Origin: an uncultured Acetobacteraceae bacterium
Lineage (GTDB): Bacteria; Pseudomonadota; Alphaproteobacteria; Acetobacterales; Acetobacteraceae
DNA length: 42,590 nucleotides
Assembly: GCA_937902425.1 (NCBI GenBank)
Contig: CALFNB010000265.1
Span: 1-42,590, forward strand
Direction of reading: 5' to 3'
In this document: piece after piece, positions 1 to 42,590 of the stretch
Position numbering within the stretch: position 1 is the stretch's first letter
Layout of the letters: every line of letters begins with the position of its first letter
Notes under the pieces: generated by a model
What the model saw: the letters and a program-made list of their open reading frames with translations, nothing else
What the model was told of the DNA's origin: nothing
Database searches by the model: none
Position numbers and translations under genes: made by a program

Positions 1-847
1 CCGCCCAGTAGACGTCGCCGGTATCGCAGCCGTAGATCATCTGCATCGAGTTCCACAACGCGACCGCATGCCCGCCATTGTCGCGCACGACCCCTTTGGG
101 CCGGCCGGTGGTTCCGGATGTGTAAAGAATATACAACGGGTCGGTCGCCAGCACCGGCACGCAATCCCGTGGCGCCGCGGCGGCCTCGGCCGCCAGCAGA
201 TCGTGGTCGCGGCCCGGCGTCATCGGCGCGATGGCCTGTTCGCGTTGCAGAATGAGGCACGCGTCCGGTTTGTGCGACGACAGTTCGATCGCCAGATCCA
301 GCAGCGGCTTATACTTCACCACCCGGCCTGGCTCCAGTCCGCACGACGCCGAAACGATCACCTTCGGTTTCGCATCGGAAATGCGCGTCGCCAGCTCCGC
401 CGCCGCGAAGCCGCCGAACACGACCGAGTGGATCGCCCCAAGCCGCGCGCAGGCGAGCATCGCGATCGCCGCCTCCGGCACCATCGGCATGTAGATGACC
501 ACCCGGTCGCCCTGACCGACCCCAAGATCTGCCAGAGCGCCGGCCAGTTTGGCGGTGCGGTCGCGCAGTTCCGCGTACGTGTGCGTGACGATCTTGCCGG
601 TCATCGCGCTGTCCCAGATCAGCGCCGGCTGCGCGCCGCGGCCCGCCTCCACATGCCGGTCCAGGCAGTTGTAGCAGGTGTTGAGCATCCCGCCCGCGAA
701 CCATTGGCCATAAGCGCCGAGTGAGGGGTCGAACACCCGATCCCAGCGTTTCGTCCACGTGATGCCCTCCGCGGCGCTCGCCCACCATGCCTGGGGGTCA
801 CGTTTCCAGTCGGTGTAGGCCTCATCATAGGACACGGCGGTATTCAT
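1..847 (-). CDS. prpE: Propionyl-CoA synthetase PrpE, N-terminal part (cut by window edge)
   Basis: The gene reads leftwards off the window, so only about 282 N-terminal codons are present. The enzyme activates propionate (or acetate) to its CoA thioester through an acyl-adenylate in the cytoplasm. The opening resembles the ACS N-terminal domain (SYDEAYTDWKRDPQAWW), followed by LNTCYNCLDRHVE, VIYMPMVPEA and HSVVFGGFAAAELATRI, which are typical of the PrpE branch. Near the window edge lies the AMP-binding loop YTSGTTGRPKGV followed by RDNGGHAVAL, which I associate with PrpE more than with Acs. The ATG at 847 is preceded by AGAGGAA at good spacing. It is divergent from the short-chain dehydrogenase at 932. 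The choice of PrpE over a generic acetyl-CoA synthetase is by recognition of the motifs. Confidence 0.88.
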   Translation of the reverse strand, partial: MNTAVSYDEAYTDWKRDPQAWWASAAEGITWTKRWDRVFDPSLGAYGQWFAGGMLNTCYNCLDRHVEAGRGAQPALIWDSAMTGKIVTHTYAELRDRTAKLAGALADLGVGQGDRVVIYMPMVPEAAIAMLACARLGAIHSVVFGGFAAAELATRISDAKPKVIVSASCGLEPGRVVKYKPLLDLAIELSSHKPDACLILQREQAIAPMTPGRDHDLLAAEAAAAPRDCVPVLATDPLYILYTSGTTGRPKGVVRDNGGHAVALWNSMQMIYGCDTGDVYWA

Positions 848-931
848 CGCGGTGTTTCCTCTGTTGACTTGTCGTTCCGTATGTCCGACCCGCTGAGCCA
901 ACGGTCAAGCGGCGAAAAAGGGGTACGGCGA

Positions 932-1705
932 ATGAACTTGGACGGACAGGCGGCGGTCGTGACCGGTGGCGGTTCTGGATTGGGCGCGGCCACGGCGTCG
1001 CTATTGGCGGCCCAGGGCTGCAAGGTCGCATTGCTCGATATCAATGACACGGCGGCGAAAGCGCATGCGGCGACGTTTGGCGGGGTCGGGATCCGCTGCG
1101 ATGTGTCCGACGCCGCCTCCGCCGAGGCGGCGATGGCGGCGGCTCGCGCGGCGCATGGGCCGGCTCGGGTGCTGGTCAATTGTGCCGGGATCGGGGTGGC
1201 CGGCCGCGTCATCGGGCGGGACGGACCCATGAAGCTGGAGGCGTTCGACCGCGTCATTCGGATCAATCTGATTGGCACGTTCAACATGATCCGCCTCGCG
1301 GCCGCCGAGATGAGCGCGCTGGACGCGCTTGACGACGCGTCCGGGGATGAGGAGCGCGGCGTCATCATCAACACTGCTTCGATCGCCGCGTTCGACGGGC
1401 AGGTTGGGCAGGCGGCGTACGCGGCGTCGAAAGGCGGCGTGGTTGGAATGACGCTGCCGATCGCGCGTGAACTCGCCCGCGCCGGAGTGCGGGTGATGAC
1501 CATCGCGCCGGGGGTCTTCCTCACGCCGATGGTCGATGGCCTGCCGGCCGACGTGCGCAAAAGCCTGGGCGATGGTGTGCCATTCCCGCGGCGGCTGGGG
1601 ATGCCGGAGGAGTACGCCGCTTTGGCGCTACACATCATCGGCAACCGGTTTCTGAATGGCGAGGTCATTCGGTTGGATGGGGCGCTACGCATGGCGCCCC
1701 GATGA
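932..1705 (+). CDS. Short-chain dehydrogenase, 3-hydroxyacyl-CoA dehydrogenase type II (HSD10-like)
   Basis: A 257-residue NAD-binding SDR. The Rossmann motif TGGGSGLGAAT is near residues 11-21, NCAG near 83, and the catalytic Ser and YxxxK motif are in NTASIAAFDGQVGQAAYAASK. The FDGQVGQ segment and the APGVFLTPM and VPFPRRLGMPEEYA segments fit the HSD10/type II 3-hydroxyacyl-CoA dehydrogenase group, which oxidises 3-hydroxyacyl-CoA in beta-oxidation or branched-chain degradation. The start at 932 is chosen because MNLDGQAAVVTGG is the normal family start and AAAGGGG lies upstream; the frame is open further to 869. It lies near an acyl-CoA dehydrogenase and prpE, consistent with acyl-CoA catabolism. 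The exact substrate is inferred. Confidence 0.88.
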   Translation: MNLDGQAAVVTGGGSGLGAATASLLAAQGCKVALLDINDTAAKAHAATFGGVGIRCDVSDAASAEAAMAAARAAHGPARVLVNCAGIGVAGRVIGRDGPMKLEAFDRVIRINLIGTFNMIRLAAAEMSALDALDDASGDEERGVIINTASIAAFDGQVGQAAYAASKGGVVGMTLPIARELARAGVRVMTIAPGVFLTPMVDGLPADVRKSLGDGVPFPRRLGMPEEYAALALHIIGNRFLNGEVIRLDGALRMAPR

Positions 1706-1778
1706 GGCACCCCAACGTGAGGCGTCCCCCGATGAGGCGCCCCCCAACGAGGCACTCAGGTGAGGCGCTCAGATGACG
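1690..1778. repeat. Degenerate tandem repeat, about 13-15 bp period (GATGAGGCGCCCC-like)
   Basis: About five to six imperfect copies of a unit resembling GATGAGGCGCCCC follow one another. They start inside the last codons of the short-chain dehydrogenase and continue past its stop codon. Copies vary (GATGAGGCACC, CGTGAGGCGTC, GATGAGGCGCC, AACGAGGCACT, GGTGAGGCGCT). No function is visible. The array probably arose by slippage and may have moved the stop codon. Confidence 0.6.
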
Positions 1779-1821
1779 CGGGCGACCAATCGGGCGGATC
1801 TGACGTGGTTTGTCTCATTCC

Positions 1822-1872
1822 GTAACAACACGCTTTCATATGACACCAAACCGAACCGCGGTTTCGTAACAA
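1822..1872. promoter_or_regulatory. Small hairpin flanked by GTAACAA repeats upstream of the metalloprotease
   Basis: AAACCG (1848-1853) and CGGTTT (1859-1864) can pair around a 5-base loop. The 7-mer GTAACAA occurs on both sides, at 1822-1828 and 1866-1872. The region is more AT-rich than its surroundings and lies about 115 bases before the likely start of the secreted metalloprotease, so it could hold control sites. I found no convincing -35/-10 pair. The rest of the 280-base gap holds only the degenerate tandem repeat. Confidence 0.25.
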
Positions 1873-1986
1873 TAGAACCATGGATTGTCGTGCATAACGC
1901 TGGTATCTGCGTGCTGGGCCAAGGGCAAGGTAATGAGGTGGAATTCGACCGCGTGCGGCGAAGCAGAACCAATACGGGACACAGCG

Positions 1987-4044
1987 ATGCGGCCATTCGG
2001 TAAGCCGATCTCGGGGTTGTTCGACGACCAGGGGTCCTCGTCGCCGCCGGGGGACGACAATGGGTGGCCTGGCCTGAACGTCGATGCCGGCACGGCGGCG
2101 GAGTTACTCGCCAACAGCACGGTCGGATCCTTGTCACTGGCCGAACCGGAAGCTCGGCGTGGAACGCCGCGGGCCGGCACCACTACGCCGATAGCGACGA
2201 CCCCGGTCTCCCTGCCGACCGAGCCGGCTTCGCCCACGGCGTTCACGATCACAGTAAACTGGGACGCGAGCGTCGCTTTGGCGCCGAGCGGCTTCACCAG
2301 CGATATCCTCGCCGCGGTGAACTTCCTCGAAACCCAGTTCACCAATCCCGCGACGATCACCATCGACGTCGGTTACGAGGAAGTCGCCGGCAATGCGTTG
2401 GGCCGCGGCGATCTGGGCGAGAGCCTGTCGAACATGGCCAGCGTCAGCTACGCTGACCTCGCCCGCGCCGTGGCCGCCAGTGCGACGACCGCGACGGACG
2501 CGAGCGTCGTTGCCTCGTTACCCGCCACCAATCCGATCGGTGGCAGCAACGACTGGGTCACCACGGCTCAGGCGAAAGCGCTTGGCATCCCGGCCTCGGC
2601 CCTGGGCGGCACCAACGGGAGCACCGTGGATGGCAGCATCGGGTTCGGTCCGGCCTCGGAGTTCACTTATGGCGCCACCAACGCCGGTGGCACCGTGGCG
2701 GCCGGCACCTACGACTTCTTCGCCACGGCGCTGCATGAACTGACCGAGGTCATGGGCCGCCAGATGCTGACCGGCGCGGCCGAAAACGGGTCACTGAACA
2801 GTTACACCCTGCTGGACCTGCTGCACTACTCCGCACCCGGTGCGCGCGATTTATCCCAGTTCACGCCTGGATATTTCTCGGCGAACGGCGGGACCACCAA
2901 TCTGGGCGCGTTCAACACCAACGCCCCAGGCGATGCCGGCGACTGGGCTTCATCGGTGCCCAATGATCCATTCGATGCATTCGCGACGTCGGGAGTCCTC
3001 GAGGCCGCTTCGGCCAATGACCTGACCGAGATGAACGCGCTTGGCTGGAAGCCGGCGGGATCGGGGGGATCGACCACGCCGGTCACTCCGCCCCAGACGC
3101 CGCCGGCCTTCCCGTCCATTGCACTGCCCACGACCCCAACGTTCACATCGCCGTTCTTCCCGCTGTTTTCTCCCTTCTCACCGTTCGTACCGTTTACCGC
3201 GACCACGCCGACCCAGCCGGCCACGCGGCTGGCGTCCTCGCCACCGACGGGCCTCACGTTCGCGGCCGAAACAAAATATCTGGCCTATGTTCAGGGGGGT
3301 GCCGGATTATCGGCCGGCAGCCCGCTGGCCGCGGTCGCGGCGGCCGGTGGCACCGCCGGGGACACTCTCACCTACACGCTCAACGGCGCCGACGCCGCGT
3401 CCTTCGACCTTGTTCCGACGACCGGCGGCGCGGCCTTGCTGGCCGGTCCAGCAGGAGCGACCGGTGCGAGCGGCGGTACACTCCACGCGCTGACCGTGAC
3501 GGTGACGGATGCGACCGCGTCGGGAAATCCGACGGTCACCGTTCCGGTCAACGTCGTCGTTGGCGCCAATGGGAGCGACGTCATCAGGCTGCCGTCGCTG
3601 TCCGGGATCGTGGCCTCGGCACCGACCTTTATCTACGGGTCGGGCGGAAACGACACGATCAAAGGGACCGGGATGACCGGTAAGCTGTTTTTCGATGGCG
3701 GCGCCGGCGCCGATACGCTGACCGGAGGCAGCGGCGTCAACGACTACGAGTACGGCGCCGTCGCCGACTCCACCAGCACGGCCATGGACATCATCACCAA
3801 CTTCAACGTGGCGATGGACCTGATCGACCTGACCGGGATCGGCACGAAGTTGAGCTATGCCGGCGCGATCGCCAGCACCGGCACGGCGCTCGCCGCCGCC
3901 TCGATCGGGTTCCAGACCAGCGGTGGCAACACCTTCGTGTATGTCAACTCCAGCACTTCGAGCGAGAAACTGACCGCGACCAACATGAAGATCGAGCTTC
4001 TGGGCACCGTCGCGTTGACCACAAACAACTTCGTGCATCTCTGA
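1987..4044 (+). CDS. Secreted zinc metalloprotease with C-terminal RTX-like calcium-binding region
   Basis: A protein of about 685 residues from the ATG at 1987; in-frame ATGs at 1885 and 1933 are alternatives and no start has a strong ribosome site. There is no classical signal peptide. The metal-binding helix HELTEVMGR is at residues 250-258, followed by SYTLLDLLHYSAPGARD. I recall this arrangement from a family named NF038122 metalloproteases. A Pro/Phe-rich linker (about 375-410) and a cadherin-like beta domain follow. Near residues 551-620 there is a glycine- and aspartate-rich RTX-like stretch (GSGGNDTIKG, FDGGAGADTLTGGSG), then a serralysin-like tail with DIITNF. Such C-termini usually direct type I secretion; no type I secretion genes are in the window. 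It converges on the acyl-CoA dehydrogenase with only 8 bases between stops. Confidence 0.75.
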   Translation: MRPFGKPISGLFDDQGSSSPPGDDNGWPGLNVDAGTAAELLANSTVGSLSLAEPEARRGTPRAGTTTPIATTPVSLPTEPASPTAFTITVNWDASVALAPSGFTSDILAAVNFLETQFTNPATITIDVGYEEVAGNALGRGDLGESLSNMASVSYADLARAVAASATTATDASVVASLPATNPIGGSNDWVTTAQAKALGIPASALGGTNGSTVDGSIGFGPASEFTYGATNAGGTVAAGTYDFFATALHELTEVMGRQMLTGAAENGSLNSYTLLDLLHYSAPGARDLSQFTPGYFSANGGTTNLGAFNTNAPGDAGDWASSVPNDPFDAFATSGVLEAASANDLTEMNALGWKPAGSGGSTTPVTPPQTPPAFPSIALPTTPTFTSPFFPLFSPFSPFVPFTATTPTQPATRLASSPPTGLTFAAETKYLAYVQGGAGLSAGSPLAAVAAAGGTAGDTLTYTLNGADAASFDLVPTTGGAALLAGPAGATGASGGTLHALTVTVTDATASGNPTVTVPVNVVVGANGSDVIRLPSLSGIVASAPTFIYGSGGNDTIKGTGMTGKLFFDGGAGADTLTGGSGVNDYEYGAVADSTSTAMDIITNFNVAMDLIDLTGIGTKLSYAGAIASTGTALAAASIGFQTSGGNTFVYVNSSTSSEKLTATNMKIELLGTVALTTNNFVHL

Positions 4045-4052
4045 GGTGCGCG

Positions 4053-5207
4053 TTACCTGCCGATGATGCGGCGCGCGATGGCCATGCGATGTACCTCGGA
4101 GGGGCCTTCATAGACGCGCATGGTGCGCACTTTCTGCGCCATCAGTTGCAGCGGCAGTTCCTTGGCGACGCCCATGGCGCCGAAGGATTGCATGGCGTGA
4201 TCGATGATCTCGGTCGCCATTTCGGTGCCATACAGCTTCACCATGGAGGCCTCCATCCGCACATCCTTGCCCGCGTCGGCTTTGGCGGCGGCGTCGTAAA
4301 CCATCAGCCGGCAGGCATGGATTTTCATCGCGGCGTCGGCGATCCACCACTGGATCGCCTGGCGGTCGGCCAGCCGTTGCCCGAACGTAACGCGCTGTTT
4401 GGTGTGCTCCACCATCATGTCCAGCGCGCGGCGCGACATGCCGACCGACCACGCCCCCATCTGCAGCCGCCGCACCGTCAGACGGAGCTGCATCGGTGCG
4501 TAGCCCTTGCCCTCGACACCCAGTAGTTGGGAGGCGGGGATGCGGCAGTCCTCGAACACGAGTTCGTAGGTGCGCTGGCCGCCGAGCATGGGGATTTCCC
4601 GCTCGATGATGAAGCCTTTGGTGCCGCGCTCGACGATGAAGGCGGTGACGCCCTCGGCGCGCTTGCCCTCGCCGGTGCGGGCCATGACGATGACGAAATC
4701 GGCTTGCGGCACGCGGCTGACCCAGATTTTGCGGCCGTTGATGACCCAGTCGCCGCCATCCTTCACCGCGCGCGTGGTCATGCCGGCGGGATCGCCGCCC
4801 GCGCCTGGCTCGGAGATGGCGATGGCCGAATGTGCCTCGCCGCGGGCGTAGGGTTCGAGGTACTTCTTCCGTTGCTCGTCGTTGACGGCCGCGATCAGCA
4901 TGTGCAGGTTGGGACTGTCGGGCGGGAAGGTGAACGGGGCGCAGGTGCGGCCTTGCTCTTCATACACTCCGACCAGCGCGGAGTAAGGCAGGTTGGCGCC
5001 GCCGTACTCCTCCGGCACGTCGAGGCCCCAGAGACCGAGTTCCTTGCAGGTGGCGAGGACCTTTGCTTCCTCGTCGCGCGTCAGGCCGGAGGGTTGGCCG
5101 GCCATTTCGCGGGCGAGGGTGGCTTTTTCCAGCGGGATCAGGTCGCGGTCGACGAACTTCGCCACCAGCTCCTGGAGCATTCGGTGTTCTTCGGGGAGCT
5201 CGAACAT
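4053..5207 (-). CDS. Acyl-CoA dehydrogenase
   Basis: A 384-residue FAD-dependent acyl-CoA dehydrogenase that introduces the alpha,beta double bond into acyl-CoA and passes electrons to ETF. Visible family signatures are ISEPGAGGDPAGM with WVINGRKIWVS (FAD/substrate-binding middle domain), GRKIWVSRVPQADF, and the C-terminal YEGPSEVHRMAIARRI, which carries the usual FAD-contacting segment. The start at 5207 (MFELPEEHRML) is chosen because it matches the family N-terminus and has AAGGAC upstream; the frame is open to 5402 but that extension is not family-like. The chain-length specificity cannot be read. It lies with prpE and the HSD10-like SDR, which suggests short or branched acyl-CoA degradation. 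Confidence 0.9.
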   Translation of the reverse strand: MFELPEEHRMLQELVAKFVDRDLIPLEKATLAREMAGQPSGLTRDEEAKVLATCKELGLWGLDVPEEYGGANLPYSALVGVYEEQGRTCAPFTFPPDSPNLHMLIAAVNDEQRKKYLEPYARGEAHSAIAISEPGAGGDPAGMTTRAVKDGGDWVINGRKIWVSRVPQADFVIVMARTGEGKRAEGVTAFIVERGTKGFIIEREIPMLGGQRTYELVFEDCRIPASQLLGVEGKGYAPMQLRLTVRRLQMGAWSVGMSRRALDMMVEHTKQRVTFGQRLADRQAIQWWIADAAMKIHACRLMVYDAAAKADAGKDVRMEASMVKLYGTEMATEIIDHAMQSFGAMGVAKELPLQLMAQKVRTMRVYEGPSEVHRMAIARRIIGR

Positions 5208-5340
5208 GCGGGCCGTCCTTTGGGCGGAAATGTTGGGGCGGTTTTGGCCCGAGGGGTGGGTGAGGGCAAGAGTGGCGGCGGTCGCGTCAACAGAAGCGTT
5301 TCCGGTCATCGCGAAACTGATTGGTTCGAGCCCGATTTGG

Positions 5341-5368
5341 TCGATAGTGGTCGATAGTGTCGATAGTT
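5341..5368. repeat. Three tandem copies of TCGATAGT(G/T)
   Basis: TCGATAGTG at 5341-5349, TCGATAGTG at 5351-5359 and TCGATAGTT at 5360-5368 lie head to tail between the acyl-CoA dehydrogenase start and the unrecognised gene at 5424. They could be binding sites for a regulator of either flanking gene, or a slippage product. The rest of this gap (5208-5423) shows no clear promoter. Confidence 0.7.
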
Positions 5369-5423
5369 GCGAAAATCCGGATCCGGCCGCATACTTCGTC
5401 AACGCACTCCGAAACGATCCGAG

Positions 5424-6095
5424 ATGATCGCCCGGCCCGCGGAGCTACTTTCCCGCGACCCTATCGGCTATCGGGCGCCATCTCCAGCCATGGGATTAGC
5501 CGCCGTGTCAGTTCCCCCCGTCGGCCTGCGAAACCCAGCCCGGGGTTTCCAGAGGTACCTGCGGACTCACCCAGAGTTTCGCGATCAAATTCACGCCCCG
5601 AAAGATGAAACCGTCGCTTATGTCGGTTCCTATCTCAGCCAGCCGGCCTGGCACCACTTGCTGCATCTTCAGCTCAGCGATCCCAAAACGAATAACTTCT
5701 ACATGCTGTCGGACATCCTCAGGCGCATCGCGGTTCCGAACGATATGTTCGCGGAGGTCGGCTTGGTGACCGGGCCAGCCATCGAAACCATGCTGGACTA
5801 CGTCAACTTCATAACCGGCGACGGCGGCCGGACGCCTCAGGTGGAGGTGCCGTGGGACCCAGACGGATTTGTCATCTGGCGCACGCTCTCCGGAATTTCC
5901 ATGTCGAATGCGACCGGTCGCGTTCGGCTGCTGGCGGCGGACGTGCCAAACAGGGACGCCAAGATCTTCTTCAGGACCGAGGTGTTCGTTCTGTCACGTA
6001 ATCCCGGTATCGATGAATTCAGCAAGGCGGCTCTGGACACGCTGCGAGGCCAGATCAGGTCCGGCGCCGTTGTCGGGCAGATTGAGTTGATCTGA
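5424..6095 (+). CDS. Unrecognised protein
   Basis: A 223-residue protein that I do not recognise. The frame is open from a TTG at 5367; ATG at 5424 and ATG at 5490 are the plausible starts, none with a good ribosome site. The segment from about residue 35 onward is well balanced and looks like a soluble alpha/beta domain, with FRDQIHAPKDETVAYVGSYL, a Trp/His-rich stretch (QPAWHHLLHLQ), and a C-terminal half rich in beta-strand patterns (VEVPWDPDGFVIWRTL). It has no membrane segment or signal peptide. Codon usage is like the neighbours. It stands alone between the acyl-CoA dehydrogenase and mutM. Confidence 0.6.
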   Translation: MIARPAELLSRDPIGYRAPSPAMGLAAVSVPPVGLRNPARGFQRYLRTHPEFRDQIHAPKDETVAYVGSYLSQPAWHHLLHLQLSDPKTNNFYMLSDILRRIAVPNDMFAEVGLVTGPAIETMLDYVNFITGDGGRTPQVEVPWDPDGFVIWRTLSGISMSNATGRVRLLAADVPNRDAKIFFRTEVFVLSRNPGIDEFSKAALDTLRGQIRSGAVVGQIELI

Positions 6096-6114
6096 ACCAG
6101 CGGCCGCCCGCCGC

Positions 6115-6957
6115 TTACCGCTGCAACCGCGCACAATAAAACGTGCTCCGCCCCGACTGCACGATCCGCCGCACTCCGGTGGGACACACTGTCTCCCCCG
6201 GACATGCCTCGCATGGCTCGCCCTCTTGTCCATAAACCTTCCACGCGTGCTGGAAATAGCCGAGTTCCCCGTCCGGCCGCACATAGTCCCGCAACGACGA
6301 TCCGCCGGCCTTGATCGCCTCGGTCAATGTCGCCTTGATCGCCGGCACCAACCGAGCCGCCCGCGCCCCCGGCACGGTATACGCCAGCCGTAGCGGCGAA
6401 ATCCGCGCCCGGAACAATGCCTCACAGGCATAAATATTGCCCAGTCCGGCGACGATGCGTTGATCCAACAATGCAGCCTTGATCGGGGTGCGCTTACCTT
6501 GCAACGCCTCACTCAACATCGCGACCGAGAACGTGTCGTCCAACGGCTCCGGCCCCATTCCGGCCAGCAACCGGTGCGCATCCTCTTGCGCCGTCGGAAC
6601 CAGATCCACCGAGCCGAAGCGCCGCGGATCGACGAACCCCACGCGCCAGCCGTCATCCATCTCCAGCACCAGGTGCTCGTGTGCGGTTTCGGCGTTGGGC
6701 GTCCCAGGGGTCAACACGATCCGCCCCGACATCCCCAGATGGATCAAAACCGAGTCGCCCCCGCTGATCCGCATCAGGATGTATTTCGCCCGCCGCCGGA
6801 ACCCGAGCACCGTCGCGCCGGTCAGCCGTTCCACCAACCCCTTCGGAAACGGCCAGCGCAGATCAGGACGATTGATGAAGGCACGCACGATCCGCCGTCC
6901 CTCCAGGCGCCTCTGGAGGCCACGCATCACTGTCTCGACCTCGGGGAGTTCCGGCAT
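6115..6957 (-). CDS. mutM: Formamidopyrimidine-DNA glycosylase MutM (Fpg)
   Basis: A 280-residue DNA repair enzyme that removes 8-oxoguanine and cleaves the abasic site. The N-terminus [13 protein letters not shown] with catalytic Pro2/Glu3 fixes the start at 6957. The helix-two-turn-helix region [19 protein letters not shown] is present. The C-terminal zinc finger is unusual: Cys at 249, 252, 258 and 275, but the position of the final zinc Cys (usually in YCPxCQ) is Leu278 (YCARLQR). Counting back from Cys275, Cys258 sits at the standard x16 spacing. The metal may instead be held by a shifted set of cysteines. It is divergent from ubiE, with only 30 bases between starts. Confidence 0.93.
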
Positions 6958-6987
6958 CAGGGTTCCACACGCTATAAACACCCCATC

Positions 6988-7734
6988 ATGAGCGATAATC
7001 CCGAGCAGGTCGATTTCGGCTACCGTCAGGTTGGACGCCGCGAGAAAGCGGGCATGGTCCGCGCCGTCTTCGATAGCGTGGCGCCGCGCTACGACCTGAT
7101 GAACGATCTAATGTCGCTTGGCGTGCACCGGGCGTGGAAACACGTGTTCGTGACCGCGCTCGACCCGAGGCCGCGTCACACCTTGCTCGACCTCGCCGGC
7201 GGCACCGGCGACATCAGTTTCGGGTGGCTGCGCCGAGGCGGCGGGCCGGCGATCCTGTCCGACATCAACCCGTCGATGCTGCGAGTTGGCCTGGACCGGG
7301 CCATCGACCGCGGCCTGATCGGCGGACTGCTGCCGTTGGTGACCGATGCGGAACAACTCCCGTTGCCGGATCGTTGCGTGGACCGCGTGTCGATCGCCTT
7401 CGGCCTGCGCAATTGCACCGACAAAGCCCAGGTGCTGCGGGAGGCGCGGAGGGTGCTGAAACCGGGAGGACGGTTTCTGTGTCTGGAGTTTTCCCGATTG
7501 CAGGTCGCGGCTCTGCGTCCCCTTTATGACGCGTGGTCATTCAAGGTCCTGCCTCGACTGGGCCGGTTCGCCGCGAAAGACTCCGAGAGTTATGTTTACC
7601 TGGCCGAGAGCATCCGCACATTCCCCGACCAGGTGCGCCTGGCATCGATGATGACGGAGGCTGGGTTTTCTCGCGTCACGGTGCGCGATCTGTCAGGCGG
7701 CATCGCGGCGATTCACGCGGGGTGGCGGTTATGA
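6988..7734 (+). CDS. ubiE: Ubiquinone biosynthesis C-methyltransferase UbiE
   Basis: A 248-residue SAM-dependent methyltransferase of the UbiE/COQ5 family that C-methylates the benzoquinol ring in ubiquinone synthesis (and demethylmenaquinone where present). Features: [20 protein letters not shown] near residues 28-47, SAM motif [11 protein letters not shown], the post-motif region [12 protein letters not shown], and the C-terminal end [12 protein letters not shown]. The ATG at 6988 gives the family N-terminus. The stop overlaps the start of coaBC by ATGA. In many alphaproteobacteria ubiB lies between ubiE and coaBC; it is absent here. Confidence 0.95.
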
Positions 7735-8939
7735 GCGGGTTGTCCGGCAAACGCGTGCTGCTGATCATCTCCGGCGGCATCGCCGCGTTCAAGGCGGCGG
7801 AACTGATCCGTCTGCTGCGCCGCGCCGGCTGTGGCGTGACCTGCGTGCTGACCGATAACGGCGGCCAGTTCGTTACGCCGCTGACCTTGCAGGCGCTCAG
7901 CGAGGCCAAGGTTTACACCGAATTGTTCTCGTTAACCGACGAGAACGAAATGGGACACATTCAACTGTCCCGCGCGGCCGATTTGCTGGTGGTTGCCCCA
8001 GCGACGGCGAACATTCTGGCGAAGATGGCGTGCGGTTTGGCGGATGACCTGGCATCCACCGTGTTGCTGGCGACCGACAAGCCGGTGCTCGTGGCGCCGG
8101 CGATGAACGTCCGGATGTGGCTGCACGCGGCGACGCGGGCGAACATGGCGACACTGAAGGGAAGGGGTGTTGCCGCCATCGGACCCAACGAAGGCGCGAT
8201 GGCCTGCAACGAATATGGCCCCGGCCGCATGGCTGAGCCAGCGGAAATCCTGACCGCGATCGAAACGGCGCTTTTGCCTTCGAAGAAGCTGGCGGGTCGT
8301 CACGTGATCGTTACCAGCGGCCCGACGCATGAGCCGATCGATCCGGTGCGTTATCTCGCGAATCGCTCGTCCGGCCGGCAGGGGCATTCGATCGCGGCCG
8401 CTTTGGCGGAGCTTGGCGCGCGCGTCACGCTGGTGAGCGGTCCGGTTTCGATCCCGGATCCCGCCGGCGTAACGATGCGGCGGGTGGAGAGCGCCGCGCA
8501 AATGCTCGCCGCGTGTCAGGCCGCACTGCCCGCCGATGCAGCCGTGTTCGCCGCCGCGGTCGCCGATTGGCGGGTGGCGAATACGTCCGAGGGTAAGATC
8601 AAGAAGCAGCCTGGCACGGCGGCACCGTCGCTTGAGCTTGTCCCGAACCCAGACATTCTCGCCACGATCGCGGCTTCCGGGCCGGCGCGGCCTCGGCTGG
8701 TGGTCGGTTTCGCTGCCGAAACCGACGATCTGATGGCGAACGCTCAGGGGAAATTGCGGCGGAAGAACGCGGACTGGATCGTCGCCAATGATGTTTCAAC
8801 GGAAACCGGTATCATGGGTGGCGTCGAGAATGAAATTCACCTGATCACCGCTGCCGGAGTCGAGGATTGGCCCAGAATGGAGAAGCAAGAAGTGGCGCGG
8901 CGCCTGGCGGCCCGGATCGCGGAGGCGTTGTCGTCGTGA
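7731..8939 (+). CDS. coaBC: Bifunctional phosphopantothenoylcysteine decarboxylase / phosphopantothenate-cysteine ligase CoaBC
   Basis: A 402-residue two-domain enzyme of coenzyme A synthesis. The N-terminal FMN-dependent CoaC domain (about 1-185) has [14 protein letters not shown], the catalytic His region [13 protein letters not shown], the PAMN motif and the clamp region [14 protein letters not shown]. The C-terminal CoaB domain (about 188-402) has [30 protein letters not shown], and the conserved lysine segment EGKIKKQ. The start overlaps the ubiE stop (ATGA) and its stop overlaps the GTG start of dut (GTGA), so translation is likely coupled. Length is normal. Confidence 0.96.
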
Positions 8940-9382
8940 ACGTTCCCGTTCGCGTCCGCCGCCTGGCGCACAATCAGGATCTGCCGTTGCCGGTTTACGC
9001 GACCGAGGGCGCGGCGGGCATGGACCTGCTGGCCGCGATCGACGAACCGGTGCTCATTGCCTCTGGGCAACGAGTGCTGATCCCGACCGGGTTGGCGATC
9101 GCTTTGCCGGCTGGGTATGAGTTGCAGATCCGGCCTCGCTCGGGACTGGCGTTACGAAATGGGATCGTTCTGCCGAACAGTCCGGGAACGATCGATGAGG
9201 ATTATCGCGGTGAAATTCAGGTGATCGTGCTGAACACCGGAAACGAACCGTTCCAGGTCGAGCGGGGTACGCGGATCGCTCAGGCGGTTTTGGCGCCGGT
9301 GGTGCGGGTGACGTGGGACGAGGTGGCGGATCTGGACGTCACCGCGCGGAACGCGGGCGGGTTTGGCAGCACGGGACGGTGA
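8936..9382 (+). CDS. dut: dUTP diphosphatase Dut
   Basis: A 148-residue trimeric dUTPase that hydrolyses dUTP to dUMP and diphosphate. The five family motifs are visible: [47 protein letters not shown] and the C-terminal NAGGFGSTG arm. The GTG at 8936 is taken as start because it overlaps the coaBC stop (GTGA) and gives the normal N-terminal length ([10 protein letters not shown]). The frame is open to 8867 within coaBC, but that extension is not family-like. It ends the ubiE-coaBC-dut run. Confidence 0.95.
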
Positions 9383-9396
9383 CTTCGCCGCCGTCG

Positions 9397-9417
9397 TCCT
9401 CGGGTCGCGACCGAGGA
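9397..9417. terminator. Hairpin between convergent dut and SDR genes
   Basis: TCCTCGG (9397-9403) and CCGAGGA (9411-9417) form a perfect 7-bp stem with a 7-base loop. It lies between the stop codons of two convergent genes and could act on both strands. There is no clear T tract, so factor-independent termination is uncertain. Confidence 0.45.
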
Positions 9418-9427
9418 TGGTGCATGA

Positions 9428-10159
9428 TCAGTTAAACGACATCCCGCCGCTCAGCGCCACCGTCTGTCCGGTCATATAACCATTGCCAACCAGCATCAGC
9501 ACCACCTGTGCGACTTCCTCGCTGGTGCCAAACCGTCCCGCCGGAATCCGCGATAACGAGGCCGCCAGGCCCGCCTGCACCATATCCGTCGCGATCAGCG
9601 AAGGTGCCACGGAATTGACCGTGATCCCGTGCTTGACCAACCGCGCGGCGTAGCCTCGCGCCAGCCCCTCCATCCCGGCCTTCGACGCGTTGTAGTGCGG
9701 GCCGATGCCGCCGGCCCCACGCGCCGCCCCGGAGGAGATATTGACGATCCGGCCCCACCCACGCTCCCGCATATGTGGAATGGCGGCGCGAATGCACAGA
9801 AAGGCCGACTTCAGGTTGACGGCGATCGTATGGTCGAAATCCTCTTCCGTCAGCGCATCGATGTCATGAAAGATCGCGATCCCGGCGTTGTTGACCAGGA
9901 TATCAATCAACCCCAAAGCGTGCTCGGCCGTCCGGAACATTTCCGACACCGCGTCGCCGCGTGACACATCCGCCGGCACCGCGATCGCGCGCCGGCCCAA
10001 CGCGTGGATCGTTTCGACGACCTCGATCGCTTCCGTCGCCCGTTCCCGATAATTCACCGCCACATCGGCGCCCGCCTGTGCGAGCGCGATGGCCACCGCT
10101 CGCCCGATGCCGCGCGAGGCACCCGTAACAAGAGCGATCCGTCCGGTCAGGTCCGTCAT
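9428..10159 (-). CDS. Short-chain dehydrogenase, FabG-like
   Basis: A 243-residue classical SDR. It has TGASRGIGRAVA near residues 13-24, NNAG near 89-92, catalytic NISS, and the YNASKAG segment with Tyr and Lys, followed by NSVAPSLIATDM. The C-terminus GGMSFN is family-like. It resembles 3-oxoacyl-ACP reductases, but its position downstream of a DadA-like oxidase and a peptide-type binding protein suggests a catabolic role rather than fatty-acid synthesis. Its ATG overlaps the upstream stop (ATGA), so it is the last gene of that run. Substrate is not readable. Confidence 0.88.
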   Translation of the reverse strand: MTDLTGRIALVTGASRGIGRAVAIALAQAGADVAVNYRERATEAIEVVETIHALGRRAIAVPADVSRGDAVSEMFRTAEHALGLIDILVNNAGIAIFHDIDALTEEDFDHTIAVNLKSAFLCIRAAIPHMRERGWGRIVNISSGAARGAGGIGPHYNASKAGMEGLARGYAARLVKHGITVNSVAPSLIATDMVQAGLAASLSRIPAGRFGTSEEVAQVVLMLVGNGYMTGQTVALSGGMSFN

Positions 10160-11418
10160 GCGAAGCGCCTCGCCCTGTAGGGTGTCAGATCAACCGAAGC
10201 CGGCCGGCCGCCGATAATTTCCGCCACGATTTTGCCCGTGGTCGCGCCCGCGGTCAGGCCAACATGGCCATGCCCGAACGCATGCACGATGTCGTTACTG
10301 CCCGACGCCGGACCGAGGCAAGGAAGTCCATCCGGCGTGGATGGCCGATGTCCCATCCAATGTTTGATCCGTTCCGGTGGCAGATCGGCGGGCACGTCCG
10401 GATAAACTTTGCGGACAAACGCCAGCAGCACGTCCGCTCGTTGCCAGTTCGGTGCGGCTTCCAGACCCGCGAGTTCCACCTGGCCGCCAATCCGCAACCC
10501 CGCCGGCGTCATCGCGAACGCCATCTTCCCATCACTGGGCATTACCGGATAGCGCGGCGCCACCCCCGGATCGCTGATCACGACATGGTAACCGCGTTCG
10601 GTTTCCAGCGGCACCCGATCCCCCGCGGCGGCGGCGAGTTGTTTCGAATACGCACCCGCCGCGATCACCGCATTGTCCGCCGCGACCTCCCCACTATCGG
10701 TAAGCACAGCGCGAAGCCGGCGATCTTCAATTCGGAATCCGGTCGCGCGCGCCCGCCGCAATGTCGCTCCCGAGGCCACCGCGTGCGCGATCAGGGCCGC
10801 CACATAAGCGCCGGGATCGCGACACTGCCCGTTCTCCTCCACCAGCAGCGCGAACTTGTACGACCGGTTCAGCGCTGGCTCGCGCTGCCGGAGTTCGTCC
10901 TCGTCCAGTTCCAGCCACCGCGTGCCGTTGTCGCGGCGGATCCGCCAGGACAGCGCCTCGGCCTCGAACGCCGCACGGTCCGGGTAGACGAACAATACCC
11001 CCTGCCGGGTGATCAGGTCGCCGACGCCGGCTTCCTCCGCCAGAGCGCGATGCCGCTCCGGCGCCTCGGCCAGCAGCGGTTGCAGCGCCCGTGCGATAGT
11101 CGCGAGTTTCTCCGGTGTCGAACCGGCGGTGACGAACCGCCGCAGCCAGGGGAACAGGCGCGGCAAATAGCGCCACCGAATCGCCAGCGGACCGAGAGGA
11201 TCGCGCAAGTAACCCGGAACCTTCTTCCAGATTCCCGGCGTCGACATCGGAATGACCGAACTTGGGTTCAACAGCGTGCCGTTGCCGTAGCTGGCGGCCT
11301 GCTCACCGCCCGGTTCGCCCGGTTCGATGATCGTGACGCGGTGTCCGTCGCGTAACAGTTCCAGTGCGCAGGCGGCGCCGACGATGCCGGCACCGATGAC
11401 CGCGACGTGCCGGGTCAT
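10156..11418 (-). CDS. FAD-dependent oxidoreductase, D-amino-acid dehydrogenase (DadA) type
   Basis: A 420-residue DAO-family flavoenzyme. The N-terminal FAD motif is GAGIVGAACALELL near residues 8-21, followed by EQAASYGNGTLLNPSSVIPM, typical of DadA. The C-terminal FAD-binding part has HWMGHRPSTPDGLPCLGP and AFGHGHVGLTAGATTGK. Such enzymes oxidatively deaminate D-amino acids or related amines and pass electrons to the respiratory chain at the inner membrane. The start at 11418 shares one base with the upstream stop (TAATG), and the stop overlaps the SDR start (ATGA). Together with the binding protein this suggests uptake and deamination of an amino compound. Specificity is inferred. Confidence 0.85.
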   Translation of the reverse strand: MTRHVAVIGAGIVGAACALELLRDGHRVTIIEPGEPGGEQAASYGNGTLLNPSSVIPMSTPGIWKKVPGYLRDPLGPLAIRWRYLPRLFPWLRRFVTAGSTPEKLATIARALQPLLAEAPERHRALAEEAGVGDLITRQGVLFVYPDRAAFEAEALSWRIRRDNGTRWLELDEDELRQREPALNRSYKFALLVEENGQCRDPGAYVAALIAHAVASGATLRRARATGFRIEDRRLRAVLTDSGEVAADNAVIAAGAYSKQLAAAAGDRVPLETERGYHVVISDPGVAPRYPVMPSDGKMAFAMTPAGLRIGGQVELAGLEAAPNWQRADVLLAFVRKVYPDVPADLPPERIKHWMGHRPSTPDGLPCLGPASGSNDIVHAFGHGHVGLTAGATTGKIVAEIIGGRPASVDLTPYRARRFA

Positions 11419-12995
11419 TACGCCTTCTTCAGTCCGTAGAACTGCGGCCACCCATCATGCACGTCCGTGATGCGCTTGTTGAAGGCGGTCGGCTGGTCAT
11501 ACATGCCCATCGGCGCATACGGCGGATCCTGCCAGAACACCGTCTGCATCTCGTCAACGATCTTCTTTTGCGCCGCCAGGTCAGGTGCCTCGAACCACGC
11601 GTCGTACAAGGTCTCCATCTTCGGATTGGTCGGCCAACCGAACCATGCCGAGGTGCCGTTGCCGCGGATGGCGATATCGGGCGCCGGCGAAACATTGCCG
11701 AACCCGCCCAAATAGGTATAGAAAATGTTCCAGCCGCCCTTATCGATCGGCTCCCGGCTGGCGCGGCGCTGCACGACGGTGCCCCACTCCAACGACTGCA
11801 AATCAATATTGAAGCCCATCCGCGTCAGCAGATCGCTGGCGACCTGCGCCTCAGCCCAGATGGTCGGGATCGTGGTCGCGGCAAGGATCACGATCTTCTC
11901 GCCCTTGTAACCAGCGGCGGCGAGGTCGGCCTTGGCTTTGTTCATGTCCTTTGGTCCGCGGGTGACCTCGACGCCGACGGTACTCGCCATCGGCGTACCG
12001 GGGACGAAAATGCCGACGTCAGTCTTGATCAGCGATGGCACGGCGCCGGCGACTGCCTCCATGATTTCCTTTTGATCGAGCGCGGAAATCACGGCACGAC
12101 GAACCGCCGGGTTGTCGAACGGAGGGAACAATTGGTTGAACCGCATGCAGGCGATTTCGCCGGTACGATCCTTGACCACGACATTGATCGAGTCATTCTT
12201 TTTGATCTGCGGAATCAGATCGATGGTCGGATTCTCCCACCAATCAATCTCGCCCTGGGCCAGAGCGGCCTCGGCGGTCGCCGGATCCGGAATGAAAGTC
12301 CAGACCACGCGGTCGATATTCACGACTTTTGGACCAGCATTGAAGCTGGGAACACCACTCGAACGCGGCACATAGGCTTCATTTTTCGCGAATACGACGC
12401 GCTGACCCGGAATGCGCTCATCGGCGACGAACTTGAATGGCCCGCTGCCAATCGCCTCGGGAATTTGCTTCAACGGATCGGTCTCAGCCAGCCGCGTCGG
12501 CATGATCGCGCAATACACCTGAGCCAACGCGTTCGGCAGCAACGGAAACGGTTTGTTCATTCGAAACTGGATCACGTTGTCCGAAGGCGCGGTAATTTCC
12601 GCCACGCGCTTCATCATTGCCTGCCCGAACGGATCGCGCGAGGCGAACCGCTTGATCGTCGCCACGCAATCTCGCGCCAGCACCTTCTCCCCATCGTGGA
12701 ACTTCAATCCATCTCGCAGCGTGAGTTCCCAGGTCTTACCGTCGCTTTCCGTCTTCACGCCCTCGACCATCTGCGGTTGAACATTGAACTGGGCGTCATA
12801 CGCGAACAGCGTGTCGAACACCGCCAGCGAGTAGTTGCGTGTGATATCAGCCGTCGTCCACACCGGATCGAGCGAGGCCAGGTCCGCATGCGGCACGAAT
12901 GTCACCGTCTTCGCACCCTGCGCCTGGCCAATGTTCGGCAGCGCCAGAGCGGTCGAGACAGCGGCGGTCGTTTTCAGAATATCACGGCGTTTCAT
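11418..12995 (-). CDS. ABC transporter substrate-binding protein, family 5 (peptide/opine type)
   Basis: A 525-residue periplasmic solute-binding protein of the DppA/OppA (SBP_bac_5) family. The N-terminus MKRRDILKTTAAVSTALALP ends in AQA-like processing and carries twin basic residues, so Sec or Tat export is likely. Family patterns include WELTLRDGLKFHDGEKV, IGSGPFKFV and VRRAVISALDQKEIM. It heads a run with a DadA-like oxidase and an SDR. No permease genes accompany it; a DppF-type ATPase lies at 39750 but far away. The natural ligand is unknown. Confidence 0.9.
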   Translation of the reverse strand: MKRRDILKTTAAVSTALALPNIGQAQGAKTVTFVPHADLASLDPVWTTADITRNYSLAVFDTLFAYDAQFNVQPQMVEGVKTESDGKTWELTLRDGLKFHDGEKVLARDCVATIKRFASRDPFGQAMMKRVAEITAPSDNVIQFRMNKPFPLLPNALAQVYCAIMPTRLAETDPLKQIPEAIGSGPFKFVADERIPGQRVVFAKNEAYVPRSSGVPSFNAGPKVVNIDRVVWTFIPDPATAEAALAQGEIDWWENPTIDLIPQIKKNDSINVVVKDRTGEIACMRFNQLFPPFDNPAVRRAVISALDQKEIMEAVAGAVPSLIKTDVGIFVPGTPMASTVGVEVTRGPKDMNKAKADLAAAGYKGEKIVILAATTIPTIWAEAQVASDLLTRMGFNIDLQSLEWGTVVQRRASREPIDKGGWNIFYTYLGGFGNVSPAPDIAIRGNGTSAWFGWPTNPKMETLYDAWFEAPDLAAQKKIVDEMQTVFWQDPPYAPMGMYDQPTAFNKRITDVHDGWPQFYGLKKA

Positions 12996-13028
12996 GTGGA
13001 AGGTCCCCGGTTTTGGTGATCCGGCAGA

Positions 13029-13907
13029 TTAGCCACGATCCCCGTGTGGCGGAAAGGGTTCGGATGCCTGCAAGGCGGCGGCGATGACCGGCGCGGCGGC
13101 GATCGACATCCCATGTCCGTCATGGCCGACATCCGGCACATCGATCACGGTCCACGCGCAATGGGAGCCCAGGGATTCCGCCGTCGCCTGTCCGAGACGG
13201 ACGTAGTTGTGCGCGCGGTGATATCGCGTCTCACCCTGGCGCATCGATCGAGGGCCCTTGGGAAAATACCGGCCGCTGGTCTTGGTATCGTTCGTGCCCG
13301 CCATGACGGTGATCGGGAACGCCAGCAGCGCCGCCAGCGATCCCGGCGTTACCTCAGTCTCGCCGAGGCCGAACGGCCAGGGCACGGTCAGGTCCGGCAT
13401 CGCATAAGTCCCGGCATTGGCGCTGACCGCCGCCGCGACCCGGTCGCGAAAGCCGAACGACAGCATGCGATGCACGAACTGCCCGCCGGCCGAGTGACCG
13501 AATACCCCATACCGTTCACGGTCGGTCACGCCGGCCTCGCGCAGTGCATCAAACAGGCGTGGAACGATCCCGTAGGTCCATTTCTCCCGCGGGTTTGGCG
13601 TCCCGTCCTCATTATGCAGATTGCCGAAATGATAGCGCAGATAATCGGGAAACGATTCTTCCGGGAACTCGATCGCGATGGCCAGCAGGTTGTGTTCCTC
13701 GGCCAGCGGCAGCCAGTAATCGCGATAGGCCGCGCCATTGCGGCCGACGCCGTGATGCACGAACAGCACCGGCGTTCGCGGCGTGTATTGCCGCGGCCGC
13801 GCGGTGTGCAGATACAGCGTTTGCTCCGGAAACGCGGAGTCGTGCCAGACCAGGGAATTGGCGCCGGGGAGGGCGACCAGCTCCCGCGGGTCTGGCGACT
13901 GGTTCAA
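13029..13907 (-). CDS. Alpha/beta hydrolase (serine esterase type)
   Basis: A 292-residue alpha/beta hydrolase with nucleophile elbow GHSAGG at residues 137-142 (Ser139), an oxyanion-region HHGVGRNGAAYRDYW near 51-65, and a likely catalytic Asp in AGTNDTKTSGR and His in DVGHDGHG. The pattern recalls poly(3-hydroxybutyrate) depolymerase or feruloyl-esterase-like proteins. The start is a TTG at 13907 overlapping the coxM stop as TTGA, since no ATG exists near the N-terminus. This couples it to the coxSLM operon, so it may release or process the substrate or product of that molybdenum enzyme. There is no signal peptide. Confidence 0.8.
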   Translation of the reverse strand: MNQSPDPRELVALPGANSLVWHDSAFPEQTLYLHTARPRQYTPRTPVLFVHHGVGRNGAAYRDYWLPLAEEHNLLAIAIEFPEESFPDYLRYHFGNLHNEDGTPNPREKWTYGIVPRLFDALREAGVTDRERYGVFGHSAGGQFVHRMLSFGFRDRVAAAVSANAGTYAMPDLTVPWPFGLGETEVTPGSLAALLAFPITVMAGTNDTKTSGRYFPKGPRSMRQGETRYHRAHNYVRLGQATAESLGSHCAWTVIDVPDVGHDGHGMSIAAAPVIAAALQASEPFPPHGDRG

Positions 13908-14698
13908 CCCGCTTTGGCCACCGCCCGTCCGGCGATCACGCCGACCAGGTGGGCACGATATTCCGAACTGGCATGGATATCGCCGTTCAGATCATTCGGC
14001 GGCGTCTTGATCCCTTTGATCGCGGCGGCGGAGAAATTGCCGGTCAGCGCCTTCTCCATCTCGGCATGACGGAATACGCCGCCCTGGCCCGCGCCGGTCA
14101 CCGCGACCCGTGCGCCGCCCGCCGTCCGCGCCACGAACACGCCGACGATCGCGTAACGCGAGGCCGGATTGCGGAACTTCTCATAAGCGGCCTTGGCCGG
14201 AACCGGGAATTCCACCGCCGTGATGATCTCACCTTGTTCCAAAGCGGTGGAGAACATACCGGTGAAGAAATCATCTGCCTTGATCGAGCGGCGATCCGTT
14301 ACGATCGTCGCGCCCAGAGCCAGCGCGGCGGCCGGATAGTCGGCGGCCGGATCATTGTTGGCGATGCTGCCGCCGATCGTGCCGCGATGGCGCACGGCGT
14401 CATCGCCGATCATCCCCGCGAGCGCGGCCAGGGCCGGTATCGCGCTCTTGACCTCGGCGCTGTTGGCCACCGTCATATGTGTGGTCATCGCACCGATCTT
14501 CACCACGCCGCCGGCGACGCTGATCCCCTTCATGCCCAAACCGGACAGGTCGACCACCGTCGAGGGCTTCGCCAGGCGTTGTTTCAATACCGGAATGTAA
14601 GTCATTCCGCCCGCCAGAGCCTTCGCGTCACCGTCAGCGCCCAGAGCCTTTACCGCGTCAGCGAGGCTACCGGGTTTTTGATATGCGAAATCGTACAT
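13904..14698 (-). CDS. coxM: FAD-binding medium subunit of a molybdenum hydroxylase (CoxM family)
   Basis: A 264-residue FAD subunit that passes electrons from the iron-sulfur subunit to the acceptor. It shows the two FAD motifs of the family: AGGMTYIPVLKQRL near residues 34-47 and GTIGGSIANNDPAADYPAA near 105-125. The C-terminal CO_deh_flav_C-like part follows. The gene starts with AGGGAA upstream and lies 24 bases after coxL. Gene order is coxS-coxL-coxM, with a hydrolase overlapping its stop. The family name CoxM is by homology and does not mean CO oxidation. Confidence 0.9.
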   Translation of the reverse strand: MYDFAYQKPGSLADAVKALGADGDAKALAGGMTYIPVLKQRLAKPSTVVDLSGLGMKGISVAGGVVKIGAMTTHMTVANSAEVKSAIPALAALAGMIGDDAVRHRGTIGGSIANNDPAADYPAAALALGATIVTDRRSIKADDFFTGMFSTALEQGEIITAVEFPVPAKAAYEKFRNPASRYAIVGVFVARTAGGARVAVTGAGQGGVFRHAEMEKALTGNFSAAAIKGIKTPPNDLNGDIHASSEYRAHLVGVIAGRAVAKAG

Positions 14699-14722
14699 CG
14701 TAGGTTCCCTTTCGCCGCCGCC

Positions 14723-17104
14723 TCAGTCCGCCGCCATTTTCGACGGACCGGCGTTGATGATCGACCAAATTTTCCCGCTCGTCGCGGGCATGTTCATGTG
14801 GCGCACGCCGTAGTCCTTCAACGCATCGCAGATCGCGTTGATGACCGCGGGCGGTGAGCCGATCGCGCCGACCTCGCCACAGCCCTTCGACCCGAGCGGA
14901 TTGTGCGTGCACATGGTATTTTCGGTCGCGACATGAATGTTCGGCAGGTTGTCCGCGCGCGGCATCGTGTAGTCCATCATCGAGCCGGAGATCAGTTGTC
15001 CCGACTCGTCATAAATCGCGGCTTCCAACAGCGCCTGACCGATCCCCTGAGCGATGCCGCCCTGCACCTGTCCCTCGACGATCATCGGGTTGATCACGCG
15101 GCCCACATCGTCGACCGCGGTGAAGTTCACCACGGCCACCGTTCCGGTGTCGGGATCGATCTCCACCTCGCTGATGTGGCAACCGCCGGGGAAGGTGAAG
15201 TTCTTCGGGTCGTAGAACGCGGTTTCGTCCAGGCCCGGCTCCAGCTCATCGATCGGATAGTTGTGCGGAACATAGGCGGTCAGAGAAATGTCCGTCAGCG
15301 TCTTCGATTTATCGGTGCCGGCGACGGTGAAGGTGTTGTTGGCGAACTCGATGTCCTCGACCGAGGCTTCCATCAGATGCGCGGCGATCTTCTTGCCTTT
15401 GGCGATGATTTTGTCCATCGCCTTGACCATCGCCGAACCGCCAACCGCGAGACTGCGGCTGCCATAAGTGCCCATGCCGAATGGAATTTTCGCGGTGTCG
15501 CCATGCACGACGTCGATCTGATCGAGCGGCACCCCGAGCTGATCGACCACAAGTTGCGCGAAGGTCGTTTCGTGGCCCTGACCGTGGCTGTGCGAGCCGG
15601 TGAACACGGTCACGCTGCCCGTCGGATGCACGCGGATATTGGCGACCTCGTACAGCCCGGCGCGGGCACCGAGCGAGCCGGCCACCGCCGATGGCGCGAT
15701 GCCGCAGGCCTCCAGGTAAGTCGAAATGCCAATCCCACGCAGCTTGCCGCGCGCCTTGGCCGCCGTGCGCCGCGCCTCGAACCCGGCCCAATCGGCGTTC
15801 TTCAACGCGACGGCGAGCGTGGTCTGGTAGTCGCCGCTGTCGTATTGCAGCGCCACCGGAGTCTGATACGGAAACGCATCGGCCGGGATGAAGTTGCGCC
15901 TGCGGATATCCACGCGATCGATGCCGGTGTCATACGCGACCGCGTCCACGAGGCGTTCCAGCAGGAACGTCGCCTCCGGACGGCCCGCGCCGCGATAGGC
16001 GTCGACCGGCACGGTGTTGGTGAACACCGCCTTGACCTCGCAATAAATCACCGGGGTCTTGTACGTGCCGGCCAGCAGGGTGGCGTAGAGATACGTCGGC
16101 ACGCAGGGCGCGAATGTCGACAGATACGCACCCATGTTGGCCTGGGTTGATACCCGCAACCCGAGGAATGTGCCTTGCGCGTCGATCGCCATCTCCGCCG
16201 TGCTGACATGGTCGCGGCCATGTGCGTCGGACATGAAGCTTTCGGTGCGCTCCGCCGTCCACTTGACCGGCCGGCGCACTTTGGCGGACGCCCATGTCAC
16301 GATGGCTTCTTCGGCGTAGTGGTAGATTTTTGAACCGAAGCCGCCACCGACGTCCGGCGCGACCACGCGGAGTTTGTTCTCCGGAATGTGCAACACGAAC
16401 GCACCCATCAGCAGCCGGATCACGTGTGGGTTCTGGCTGGTGGTGTACAGCGTGTATTCGCCGGAGTTGACGTCGTAATCGCCGACCGCGGCGCGCGGCT
16501 CCATCGCGTTGGGGATCAGCCGGTTGTTGGTCAGATCCAAACGCACGACTTTGTGCGCGTTGGCGAACACGCCATCGACGATCGCCTTGTCGCCGATGTG
16601 CCAGTCGTAACAAATGTTCCCCGGCACATCGTCGTGCACGGTCGCGGCGCCGGGCGCCAGCGCGGCCGCCAGGCTCGCGGCGGCGGGCAGGTCGGTGTAG
16701 TCGATGGCCACCAGTTCGGCCGCGTCCTTCGCCTGCTGTTTGGTCTCGGCGATGACCACCGCGATCGGATCGCCGACGTGGCGCACCTTGCCGACCGCGA
16801 TCACCGGATGCGGCGGCTCCGCCATCGGGGAGCCGTCCTTGTTGTGAATTTGCCAGCCGCACGGCAGGCCACCGATGTTCTCCGCCGCGATATCGGCGCC
16901 GGTGAAAACCGCGACCACGCCGGGCGCTTTCGACGCCGCCGCGGTGTCGATGCTGTTGATCTTCGCGTGCGGCCGGTCCGACCGTTTCACATAAGCATGC
17001 AACTGGCCGGGACGATTGATGTCGTCGGTATAATTGCCGCGGCCGTTGAGGAAGCGCGCGTCTTCCTTGCGGCGAACGGATGCACCGATGCCTTCGAAGG
17101 CCAT
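14723..17104 (-). CDS. coxL: Molybdopterin-binding large subunit of a xanthine-dehydrogenase-family enzyme (form II CoxL)
   Basis: A 793-residue catalytic subunit binding the molybdopterin cytosine dinucleotide cofactor. The active-site loop reads AYRGAGR at residues 369-375, which is the form II signature; the true CO dehydrogenase loop AYRCSFR with the copper-binding Cys is absent. GGGFGSK (253-259) and [14 protein letters not shown] are cofactor-binding patterns, and Glu744 in GCGEVGAIG is the catalytic glutamate. It has no signal peptide, so it is cytoplasmic. The ribosome site GGGAG lies before the ATG. Form II enzymes oxidise diverse aldehydes, purines or N-heterocycles; the substrate is unknown. 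Confidence 0.93.
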
Positions 17105-17128
17105 GGCGTTATCTCCCTGATCTGGCGA

Positions 17129-17608
17129 TTACGCTTTGCCGTGCATCAACGGATGCGCGGCCGCGATCGCTTTAACAATGTTATGATAACCGGTGCAGCG
17201 GCAGAGATTGCCTTCCAGGCCGTCACGGATTTCCTGCTCCGTTATGCCGCCGGGATGATTGTTCACCAGGTCGATCGCCGACATCACCATGCCCGGCGTG
17301 CAGAAGCCGCATTGCAGGGCGTGATGCTCCCGGAACATTTCCTGCATCGGGTGCAGCGTGCCATCCGGCTTCGCCAGGCCCTCGATGGTGGTGACGCTGG
17401 TGCCCGCCGCCTGCACGGCAAGCATCGTGCACGACTTGGCGGAGATGCCGTCGACATGCACCACACAGGCGCCGCACTGCGACGTGTCGCAACCGACATG
17501 GGTTCCGGTCAGCGCCAGTTTCTCTCGTAACACTTCCACCAGCAGGGTGCGGTTTTCCACCTCCACCGTATGCTGCTTTCCGTTTACCGTCAGGGTGACC
17601 TGAGGCAT
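17129..17608 (-). CDS. coxS: 2Fe-2S small subunit of a molybdenum hydroxylase (CoxS family)
   Basis: A 159-residue subunit with two [2Fe-2S] clusters. The plant-ferredoxin-type cluster uses Cys40, 45, 48 and 60 ([11 protein letters not shown]), and the second cluster uses Cys100, 103, 136 and 138 (CGFCTPGM and LCRCTGY). It relays electrons from the molybdenum centre in CoxL to FAD in CoxM. A GGGAGG ribosome site precedes the ATG. It starts 82 bases after the stop of soxA on the same strand, so it could be co-transcribed with the sox-type operon or have its own promoter; none is obvious. Confidence 0.94.
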
Positions 17609-17690
17609 CGCGCCCTCCCATTATCTCAACCAACGCCGGGCCGGAGTGTGGTCATGCGGCGTGTTCCGGTCAAGCGGTGGCGTGATATGT

Positions 17691-18431
17691 TCACGGCCGG
17701 ACGGCGGGTGTCTCGACCCGCATCCCGTTGGCGCGCACCGCCAGGAACAGCGCCAGCACCGCGGCCTCCCGCGAGTCCGGCGAAAATGGCTCGGCCCGGA
17801 CACCAACCATGCAGTTTCGCAATCTGCGGTAGAGCGATCCCAATCCTTGCCACTCCAGGCGGTATTCCGGGTAGCCGTTGGGGTGGCCTTGCGGGATGAC
17901 GCTGCCGCCCAGTGATTCGCCGGCGCGTTCCTCGTGGCATTGCGCGCAGGACAGATTGAGTTGACCCATGCGCTCGCGAAACAACGCGGCCCCCTCGGAC
18001 AGGAACGGCTCGCGCGGTTCAACCGCCAGTGGCATGCCGCGCGACTGCAAGCCGACCAGTGCGGACAGGCTGAGCAACCGGTCATCGTCCCAGGCGAGCG
18101 CGGGTGCACCCATGTGGTCGGTGCGGCATAAGTTGATGCGCTGCTCCATCGTCACGAGGCGGCCGCGTTGCGGATCGAACGCGGGATAGCGCGTGGCGGC
18201 GCCGCGCAGGGTCGTGACATCACCGTGGCAGGTCGCGCAGGACTTTCCCGTGGTGCCGGCTGGCTCGGACCACAGTGCCTCACCTTGCTGCACCCAAAGG
18301 AACGCCGGATTGGCGGCATCGTCATCCTGCATCGCGCGCGTATCCGGACTGGCATCGTCGTAACCGGACCGTCGATCGCTCGCGCCGATCAGCAGCAGCG
18401 CGGCGACGGCGAGCGCGGGAAGCCGGTTCAT
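17691..18431 (-). CDS. soxA: Sulfur-oxidation diheme cytochrome SoxA
   Basis: A 246-residue periplasmic diheme cytochrome c. A signal peptide covers about residues 1-17. Heme motifs are CATCH (65-69) and CAQCH (162-166). The family cysteines that ligate the hemes are present: Cys102 in RINLCR and Cys207 in RNCMVGVRAE, the second being the active-site Cys that becomes a persulfide in SoxXA. With SoxX it oxidatively conjugates a sulfur compound (thiosulfate in the classical pathway) to the SoxY cysteine. The ATG overlaps the soxZ stop (ATGA). All catalytic residues are kept, so the loading step is probably functional. It is the last gene of this overlapping chain. Confidence 0.93.
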   Translation of the reverse strand: MNRLPALAVAALLLIGASDRRSGYDDASPDTRAMQDDDAANPAFLWVQQGEALWSEPAGTTGKSCATCHGDVTTLRGAATRYPAFDPQRGRLVTMEQRINLCRTDHMGAPALAWDDDRLLSLSALVGLQSRGMPLAVEPREPFLSEGAALFRERMGQLNLSCAQCHEERAGESLGGSVIPQGHPNGYPEYRLEWQGLGSLYRRLRNCMVGVRAEPFSPDSREAAVLALFLAVRANGMRVETPAVRP

Positions 18432-18748
18432 GTCACGGTGATCGCCACGAGTTCGGTCTGGGTCACGCCGTGGTCGTCGGTGAACGTCAGTGCCAATGTC
18501 CCGCTTTTCTCCGCCACGACACTGAACGACAGGAACGGATTGGCGGCGATCGCCGGAAAGAAGTCGGCATCGAGCACCGTCTCGCCATCCAGCGTGCAGA
18601 TGAAATGGTTGATGATGTCGCGCGGAATCGCCTGGCCGAGCTGATCGCGCCGTTGCCCGCTTTCCATCGGATGCGAGATCAGCACTTTCACGTCGAACGG
18701 CGCATTGGCGGCGATTTGCTTCGGAACGTTCACCAGGACACGGACCAC
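18428..18748 (-). CDS. soxZ: Sulfur-oxidation carrier subunit SoxZ
   Basis: A 106-residue immunoglobulin-fold protein that pairs with SoxY to form the carrier complex. Family patterns are VKVLISHPMESGQRRDQLGQ near residues 19-38, PRDIINHFICTLDG and LTFTDDHGVTQTE. It has no signal peptide, as usual, and is exported with SoxY. The start is a GTG at 18748, three bases after the soxY stop. Its stop overlaps the soxA start. Confidence 0.93.
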   Translation of the reverse strand: MVRVLVNVPKQIAANAPFDVKVLISHPMESGQRRDQLGQAIPRDIINHFICTLDGETVLDADFFPAIAANPFLSFSVVAEKSGTLALTFTDDHGVTQTELVAITVT

Positions 18749-18751
18749 GCG

Positions 18752-19180
18752 TCAGGCCTGGTCGATACAGGCGGCGAGTGTGACCAGCAGATCGATGCTG
18801 TCCCGCCAGCACGTGCCGTCCCGCAGCTTCGCGATCGCTATCACGGTCTGTGACGTCGCCAGCCGCATCCGCGTCGTCACCCGCGGCGCACCCGACCTGG
18901 GCCCGAAACGAAATACCGCCACAAGCGGCAACGGATTGCCCTCGGCGAACACATGGATCGCCTCAACGGGGGAGGGCGGATCGGCCACCGACACCGTCAT
19001 CGCCACCGAGTTGCCGTTCTCCACCATCACCGGCAGATCGAGGTGGATCAGCCCGTCCTTCAGCGGCGCGTCCCCGACCAAAACCTGGATCAGCGCGGCG
19101 ACGTCGGCCGGTGTCGCGACCGCGGGCGACACCGCGCAACAGGCGGCGAGCAAGACCAGCCGCCGGCGTGGCAGGATCAT
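18752..19180 (-). CDS. soxY: SoxY-related carrier protein with AACID arm instead of GGCGG
   Basis: A 142-residue SoxY homologue. It opens with a basic stretch and hydrophobic signal (ILPRRRLVLLAACCAVSPAVA), which suggests export, probably by Tat. The body has the SoxY pattern DGLIHLDLPVMVENGNSV and a beta domain ending in TSQTVIAIAKLRDGT. Classical SoxY ends in a flexible GGCGG arm whose Cys carries the sulfur intermediate. Here the end is VTLAACIDQA, with the only arm Cys at 138. I recall an NCBI family named SoxY-related AACIE arm protein; AACID matches it closely. The other reading frames do not encode GGCGG, so this is not a frameshift. The ATG overlaps the soxX stop. Confidence 0.88.
   Translation of the reverse strand: MILPRRRLVLLAACCAVSPAVATPADVAALIQVLVGDAPLKDGLIHLDLPVMVENGNSVAMTVSVADPPSPVEAIHVFAEGNPLPLVAVFRFGPRSGAPRVTTRMRLATSQTVIAIAKLRDGTCWRDSIDLLVTLAACIDQA
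18755..18775 (-). other. Variant swinging arm AACIDQA of the SoxY homologue
   Basis: The last seven codons encode A-A-C-I-D-Q-A. The Cys is kept but the four flanking glycines are replaced by bulkier residues including Ile and an acidic Asp. This should change the flexibility of the arm and its fit into partner enzymes. Confidence 0.85.
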
Positions 19181-19548
19181 TTCGCGTGCAGAGTGGACAG
19201 GAACGCGGCCACGTCCTCGATCTGCGGCGGTGTCAAAATCGGTCGGCCTCGCCATGCGGATCCCACGCGATTGAGCTTTTCGACATTACCATAAGCCGGC
19301 ATCACCGTGTCAGGATCAAAGCGGGAAGGATCCAGAAGCCGCTCCCGGATTTCGTCTGGTGTCAGCCTGTCGCCAACACCGTCCAGCCGCGGCCCAATGT
19401 TACCCTGCAGATACGGCGCGGGAAATGGTCCGGAATGACAGAGCAGGCAGGCACTCAAGGCCCGGTTCTCGATGATCTTGGCTCCATTCACCGCATCAGC
19501 GGCCTGTGCCGTATCGGCGATCAGAATCGCCAGCAATGCCGCCTTCAC
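19177..19548 (-). CDS. soxX: Sulfur-oxidation monoheme cytochrome SoxX
   Basis: A 123-residue monoheme cytochrome c, partner of SoxA. The signal peptide is KAALLAILIADTAQA. The heme motif is CLLCH (34-38) and the axial Met is Met83 in DTVMPAYGNV. The segments GNIGPRLDGVGDRL and RVGSAWRGRPILTPPQIEDVAAFLSTL are typical of SoxX. The start is a GTG at 19548 that overlaps the stop of the flavoprotein gene (GTGA); the longer open frame to 19803 lies inside that gene. It receives the electrons from SoxA turnover. Confidence 0.92.
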   Translation of the reverse strand: MKAALLAILIADTAQAADAVNGAKIIENRALSACLLCHSGPFPAPYLQGNIGPRLDGVGDRLTPDEIRERLLDPSRFDPDTVMPAYGNVEKLNRVGSAWRGRPILTPPQIEDVAAFLSTLHAK

Positions 19549-20792
19549 CCAAACACTTCCGCTGTGATCGTCGCAAACCATCGATCGCCGTATTGTGCCT
19601 CCTGCATCCGTTGCGAGTCCGGCGCGTCGAGCGGGCTGGTGCCACCGGCGCCCTCGATATCCGTGAGCACCCCGTTCACCGGTCGATACACCCCAGCGAC
19701 CGAGAACCCATAATCCGGCGCGGCCAGACTGTAGCACGTATTGATCAACCGCGGCTCCTGAGGTTTCTCGCCACGCAGCAACGCCGCCACCGCCGCCGCG
19801 CAAACCTTTCCCTGGGCATTCGCGGCAAAGGCGGATTTCGGCATGGCGCCGGCGATGGCCGCGTCGCCGATCACGTGAATGCCGGGGACCAGGCGCGACT
19901 CAAAGGTGACCGGATCAATCGGACACCATCCGGAACGATCCGCCACGCCCGCCGTGGCGGCGATCGCTCCCGCGCGCTGCGGCGGCACGACGATCCCGAC
20001 ATCCGCGGGATGCGAACCAAAGTCTGTTTCGAACGTTCGGGTCGCGGGATCGACACGGGTCACATTGCCGCCGTCGGACAGCGAAACCCATTCCAGCGTA
20101 TCCGGGTAGAGCCGCTTCCAGGCATTCTGAAACAGCTTTTGTTTCGAAAAGACATCCTTCGCGTCGAGCACCAGAATTTTCGACTTTGGCTTGTGTGTTT
20201 TCAGGTACCAGGCGATCAGGCTGGCGCGCTCATACGGTCCGGGCGGGCATCGATACGGGTTGGGTGGCACCGACATGACGACCACACCGCCGTCCGGCAT
20301 CTCCCGCAACTGCTGACGCAGCAACAAGGTTTGCTCACCGGCTTTCCAGGCGTGCGGCATTTTCGACGCGGCGGCCTCATCATAACCGGGGAGGCCACCC
20401 CAGACGATGTCGATCCCAGGCGACACGATCAAACGGTCATAAGACAACGACGCACCGTTGCTCGCCGATACGGTGCGCGCGGCGGGATCGACCGACATCG
20501 CGATGGCGCGCACCAGATTGATGCCGTCCGATCGTACCGCGTCATAGCCGAACCGTTGCGCGGCCAGCTCGCGCTCGCCCGCGACAACCATGTTGCTGAA
20601 CGGGCAGGCGATGAACGTGTGATTGGGTTCGAGCAACGTGACGTCCAGCGTCGGGTCGTATTGACGCAGGAACCGCGCCGCCGTGGCCCCGCCGAAGCCG
20701 CCGCCAACCACGACCACCCGTGCTTTTGTCTGGCCTTTCGCCACGAAGGGGATCGCCAGACCGCCGGCCAGAACGTGTCGCCGCCGGATCAT
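19545..20792 (-). CDS. FccB-type flavoprotein (sulfide dehydrogenase / SoxF-like)
   Basis: A 415-residue FAD flavoprotein. The N-terminus IRRRHVLAGGLAIPFVA looks like a twin-arginine signal. The FAD motif VVVVGGGFGGATAARFL is near residues 26-42. The family redox cysteines are visible in YRCPPGPYERA and in the C-terminal flavin-binding domain, NTCYSLAAPDYGFSVAGVY. Such proteins oxidise sulfide, or in the SoxF case reactivate the Sox carrier, and donate electrons to a partner cytochrome c; the small cytochrome gene just upstream overlaps its start (ATGA). Alternative role: sulfide:quinone-like reductase, but the paired cytochrome argues against it. Confidence 0.9.
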   Translation of the reverse strand: MIRRRHVLAGGLAIPFVAKGQTKARVVVVGGGFGGATAARFLRQYDPTLDVTLLEPNHTFIACPFSNMVVAGERELAAQRFGYDAVRSDGINLVRAIAMSVDPAARTVSASNGASLSYDRLIVSPGIDIVWGGLPGYDEAAASKMPHAWKAGEQTLLLRQQLREMPDGGVVVMSVPPNPYRCPPGPYERASLIAWYLKTHKPKSKILVLDAKDVFSKQKLFQNAWKRLYPDTLEWVSLSDGGNVTRVDPATRTFETDFGSHPADVGIVVPPQRAGAIAATAGVADRSGWCPIDPVTFESRLVPGIHVIGDAAIAGAMPKSAFAANAQGKVCAAAVAALLRGEKPQEPRLINTCYSLAAPDYGFSVAGVYRPVNGVLTDIEGAGGTSPLDAPDSQRMQEAQYGDRWFATITAEVFG

Positions 20793-21040
20793 TTCTGGGC
20801 CGCCCACCAAGCAGAGATCGCGCCGAGTTCGTCGGCGTCGAAGCCTTTGGCGATCCGGCCCATCACGGTCGATGGTTGCGCACCCGAGCGGAACGCGATC
20901 AGTGCTTCGGTCATCTGCTTCGCGTCGTGTCCCGCGATCGGCGAGGCCGATCCATGACAGCCTGAGCAGGAGGATGCTCCCGGCGGCGGCGCGGCGGCCG
21001 CCAGAAGCATCACCAGCCCGAGGCCGGCTTCGACCCTCAT
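20789..21040 (-). CDS. Small c-type cytochrome (FccA-like)
   Basis: An 83-residue monoheme cytochrome with a signal peptide (about 1-23, ending near PPPGASS) and heme motif CSGCH close to the mature N-terminus. The segment PSTVMGRIAKGF supplies a likely axial Met. It resembles the cytochrome subunit of flavocytochrome c sulfide dehydrogenase, fitting the FccB-like gene that follows. It could equally take electrons from the IorAB-type enzyme encoded upstream, whose homologues often use c-type cytochromes. Start and stop overlap both neighbours (ATGA). Confidence 0.85.
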   Translation of the reverse strand: MRVEAGLGLVMLLAAAAPPPGASSCSGCHGSASPIAGHDAKQMTEALIAFRSGAQPSTVMGRIAKGFDADELGAISAWWAAQK

Positions 21041-23199
21041 GCGGCGCGGAGATCCGCCGGGCTCAGCGGCAAGGCGCGGATCCGTTTGCCGGTCGCGGCG
21101 AAGATCGCATTCAACACCGCCGGTCCGGCGACCGCGATCGTTGGCTCTCCGACACCACCCCAGAAACCGCCTGACGGAACCAGGACCGATTCGACCTTTG
21201 GCATATCGGCGAGGCGCATCACCTGATTGTCGTTGAAGTTGCTTTGCTCAACGCGACCTTTGTCGATCGTGATCTTGCTGAACAGCACCGAACTCAGGCC
21301 GAAGACGAAGGAGCCTTCAATCTGTCCGGCGACCTGATCCGGATTGACGACATGGCCCGGGTCCGACGCGCACACGATCCGGTGAATTTTCAACTCGCCC
21401 TTCGTCGATACCGAGACTTCCGCCACCGCCGCCGTGTAGGAGCCAAATCCGCCGTTTTGCGCGATGCCGCGGTAGACACCTTTTGGCAGTGGTGTTCCCC
21501 AGCTGGCGCGCTCGGCCACCGCGTTCAGCACGGCGAGATGCTTCGGATTCTTCGTCATCAGCGAGCGGCGGAATTCCAGCGGATCCTGCTTCGCCGCATG
21601 CGCCACCTCGTCGATGAAACACTCCATATAGAGTGCGTTCTGGTTGGTATTGACGCCGCGCCAGAACCCGACCGGCACATGCGTGTTGCGAACCGCGTGG
21701 TCGATCAGCAGGTTCGGGATCGCCATGTAGCCGAATTCTTCCGGCGTCCAGCCCTGGAACGCGACACGATCGACGCCGTTTTCCATCCGCTGCGGTGCCA
21801 GGTAAGCCAGGATCGACTGCCCGGAAATTCGCGCGTGCAGTCCTGTGACATTGCCTTGTGCGTCCAGCCCGGCGGTCAGCTTGCATTGCGTGATCGGGCG
21901 ATAGAAGCCGTGTTGCATGTCCTCCTCGCGGCTCCAGATCAGCTGGACCGGCCGGCCGGGGATCTGTTTCGCGATCAAAACCGCCTGGCGCACGTAGTCC
22001 TGCTGACCACGCCGGCCGAAGCCGCCGCCCAGATGATGCTTGTGGACGATGACGGCGTCGAGCCTGACACCGGCCGCCTCCGCCGCCGCGGCGAGCGAGG
22101 CATCGCCATTCTGACTACCCACCCAGATCTCGATCTTGCCGTCGTCCCATTTCGCCGTGCAGTTCATCGGCTCCAGCGTGGCGTGATTCTGGTATTGCGT
22201 ACCGTAAACCGCCTCGACCTTGCTCGCCGCGCCGGCCAGTGCGGCGTCGATATCGCCGTGCCGCTGGCCAAGCGCCGCTTCCTTGGCGTCCAGGCCGGTT
22301 TTCAGCAATTCATCGATCTGCTTGCTGTTGACCGTGGCGTTCGGACCCTCGTCCCAGACGATCGGCAGCGCGGCCAGCGCGGTCTTCGCGAGGAACCATT
22401 TGTCGGCCACCACGGCGACGGTGCTGTCATCGACCTGCACCACCTTTTGCACGCCCTTCATCGCGCTGACCTTGCTGGCGTCGAACGACTTCAACTTGCC
22501 GCCGAACACCGGGCATTGCGCGATGGCGGCACTCAACATGTTCGGCAGTCGCACGTCGATCGCGAATACCGTCTTGCCCGACAGCTTATCCGGCGTGTCG
22601 AGCCGTTTCACGCCGCGGCCAATCAGTGTCCATTCGGCGGGCGTTTTGACCTTCACGTCGGTGGGCGGCGTCAACTTCGCCGCCTCGGCCGCGATCTCCC
22701 CGTAGCGCAGCCGTTTTCCGGTGGGCTTGTGGGTAATGACGCTCATGGCGGCGGAACATTCGCCAGCCGGAACGCCCCATTGTTTCGCGGCCGCCTCGAT
22801 CAGCATCGCCCGCCCGACGGCACCGCCTTTGCGGACATAGTCGACCGAGGCGCGGATACCGCGGCTGCCACCCGTGGACATATCGCCCCAGGCGCGCTTG
22901 TTCGCGAGGTTGACCTCGGGCGCGACATATTCCGCTTTCACGAAACGCCAGTCGGCGTCGAGTTCATCGGCCACCAACTGCGCGAGCCCGGTCAACGTGC
23001 CCTGTCCCATTTCCGATCGGGCGATGCGGATGATTGTTGTGTCATCGGGTTGGATGACCGCCCATATGCCCAGTTCGGCACCGTTGGCGGATTGGGCGGC
23101 GGCTTTCGGGATGGACCAGCCGAGGGACAGACCGCCTCCGACGGCCGCGACGGAGGTCAGAAAGGAACGGCGGCCAAGCTGGATGGTGTGGTTCATCAT
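21037..23199 (-). CDS. Molybdopterin-binding subunit, isoquinoline 1-oxidoreductase (IorB) type, Tat-exported
   Basis: A 720-residue xanthine-dehydrogenase-family catalytic subunit. The twin-arginine signal LGRRSFLTSVAAVGGGLSL at residues 8-26 sends it to the periplasm. Cofactor-binding patterns are HHLGGGFGRRGQQDYVRQA and GFWRGVNTNQNALYMECF, and the catalytic Glu is near 685 in GGVGEPTIAVAGPA. Members hydroxylate N-heterocycles or oxidise aldehydes using water. The start has ATGATG behind GAGGAGG; the second ATG (23196) has slightly better spacing. It overlaps the cytochrome gene (ATGA) and lies in one chain with soxXYZA, which is unusual for an IorB-type enzyme. Confidence 0.9.
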   Translation of the reverse strand: MMNHTIQLGRRSFLTSVAAVGGGLSLGWSIPKAAAQSANGAELGIWAVIQPDDTTIIRIARSEMGQGTLTGLAQLVADELDADWRFVKAEYVAPEVNLANKRAWGDMSTGGSRGIRASVDYVRKGGAVGRAMLIEAAAKQWGVPAGECSAAMSVITHKPTGKRLRYGEIAAEAAKLTPPTDVKVKTPAEWTLIGRGVKRLDTPDKLSGKTVFAIDVRLPNMLSAAIAQCPVFGGKLKSFDASKVSAMKGVQKVVQVDDSTVAVVADKWFLAKTALAALPIVWDEGPNATVNSKQIDELLKTGLDAKEAALGQRHGDIDAALAGAASKVEAVYGTQYQNHATLEPMNCTAKWDDGKIEIWVGSQNGDASLAAAAEAAGVRLDAVIVHKHHLGGGFGRRGQQDYVRQAVLIAKQIPGRPVQLIWSREEDMQHGFYRPITQCKLTAGLDAQGNVTGLHARISGQSILAYLAPQRMENGVDRVAFQGWTPEEFGYMAIPNLLIDHAVRNTHVPVGFWRGVNTNQNALYMECFIDEVAHAAKQDPLEFRRSLMTKNPKHLAVLNAVAERASWGTPLPKGVYRGIAQNGGFGSYTAAVAEVSVSTKGELKIHRIVCASDPGHVVNPDQVAGQIEGSFVFGLSSVLFSKITIDKGRVEQSNFNDNQVMRLADMPKVESVLVPSGGFWGGVGEPTIAVAGPAVLNAIFAATGKRIRALPLSPADLRAA

Positions 23200-23206
23200 G
23201 GCCTCC

Positions 23207-23686
23207 TCACGCTTTGCCGTTGGCGGGTGAAGCGACGGTCAACGCGGCGGCGGTATCGATCGCCGCCTTGATGCGCTGATACGTCCCGCATCGACAGATA
23301 TTCGAGATCACCTGCGCGACGTCGGCCTCGGTCGGATTTGGTTTCTCGTGCAACAATGCGGCGGCGGCCATGATCTGACCGGACTGGCAATACCCGCATT
23401 GCGGCACTTCATGCTGCAACCACGCGGCTTGCACCGGGTGACTGAGGCCGTCGGCGGACAGCCCCTCGATCGTGACGATCTTCGCGGCGGTGACCGAGCC
23501 GGCCGCGATCGAACAGGACCGCCGCACCACGCCGTCGATATGCACTGAACAGGCGCCGCATTCGGCGATGCCGCAGCCATACTTCGTGCCGGTCAGGCCG
23601 ACCCACTCGCGTATCACCCACAGCAGGGGGGTATCGGGATCCGCGTCAACCTCATGGATTTCGCCATTGATATCGAGTTTCAGCAT
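23207..23686 (-). CDS. 2Fe-2S subunit, isoquinoline 1-oxidoreductase (IorA) type
   Basis: A 159-residue two-cluster iron-sulfur subunit. Cluster ligands are Cys38, 43, 46 and 58 (YGCGIAECGAC) and Cys97, 100, 131 and 133 (CGYCQSGQ and ICRCGTY). The CGYCQSGQ form is typical of the IorA group, which partners Tat-exported IorB-type subunits. It has no signal peptide and would be exported with IorB. A clear AAGGAG site lies 8 bases before the ATG. It is the first gene of the overlapping chain ending in soxA, 7 bases before iorB. Confidence 0.93.
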   Translation of the reverse strand: MLKLDINGEIHEVDADPDTPLLWVIREWVGLTGTKYGCGIAECGACSVHIDGVVRRSCSIAAGSVTAAKIVTIEGLSADGLSHPVQAAWLQHEVPQCGYCQSGQIMAAAALLHEKPNPTEADVAQVISNICRCGTYQRIKAAIDTAAALTVASPANGKA

Positions 23687-23721
23687 GTCGCATACTCCTT
23701 ATATCAATCCGCGTGTGGTCT

Positions 23722-23748
23722 CCCGTCATGACTGAATCATCGAACGGG
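23722..23748 (-). other. Imperfect hairpin between the dioxygenase gene and iorA
   Basis: On the minus strand CCCGT and ACGGG pair, followed by ATGA with TCAT across a small internal loop. It lies in the 66-base gap between the TauD-like stop and the iorA start. It could be an attenuator, a weak terminator or an mRNA processing site, and decides whether the two upstream genes share a transcript with the sox chain. No T tract follows. Confidence 0.3.
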
Positions 23749-23752
23749 TCTC

Positions 23753-24634
23753 TCAGTAAGGTTTATCGCCGGCCACCGTTACCCGGAAGCCGGAGCGTGT
23801 GTGCGGCCAGTAGTCCCACATCGCGCGGTGCTGCACGCAGCGATTGTCCCAAAAGGCGACCGAATTGGGTTGCCAGCGGAACCGGCACTGGAACAGCGGA
23901 TTCTCCGCGTGTTCGTAAAGATACCCCAGGATCGCGGCGCTCTCATCGCGAGGCACGCCAACCAGCCGCTTCGTGAAGCCGCGGTTGACGTAGAGTGCCT
24001 TTTTCTCGGTCACTGGATGCGTCCGGATCACCGGATGTTCCGCGCTTGGATACACCGGTTTGTCTTCGATGCCGAGGTTCTTGTAAGTGCCGCGATACGC
24101 GTCCTCACCGTCATGGATCGCGGTGAGGCCTTCCAGATAGGCCTTCATGCGATCCGACAGCGCCTCATAGGCCGCGTACATGCTGGCGAACAGCGTGTCG
24201 CCGCCTTTGGGAGGGGTCTGTTTGATATACAGGATGCTGCCCATCGGCGGTTCCGTGTCGCAGGAAACGTCGCTGTGCCAGCCTTCACCATTCGCACGCG
24301 GGCTGGTCTTGTCCGCGTGAATGATCATCAGTTCCTCGTGGCCAGGCGCGTGCGGCGCCGCCGGGTGGATGTGCAGTTCGCCAAAGTTTCGGCCGAACGC
24401 CAGATGCTGTTCCTGGGTCAGATGCTGATCGCGGAAGAAGATGACGCAATTCTCCGCCAGCGCCCGGTGGATTTCGTCCATCTGACGGTTGGACAACGGC
24501 TGCGCCAGATTGGCACCGCTGATCTCCGCTCCGATGATCGGCGTGTATTTATCGACATCGATGGTTTCGTACGGCGCCGACTCATCGGCCATGTGCCGGT
24601 ACCGAGGCCCATTATTGCCGCGCAAAGAGGTCAT
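23753..24634 (-). CDS. TauD/TfdA-family Fe(II)/2-oxoglutarate dioxygenase
   Basis: A 293-residue dioxygenase. The iron ligands are His120 and Asp122 in GWHSDVS and His269 in RCVQHRA; the 2-oxoglutarate-binding Arg is in HTRSGFRV (280 or 284). The pattern PPMGSILYIKQTPPKGGDTLFASMYAAYEALS is typical of TauD and related enzymes. TauD releases sulfite from taurine; relatives act on alkylsulfates, phenoxyacetates and others, so the substrate is open. The ATG at 24634 overlaps the aminotransferase stop (ATGA); an internal ATG at 24592 has no ribosome site. It lies directly upstream of the sox-type chain on the same strand. Confidence 0.92.
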   Translation of the reverse strand: MTSLRGNNGPRYRHMADESAPYETIDVDKYTPIIGAEISGANLAQPLSNRQMDEIHRALAENCVIFFRDQHLTQEQHLAFGRNFGELHIHPAAPHAPGHEELMIIHADKTSPRANGEGWHSDVSCDTEPPMGSILYIKQTPPKGGDTLFASMYAAYEALSDRMKAYLEGLTAIHDGEDAYRGTYKNLGIEDKPVYPSAEHPVIRTHPVTEKKALYVNRGFTKRLVGVPRDESAAILGYLYEHAENPLFQCRFRWQPNSVAFWDNRCVQHRAMWDYWPHTRSGFRVTVAGDKPY

Positions 24635-25854
24635 CGCCGCACATTCCCACCGCGAACCGGAATCCCAGTCTGCTCATAGCACACCTGGGCCAGCGCCGCG
24701 ACACCGTCTCGGATGGTCTGCTTGCTCGGCATGGCGAAGCACAGACGCAGATGCGAAGTGGAGTTATCCGGACTGACCGCCCATGCCGGACCCTCGTTGA
24801 AGATGATACCGGCCGCCGCGGCGGGCTTCAGCAATGTCCGCACATCCACTGACTCCGGCAGCTTGATCCAAAGGAAGATGCCGCCTTTCGGATGCCAGCA
24901 TTCGGCGGAGGCGCCGAATTCACGTTCCACCGCCTCGACCATGGTCTGCAACTTATCATGCAACACGCCGTTCAAATGGTTCAGATGCTTTTCAAAGTTT
25001 TTCGAAAAGTATTCCGCCACGATCATCTGGTCGAGCGCCCCGGTGCCGCTGTCGCCCTTCAACGGCAGCAGCCGCCGCATGATCTCCCACTCCGCGACGA
25101 TGTAGCCAAGCCGCAGTGCCGGGGCCAAAGATTTGGAGAACGACCCAAGATGGATCACGCAGCCCGGATCGAGCGCGTACAGCGCGGGCGGCGCCTCGAC
25201 GCCTTCCCACAGCAGGTCGGCGTAACACTCGTCCTCGAAGATCGCGACGTTGTATTCGCGCGCAAGCTTAAGCAGCGCGTGCCGGCGATCCAAGGGCAGG
25301 ATGGTCGCGGTCGGATTCTGGATGGTCGGGATCGTGTAGATGAACTTTGGCGTGATGCCGCGGGCCTTCAGCGCCGCCAGTTGCGCCGCCAGCGCGTCGA
25401 TGACGATCCCGTCGCCATCCAGTTTCATCGCCTCGATTTTGGCTCCGATCTTGCGGAACCGGTTGAGCGCGCCTTGGTAGCAAAATTCCTCGCACAGCAC
25501 GGTATCGCCGGGATTGATCAAAAGCTTGCTGATCATGTCCAGGCCTTGGCCCGAGCCGGTGACGATCGTCACGTCGCCGATCGGCACATCCATGCCGCGG
25601 ACCCGCTTGCAGCGATCGGCGACGAATTGCCGCAGTCCCGGATAACCCTGCGGCCCCAGCCCGAGGTTATAGATCGCCAGTTTCGATCCCTCGCGGCGCA
25701 GCACCGAGGCGGCGGCCTCGACCAGGCCTTCGATCGGGACTTGCTCGGGGTCATTGTTGCCGCCGACGAAGTAATACGGCGGGAACGGGGCCCAACGCGG
25801 GGCCGGGTCCGGCAGTCCATCGCTGTACAGCTTGGCATAATCGATCGATGTCAT
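24631..25854 (-). CDS. PLP-dependent aminotransferase, class I/II
   Basis: A 407-residue fold-type I aminotransferase. The PLP Lys is Lys241 in GSFSKSLAPALRLGY; NPT at 180-182 and DECY at 208-211 are cofactor contacts. It resembles the 2-aminoadipate/valine-pyruvate aminotransferases related to MocR enzyme domains, but lacks an N-terminal HTH. It transfers an amino group to 2-oxoglutarate or pyruvate. Its overlap with the TauD-family gene suggests that the two act on one compound, for example an amino-sulfonate, but that is inference. Confidence 0.88.
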   Translation of the reverse strand: MTSIDYAKLYSDGLPDPAPRWAPFPPYYFVGGNNDPEQVPIEGLVEAAASVLRREGSKLAIYNLGLGPQGYPGLRQFVADRCKRVRGMDVPIGDVTIVTGSGQGLDMISKLLINPGDTVLCEEFCYQGALNRFRKIGAKIEAMKLDGDGIVIDALAAQLAALKARGITPKFIYTIPTIQNPTATILPLDRRHALLKLAREYNVAIFEDECYADLLWEGVEAPPALYALDPGCVIHLGSFSKSLAPALRLGYIVAEWEIMRRLLPLKGDSGTGALDQMIVAEYFSKNFEKHLNHLNGVLHDKLQTMVEAVEREFGASAECWHPKGGIFLWIKLPESVDVRTLLKPAAAAGIIFNEGPAWAVSPDNSTSHLRLCFAMPSKQTIRDGVAALAQVCYEQTGIPVRGGNVRR

Positions 25855-25975
25855 TGGGTTTGTCCCGTTCCTGGTCGCTTCATCCGGTACGCGGAGGATT
25901 GAGAACGCGCGGCTCCCATGTCAAATCACAGGGCCGGCGCGGCGGCGCGCATCACGGCACACTTCGCGCGACCGA

Positions 25976-26269
25976 TCATCGCAAACTGTTGACGATCTGG
26001 CGGTAGGCTTCCTCGGGGAACGCCTTCAGCGACTGGGTGCGCACATTGCCTTGTTTCCCCAGCATCAAGGTGAACCGCGCGGCGACCGCGTCATCCGGCG
26101 CCTCATAGGTGATGACCATGTCGTGAATCCCCATGGTCATGTAGACGGACATGAACTTTCCGCCCATGTCCTCCAGCGATTTGCGTGCGATGTCAACGCG
26201 TTTCGGCCCGTCCTCGATCGTGCGCACGCCCTGATCGGTCCAGTTCGCCAGCATGACATAGGTTGGCAT
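25976..26269 (-). CDS. GYD-domain protein
   Basis: A 97-residue protein of the GYD family (dimeric alpha/beta ferredoxin-like barrel). It shows the pattern PTYVMLANWTDQGVRTIED at the start, KSLEDMGGKFMSVYMTMGIHD in the middle and ARFTLMLGKQGNVRTQSLKAF near the end. The function of the family is unknown. A GGAAGGAAG site precedes the ATG. It is divergent from the LVIVD protein, with 74 bases between; this gap holds a TATACT at 26295-26300 but no matching -35. The 120 bases after its stop hold nothing recognisable. Confidence 0.85.
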   Translation of the reverse strand: MPTYVMLANWTDQGVRTIEDGPKRVDIARKSLEDMGGKFMSVYMTMGIHDMVITYEAPDDAVAARFTLMLGKQGNVRTQSLKAFPEEAYRQIVNSLR

Positions 26270-26343
26270 GGTCGCTTCCTTCCCAGAAGGACACTATACT
26301 GTGCCTCAGGAACCGGATCGGCAAGCAGGGGGAGGCAAGCGTG

Positions 26344-27567
26344 ATGCACCACGAGGGCGCGCGGAACATTGAATTCGTCGGCCATACCGATCAGGGCGGC
26401 CGAGGCGACGGCATCCAGGTGATGGTCGCGCGCGGCCACGCCTATATCGGCACGCGGGTCAGCCGCGGCGTGATGGTGACCGATGTGCGAGACCCGCGAA
26501 ACCCAAAACCAGTGAATTTCGTGCCGACGCATCCGAACTCGGTGTGCATGCATCTTCAGGCCGCCGAGGACCTGCTGCTGCACATTCAGGAGGCCGATCA
26601 GCGCGCATTGTTGTCGGCGCAGGAGTATTACGGTGGCTCCACCAAAGTAGACAGCAGCCGCTTCGGCAAACGTGGCGAGGACTACGCCGCGGGCCTGATT
26701 GTCTATGACATCGCCGACCCGGCCAACCCACGCAAGATCGGCTTCATGGAGGTGGAAGGTCTTGGCCTGCACCGTATCTGGTGGGTCGGTGGACGATACG
26801 CCTATGCCTCGGCGCTGCTCGACGGCTTCACCGATCATATCCTGATCGTCATCGACATGGCGGATCCGACCAAACCGGTCGAGTGCGGGCGCTGGTGGAT
26901 CCCCGGCCAGAACGCGGCCGCCGGCGAGACGCCGACATGGCAAGGCCGCTACGCTCTGCACCACGCGATCGTGGTTGACGACTTCGCCTATGGCTCATGG
27001 CGCGATGGCGGACTGACGATCCTGGACGTGAAGGACAAATCGGCGCCGAAGCTGATCGCGCACCGCACCTGGTGCCCGCCGTTCGGTGGCGGCACCCACA
27101 ACGCCGTGCCACTGCACGACCGCGACCTGCTGGTGGTGGCGGATGAAGCGACGTTGAACATCGACCAGCAGCAGATGAAGCGCACCTGGGTGTTCGACAT
27201 CCGCGAGAAGAGCAATCCGATCAGTATTTCAACGATGCCGACGCCGTCGGACCAGGATTATGTGAAGCTGGGTGGCCAGTTCGGCCCACATAACCTGCAC
27301 GAAAACCGGCCCGGATCGTTCCAGTCCTCCACCACGATCTTCGCGACCTGGCAGAGCGCGGGCGTGCGCGCGTTCGACATTACTGATCCGTTCCGGCCCG
27401 AGGAGATCGGCTATTTCGTCCCTTCGCAGCCCGCGAAATGGATGGAACCGATGCGGGGACGTACCAAAATGCGCCACACCTCCGATCTGTTCGTGGCCGC
27501 GGACGGGTTGATGTACATCACCGATTATGACGCGGGCCTCTATATCCTTCAGTGGAAGGGCGCCTGA
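26344..27567 (+). CDS. LVIVD-repeat (beta-propeller-like) protein
   Basis: A 407-residue protein with repeated segments such as GVMVTDVRDPRNPKPVNF, LIVYDIADPANPRKIGFM, LIVIDMADPTKPVECGRW and LTILDVKDKSAPKLIAH. These are LVIVD repeats that likely fold into a beta-propeller. There is no signal peptide. The ATG at 26344 has GGGGGAGG upstream; the frame is open to 26263. The function is unknown. It begins a tight plus-strand run of eight genes, ending in luciferase-like enzymes, so a role in the same catabolic pathway is plausible. Confidence 0.85.
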   Translation: MHHEGARNIEFVGHTDQGGRGDGIQVMVARGHAYIGTRVSRGVMVTDVRDPRNPKPVNFVPTHPNSVCMHLQAAEDLLLHIQEADQRALLSAQEYYGGSTKVDSSRFGKRGEDYAAGLIVYDIADPANPRKIGFMEVEGLGLHRIWWVGGRYAYASALLDGFTDHILIVIDMADPTKPVECGRWWIPGQNAAAGETPTWQGRYALHHAIVVDDFAYGSWRDGGLTILDVKDKSAPKLIAHRTWCPPFGGGTHNAVPLHDRDLLVVADEATLNIDQQQMKRTWVFDIREKSNPISISTMPTPSDQDYVKLGGQFGPHNLHENRPGSFQSSTTIFATWQSAGVRAFDITDPFRPEEIGYFVPSQPAKWMEPMRGRTKMRHTSDLFVAADGLMYITDYDAGLYILQWKGA

Positions 27568-27569
27568 TC

Positions 27570-28484
27570 ATGGAAGTGACCGTGGTTTTCGCCATTCTGC
27601 TGGTGCTGATCGTGGTGACGATCTTCGCCGGCGTGAAAACCGTGCCGCAAGGCCAGATCTGGACCATTGAACGATTCGGCGCCTTCACCTCGACACTGTC
27701 ACCCGGATTGAATTTCGTATTCCCCTATATCGACCGCATCGGTCACCGGGTGAACGTGCAGGAGCAGGTCGTCGACATTCCCGAACAAAGTGTCATCACC
27801 CGCGACAACGCGACCGTCGCCGTCGATGGCATCATTTACTACCGCATCATGGATCCGGGGAAAGCAGCGTATCAGGTGACCTTCCTGACCGTCGCGCTAA
27901 CCACACTGGCGACGACCAATATTCGTTCGGTTATCGGTGACCTGGAACTCGACGCGACGTTGTCGTCTCGCGAACACATCAACTCCTCGTTGCTGACGAT
28001 CCTCGACGCCGCGACCGAGCCGTGGGGCGTCAAGGTCAGCCGCGTGGAGATCAGGAAAATCGAGCCGCCGGAAAACCTGATCCGCGCGATGAACCTGCAA
28101 ATGACCGCCGAGCGCGAACGCCGTGCCGTGGTCGCCCGTGCCGACGGTGAGCGCGAAGCCGAAATCAAAAAGGCCGAGGGCGAAAAGCAAAGCCTGATCC
28201 TGCGCGCCGAGGGACGCCAACTCGCGGCGATCCGTGACGCGGAAGCGCGCATCGCCCTGGCGGAGGCCGAGGCGCGAGCAACCCAGCTCGTCTCCGAGGC
28301 AGCGTCGAAGTACGGCACCGCCGGTCTGCAATATTTCATCGCCGACCGTTACGTGCGGGCGTTTCAATCGCTGGCCGCGGCACCGAACACCAGATTGGTG
28401 GTCGTGCCAATGGAATCGGCCGGGCTCGCCGGCGGTATCGTGCAGGCGTTACAGTTGCTCAAAGAAACCGAGCCGAAGACGTGA
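27570..28484 (+). CDS. SPFH/Band 7 (stomatin/paraslipin-type) membrane protein
   Basis: A 304-residue protein with one N-terminal membrane segment (about residues 3-22) and an SPFH domain: TVPQGQIWTIERFGAFTSTL, then VNVQEQVVDIPEQSVITRDN and the coiled-coil region rich in Glu/Ala/Lys (ERRAVVARADGEREAEIKKA). Such proteins form large ring-like oligomers on membranes and often act with NfeD proteins, here encoded next. The start lies 2 bases after the LVIVD stop. Length is typical. Confidence 0.93.
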   Translation: MEVTVVFAILLVLIVVTIFAGVKTVPQGQIWTIERFGAFTSTLSPGLNFVFPYIDRIGHRVNVQEQVVDIPEQSVITRDNATVAVDGIIYYRIMDPGKAAYQVTFLTVALTTLATTNIRSVIGDLELDATLSSREHINSSLLTILDAATEPWGVKVSRVEIRKIEPPENLIRAMNLQMTAERERRAVVARADGEREAEIKKAEGEKQSLILRAEGRQLAAIRDAEARIALAEAEARATQLVSEAASKYGTAGLQYFIADRYVRAFQSLAAAPNTRLVVVPMESAGLAGGIVQALQLLKETEPKT

Positions 28485-28900
28485 CCGGCTGGATCATCTG
28501 GCTCGCCGCCGGGTTGGGATTGCTGATCCTGGAAATGCTGCTTCCCGGCGTGTTCATGATGTGGCTTGGCATCGCGGCGTGCGGCGCCGGATTGCTGACG
28601 TTCGCTTTTCAGTTCGGGTTCGAGGCGCAGGTGGTCTCGTTCGGCGTCCTGGCCGCGATCTCGCTGACGATCGGGCTGCGGCTGCGCCGGCCACGTCAGG
28701 TCGTGCACACCGAACGTGAGGGTCTGATCGGCCGGCCGGCGACGGCATTGGTGTTTCAGGGCCGCGATGGCAGAGTGCGCCTCGGCGATTCCGACTGGCC
28801 GGCTCGCGTGCCCAAGGACGTCGCGCCGCCGGACCCGGGCGCGCGCCTGCGCGTGGCGCAGGTGGATGGCACGATCCTGATCGTGCGCCCGGATTTATGA
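28481..28900 (+). CDS. NfeD-family membrane protein
   Basis: A 139-residue protein with an N-terminal membrane region (two to three hydrophobic segments within residues 1-62, including GLGLLILEMLLPGVFMMWLG) and a C-terminal OB-fold domain (GRPATALVFQGRDGRVRLGD, VAQVDGTILIVRPDL). It belongs to the short NfeD class that partners SPFH proteins. The GTG start overlaps the stop of the SPFH gene (GTGA), and its stop overlaps the next start (ATGA). Confidence 0.92.
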   Translation: MTGWIIWLAAGLGLLILEMLLPGVFMMWLGIAACGAGLLTFAFQFGFEAQVVSFGVLAAISLTIGLRLRRPRQVVHTEREGLIGRPATALVFQGRDGRVRLGDSDWPARVPKDVAPPDPGARLRVAQVDGTILIVRPDL

Positions 28901-29334
28901 TCGACTTTGAAAGGCACCATGTGGGCAACGACGATTTCGTGCTGACCTGGACTGAAGGCCGCGACCTGGTCCACGCGGTGGAGGACGCGTTCGGCGCCGC
29001 CGACCTGACCGCGATCGCCAACGGCTTCACCGAGGATGCGGTGGCCCGCTTCGCCGATTTTCCGGAAATGCACGGCCGGGCCGACATCATGAAGTTCCTC
29101 ACCGCGCGGTTCGCTCGTACACTGGGCTATAAGCTGACCAAGAGATTGCAGGTGCTGACCGGTAACCGGTTGGCGAATACCTGGGACGCCTCCTGGACCG
29201 ATGCCAAAACCGGCAAGGCGATGGTGGGCCGCGGTACCGAGATCTGGATCCTGCGCGGCCGCCAGATCGCCGTCTGGGACGCCACCTTCAACGTCTGGGA
29301 AAAGGGTGGCCCACCCGCCACGCCGGTGGTCTGA
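28897..29334 (+). CDS. NTF2-like (SnoaL-type) protein
   Basis: A 145-residue soluble protein with the NTF2-like fold pattern: a helix (RDLVHAVEDAFGAADLTAIANGF) followed by TEDAVARFADFPEMHGRADIMKF and strands ending in RGTEIWILRGRQIAVWDATFNVWEK. Family members include small cyclases, isomerases and hydratases as well as non-enzymes. The ATG overlaps the NfeD stop. Its role with the neighbouring EthD and luciferase-like genes may be catabolic, but no catalytic residues are assigned. Confidence 0.8.
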   Translation: MIDFERHHVGNDDFVLTWTEGRDLVHAVEDAFGAADLTAIANGFTEDAVARFADFPEMHGRADIMKFLTARFARTLGYKLTKRLQVLTGNRLANTWDASWTDAKTGKAMVGRGTEIWILRGRQIAVWDATFNVWEKGGPPATPVV

Positions 29335-29336
29335 CG

Positions 29337-29912
29337 ATGATCGCGGCGATCAGCCTGATGCGGCGCCAGGACACCATCGATCTGTCACGGTTTCGCCGCC
29401 ACTGGCTGGATGTGCACGGCCCATTGGTGTGCGGGTTCCCCGGTCTGCTCCGCTATGCGCAATGTCACGTCATCGACTCGTTGGCCGCCAACGAGGCGGG
29501 GCTGACGATGCGGATCGACGGATTTCCAATTCTGTACTTCGATAACGACACGGACCGGTCGCGCGCGCACGGATCGCCGGCGATGGCCGCCTGCAACGTC
29601 GACTCCCGCCAGTTCATCGGCGCGGTGTCGCGGGTGATCGCCGATGTGTCCGGCGAGCTCCGATCGAACCATGGCCGTTTCAGCTTGATCGAGATCTGGC
29701 CTGAAGGGATCACACAAGCGCCGCGGCCGGTCCGGTATCAGGTGCGCGCACAAGGCGCCGCGCCGAACAGCACGATCCCGCATTTGCCGGTCACGGTCGG
29801 CAGCATCACGCAAACCTGGTACGACAGCCTCGTGGACCTGGAATGCGCCGCCGCGACGACGGACGATGCGCCATCGGCACGGTTCGCCGTTGAGGAACAC
29901 TGGCTGGTCTGA
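29337..29912 (+). CDS. EthD-domain protein
   Basis: A 191-residue protein with an EthD-type opening: SLMRRQDTIDLSRFRRHWLDVHGPLV near residues 6-31, then FPGLLRYAQCHVID. EthD-domain proteins are dimeric alpha/beta-barrel proteins; some are needed for ether degradation, others act as small decarboxylases or cyclases. A second barrel-like half (RFSLIEIWPEG...) follows. It starts 2 bases after the NTF2-like stop. Confidence 0.8.
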   Translation: MIAAISLMRRQDTIDLSRFRRHWLDVHGPLVCGFPGLLRYAQCHVIDSLAANEAGLTMRIDGFPILYFDNDTDRSRAHGSPAMAACNVDSRQFIGAVSRVIADVSGELRSNHGRFSLIEIWPEGITQAPRPVRYQVRAQGAAPNSTIPHLPVTVGSITQTWYDSLVDLECAAATTDDAPSARFAVEEHWLV

Positions 29913-29935
29913 CCACCATCACGGAGGAAGCACAA

Positions 29936-30871
29936 ATGAAAGTTGGTTTTATCGGAGTCGGCACGATGGGCGCCGGCATGGCGTCCAATATGCAGAAGGG
30001 CGGCAACGAACTGGTGGTCAACGACCTGACCCGTCAGGCGGCCTCCCGCCATCTCAATGCCGGCGCCACATGGGCCGACACGCCAAAGGCCGTGGCCGCG
30101 TCTTGCGATGTGATCTTTACCTCGCTGCCGACGCCGGCCGATGTGCAAAAGGTCGGCACCGGTGAGAACGGGTTGCTGGAAGGGTTCCGGCCCGGCTCGG
30201 CATGGTTCGATTTGTCAACGAATGCGGTGGATGTGGTGCGCGCGCTGCATGCGCAATTCGCCGAGAAGGGCGTGCACTTCCTCGACGCACCGGTCAGCGG
30301 CGGGCCATCCGGGGCGAACAGCGGCAAGCTGGCGATCTGGGTCGGTGGCGATAAGGCGATCTTCGATAAGTACAAATCACAGCTTGATGCGATGGGCGAC
30401 CAGCCGCTCTGGATCGGCCCGATTGGCGCCGGAACGATCGCCAAACTGGTGCACAACGCGGCGGGAGCTGCCGTGAATGTCGTGCTGTCCGAGGTCTTCA
30501 CCATGGGGGTGAAAGCGGGTGTCGAACCGCTGCAATTGTTCGCGGCGATCCGTCAGGGCGCCGGCGGCCGGGCGCGGCTGTTCGACCGGATGCAGAAGCA
30601 GTTCCTCACCGGGGTTTACGATCCGCCGGACTTCGCCCTGCGTCTGCTGCACAAGGACGTCTCATTGGCCTGTCAACTGGCGCGCGAGGTCAGCGTGCCG
30701 ATGCGCCTGACCAACCTCGCGCATCAGGAACTGACCGAGGCGATGAACCGCGGCTGGCAACAGCGCGACTCCCGCATCGGCGCGCTGCTGCAGCAGGAGA
30801 GGGCGGGCATCCCGCCGATCGCGGTCGATCCCGCGAAGATCAAGGCCGTCATGGACGCCGACGAGAAATAA
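29936..30871 (+). CDS. Beta-hydroxyacid dehydrogenase (3-hydroxyisobutyrate dehydrogenase type)
   Basis: A 311-residue NAD(P)-dependent enzyme. The Rossmann motif is VGFIGVGTMGAGMASNM (residues 3-19), the substrate-binding segment is FLDAPVSGGPSGANSGKLAIWVGG, and the catalytic Lys is in IGAGTIAKLVHNA. It oxidises a 3-hydroxyacid to the semialdehyde or reduces tartronate semialdehyde. GGAGGAA precedes the ATG. The gene lies in the plus-strand run just before two luciferase-like genes. The exact substrate is not readable. Confidence 0.92.
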   Translation: MKVGFIGVGTMGAGMASNMQKGGNELVVNDLTRQAASRHLNAGATWADTPKAVAASCDVIFTSLPTPADVQKVGTGENGLLEGFRPGSAWFDLSTNAVDVVRALHAQFAEKGVHFLDAPVSGGPSGANSGKLAIWVGGDKAIFDKYKSQLDAMGDQPLWIGPIGAGTIAKLVHNAAGAAVNVVLSEVFTMGVKAGVEPLQLFAAIRQGAGGRARLFDRMQKQFLTGVYDPPDFALRLLHKDVSLACQLAREVSVPMRLTNLAHQELTEAMNRGWQQRDSRIGALLQQERAGIPPIAVDPAKIKAVMDADEK

Positions 30872-30883
30872 GGAGTTTTTTCC

Positions 30884-31783
30884 ATGCAACTCGGACATCT
30901 GGTACCGTTCGGCGATATCGGCGGCGACCCCGACACCGTGCGCGACTACGCACAAGGTCTGGAAGCGCTTGGCTATGACTTCATGGAGGCGCCCGATCAC
31001 GTACTGGGCGCCAACGCCGGCTCGCGACCTGGTTGGGAAGCGGGCCGCAATACCTCGGACGATTTGTTCCATGACCCGTTCGTTCTGCTTGGCTATGTTT
31101 CCGGGATCGCACCGAAACTCAGTTTTTCGACCGGCGTGCTGATCGTGGCGCAACGGCAGACCGCTCTGGTCGCGAAACAGGCCGCCTGTCTCGACGTACT
31201 GTGCAAGGGACGGTTCCGGCTTGGCATCGGCGTCGGCTGGAATGAGGTGGAGTTCGTCGGCCTCAATGAAAATTTCCACAATCGCGGTCGCCGCTCCGAG
31301 GAACAGGCGCAGGTGATGCAGGCGCTGTGGGCGAACCACCATGTGACCTTCAAGGGCAAGTACCACACCATCGACGATGCCGGGATCAACCCTCGTCCGG
31401 CGTCCGGCCGAGTGCCGCTCTGGTATGGCGGACATCACGAAAAAACCCTGCCGCGCATCGCGAAATGGGGCGATGGCTGGATGCCGAACGCCTATCCGCC
31501 GGATCAAACCGCGGTCGAAATCTTCAGCGAACTGCGCCGCCTGACCGAGGCCGCGGGCCGTGATCCGGCTTCGATCGGTATTGAGGTGTGGACGTCGTGC
31601 GGGGCGGGTTCGGAGGCGGACTGGCGGAGGGAAGCCGCGTTCTGGCAGGCCGCCGGCGCGTCGCACATTTGCCTGACGACGACGTTCCACCGCCGGCACC
31701 ATCATCGCATCGCCGGTAAATCCCTGGGCGATCATCTGGCCGCGTTGCAGCGCTATCGCGATGCGGTCGCTGATTTTCTTTGA
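30884..31783 (+). CDS. Luciferase-like (LLM class) oxidoreductase, first tandem copy
   Basis: A 299-residue TIM-barrel flavin or F420-dependent oxidoreductase. Family patterns are TVRDYAQGLEALGYDFMEAPDHVLG, STGVLIVAQRQTALVAKQAACLD, RFRLGIGVGWNEVEFVGLNENFHNRG and AKWGDGWMPNAYPP. It resembles the Rv2161c-like F420 group as I recall it; FMN or F420 cannot be decided from sequence alone. AAGGAG precedes the ATG. The next gene is a close paralogue. Confidence 0.9.
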   Translation: MQLGHLVPFGDIGGDPDTVRDYAQGLEALGYDFMEAPDHVLGANAGSRPGWEAGRNTSDDLFHDPFVLLGYVSGIAPKLSFSTGVLIVAQRQTALVAKQAACLDVLCKGRFRLGIGVGWNEVEFVGLNENFHNRGRRSEEQAQVMQALWANHHVTFKGKYHTIDDAGINPRPASGRVPLWYGGHHEKTLPRIAKWGDGWMPNAYPPDQTAVEIFSELRRLTEAAGRDPASIGIEVWTSCGAGSEADWRREAAFWQAAGASHICLTTTFHRRHHHRIAGKSLGDHLAALQRYRDAVADFL

Positions 31784-31797
31784 CAAGGACAACAACC

Positions 31798-32694
31798 ATG
31801 CAACTTGGCGCTTCATTGCCTGTCGGCGATATCGGCACCGGTCCCGCGATCATCCGTGACTACGCGCAGACCCTCGAAGGACTGGGCTTTGACTATATCC
31901 AGGCGCCGGATCACGTGCTCGGCGGCAATCCGGAGGGGCATAAGGACAAGAAACGCGTCGGCACCTCGGTGACCGCGTACCACGATCCGTTCGTGCTGTT
32001 CAGTTTCATCGCCGGCTGCACCGATAAGATTGGCTTCGCTCCCGGCGTGCTGATCCTGGCGCAGCGCCAGGCCGTGCTGGTCGCGAAACAGGCCGCCAGC
32101 CTTGACGAACTATCCAACGGCCGGCTGCGTCTTGGCGTTGGCGTCGGCTGGAACGAACTGGAATTCACCGGGCTGAACGAGAACTTCCACAACCGCGGCA
32201 AGCGGTCGGAGGAACAGGTCCAGGTGATGCAGGCGTTGTGGGCCAATCAGCACGTCAACTTCAAGGGCAAGTACCACACGATCGACGATTCCGGCCTGAA
32301 TCCGCGGCCAAAATCGGGCCGGGTGCCGATCTGGTTCGGCGGTCATGTCGATGCGACGTTGGAACGGACCGCGAAATGGGGTGATGGCTGGATGCCGTTG
32401 GCCTATCCGGCGGACGACACGGCGTTGAAGGCGTTTGAGAAACTGCGGTCGCTGACCCGCGCCGCCGGCCGCAAGCCCGAGGACGTCGGGATCGAGGTCT
32501 GGTGCTCATTGGGCAACGCCAATCCCGACGAGTGGCGCAAAGACGTCACGTTCTGGAAGAAAGCCGGGGTGACGCATGTGACCGCGCACACGACCTATGC
32601 CAACAACCACCACAAACGGATCGCGGGAAAGACCGCCGCCGAGCACCTCGCGGCGATCAAGAGCTTCCAGGACGCGGTGAAGGATCTGCTGTAA
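31798..32694 (+). CDS. Luciferase-like (LLM class) oxidoreductase, second tandem copy
   Basis: A 298-residue paralogue of the preceding gene: IIRDYAQTLEGLGFDYIQAPDHVLG, APGVLILAQRQAVLVAKQAASLD, RLRLGVGVGWNELEFTGLNENFHNRG and AKWGDGWMPLAYPA align without gaps. By eye more than half of all positions match. The ATG at 31798 has AAGGAC upstream; the frame is open to 31780. The gap to the first copy is 14 bases. It ends the plus-strand run. Confidence 0.9.
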   Translation: MQLGASLPVGDIGTGPAIIRDYAQTLEGLGFDYIQAPDHVLGGNPEGHKDKKRVGTSVTAYHDPFVLFSFIAGCTDKIGFAPGVLILAQRQAVLVAKQAASLDELSNGRLRLGVGVGWNELEFTGLNENFHNRGKRSEEQVQVMQALWANQHVNFKGKYHTIDDSGLNPRPKSGRVPIWFGGHVDATLERTAKWGDGWMPLAYPADDTALKAFEKLRSLTRAAGRKPEDVGIEVWCSLGNANPDEWRKDVTFWKKAGVTHVTAHTTYANNHHKRIAGKTAAEHLAAIKSFQDAVKDLL

Positions 32695-32779
32695 GCGGAA
32701 CGACGTGTGGCGGGGCTATTGGAGGCAATGCGTGACGACGTCATGGCCACCGTAAAGGCGTCACGTTCGTTGTGATGAA

Positions 32780-32808
32780 GTCATCGCCCGGCTTGACCGG
32801 GCCATGAC
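32780..32808. terminator. Strong hairpin between convergent luciferase-like genes
   Basis: GTCATCGCCCGG (32780-32791) pairs with CCGGGCCATGAC (32797-32808) with one mismatch and a CTTGA loop. A related half-site, GACGTCATGGCC, lies about 40 bases upstream. The position between two convergent genes fits a bidirectional terminator. The sequence also resembles the short dispersed palindromes common in alphaproteobacterial genomes (recalled, not checked). Confidence 0.55.
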
Positions 32809-32840
32809 GTAATAAAGGTGCCGGCCGATGCCAGACCCCA

Positions 32841-33818
32841 TCACGCGAAAATCTCACCCAGCCGCCTGATCGACGCCAGCGTGCGCTCGACCGACAGGCC
32901 GGACCACTGGCAGCGCATGATGAAGTGGTTGACCCCCAATATCTCGTGATATCGGGCGATTTCTTCCTTGACCGAAACTTTGTCGCCGATGATGAATTTG
33001 TCGCGGGCGAACTCCTCGAACGGGGTCTCGGTCTTCTGGCGGCCTTCCAGGCCCCACGCGGCATAGGCGTTGTATTTGTACTGCAACGGTTCGCGGCATT
33101 CCTCATGCGCGGTCGCGTGACGATCGCCGACATAGCACTCGACGGTGATCGGAAAGTCGGTCGCGGTCCGGCCGTATTCCGCCAGCGCGGCGCGGTAGGT
33201 CTTCATCAACGGAATGGTCTTGCTCAGGCCGCTGCTGTTGACGATCAGCCACGCATCGCCGATCCGCGCGGCGCGCTTCACCGACACATCGGCCTGACCG
33301 GCGATATACAATGGAGGCCCACCCGCCCGAATTGGCTTCACACCAATGCCGGCGTTGTTCACCGTATAGAAGCGGCCCTGATGCGTGACCGTATCCTCGG
33401 TCCACAGCCGCTTCATCAGCGCGATGCTTTCATTGAACCGCGGCGCTCGTTCGGACAACGGAATGGCGAAGGCCTCGAACTCCGGCTGGCGATACCCCAG
33501 GCCGAGTCCGAGAATGTAATTGCCGCCGGTCAGCACATCCAGCGTGGCGGATTCCTCGGCGACATGCACCGGATTCTGCGGCGGCAAGATGAGAATGTTC
33601 GGCCCGATCGTCATGCCCTGAGCATGTGCCGCGATAAATCCCATCACCGGCGTGATCTGCAGCATCTGCATCGGATACGTCAGCCAGTGATGCGGGAACC
33701 ACAGCGATTTGAACCCGGCGTCACGCGCCACGCGCACCTGCTCGACCATCTCCGGCACGCGCGCGGCGACATCGGTGCCTTCCGGGAATTGCGTATTGAT
33801 GAACAGACCGACTTTCAT
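32841..33818 (-). CDS. Luciferase-like (LLM class) flavin-dependent oxidoreductase
   Basis: A 325-residue TIM-barrel protein with MKVGLFINTQFPEGTDVAARV, ARDAGFKSLWFPHHWLTYPMQ, HVAEESATLDVLTGGNYILGLGLGYRQPEFEAF and GGPPLYIAGQADVSVKRAARIGDAWLI. It differs from the tandem pair before it and belongs to another subgroup. The start at 33818 has a perfect AGGAGG upstream; the frame is open to 33911. The substrate is unknown. Confidence 0.9.
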   Translation of the reverse strand: MKVGLFINTQFPEGTDVAARVPEMVEQVRVARDAGFKSLWFPHHWLTYPMQMLQITPVMGFIAAHAQGMTIGPNILILPPQNPVHVAEESATLDVLTGGNYILGLGLGYRQPEFEAFAIPLSERAPRFNESIALMKRLWTEDTVTHQGRFYTVNNAGIGVKPIRAGGPPLYIAGQADVSVKRAARIGDAWLIVNSSGLSKTIPLMKTYRAALAEYGRTATDFPITVECYVGDRHATAHEECREPLQYKYNAYAAWGLEGRQKTETPFEEFARDKFIIGDKVSVKEEIARYHEILGVNHFIMRCQWSGLSVERTLASIRRLGEIFA

Positions 33819-33904
33819 CTCGCGGGACCTCCTGTTGAGGGCCCCACCATAGACCCGGTCGGGGTGGGCTTGAAGCCGGGCCGGCGTGAGGCCACCTTTC
33901 CGGC

Positions 33905-34189
33905 ATGACAAAAGCTGACAGACGCATCATCGACATGACGCTGGAGGGGGATTTCGTGGCCCCGCCACCGCCGTCACGTCCGCCGATCGGCACCCGGATC
34001 ATGCTCTGGGCTATCGTGACGATGGTGCTCGCCGTGACGGTGCTGATCGTGGCGCTCACGTTCTGGTTCGTGGTGATGATCTTGCCGCTGGTACTGGCGG
34101 CGGGACTGATCGCGTATCTGGCGTTCCGCTATCAGCTATGGCGCACGGGCGGCTCATTCACGATCAGGCGCGGCCCAGGAGGCTGGTAA
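33905..34189 (+). CDS. Small membrane protein
   Basis: A 94-residue protein I do not recognise. A hydrophilic Pro-rich N-terminus (FVAPPPPSRPPIGTR) is followed by two adjacent hydrophobic segments (about residues 33-55 and 57-76) and a basic tail (RYQLWRTGGSFTIRRGPGGW). It may be a short inner-membrane protein with two helices. No ribosome site is strong. It is divergent from the luciferase-like gene at 33818. Confidence 0.6.
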   Translation: MTKADRRIIDMTLEGDFVAPPPPSRPPIGTRIMLWAIVTMVLAVTVLIVALTFWFVVMILPLVLAAGLIAYLAFRYQLWRTGGSFTIRRGPGGW

Positions 34190-34195
34190 ACGCGG

Positions 34196-34225
34196 GGGCG
34201 GGCGGGGACACACGGCCCCCCGCCC
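34196..34225. terminator. GC-rich hairpin between convergent genes
   Basis: GGGCGGG-C-GGGG (34196-34207) pairs with CCCCCCGCCC (34216-34225) with one bulged base and an 8-base loop. It lies between the small membrane protein and the MFS gene, which converge. No T tract follows on either strand. Confidence 0.45.
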
Positions 34226-34240
34226 AGACCAGACAGGCAG

Positions 34241-35548
34241 CTACTCCGCCGGCGCCACAGCCGCCACGCCGACCCGGCGCGGGATATTCAGGCTGACCAA
34301 TGCGATCACGGCGCTGACGCCGGAAAACGCCGCGAGCCCATACAACCCGCCCGCGTAACTGCCGGTCGTGTCCTTCAACCAGCCGACGATCGCCGGGCCC
34401 AGAGCGCCGCCGATATTGCCGAACGCGTTGATGAACGCGATCCCGCCCGCCGCCGCGGCGCCGGTCAGGATCATGGTCGGCATCGACCAGAACGGCCCCT
34501 TGGTGCCGTAAAACCCGGCGGTGGCGAGACACATGCCCGCCAGCGACCACCAGGTGCCCATCGTGGCGCCGGAGATCACCAGACCGACGGTCGCCATCGT
34601 GCAGGTCAGGCACAGCAGCCAGCGCCGGTCGCCCAACCGGTCCGACAGCCAGCCGAACGCCATCATCGACACCGCGCCACACACATAGGCGAGGCTCGTG
34701 GCATAGCCTATCCCCATGGTCGTCGTGTTGCCGAGCGACCTGATGATTTGCGGAGCGAACAGCAGCAGGCCGAGGCTCGCGGTCACGATGCCCAGGTAAT
34801 TGACTGACAGCAGCAGCACTTTGGCATTGGTGATACCGCGCAGGATGCTGAATTTGCCGCCGGATTCAACCGCGTGCCGCTCATGCGACAGGGTGTTGGT
34901 GAGCCAGGTGCGCTCCGGCCCGGTGAGCCATTTGGCTTTCTCGGGCCGGTCGTTCATCGCCATCAGCACGAAGCAGCCGATCAGGATGGTTGGCACTGCC
35001 TCCAGGAGGTAGATCCACTGCCAGCCTTTGATGCCCAACATGCCGTCCAGACCGAGGATCGCGGTGGAGATGGGCGCGCCGAGCGCCACCGAGACCGGCA
35101 ACGCGAGGGTGAACGAACCGATGATGCGGCCGCGATGCGCGTCGGGGAACCAGTATGTGAACAGCAGGATCATGCCGGGAAACAGGCCGGCCTCACCCGC
35201 GCCCAGAAGGAAGCGAACGGCGAGGAAGCTGGTCGGTCCCACCACGGCGGCGGTGGCGGCCGAGGCGAGTCCCCAGGTGATCATGATCCGCGCCAGCCAC
35301 AGCCGCGCGCCGACCTTGTCCATGATCAGGTTGCTCGGGACCTCGAACACGACATAGCCCAGGTAGAACGCGCTGGAACTGATGCCATAGGTCCAGGCAT
35401 CCAGGCCGATGTCCTTGTTCATCGTCAGCGCCGCGAAACTGACGTTGATGCGGTCGATGTAGCAGAGGAAATACATCACCACGGTCAGCGGCAATATCCG
35501 CAGATACACTTTCCGCATCGCCGCTTTCTCGATCGTACCGTCCGTCAT
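34241..35548 (-). CDS. MFS transporter, anion:cation symporter (phthalate permease) type
   Basis: A 435-residue carrier with twelve predicted membrane helices. The first helix region VVMYFLCYIDRINVSFAALTM and the loop GLDAWTYGISSSAFYLGYVVFEVPSNLIMDKVGARLWLARIMITWG carry the ACS-family pattern, followed by RFLLGAGEAGLFPGMILLFTYWFPDAHRGR. Such carriers import organic acids such as phthalate, glucarate or tartrate. GGAGGAG precedes the ATG. It stands alone, with no adjacent catabolic partner. Confidence 0.93.
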   Translation of the reverse strand: MTDGTIEKAAMRKVYLRILPLTVVMYFLCYIDRINVSFAALTMNKDIGLDAWTYGISSSAFYLGYVVFEVPSNLIMDKVGARLWLARIMITWGLASAATAAVVGPTSFLAVRFLLGAGEAGLFPGMILLFTYWFPDAHRGRIIGSFTLALPVSVALGAPISTAILGLDGMLGIKGWQWIYLLEAVPTILIGCFVLMAMNDRPEKAKWLTGPERTWLTNTLSHERHAVESGGKFSILRGITNAKVLLLSVNYLGIVTASLGLLLFAPQIIRSLGNTTTMGIGYATSLAYVCGAVSMMAFGWLSDRLGDRRWLLCLTCTMATVGLVISGATMGTWWSLAGMCLATAGFYGTKGPFWSMPTMILTGAAAAGGIAFINAFGNIGGALGPAIVGWLKDTTGSYAGGLYGLAAFSGVSAVIALVSLNIPRRVGVAAVAPAE

Positions 35549-35761
35549 AACTCCTCCGGGTTTTTTGTCAGGGATTGTGGCTGCCTGTCAGAATATGTAG
35601 CGGCAAAACGCGGGGATTGGCCAGAGCGCCGCGGTTCCGGTCCCGACGCGCGCGGGTGGCGGAAATTCGGTCGATGGCCGCGAAGACGTCGTTTCGGGCG
35701 CGGTACGCTGGCCGTGGGATGGACGCTGTCCGTGCTCCGCCACGGGCTGCCGCCGCCATGG

Positions 35762-35805
35762 TTGCGGTGCCGGCGCATGGATGATAGATAACGATCATGC
35801 TGATC
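35762..35805 (+). promoter_or_regulatory. Possible leaderless promoter and operator palindrome of the XRE-VapC module
   Basis: A TTGCGG (35762-35767) and TAGATA (35785-35790) are 17 bases apart; transcription would then begin at or next to the ATG at 35797. No ribosome-binding sequence precedes this ATG, in agreement with a leaderless message. GATCA-TGC-TGATC (35793-35805) is a perfect 5-bp inverted repeat covering the start codon and is a candidate site for autoregulation by the HTH antitoxin. The remaining part of the gap after the MFS start (35549-35761) shows nothing else. Confidence 0.35.
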
Positions 35806-36141
35806 ACCCCAGAACAAATCCGCGCCGCACGGGCACTGCTGCGGCTGGACCAGACCACGTTGGCTCATGAGGCTGGCATTTCCGTCATTACGCTACGGCG
35901 GTTGGAGGGTGATCGCGGCCTGGCAAAAGTCGCTCCCGCTACGGTGAACGAGGTGCGCCGGGCGCTGGAGAAAGCCGGAGCTGAATTCATCGATCGGGGA
36001 GTACGGCGAAGTGCTCCCGCGCCGGAGGCGATCCAGTCCATCAAAGACGAGGTCAACCGGATCGTGGCGCGAAGCGCCGCGCTGATGGCCAGGCATCCGC
36101 CGCTGACTGATGATGAGCTGTACGATGCGACGGGCCTTTGA
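35797..36141 (+). CDS. XRE-family HTH antitoxin with VapB-like tail
   Basis: A 114-residue protein. Residues about 5-63 form an XRE helix-turn-helix: QIRAARALLRLDQTTLAHEAGISVITLRRLE. The C-terminal tail (about 79-114) ends in LTDDELYDATGL, resembling the VapC-neutralising C-terminus of Rv0623-type VapB proteins (LYDEDGLP pattern, recalled). The combination would let one protein repress its promoter and bind the toxin. Its stop overlaps the TTG start of the PIN-domain toxin. Confidence 0.8.
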   Translation: MLITPEQIRAARALLRLDQTTLAHEAGISVITLRRLEGDRGLAKVAPATVNEVRRALEKAGAEFIDRGVRRSAPAPEAIQSIKDEVNRIVARSAALMARHPPLTDDELYDATGL

Positions 36142-36548
36142 CCGCTCTGGTCGTAGATACTTCGGCGATCGTCGCGATCTTGCGCGACGAACCGGAAAAG
36201 GACCGCTTCGTCGATATGATCCTCCGCGCGGATGCCCGTTTCATGTCGGCGGTCAGTATACAGGAAGCCGGAATGGTCGTGTTGGGCAGGCATGGCGACG
36301 AGGCCGCGTGGGAGCCGCTGGATGCGCTATTGGCCCGTTTGAATGTCGATGTCGTCGCGCATGACGCGGAGCTGGCGCGGATCGCTCGCGTCGCGTTCCT
36401 TCGCTTTGGTAAGGGCCGCCATCCCGCGGGCCTGAATTTTGGCGATTGCGCCGCGTACGCGCTGGCCAAATCCGGCGCACTGCCGTTGCTGTTCAAAGGT
36501 GGGGACTTTGCGAAAACCGACATTTCCGCGGCGGACACGGTCGCGTGA
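36138..36548 (+). CDS. vapC: VapC-type PIN-domain ribonuclease toxin
   Basis: A 136-residue PIN-domain protein. Acidic metal-binding residues are Asp7 (VVDTSAIVAIL), Glu43 (SIQEAGMV), Asp103 (NFGDCAAYALA) and Asp123 (KGGDFAKTD). The family cleaves RNA in the cytoplasm. LPLLFKGGDFAKTD is characteristic of the group I recall as Rv0624-like VapC. The start is a TTG overlapping the antitoxin stop (TTGA), which would keep toxin yield below antitoxin. It converges on the iron-dependent alcohol dehydrogenase. Confidence 0.88.
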   Translation: MTALVVDTSAIVAILRDEPEKDRFVDMILRADARFMSAVSIQEAGMVVLGRHGDEAAWEPLDALLARLNVDVVAHDAELARIARVAFLRFGKGRHPAGLNFGDCAAYALAKSGALPLLFKGGDFAKTDISAADTVA

Positions 36549-36575
36549 CTCGGCGATGCGATCAAACGTTCAACA

Positions 36576-37763
36576 TCAGATATTGACCGGCGCGCCAGTC
36601 CACACCGCCCGGTACAGCGCCACGATCTCACTCGCGTTCGGCACCCGCGGGTTGTTGTTCGGGCTGCCCGAAGCGAGCGCCTGCTCCGCCATCAGCGCCA
36701 TCTTGCCGTTCCAGTCAGCCTCTTTGATGCCGAACCCGGAGGGCGTCGGCACCGACAGGTCCTGGTTCAGCGTTTCCAGTCCGGTCACCAGCTTCCCCGC
36801 CGCGACCGCATCGCTGTCACCGGCGGCCGCGAAACCCGAACGGCGCGCGGCCTGCGCGTAGCGTGCCTCGGCGCCATGGATGGAGAACCGGGTGATCGCC
36901 GGCAGCAGCATGGCGTTCGACAAACCATGCGGCACATGGAAATGCGCGCCGATCGGCCGCGACATGCCATGCACCAGCGCGACCGAGCTGTTGGAGAACG
37001 CCAGTCCGGCCTGGGTCGCGCCGATCATCATCGCCTCACGGGCCGCGTGATTGTTCGGCTCGGCATAAGCGGTGCGGATGTTCTTGCCGATCAGGTCCAT
37101 CGCGGCCAGCGCCAATGCGTCGGAGAACGGGTTGGCCCGCTTTGAAACGAACGCCTCCAGCGCATGCGTGAAACTGTCCACGCCGGTATCCGCGGTGGTG
37201 CGCGGTGGCACGGTCAGGGTCAGTTCGTAATCGACGATCGCGGCCAGCGGCAGGCAGCCCAATCCATTGATGAGCATCTTCTCGCCGCGATCGTGGTCGG
37301 TGATGACGGTGAAGCGGGTGCACTCGCTGCCGGTGCCAGCCGTGGTGGGAATGGCGATGACCGGGACAGCGCCTCGATCGGCGGCCACCGGGACCTTGTA
37401 GTCGCGCATCTTGCCGCCGCCGGAGGCGAGGATCGCCATCGCCTTCGCGGTGTCGATGGGGGAGCCGCCGCCAAAGCCGATCAGGCAATCGTACGGGGCT
37501 TTGGCGAACGCCGCGACGCCGGCCTCGATCACCGTGTCATTGGGCTCGGGGACGGTGTCGCTGAACACGTCAGCCTCGATGCCCGCGGCGGCCAGCGGCG
37601 CGAGGCAGCGGTCGATAAGGCCCAGTTTGACCATGAACGGGTCGGACACGATCAGCGGACGGGAGAGGCCGAACTTGCCGAGTACCTCAGCGATTTGCTT
37701 CACCGCGCCGGCGGCGACGAGCAGCAGGCGAGGGGCGGCGATGTTGGCGTTCACGGTGGTCAT
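36576..37763 (-). CDS. Iron-containing alcohol dehydrogenase
   Basis: A 395-residue group III alcohol dehydrogenase. The NAD-binding motif is GGGSPIDTAKAMA, followed by PTTAGTGSECTRFTVI. Metal ligands are likely Asp in DTGVDSFTHALEAF and the His residues in LVHGMSRPIGAHFHVPHG. It interconverts an alcohol and an aldehyde with NAD(P). The ATG at 37763 gives the usual length; the frame is open to 38234. It lies between two toxin-antitoxin modules. Confidence 0.92.
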   Translation of the reverse strand: MTTVNANIAAPRLLLVAAGAVKQIAEVLGKFGLSRPLIVSDPFMVKLGLIDRCLAPLAAAGIEADVFSDTVPEPNDTVIEAGVAAFAKAPYDCLIGFGGGSPIDTAKAMAILASGGGKMRDYKVPVAADRGAVPVIAIPTTAGTGSECTRFTVITDHDRGEKMLINGLGCLPLAAIVDYELTLTVPPRTTADTGVDSFTHALEAFVSKRANPFSDALALAAMDLIGKNIRTAYAEPNNHAAREAMMIGATQAGLAFSNSSVALVHGMSRPIGAHFHVPHGLSNAMLLPAITRFSIHGAEARYAQAARRSGFAAAGDSDAVAAGKLVTGLETLNQDLSVPTPSGFGIKEADWNGKMALMAEQALASGSPNNNPRVPNASEIVALYRAVWTGAPVNI

Positions 37764-37860
37764 GGGCGTGCTCCGGGCTGGCGAGGGCGGTTGTGTCCGC
37801 TGGATCGGCCCGCCAGACATAGCGCCTGGCATGGCGGTTGTCAGGACGCGCGTGGCGGCA

Positions 37861-37890
37861 TTGATATGATCATCATTTGGTGCGATATGC
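37861..37890 (+). promoter_or_regulatory. Possible vapB promoter with ATGATCAT palindrome
   Basis: TTGATA (37861-37866) and a weak GATATG (37884-37889) are 17 bases apart. ATGATCAT (37866-37873) is a perfect palindrome inside the spacer and could be a VapB operator. The match to the -10 consensus is poor, so this is tentative. Confidence 0.3.
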
Positions 37891-37919
37891 GATGCCTGAT
37901 GCATGAGGAAGTCAATCCG

Positions 37920-38117
37920 ATGCGCACGACTGTCACACTGGACGACGACCTGATGGCCAAGGCCCGATCTTACACCGGACTGAAGGAGACTTCCGCGGTG
38001 CTCCGCGCGGCGTTGACCGCGCTGGTGGAACGCGAGGCCGCGCGACGGCTTGCCCGCCTGGGTGGCAGCGAACCGAACATAAAGGCGGTACGTCGGCGGC
38101 GGACCGAGCCGGCGTGA
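37920..38117 (+). CDS. vapB: VapB-type antitoxin
   Basis: A 65-residue antitoxin. RTTVTLDDDLMAKARSYTG at the start is the ribbon-helix-helix pattern of the VapB family, followed by LKETSAVLRAALTALVEREAARRLARLGG. The ATG at 37920 has AGGAAG upstream; the frame is open further upstream. Its stop overlaps the GTG start of vapC (GTGA). It binds and neutralises VapC and represses its own operon. Confidence 0.88.
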   Translation: MRTTVTLDDDLMAKARSYTGLKETSAVLRAALTALVEREAARRLARLGGSEPNIKAVRRRRTEPA

Positions 38118-38485
38118 TCCTCGTCGATACGTCCGTCTGGGTCGATCATTTGCGACACGGCGACGAGAGGCTGACGGGGTTGCTCGAACGTGAACTGGTG
38201 CTCGTCCATCCCCATGTGATTGGCGAACTCTCATTGGGATCGTTACGCCAGCATGACGCCATGATATCCGGTCTGATGGATCTGCCGCTGTCCAACGTGG
38301 CCAGTGACGACGAAGTGCTTCGCTTCATCGCACAGCAGACGCTGTACGGGACCGGAATCGGCTATGTCGATGCGCATCTGCTGGCAGCGACCCGCCTGAC
38401 GCCAGGAGCTACGATCTGGACGCGGGACAAACGTTTGCTGGCGGCGGCGGAAAAGCTTTCGTTGGCGGCACGCTTATTTCATTGA
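38114..38485 (+). CDS. vapC: VapC-type PIN-domain ribonuclease toxin
   Basis: A 123-residue PIN-domain protein. Acidic residues are Asp5 (ILVDTSVWVDHL), Glu38 (VIGELSLGS), Asp86 (IGYVDAHLLAA) and Asp105 (TRDKRLLAAA). The family cleaves RNA. The pair with an RHH-type VapB is the standard arrangement, unlike the XRE-VapC pair 1.5 kb upstream. The start is a GTG overlapping the vapB stop. Confidence 0.92.
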   Translation: MILVDTSVWVDHLRHGDERLTGLLERELVLVHPHVIGELSLGSLRQHDAMISGLMDLPLSNVASDDEVLRFIAQQTLYGTGIGYVDAHLLAATRLTPGATIWTRDKRLLAAAEKLSLAARLFH

Positions 38486-38505
38486 CTGATACGCCATGAG
38501 CGCGG

Positions 38506-38967
38506 CTACCCGACAATGATCGCATTGCGTAACTGAAGCGGAGACGCCACACGCCGCAACGGTTCCCAGCTGCCGCCGATGCCCTTGATCAAAACCGTTC
38601 CAAAATCGAAGATGCGGCCCATAACGCCCTGGGCCACATCAACCGTCTCAACCTTGGTGATGTTGATCTCCTCGGTGCGGCGGGCAATCCAGCCCACTTT
38701 GTGGATGATCCGTTTGTCGGTCACCACGATTTCCGTGGATGTGCGGACGAACCACGCACCGAGAAAAGATACGATCGCCAGAACCGCGAGAACTCCCGCG
38801 CCCGCCAGCACGATCCATCGCTGATTATCAGGCAGGCTCAGCGAAAAGAAAGCAACGATGATGGTCAATACGCCCAATGCGATCGCGTTGCGGTAAATGG
38901 TCCAGTGCAACTTGCCAACGTACTTTACCTGTTCATCGGGTTGCAGAACCTTCGTATAGTAAGCCAT
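38506..38967 (-). CDS. PH-domain (bPH2/YdbT-type) membrane protein
   Basis: A 153-residue protein. After YYTKVLQPDEQVKYVGKLHW there are two membrane helices (about residues 23-46 and 55-75), then a bacterial PH domain: TEIVVTDKRIIHKVGWIARRTEEINITKVETVDV. The function is unknown; homologues are small membrane proteins. The ATG at 38967 fits the family start; the frame is open to 39069. The 154 bases upstream hold nothing clear. Confidence 0.85.
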   Translation of the reverse strand: MAYYTKVLQPDEQVKYVGKLHWTIYRNAIALGVLTIIVAFFSLSLPDNQRWIVLAGAGVLAVLAIVSFLGAWFVRTSTEIVVTDKRIIHKVGWIARRTEEINITKVETVDVAQGVMGRIFDFGTVLIKGIGGSWEPLRRVASPLQLRNAIIVG

Positions 38968-39121
38968 CGCATGCACCCTGGGCGTTGGAGCGTACCGCCT
39001 GGCCGGGACAAGCCGGCGGCGTGCCTTCATGATCTGGTCCGGATTGCCGGGAAACGACGCCAAATACAAACTGGTTCCGGAAGTTTAGCTCCGCGGCACG
39101 GTTCGCCACAACCCGCGGCCG

Positions 39122-39583
39122 CTACAAGCCGACGAACGTCTCGAATGCGTTCAGCATCAAGATCCAGCGGCTGATGTTGGCGTCCAATGCCTCGGTCGTC
39201 ATGCCATGGCTGGTTTCGACATCCATCGCGACCCAGGAAATGCCATTTCTGTCCTGAAAGGCCCGGCCGAAGCGTCGCTCCCGGTTCCAGGCCGCGATCG
39301 TGGCGGGGGTCACTCCCTTGCGCCGGTTGGGTGCGGTGAACCGGAGCGACGCGCAGCGAAGCACCGTGCCGCATTGGAAGAAATGCACCGTGAACAGAAC
39401 TTTCCCGGTGGAACTTCGGATCGATGGATCACCCGCCCGATCGCCGACGATGTCCGCCGGGTACCCAGCGGTTTTCAGCGCGTGCGCCACCTCCACCGCG
39501 GTCACCCCTCCATCGGGGATTCCGTCTCCCCGCGCCGCGAGAGACGAAGCAAGCATCAGGATCAGGACATAAACCCAGCGCAT
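39122..39583 (-). CDS. YbjN-like exported protein
   Basis: A 153-residue protein with a signal peptide (RWVYVLILMLASSLAARG, about 1-20) and a YbjN-type domain: VTAVEVAHALKTAGYPADIVGD, FTVHFFQCGTVLRCASLRF and a C-terminal amphipathic part ending in LDANISRWILMLNAFETFVGL. The family is sometimes called a sensory or type III-chaperone-like fold. Function is unknown. GGAGGCC precedes the ATG. Confidence 0.75.
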   Translation of the reverse strand: MRWVYVLILMLASSLAARGDGIPDGGVTAVEVAHALKTAGYPADIVGDRAGDPSIRSSTGKVLFTVHFFQCGTVLRCASLRFTAPNRRKGVTPATIAAWNRERRFGRAFQDRNGISWVAMDVETSHGMTTEALDANISRWILMLNAFETFVGL

Positions 39584-39622
39584 CCGCGGCCTCCGGTTGG
39601 GCGGACATGTGCCGGACCAAGG

Positions 39623-39726
39623 GGTGCTCTGGCAAGCGGGCGGGCCGGGCGGTGGCCGACGCGACCAGGTTCATCGCGCCGTGCGCGTCAGGTGCTCTGG
39701 CAAGCGCCCGGGCCGGACGGTGGCCG
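39623..39726. repeat. Pair of 36-bp direct repeats
   Basis: GGTGCTCTGGCAAGCG starts both copies, at 39623-39658 and 39691-39726. They match at 33 of 36 positions (differences at positions 17, 18 and 27) and are 68 bases apart, start to start. They lie between the YbjN-like gene start and the stop of the ABC ATPase. Function is unknown. Confidence 0.8.
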
Positions 39727-39749
39727 TGCCGTTCGTTATTCGACCCCCT

Positions 39750-40823
39750 TTATCCAATCGGGGCGGCGTCGCGGCGGCGAGCGTAGAGCGCCATGCGCAG
39801 CGCCGCCGCCGGCGCCACGTGATCCACGCCGATGCCGTCCGCCCGGGGCAGTTCGGCCGCGCGATGGCAGGCCACCAGATGATCCGCCGCCCATTCGGTT
39901 GGCTCCGGCGGCTCGGTCCGGCAACGCTCGATCACGAACGGGCAACGCGTGTGAAACCGGCAGCCCGAGGGCGGGTCCATAGGACTTGGCACATCGCCGC
40001 CCGCGACCTCCCGCAGACGATCGCGATGCGGGTCGGGCCGAGGAATCGCGGCAAGTAACGTTCGCGTATAGGGGTGGCGCGGATCGCTGAACAACGCGTG
40101 TTTCGGCCCGATCTCCACAATCTGGCCAAGATACATCACCGCCACCCGGTCGGCGACGTGTTTCACCACCGCCAGATCGTGCGCGATGAACAGATAGGAC
40201 AGGCCCAACCGGCGTTGCAGGTCACGCAGCAGGTTGACCACCTGTGCCTGAATCGACACATCCAGCGCGGAGACCGGCTCATCGCAAACGATCAGCGCCG
40301 GTTCCACCGCCAGCGCCCGCGCGATGCCGATCCGCTGGCGCTGCCCGCCGGAGAACTCGTGCGGATAGCGCCGCGCGTGGTACGCGGCCAGACCGACCAC
40401 GCCTAGCAGTTCCTCGACCCTGGCCTGACGCAAGGCGGGGTCGCCGAGATGGTGAACGATCAACGGCTCCTCGAGGATCTGCCCGACGGTCATGCGCGGA
40501 TTGAGCGAGGCGAACGGATCCTGGAACACGATCTGCATGCGCCGCCGCAGCGCGCGCAGCGGCTCACCGTGCATGTCCTGGATGTAGTTTCCCTCGAAGC
40601 GGATCGTGCCGGTGGTGGGTTCCAGCAGCCGCAGCACGAGCCGCGCGGTGGTGGATTTGCCGCAGCCGGACTCGCCGACCAGGGCCATCGTCTCGCCGCG
40701 GTTCAGCGCGAACGAGATGCCGTCGACGGCGCGGACAGTGCCGGTGGAGCGGCCGAACAAAATGCCGCGCCGGACCCCGAAGTGGCGGGAGAGGTTTTCG
40801 ACGGCGAGAATCTCGTCGGTCAT
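39750..40823 (-). CDS. Peptide/nickel-type ABC transporter ATPase (DppF/OppF)
   Basis: A 357-residue ATPase. Walker A is GESGCGKST (50-58), the signature is FSGGQRQR (157-164), Walker B is LIVCDEP (177-183), and the C-terminal oligopeptide region has [16 protein letters not shown] and a Cys-containing tail ([20 protein letters not shown]), which may bind an iron-sulfur cluster as in DppD/DppF proteins. It energises peptide uptake. No DppD, permease or binding protein lies next to it; a family 5 binding protein is at 11418. The start has no strong ribosome site. The 154 bases upstream hold a short GGGGCGAAACCCC hairpin near 40929. Confidence 0.92.
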
Positions 40824-40977
40824 CGGGGGCGTGGGGTCATGCGGCCGGGAGCTTCAGGGTTCGGCATCGTCCGTCAAGCCTGGGCCGTTTCGGCGCCGCT
40901 GCTGGGGTTGGCTTGAGGACATACTCAGGGGCGAAACCCCGACGCTTCTTCAAGTGCCACTGACAGCCGCCCCGACA

Positions 40978-41988
40978 TCACTCCCTCAACCCAAACTCCG
41001 CCGCCAGCAACTCATACGACCGCCGCCGTGCCTCCGGATCATGCACCGTCGTCAGCACCGCGATTTCCTCCACCTGATACGCCTCGGCCAGCGCCCGCAG
41101 CTTCGCGCCAACCACATCCGGCGTCCCGTAAATCGAGCGCGCGCGCGTCCGTTCAATTCGCGCCCGGTCGCTGTCGGACAGCACGTATGCGGCGGCCTCC
41201 TCGGGTGAGGGCAGCGCCGCGTACACCCCCTTATCCCGGTTCAACCGCGAAATCTCTCGCGAACTGAACAGCCGCGCGGCCTCCGCTTCGGTTTCCGCCG
41301 TGACAGCCCAGACACAGATCGCACCATGCGGCGAGGGGTGCGCGACGGAGGGACGATAGCCTTCGCGGTAAAGCCCGAACGCCTGCTCCAGCCCGCGCCC
41401 CTCCGTAATGAAATGCGCGAAGCAGAACGGCAGCCCGAAATACGCCGCCACCTGGGCTCCATAATCCGAGCTGCCCAATATCCAGATTTCCGGACGAGTG
41501 GCCGCCATCGGTTGGGCGCGGATATCGCGAAACGGATGCCCTTCGACCAGCTTTTCCCCGGCCGTCCAGCCGATCAGGTCGCGCACCGCCGCGGGGAACT
41601 CGTCCGCCGCGGTATCGGCGCGCGGATTGAGCGCGTAGGCTGTTCGCCCGTCCGATCCGGGCGCGCGGCCAAGCCCCAGGTCGATCCGCCCAGGAGCGAT
41701 GGCGTCGAGCACGCGGAACTGCTCGGCGACTTTGAGGGAGGAGTAATGCGGCAGCATCACCCCCGCCGAGCCCACGCGGATGCGGCGCGTCGTCGCGGCG
41801 ATGGCGCTGATCAGGATCTCCGGCGCGGTGCCCGCCTGGCTGTCCGAGTTGTGATGTTCGGCGCACCAGTAGCGCGCGTAACCGAGGCTCTCGCAGAATT
41901 GCGCCAGCCGGATGCTTTCCCGGATCGAGGCATCGGGTGATCGACCGGTCACGATGGTGGACTGATCGAGGACGGAAAGGCTCAGCAC
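40978..41988 (-). CDS. Luciferase-like (LLM class) flavin-dependent oxidoreductase, MsnO8-type
   Basis: A 336-residue TIM-barrel protein: [65 protein letters not shown] and [20 protein letters not shown]. The SVLDQS and AEHH patterns recall the MsnO8 family, usually FMN-dependent. The GTG at 41988 is preferred because AGGAG lies six bases before it and it gives the family N-terminus; an ATG at 42018 is in frame. The function is unknown. Confidence 0.9.
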
Positions 41989-42101
41989 GGCGTGCTCCTG
42001 GCGGTCGGGACGGCGCATGATGACGGCGCCAAAGTTGCGCGCAAGGGTCGTCGCGGACCGGCCATGACGATCAGCGGAAATTTCGAGACCACAAGCATAT
42101 T

Positions 42102-42131
42102 TTGTTTCTCGCGGCTCGGAAATGATATAGT
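42102..42131 (+). promoter_or_regulatory. Likely sigma-70-type promoter
   Basis: TTGTTT (42102-42107) and TATAGT (42126-42131) are 18 bases apart and lie in an AT-rich patch that stands out from the surroundings. Transcription would start near 42138, about 65 bases before the ATG at 42203. The -10 box matches 5 of 6 consensus bases. Confidence 0.5.
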
Positions 42132-42202
42132 TTCGTGTCAGGCGCCCGCAAGACCTGGGACGTTAAGGTGCCGAATGGAAACGGATCATCAGGAGGCACG
42201 CA

Positions 42203-42590
42203 ATGGGCGCCCTGATCACGTCGGAGCGGCCTGGGAATGAACGTGGGCGCGGACTGATCGTGCGCCTGGTATGCTCGGTCGCCGCCATTCTGTTGTACGG
42301 TTGGATCAACTTCGTGCTGAATCCGGTCGCGACGCTCGTTACAGCGCAGATGGCGGGGAAGCAGTTCGAAAACAGCGACGCGTCCTATGTCGCGTCCAGC
42401 TTCGGAATGAACCTCTTCAGTCACTTCGGCATTCCGTTCATCGTCCTGCTGGCCGTCCTCGCGGCGATCTGGTGGCGCCCGGTTCGCGGCCTGCTGAGAG
42501 CGGCCGCCCTCACCGGCGCGATCGTCGCGGCGACGCATCCGGCTTCGGCGTATTATGACAAGACCGACTTCACCGAGGCCTACACGATCC
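42203..42590 (+). CDS. Membrane protein of unknown function, C-terminus cut by window edge
   Basis: The first 129 codons of a protein that runs off the window. A good AGGAGG site precedes the ATG. There is a hydrophobic segment at about residues 20-36 (IVRLVCSVAAILLYGW), a short hydrophilic stretch with QMAGKQFENSDASYVASSF, a second one at about 76-90 (GIPFIVLLAVLAAIWW), and a third, alanine-rich segment near 98-114 ending in a possible processing site (PASAYYDKTDFTEAYTI). I do not recognise the family. Confidence 0.75.
   Translation, partial: MGALITSERPGNERGRGLIVRLVCSVAAILLYGWINFVLNPVATLVTAQMAGKQFENSDASYVASSFGMNLFSHFGIPFIVLLAVLAAIWWRPVRGLLRAAALTGAIVAATHPASAYYDKTDFTEAYTI

Follow-up and report, generated by a model that had tools for sequence, protein, structure and literature searches.

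The classical Sox system comprises SoxXA, SoxYZ, SoxB, and SoxCD. S-S bonds are formed by SoxXA, a cysteine-ligated cytochrome, and SoxB releases the oxidized product. A gene set in which SoxB and SoxCD are missing was reported in 2013 as the second sox cluster of Starkeya novella (soxX2Y2Z2A2F2 and Snov_1975/1976; PMC3797975). In the available part of that report, SoxAX, SoxYZ, a SoxF-like flavocytochrome c, and a molybdenum enzyme of the xanthine-oxidase family are encoded in one operon, which is very weakly expressed, thiosulfate included; no SoxAX2 or SoxYZ2 protein was detected, one flavocytochrome subunit was detected at a low level, except on glucose, and the authors suggest that the cluster has no functional significance in S. 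novella. The SoxY arm, the SoxA site, and the distribution of the gene set are not discussed in that part. Among the papers that literature searches for the gene set listed, no other was found to describe it; a Bradyrhizobium soxA mutant study (PMC7324677) was set aside as evidence, as its available part does not make evident which SoxA is concerned.

The window considered here, the whole stretch of 42,590 nucleotides that was analyzed from an uncultured Acetobacteraceae bacterium, carries a corresponding cassette of eight genes, all on the minus strand (17691-23686); a preliminary description of this DNA had proposed a possibly undescribed pathway, a term that, given the S. novella report, does not wholly apply to the gene set. 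The gene order and junction counts given in that description are exact, all eight genes and seven junctions having been re-read in the sequence. The order is IorA-IorB-cytochrome c-FccB-SoxX-SoxY-SoxZ-SoxA, with five 4-base overlaps, of which four are ATGA (IorB/cytochrome, cytochrome/FccB, SoxX/SoxY, and SoxZ/SoxA) and one is GTGA (FccB/SoxX); the remaining two junctions are gaps of 7 bases (IorA/IorB) and 3 bases (SoxY/SoxZ). Judged from gene numbers alone, the order of modules may be different in S. novella.

The first two genes encode an IorA-like [2Fe-2S] subunit (23207..23686; Fer2 and Fer2_2 domains, thus two [2Fe-2S] domains) and an IorB-like molybdopterin subunit with a Tat-like RRSFL motif (21037..23199; MoCoBD_1 and MoCoBD_2, two molybdenum-binding domains). 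No NCBIfam equivalog reached its cut-off for either subunit, and the name Ior, which we take from isoquinoline 1-oxidoreductase as the presumed name for this type of enzyme, serves as a label only. The nearest solved structure for IorB is 8gy3_C (E 4.5e-82), an aldehyde dehydrogenase, presumably of the Gluconobacter type. As in these two enzymes, the cassette has a [2Fe-2S] subunit and a large molybdenum subunit, the latter related over its whole length, and has no gene for an FAD subunit; it differs from them in having Sox and Fcc genes as genetic partners. The hydroxylase glutamate of IorB, Glu685 (codon 21145-21147), is present in 60 of 60 aligned sequences, 51 of them sox-linked and nine not shown to be sox-linked, and the RR motif in 59 of the 60.

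The small c-type cytochrome that follows (20789..21040; CSGCH) matched no Pfam or NCBIfam model, and its nearest solved relatives are the cytochrome subunits of flavocytochrome c (5n1t_B, E 1.6e-8; 3vrd_A; 1fcd_C). The preliminary description had suggested that electrons from IorAB may go to it; it is most probably the FccA that pairs with FccB, so that the module would consist of IorAB, FccAB, SoxXA, and SoxYZ. FccB (19545..20792) resembles the flavoprotein of flavocytochrome c sulfide dehydrogenase (FCSD_central, 160 bits; FCSD-flav_bind, 84 bits; 5n1t_A, E 5.7e-145), and the FAD-linking and redox cysteines of the window copy are present and align with those of the solved chains; across 42 copies, the three cysteine motifs are exact in 33, 38, and 32. 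The pair thus shares its domains, redox cysteines, and FccA-like cytochrome with FccAB/SoxEF but is embedded in the cassette; FccB was not found in 9 of 41 cassettes.

The four Sox proteins retain the heme, cysteine-ligand, and carrier-cysteine residues of their classical homologs. SoxX (19177..19548) has a GTG start inside its overlap with FccB and was scored on 19177-19545 (TIGR04485, 66 bits against a cut-off of 61); SoxZ (18428..18748), also with a GTG start, and SoxA (17691..18431), with two CxxCH motifs, pass TIGR04490 (90 bits, cut-off 76) and TIGR04484 (209 bits, cut-off 110), respectively. SoxY (18752..19180; SoxY PF13501) ends in AACIDQA, with the carrier cysteine codon at 18767-18769; it fits an AAC-x-acidic arm, and the GGCGG arm of classical SoxY is absent. 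Its best model is TIGR04487, "SoxY-related AACIE arm", for which it scores 148 bits against a cut-off of 172 that 13 of 150 genomes of the window's family pass, and it scores 84 bits against the GGCGG model TIGR04488. The quinoprotein dehydrogenase-associated SoxYZ-like carrier (TIGR04557) offers a parallel, by name, in a carrier tied to a periplasmic carbon-oxidizing dehydrogenase, but in the cassette SoxY and SoxZ are separate chains and score 57 and 49 bits against its cut-off of 140.

A second difference lies in SoxA. In alignment to 1h31_A, Glu193 of the window protein (17853-17855) occupies the position of Lys208, 14 residues before the cysteine ligand (17811-17813). Cassette SoxA proteins keep the cysteine ligand and the arginines at C-4 and C-16 in 57 of 57 cases and are acidic at C-14 in all of them (Glu 56, Asp 1), whereas the 39 GGCG-type proteins have Lys (30), Ser (6), Asp (2), or Arg (1). 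At the equivalent position TsdA has Arg109, which binds thiosulfate, and SoxA has Lys or Ser (PMC4423706). In the cassette the SoxY arm and a thiosulfate-binding position of SoxA have both changed; an acidic residue at C-14 may be compatible with thiosulfate, however, as the two Asp cases (L193 and L194) are SoxB-type SoxA. In the SoxA tree, which includes three repeat copies (L021, L025, and L089) omitted from these counts, the proteins that accompany the altered arm form a separate clade on one side of a branch (SH-aLRT 99).

As the preliminary description had stated, SoxB and SoxCD are missing from the cassette, and for SoxB and SoxC the observation extends to the genome that the window comes from: its assembly, which is 89% complete, has no SoxB match at E 1e-3, and the best SoxC match reaches 152 bits against a cut-off of 420. 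A profile search of the cassette met no SoxC-type molybdenum domain of the sulfite oxidase family. IorAB had accordingly been proposed to take the place of SoxCD and to oxidize sulfane sulfur on SoxYZ. Both are periplasmic molybdenum enzymes, and SoxXA keeps its cysteine ligand and hemes, yet this substitution appears quite improbable: no SoxB is nearby to release an oxidized group, the thiosulfate position of SoxA is changed, IorB retains the glutamate of a carbon hydroxylase throughout and is akin to an aldehyde dehydrogenase, and expression on thiosulfate was low in S. novella (PMC3797975). By analogy, those expression data would speak against thiosulfate oxidation by the cassette.

The distribution of the gene set was read at 180 SoxY-family loci from two genome surveys, one of the window's family (SoxY matches at E 1e-3) and one of the phylum (E 1e-20); eight further phylum loci (L091-L098), all GGCGG and seen over 3.4 kb each, are outside the 180, and about 30 of the 36 arm ends classed as "other" belong to long chains unlike a single SoxY. 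The altered, AACIE-like arm (xAC) occurs at 49 of the 180 loci. IorAB adjoins it at 42, including one (L053) scored as linked with a divergent IorA piece at a contig end and an odd arm; at the remaining seven the contig stops 336-2355 bases upstream of SoxY, and five of these genomes have a close IorAB at the end of another contig (L151 and L157-L160). By contrast, IorAB was found beside none of the 131 other loci within the stretch covered, which is 3-20 kb and in some cases ends at a contig end. No SoxB lies within 9 kb of any xAC locus (0/49), so the preliminary view of an IorAB-sox unit without SoxB holds well beyond the window. By genome, the altered SoxY is present in 31 of 150 sampled from the window's family, its own included; IorAB stands alongside in 24, and a contig end interrupts the other seven. 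The phylum sample of 398 adds 19 genomes, each of them with IorAB alongside.

Gene order is identical in all 41 co-directional cassettes, which are spread over several families of Pseudomonadota; Methylobacterium NMS14P is one of the carriers. The cassette, which occurs in many bacteria of soil and fresh water, is thus a unit conserved across lineages, and very probably a single functional one. That it is instead a functionless leftover of a degenerate Sox operon, as suggested for S. novella, would agree with the very low expression and undetected SoxAX2 and SoxYZ2 there, but is hardly probable: the catalytic residues looked at are invariant (57/57 in SoxA, 60/60 in IorB), the order is conserved, genomes of only 1.7-2.1 Mb keep the cassette, and even in S. 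novella one flavocytochrome subunit was detected (PMC3797975). Conservation of the gene set argues against the no-function view of those authors, and its consistency points to a periplasmic oxidation pathway and not to a broken sulfur-oxidation operon.

We consider a carrier-linked oxidation of a sulfur compound that has a carbon part to be the best account of this pathway, with a probability of roughly 40%. The cassette would be a self-contained periplasmic system of IorAB, usually FccAB, SoxXA, and the altered SoxYZ carrier. SoxXA would attach to the SoxY cysteine not thiosulfate but some other small sulfur compound, such as an organic thiol or sulfide; IorAB would oxidize the carbon part of that compound (an aldehyde or the carbon next to the sulfur), either while it is carrier-bound or directly after it is released; FccAB, where present, would oxidize the remaining sulfane sulfur; and all electrons would pass to c-type cytochromes. 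This reading draws on the linkage and fixed order, on two genomes rated 100% complete (G350 and G223) in which no MoCoBD_1 match other than the cassette IorB appears at E 1e-10, and on a run of molybdenum cofactor genes at locus L113, as well as on the acidic C-14 of SoxA, the kinship of IorB with an aldehyde dehydrogenase, and the weak expression in S. novella. The set occurs together across lineages, and IorB, SoxA, SoxX, and SoxY retain those catalytic residues that were inspected. Counted against carrier-linked oxidation were the cassettes without a detected FccB, the FccB copies with inexact cysteine motifs, the Asp at C-14 in two SoxB-type SoxA, the IorAB homologs without sox genes, the several hosts that also hold SoxB elsewhere in the genome, the lack of a further conserved neighbor gene, and the view of the S. 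novella authors. A more specific version, in which an organic sulfur compound is tethered to SoxY by SoxXA and an enzyme of the xanthine-oxidase family hydroxylates the bound carbon, cleaving a C-S bond in the periplasm and leaving a persulfide for FccAB, is unlikely; if true, it would mean that a Sox-type carrier can serve carbon-sulfur compounds rather than thiosulfate.

At L113, a ModE-like gene that overlaps SoxA leads into an XdhC-cytidylyltransferase fusion, moaA, and a moeA-like gene; of these, moaA alone passes its curated cut-off. The XdhC-type factor in this run would also suit another role for SoxYZ: SoxXA and FccAB would produce a persulfide, and the carrier would donate its sulfur in the periplasm so that the molybdenum site of IorAB retains or regains its sulfido ligand. 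Such a role would explain Sox parts without SoxB or SoxCD after a sulfido-molybdenum enzyme. It is nevertheless very improbable: XdhC-type sulfuration is cytoplasmic, four to six genes would be a costly repair system, and relatives of IorAB exist without nearby sox genes.

The latter, which the preliminary description had regarded as a case against its proposal, do exist in part: homologs with about 60-72% identity were found without sox genes nearby at L149, L150, L152, and the Sinorhizobium loci L173 and L176, the Sinorhizobium IorAB being accompanied by a c-type cytochrome and a two-component system. The substrate of IorAB therefore does not have to be bound to a carrier. The two gene sets could be co-regulated but separate: IorAB would oxidize an aldehyde or N-heterocycle, and FccAB and Sox would handle sulfide or some other sulfur compound derived from the same parent molecule, with no contact at the carrier. 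The Sinorhizobium loci and the aldehyde dehydrogenase relationship speak for this arrangement, but it remains a rather doubtful alternative to carrier-linked oxidation, as it hardly explains linkage in every uncut case, the fixed order, the absence of IorAB from other loci, and a SoxY arm that differs exactly in the IorAB-linked set. In the IorAB tree, the sox-free homologs branch within a clade whose other members are sox-linked, a pattern consistent with loss or duplication at a later stage.

Clustering of flanking frames returned the cassette itself and common families, and no further gene conserved beside it. Upstream in the window are minus-strand genes for a TauD-like dioxygenase (23753..24634; taurine dioxygenase model, 290 bits against a cut-off of 313) and, in ATGA overlap with it, a PLP aminotransferase (24631..25854); among the loci compared only L163 has this order too, without the overlap, and the dioxygenase is possibly a lineage-specific extension of the operon. 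The Cox-type genes downstream (13904-17608) have no close counterpart at the loci compared, the sole Cox-type one being a CoxL relative (35%) some 4 kb away from SoxA at L036. Both groups were left out of the cassette.

The single molybdenum hydroxylase match in G350 and G223 would permit clean knock-outs, by which a role of Sox proteins without SoxB could be tested. Should the cassette act on something other than thiosulfate, surveys that count sox genes would put thiosulfate oxidation too high and overlook another sulfur reaction; in annotated records, the cassette SoxZ, and once SoxY, is labelled a thiosulfate oxidation protein.

Eight genes on the minus strand of the window, at 17691-23686, encode IorA, IorB, a small cytochrome c, FccB, SoxX, SoxY, SoxZ, and SoxA, in that order; their junctions, read directly from the sequence, are as given in the preliminary description. 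The contig is one of 667 in a 6.8 Mb assembly. For SoxX, SoxZ, and SoxA the scores exceed the curated cut-offs; SoxY scores best, below cut-off, with the family of paralogs that have an AACIE carrier arm. IorB has a Tat-like RRSFL at its start and both molybdenum-binding domains; the solved structure closest to it is an aldehyde dehydrogenase large subunit (8gy3_C). The small cytochrome has no match in Pfam or NCBIfam, and is nearest to FccA-type cytochromes, the top one being the chain solved together with the FccB relative 5n1t, itself the nearest solved relative of the window's FccB. Thus the small cytochrome described earlier is present, but by nearest solved relatives an FccAB pair, not a lone cytochrome, lies between IorAB and the Sox genes. 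A complete CoxS-CoxL-CoxM type molybdenum hydroxylase set (13904-17608, minus strand; best models glyceraldehyde dehydrogenase subunits, below cut-off) starts 82 bases after SoxA, and an LVIVD-repeat protein (26263-27567, plus strand) matches SBP56 very weakly (E 0.0027).

The gene set, for which an undescribed pathway had been proposed, is not new in print, since PMC3797975 reports a second Starkeya novella cluster, soxX2Y2Z2A2F2, with a xanthine-oxidase-family molybdenum enzyme and without SoxB or SoxCD. According to that paper, its expression was very low in glucose, methanol, or thiosulfate cultures, SoxAX2 and SoxYZ2 proteins were undetected, and one flavocytochrome subunit was present at a low level except on glucose. 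The authors credit a molybdoproteome study with identifying the molybdenum enzyme and suggest that the cluster lacks functional significance in that strain or is important under other conditions (PMC3797975). In the literature searches, neither the conservation of the cassette, nor the signature in its arm and SoxA, nor a function was found reported.

A TIGR04487 search of 150 genomes of the window's family and 398 of its phylum yielded 180 SoxY-family loci that were read (L030-L069, L099-L118, and L178-L298 without L238). AACIE-like (xAC) arms occur at 49; IorA or IorB lies within 9 kb at 42 of these, and SoxB within 9 kb at none, which is the co-occurrence that the preliminary description proposed as a check. 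At the other seven the contig ends 336-2355 bases upstream of SoxY, and five of those genomes have a close IorAB at the end of another contig (L151, L157-L160). IorAB is absent from the stretch examined at each of the 131 loci without the arm: 71 in a first batch (39 GGCG, 36 with SoxB; 25 GGC[LAVTN]; 7 other) and 60 in a second (10 GGCG, 7 with SoxB; 14 GGC[LAVTN]; 36 other). The GGC[LAVTN] SoxYZ is another type: in the first batch FccB is in the stretch at 21 of 25 loci (L066, L068, L069, L178, L180-L183, L186, L187, L189, L211, L219-L221, L224, L225, L227, L233, L234, L237) and SoxA at none; FccB is at 9 of the 14 further loci.

The order IorA-IorB-[cytochrome-FccB]-SoxX-SoxY-SoxZ-SoxA holds in all 41 co-directional cases; 19 are complete, two end before SoxA, the query used found no cytochrome in 11, and neither cytochrome nor FccB was found in nine. 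Beyond the survey, the cassette occurs on plasmids of Methylobacterium sp. NMS14P and Neorhizobium galegae (arm PAC) and on Burkholderiales contigs (Piscinibacter, Rubrivivax). Its modules can shift position yet remain together: in Roseomonas marmotae the cytochrome and FccB-like genes are downstream of SoxA, and in Piscinibacter (L165) about 5 kb separates SoxA from the rest. One cassette has two tandem IorB copies (L054, 11250-15593), and the Methylobacterium cassette has an annotated mddA (methanethiol S-methyltransferase; L175, 19410-20144) at a distance of about 8 kb.

IorAB without nearby sox genes, named earlier as counting against a joint role, was found in five homologs: second IorB copies in two genomes (L149 in G109, 68%; L150 in G020, 66%), L152 (72%, with an FccA-like cytochrome), and two Sinorhizobium plasmids (about 60%). 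On both plasmids a response regulator and an ATP-binding protein are upstream of IorAB (L173, L176; 4991-11157: response regulator, kinase-like ATP-binding protein, c-type cytochrome, IorA, IorB); similar regulators flank full cassettes in L031 and L174. In a quick tree of 64 IorB rows, with several forks open, all five nest in a 60-row clade otherwise sox-linked or contig-cut, the Sinorhizobium pair beside L031 (99). IorAB evidently can persist without sox genes; later loss or duplication would be the simpler reading of this nesting. The stretches examined around more distant IorB relatives (L153-L156, 42-48%) also lack sox genes.

SoxB exceeds cut-off in 20 of the 150 family genomes and has no match at E 1e-3 in the window's own. 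Among 19 genomes or records checked (17 with the cassette, two Sinorhizobium plasmids with IorAB only), it exceeds cut-off in eight, always away from the cassette; four are single plasmids, in which its absence tells little. G469 and G223, both rated 100% complete, have no SoxB match at E 1e-3, so the cassette neither includes SoxB nor strictly needs it.

SoxA was compared between 57 xAC-set and 39 GGCG-set sequences. The heme cysteine ligand and the arginines 4 and 16 residues before it (C-4, C-16) are invariant in both, whereas C-14 is Glu in 56 and Asp in one of the xAC set and Lys (30), Ser (6), Asp (2), or Arg (1) in the GGCG set; xAC SoxA forms one side of a branch with SH-aLRT 99 (quick tree). 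C-14 aligns gap-free with Lys208 of 1h31 (numbered by manual count) and, counted from the cysteine, corresponds to Arg109 of TsdA, a thiosulfate-binding residue in whose place SoxA has Lys or Ser, according to PMC4423706. The acidic residue suggests a different ligand; it is no proof, because two SoxB-linked SoxA also carry Asp there (L193, L194; GGCG-type, motif YRSDW).

The cassette is thus co-inherited, with conserved residues, SoxB and SoxCD outside the set, and an altered arm and SoxA position. In the mechanism we propose, a sulfur compound other than thiosulfate would be loaded, IorAB would oxidize carbon and FccAB sulfur, and electrons would pass to cytochromes. All 60 aligned IorB sequences (51 sox-linked, nine not shown to be) retain the hydroxylase glutamate. 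The gene set had been seen before; its tight linkage and SoxA signature would surprise a specialist, and the question is directly testable. At E 1e-10, PF02738 has 15 matches in the window's genome, 20 in G099 of the same genus, three in G469, four in G526, and one each in G350 and G223, that one being the cassette IorB. Immediately upstream of the cassette, the window and L163 have genes for a TauD-like dioxygenase and an aminotransferase, which give no more than a hint that substrates in the window's lineage are organosulfur compounds or amines. The gene following SoxA in L113 and L115 shares an ATGA overlap with it. In L113 this gene matches the ModE domain at 66 bits (cut-off 98); after it come an XdhC-cytidylyltransferase fusion (86 and 66-76 bits, under cut-offs), moaA (361 bits against a cut-off of 284), and a moeA-like gene (277 bits against 440), with other frames interspersed. 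Judged by frame starts, L115 resembles this arrangement but has one extra frame.
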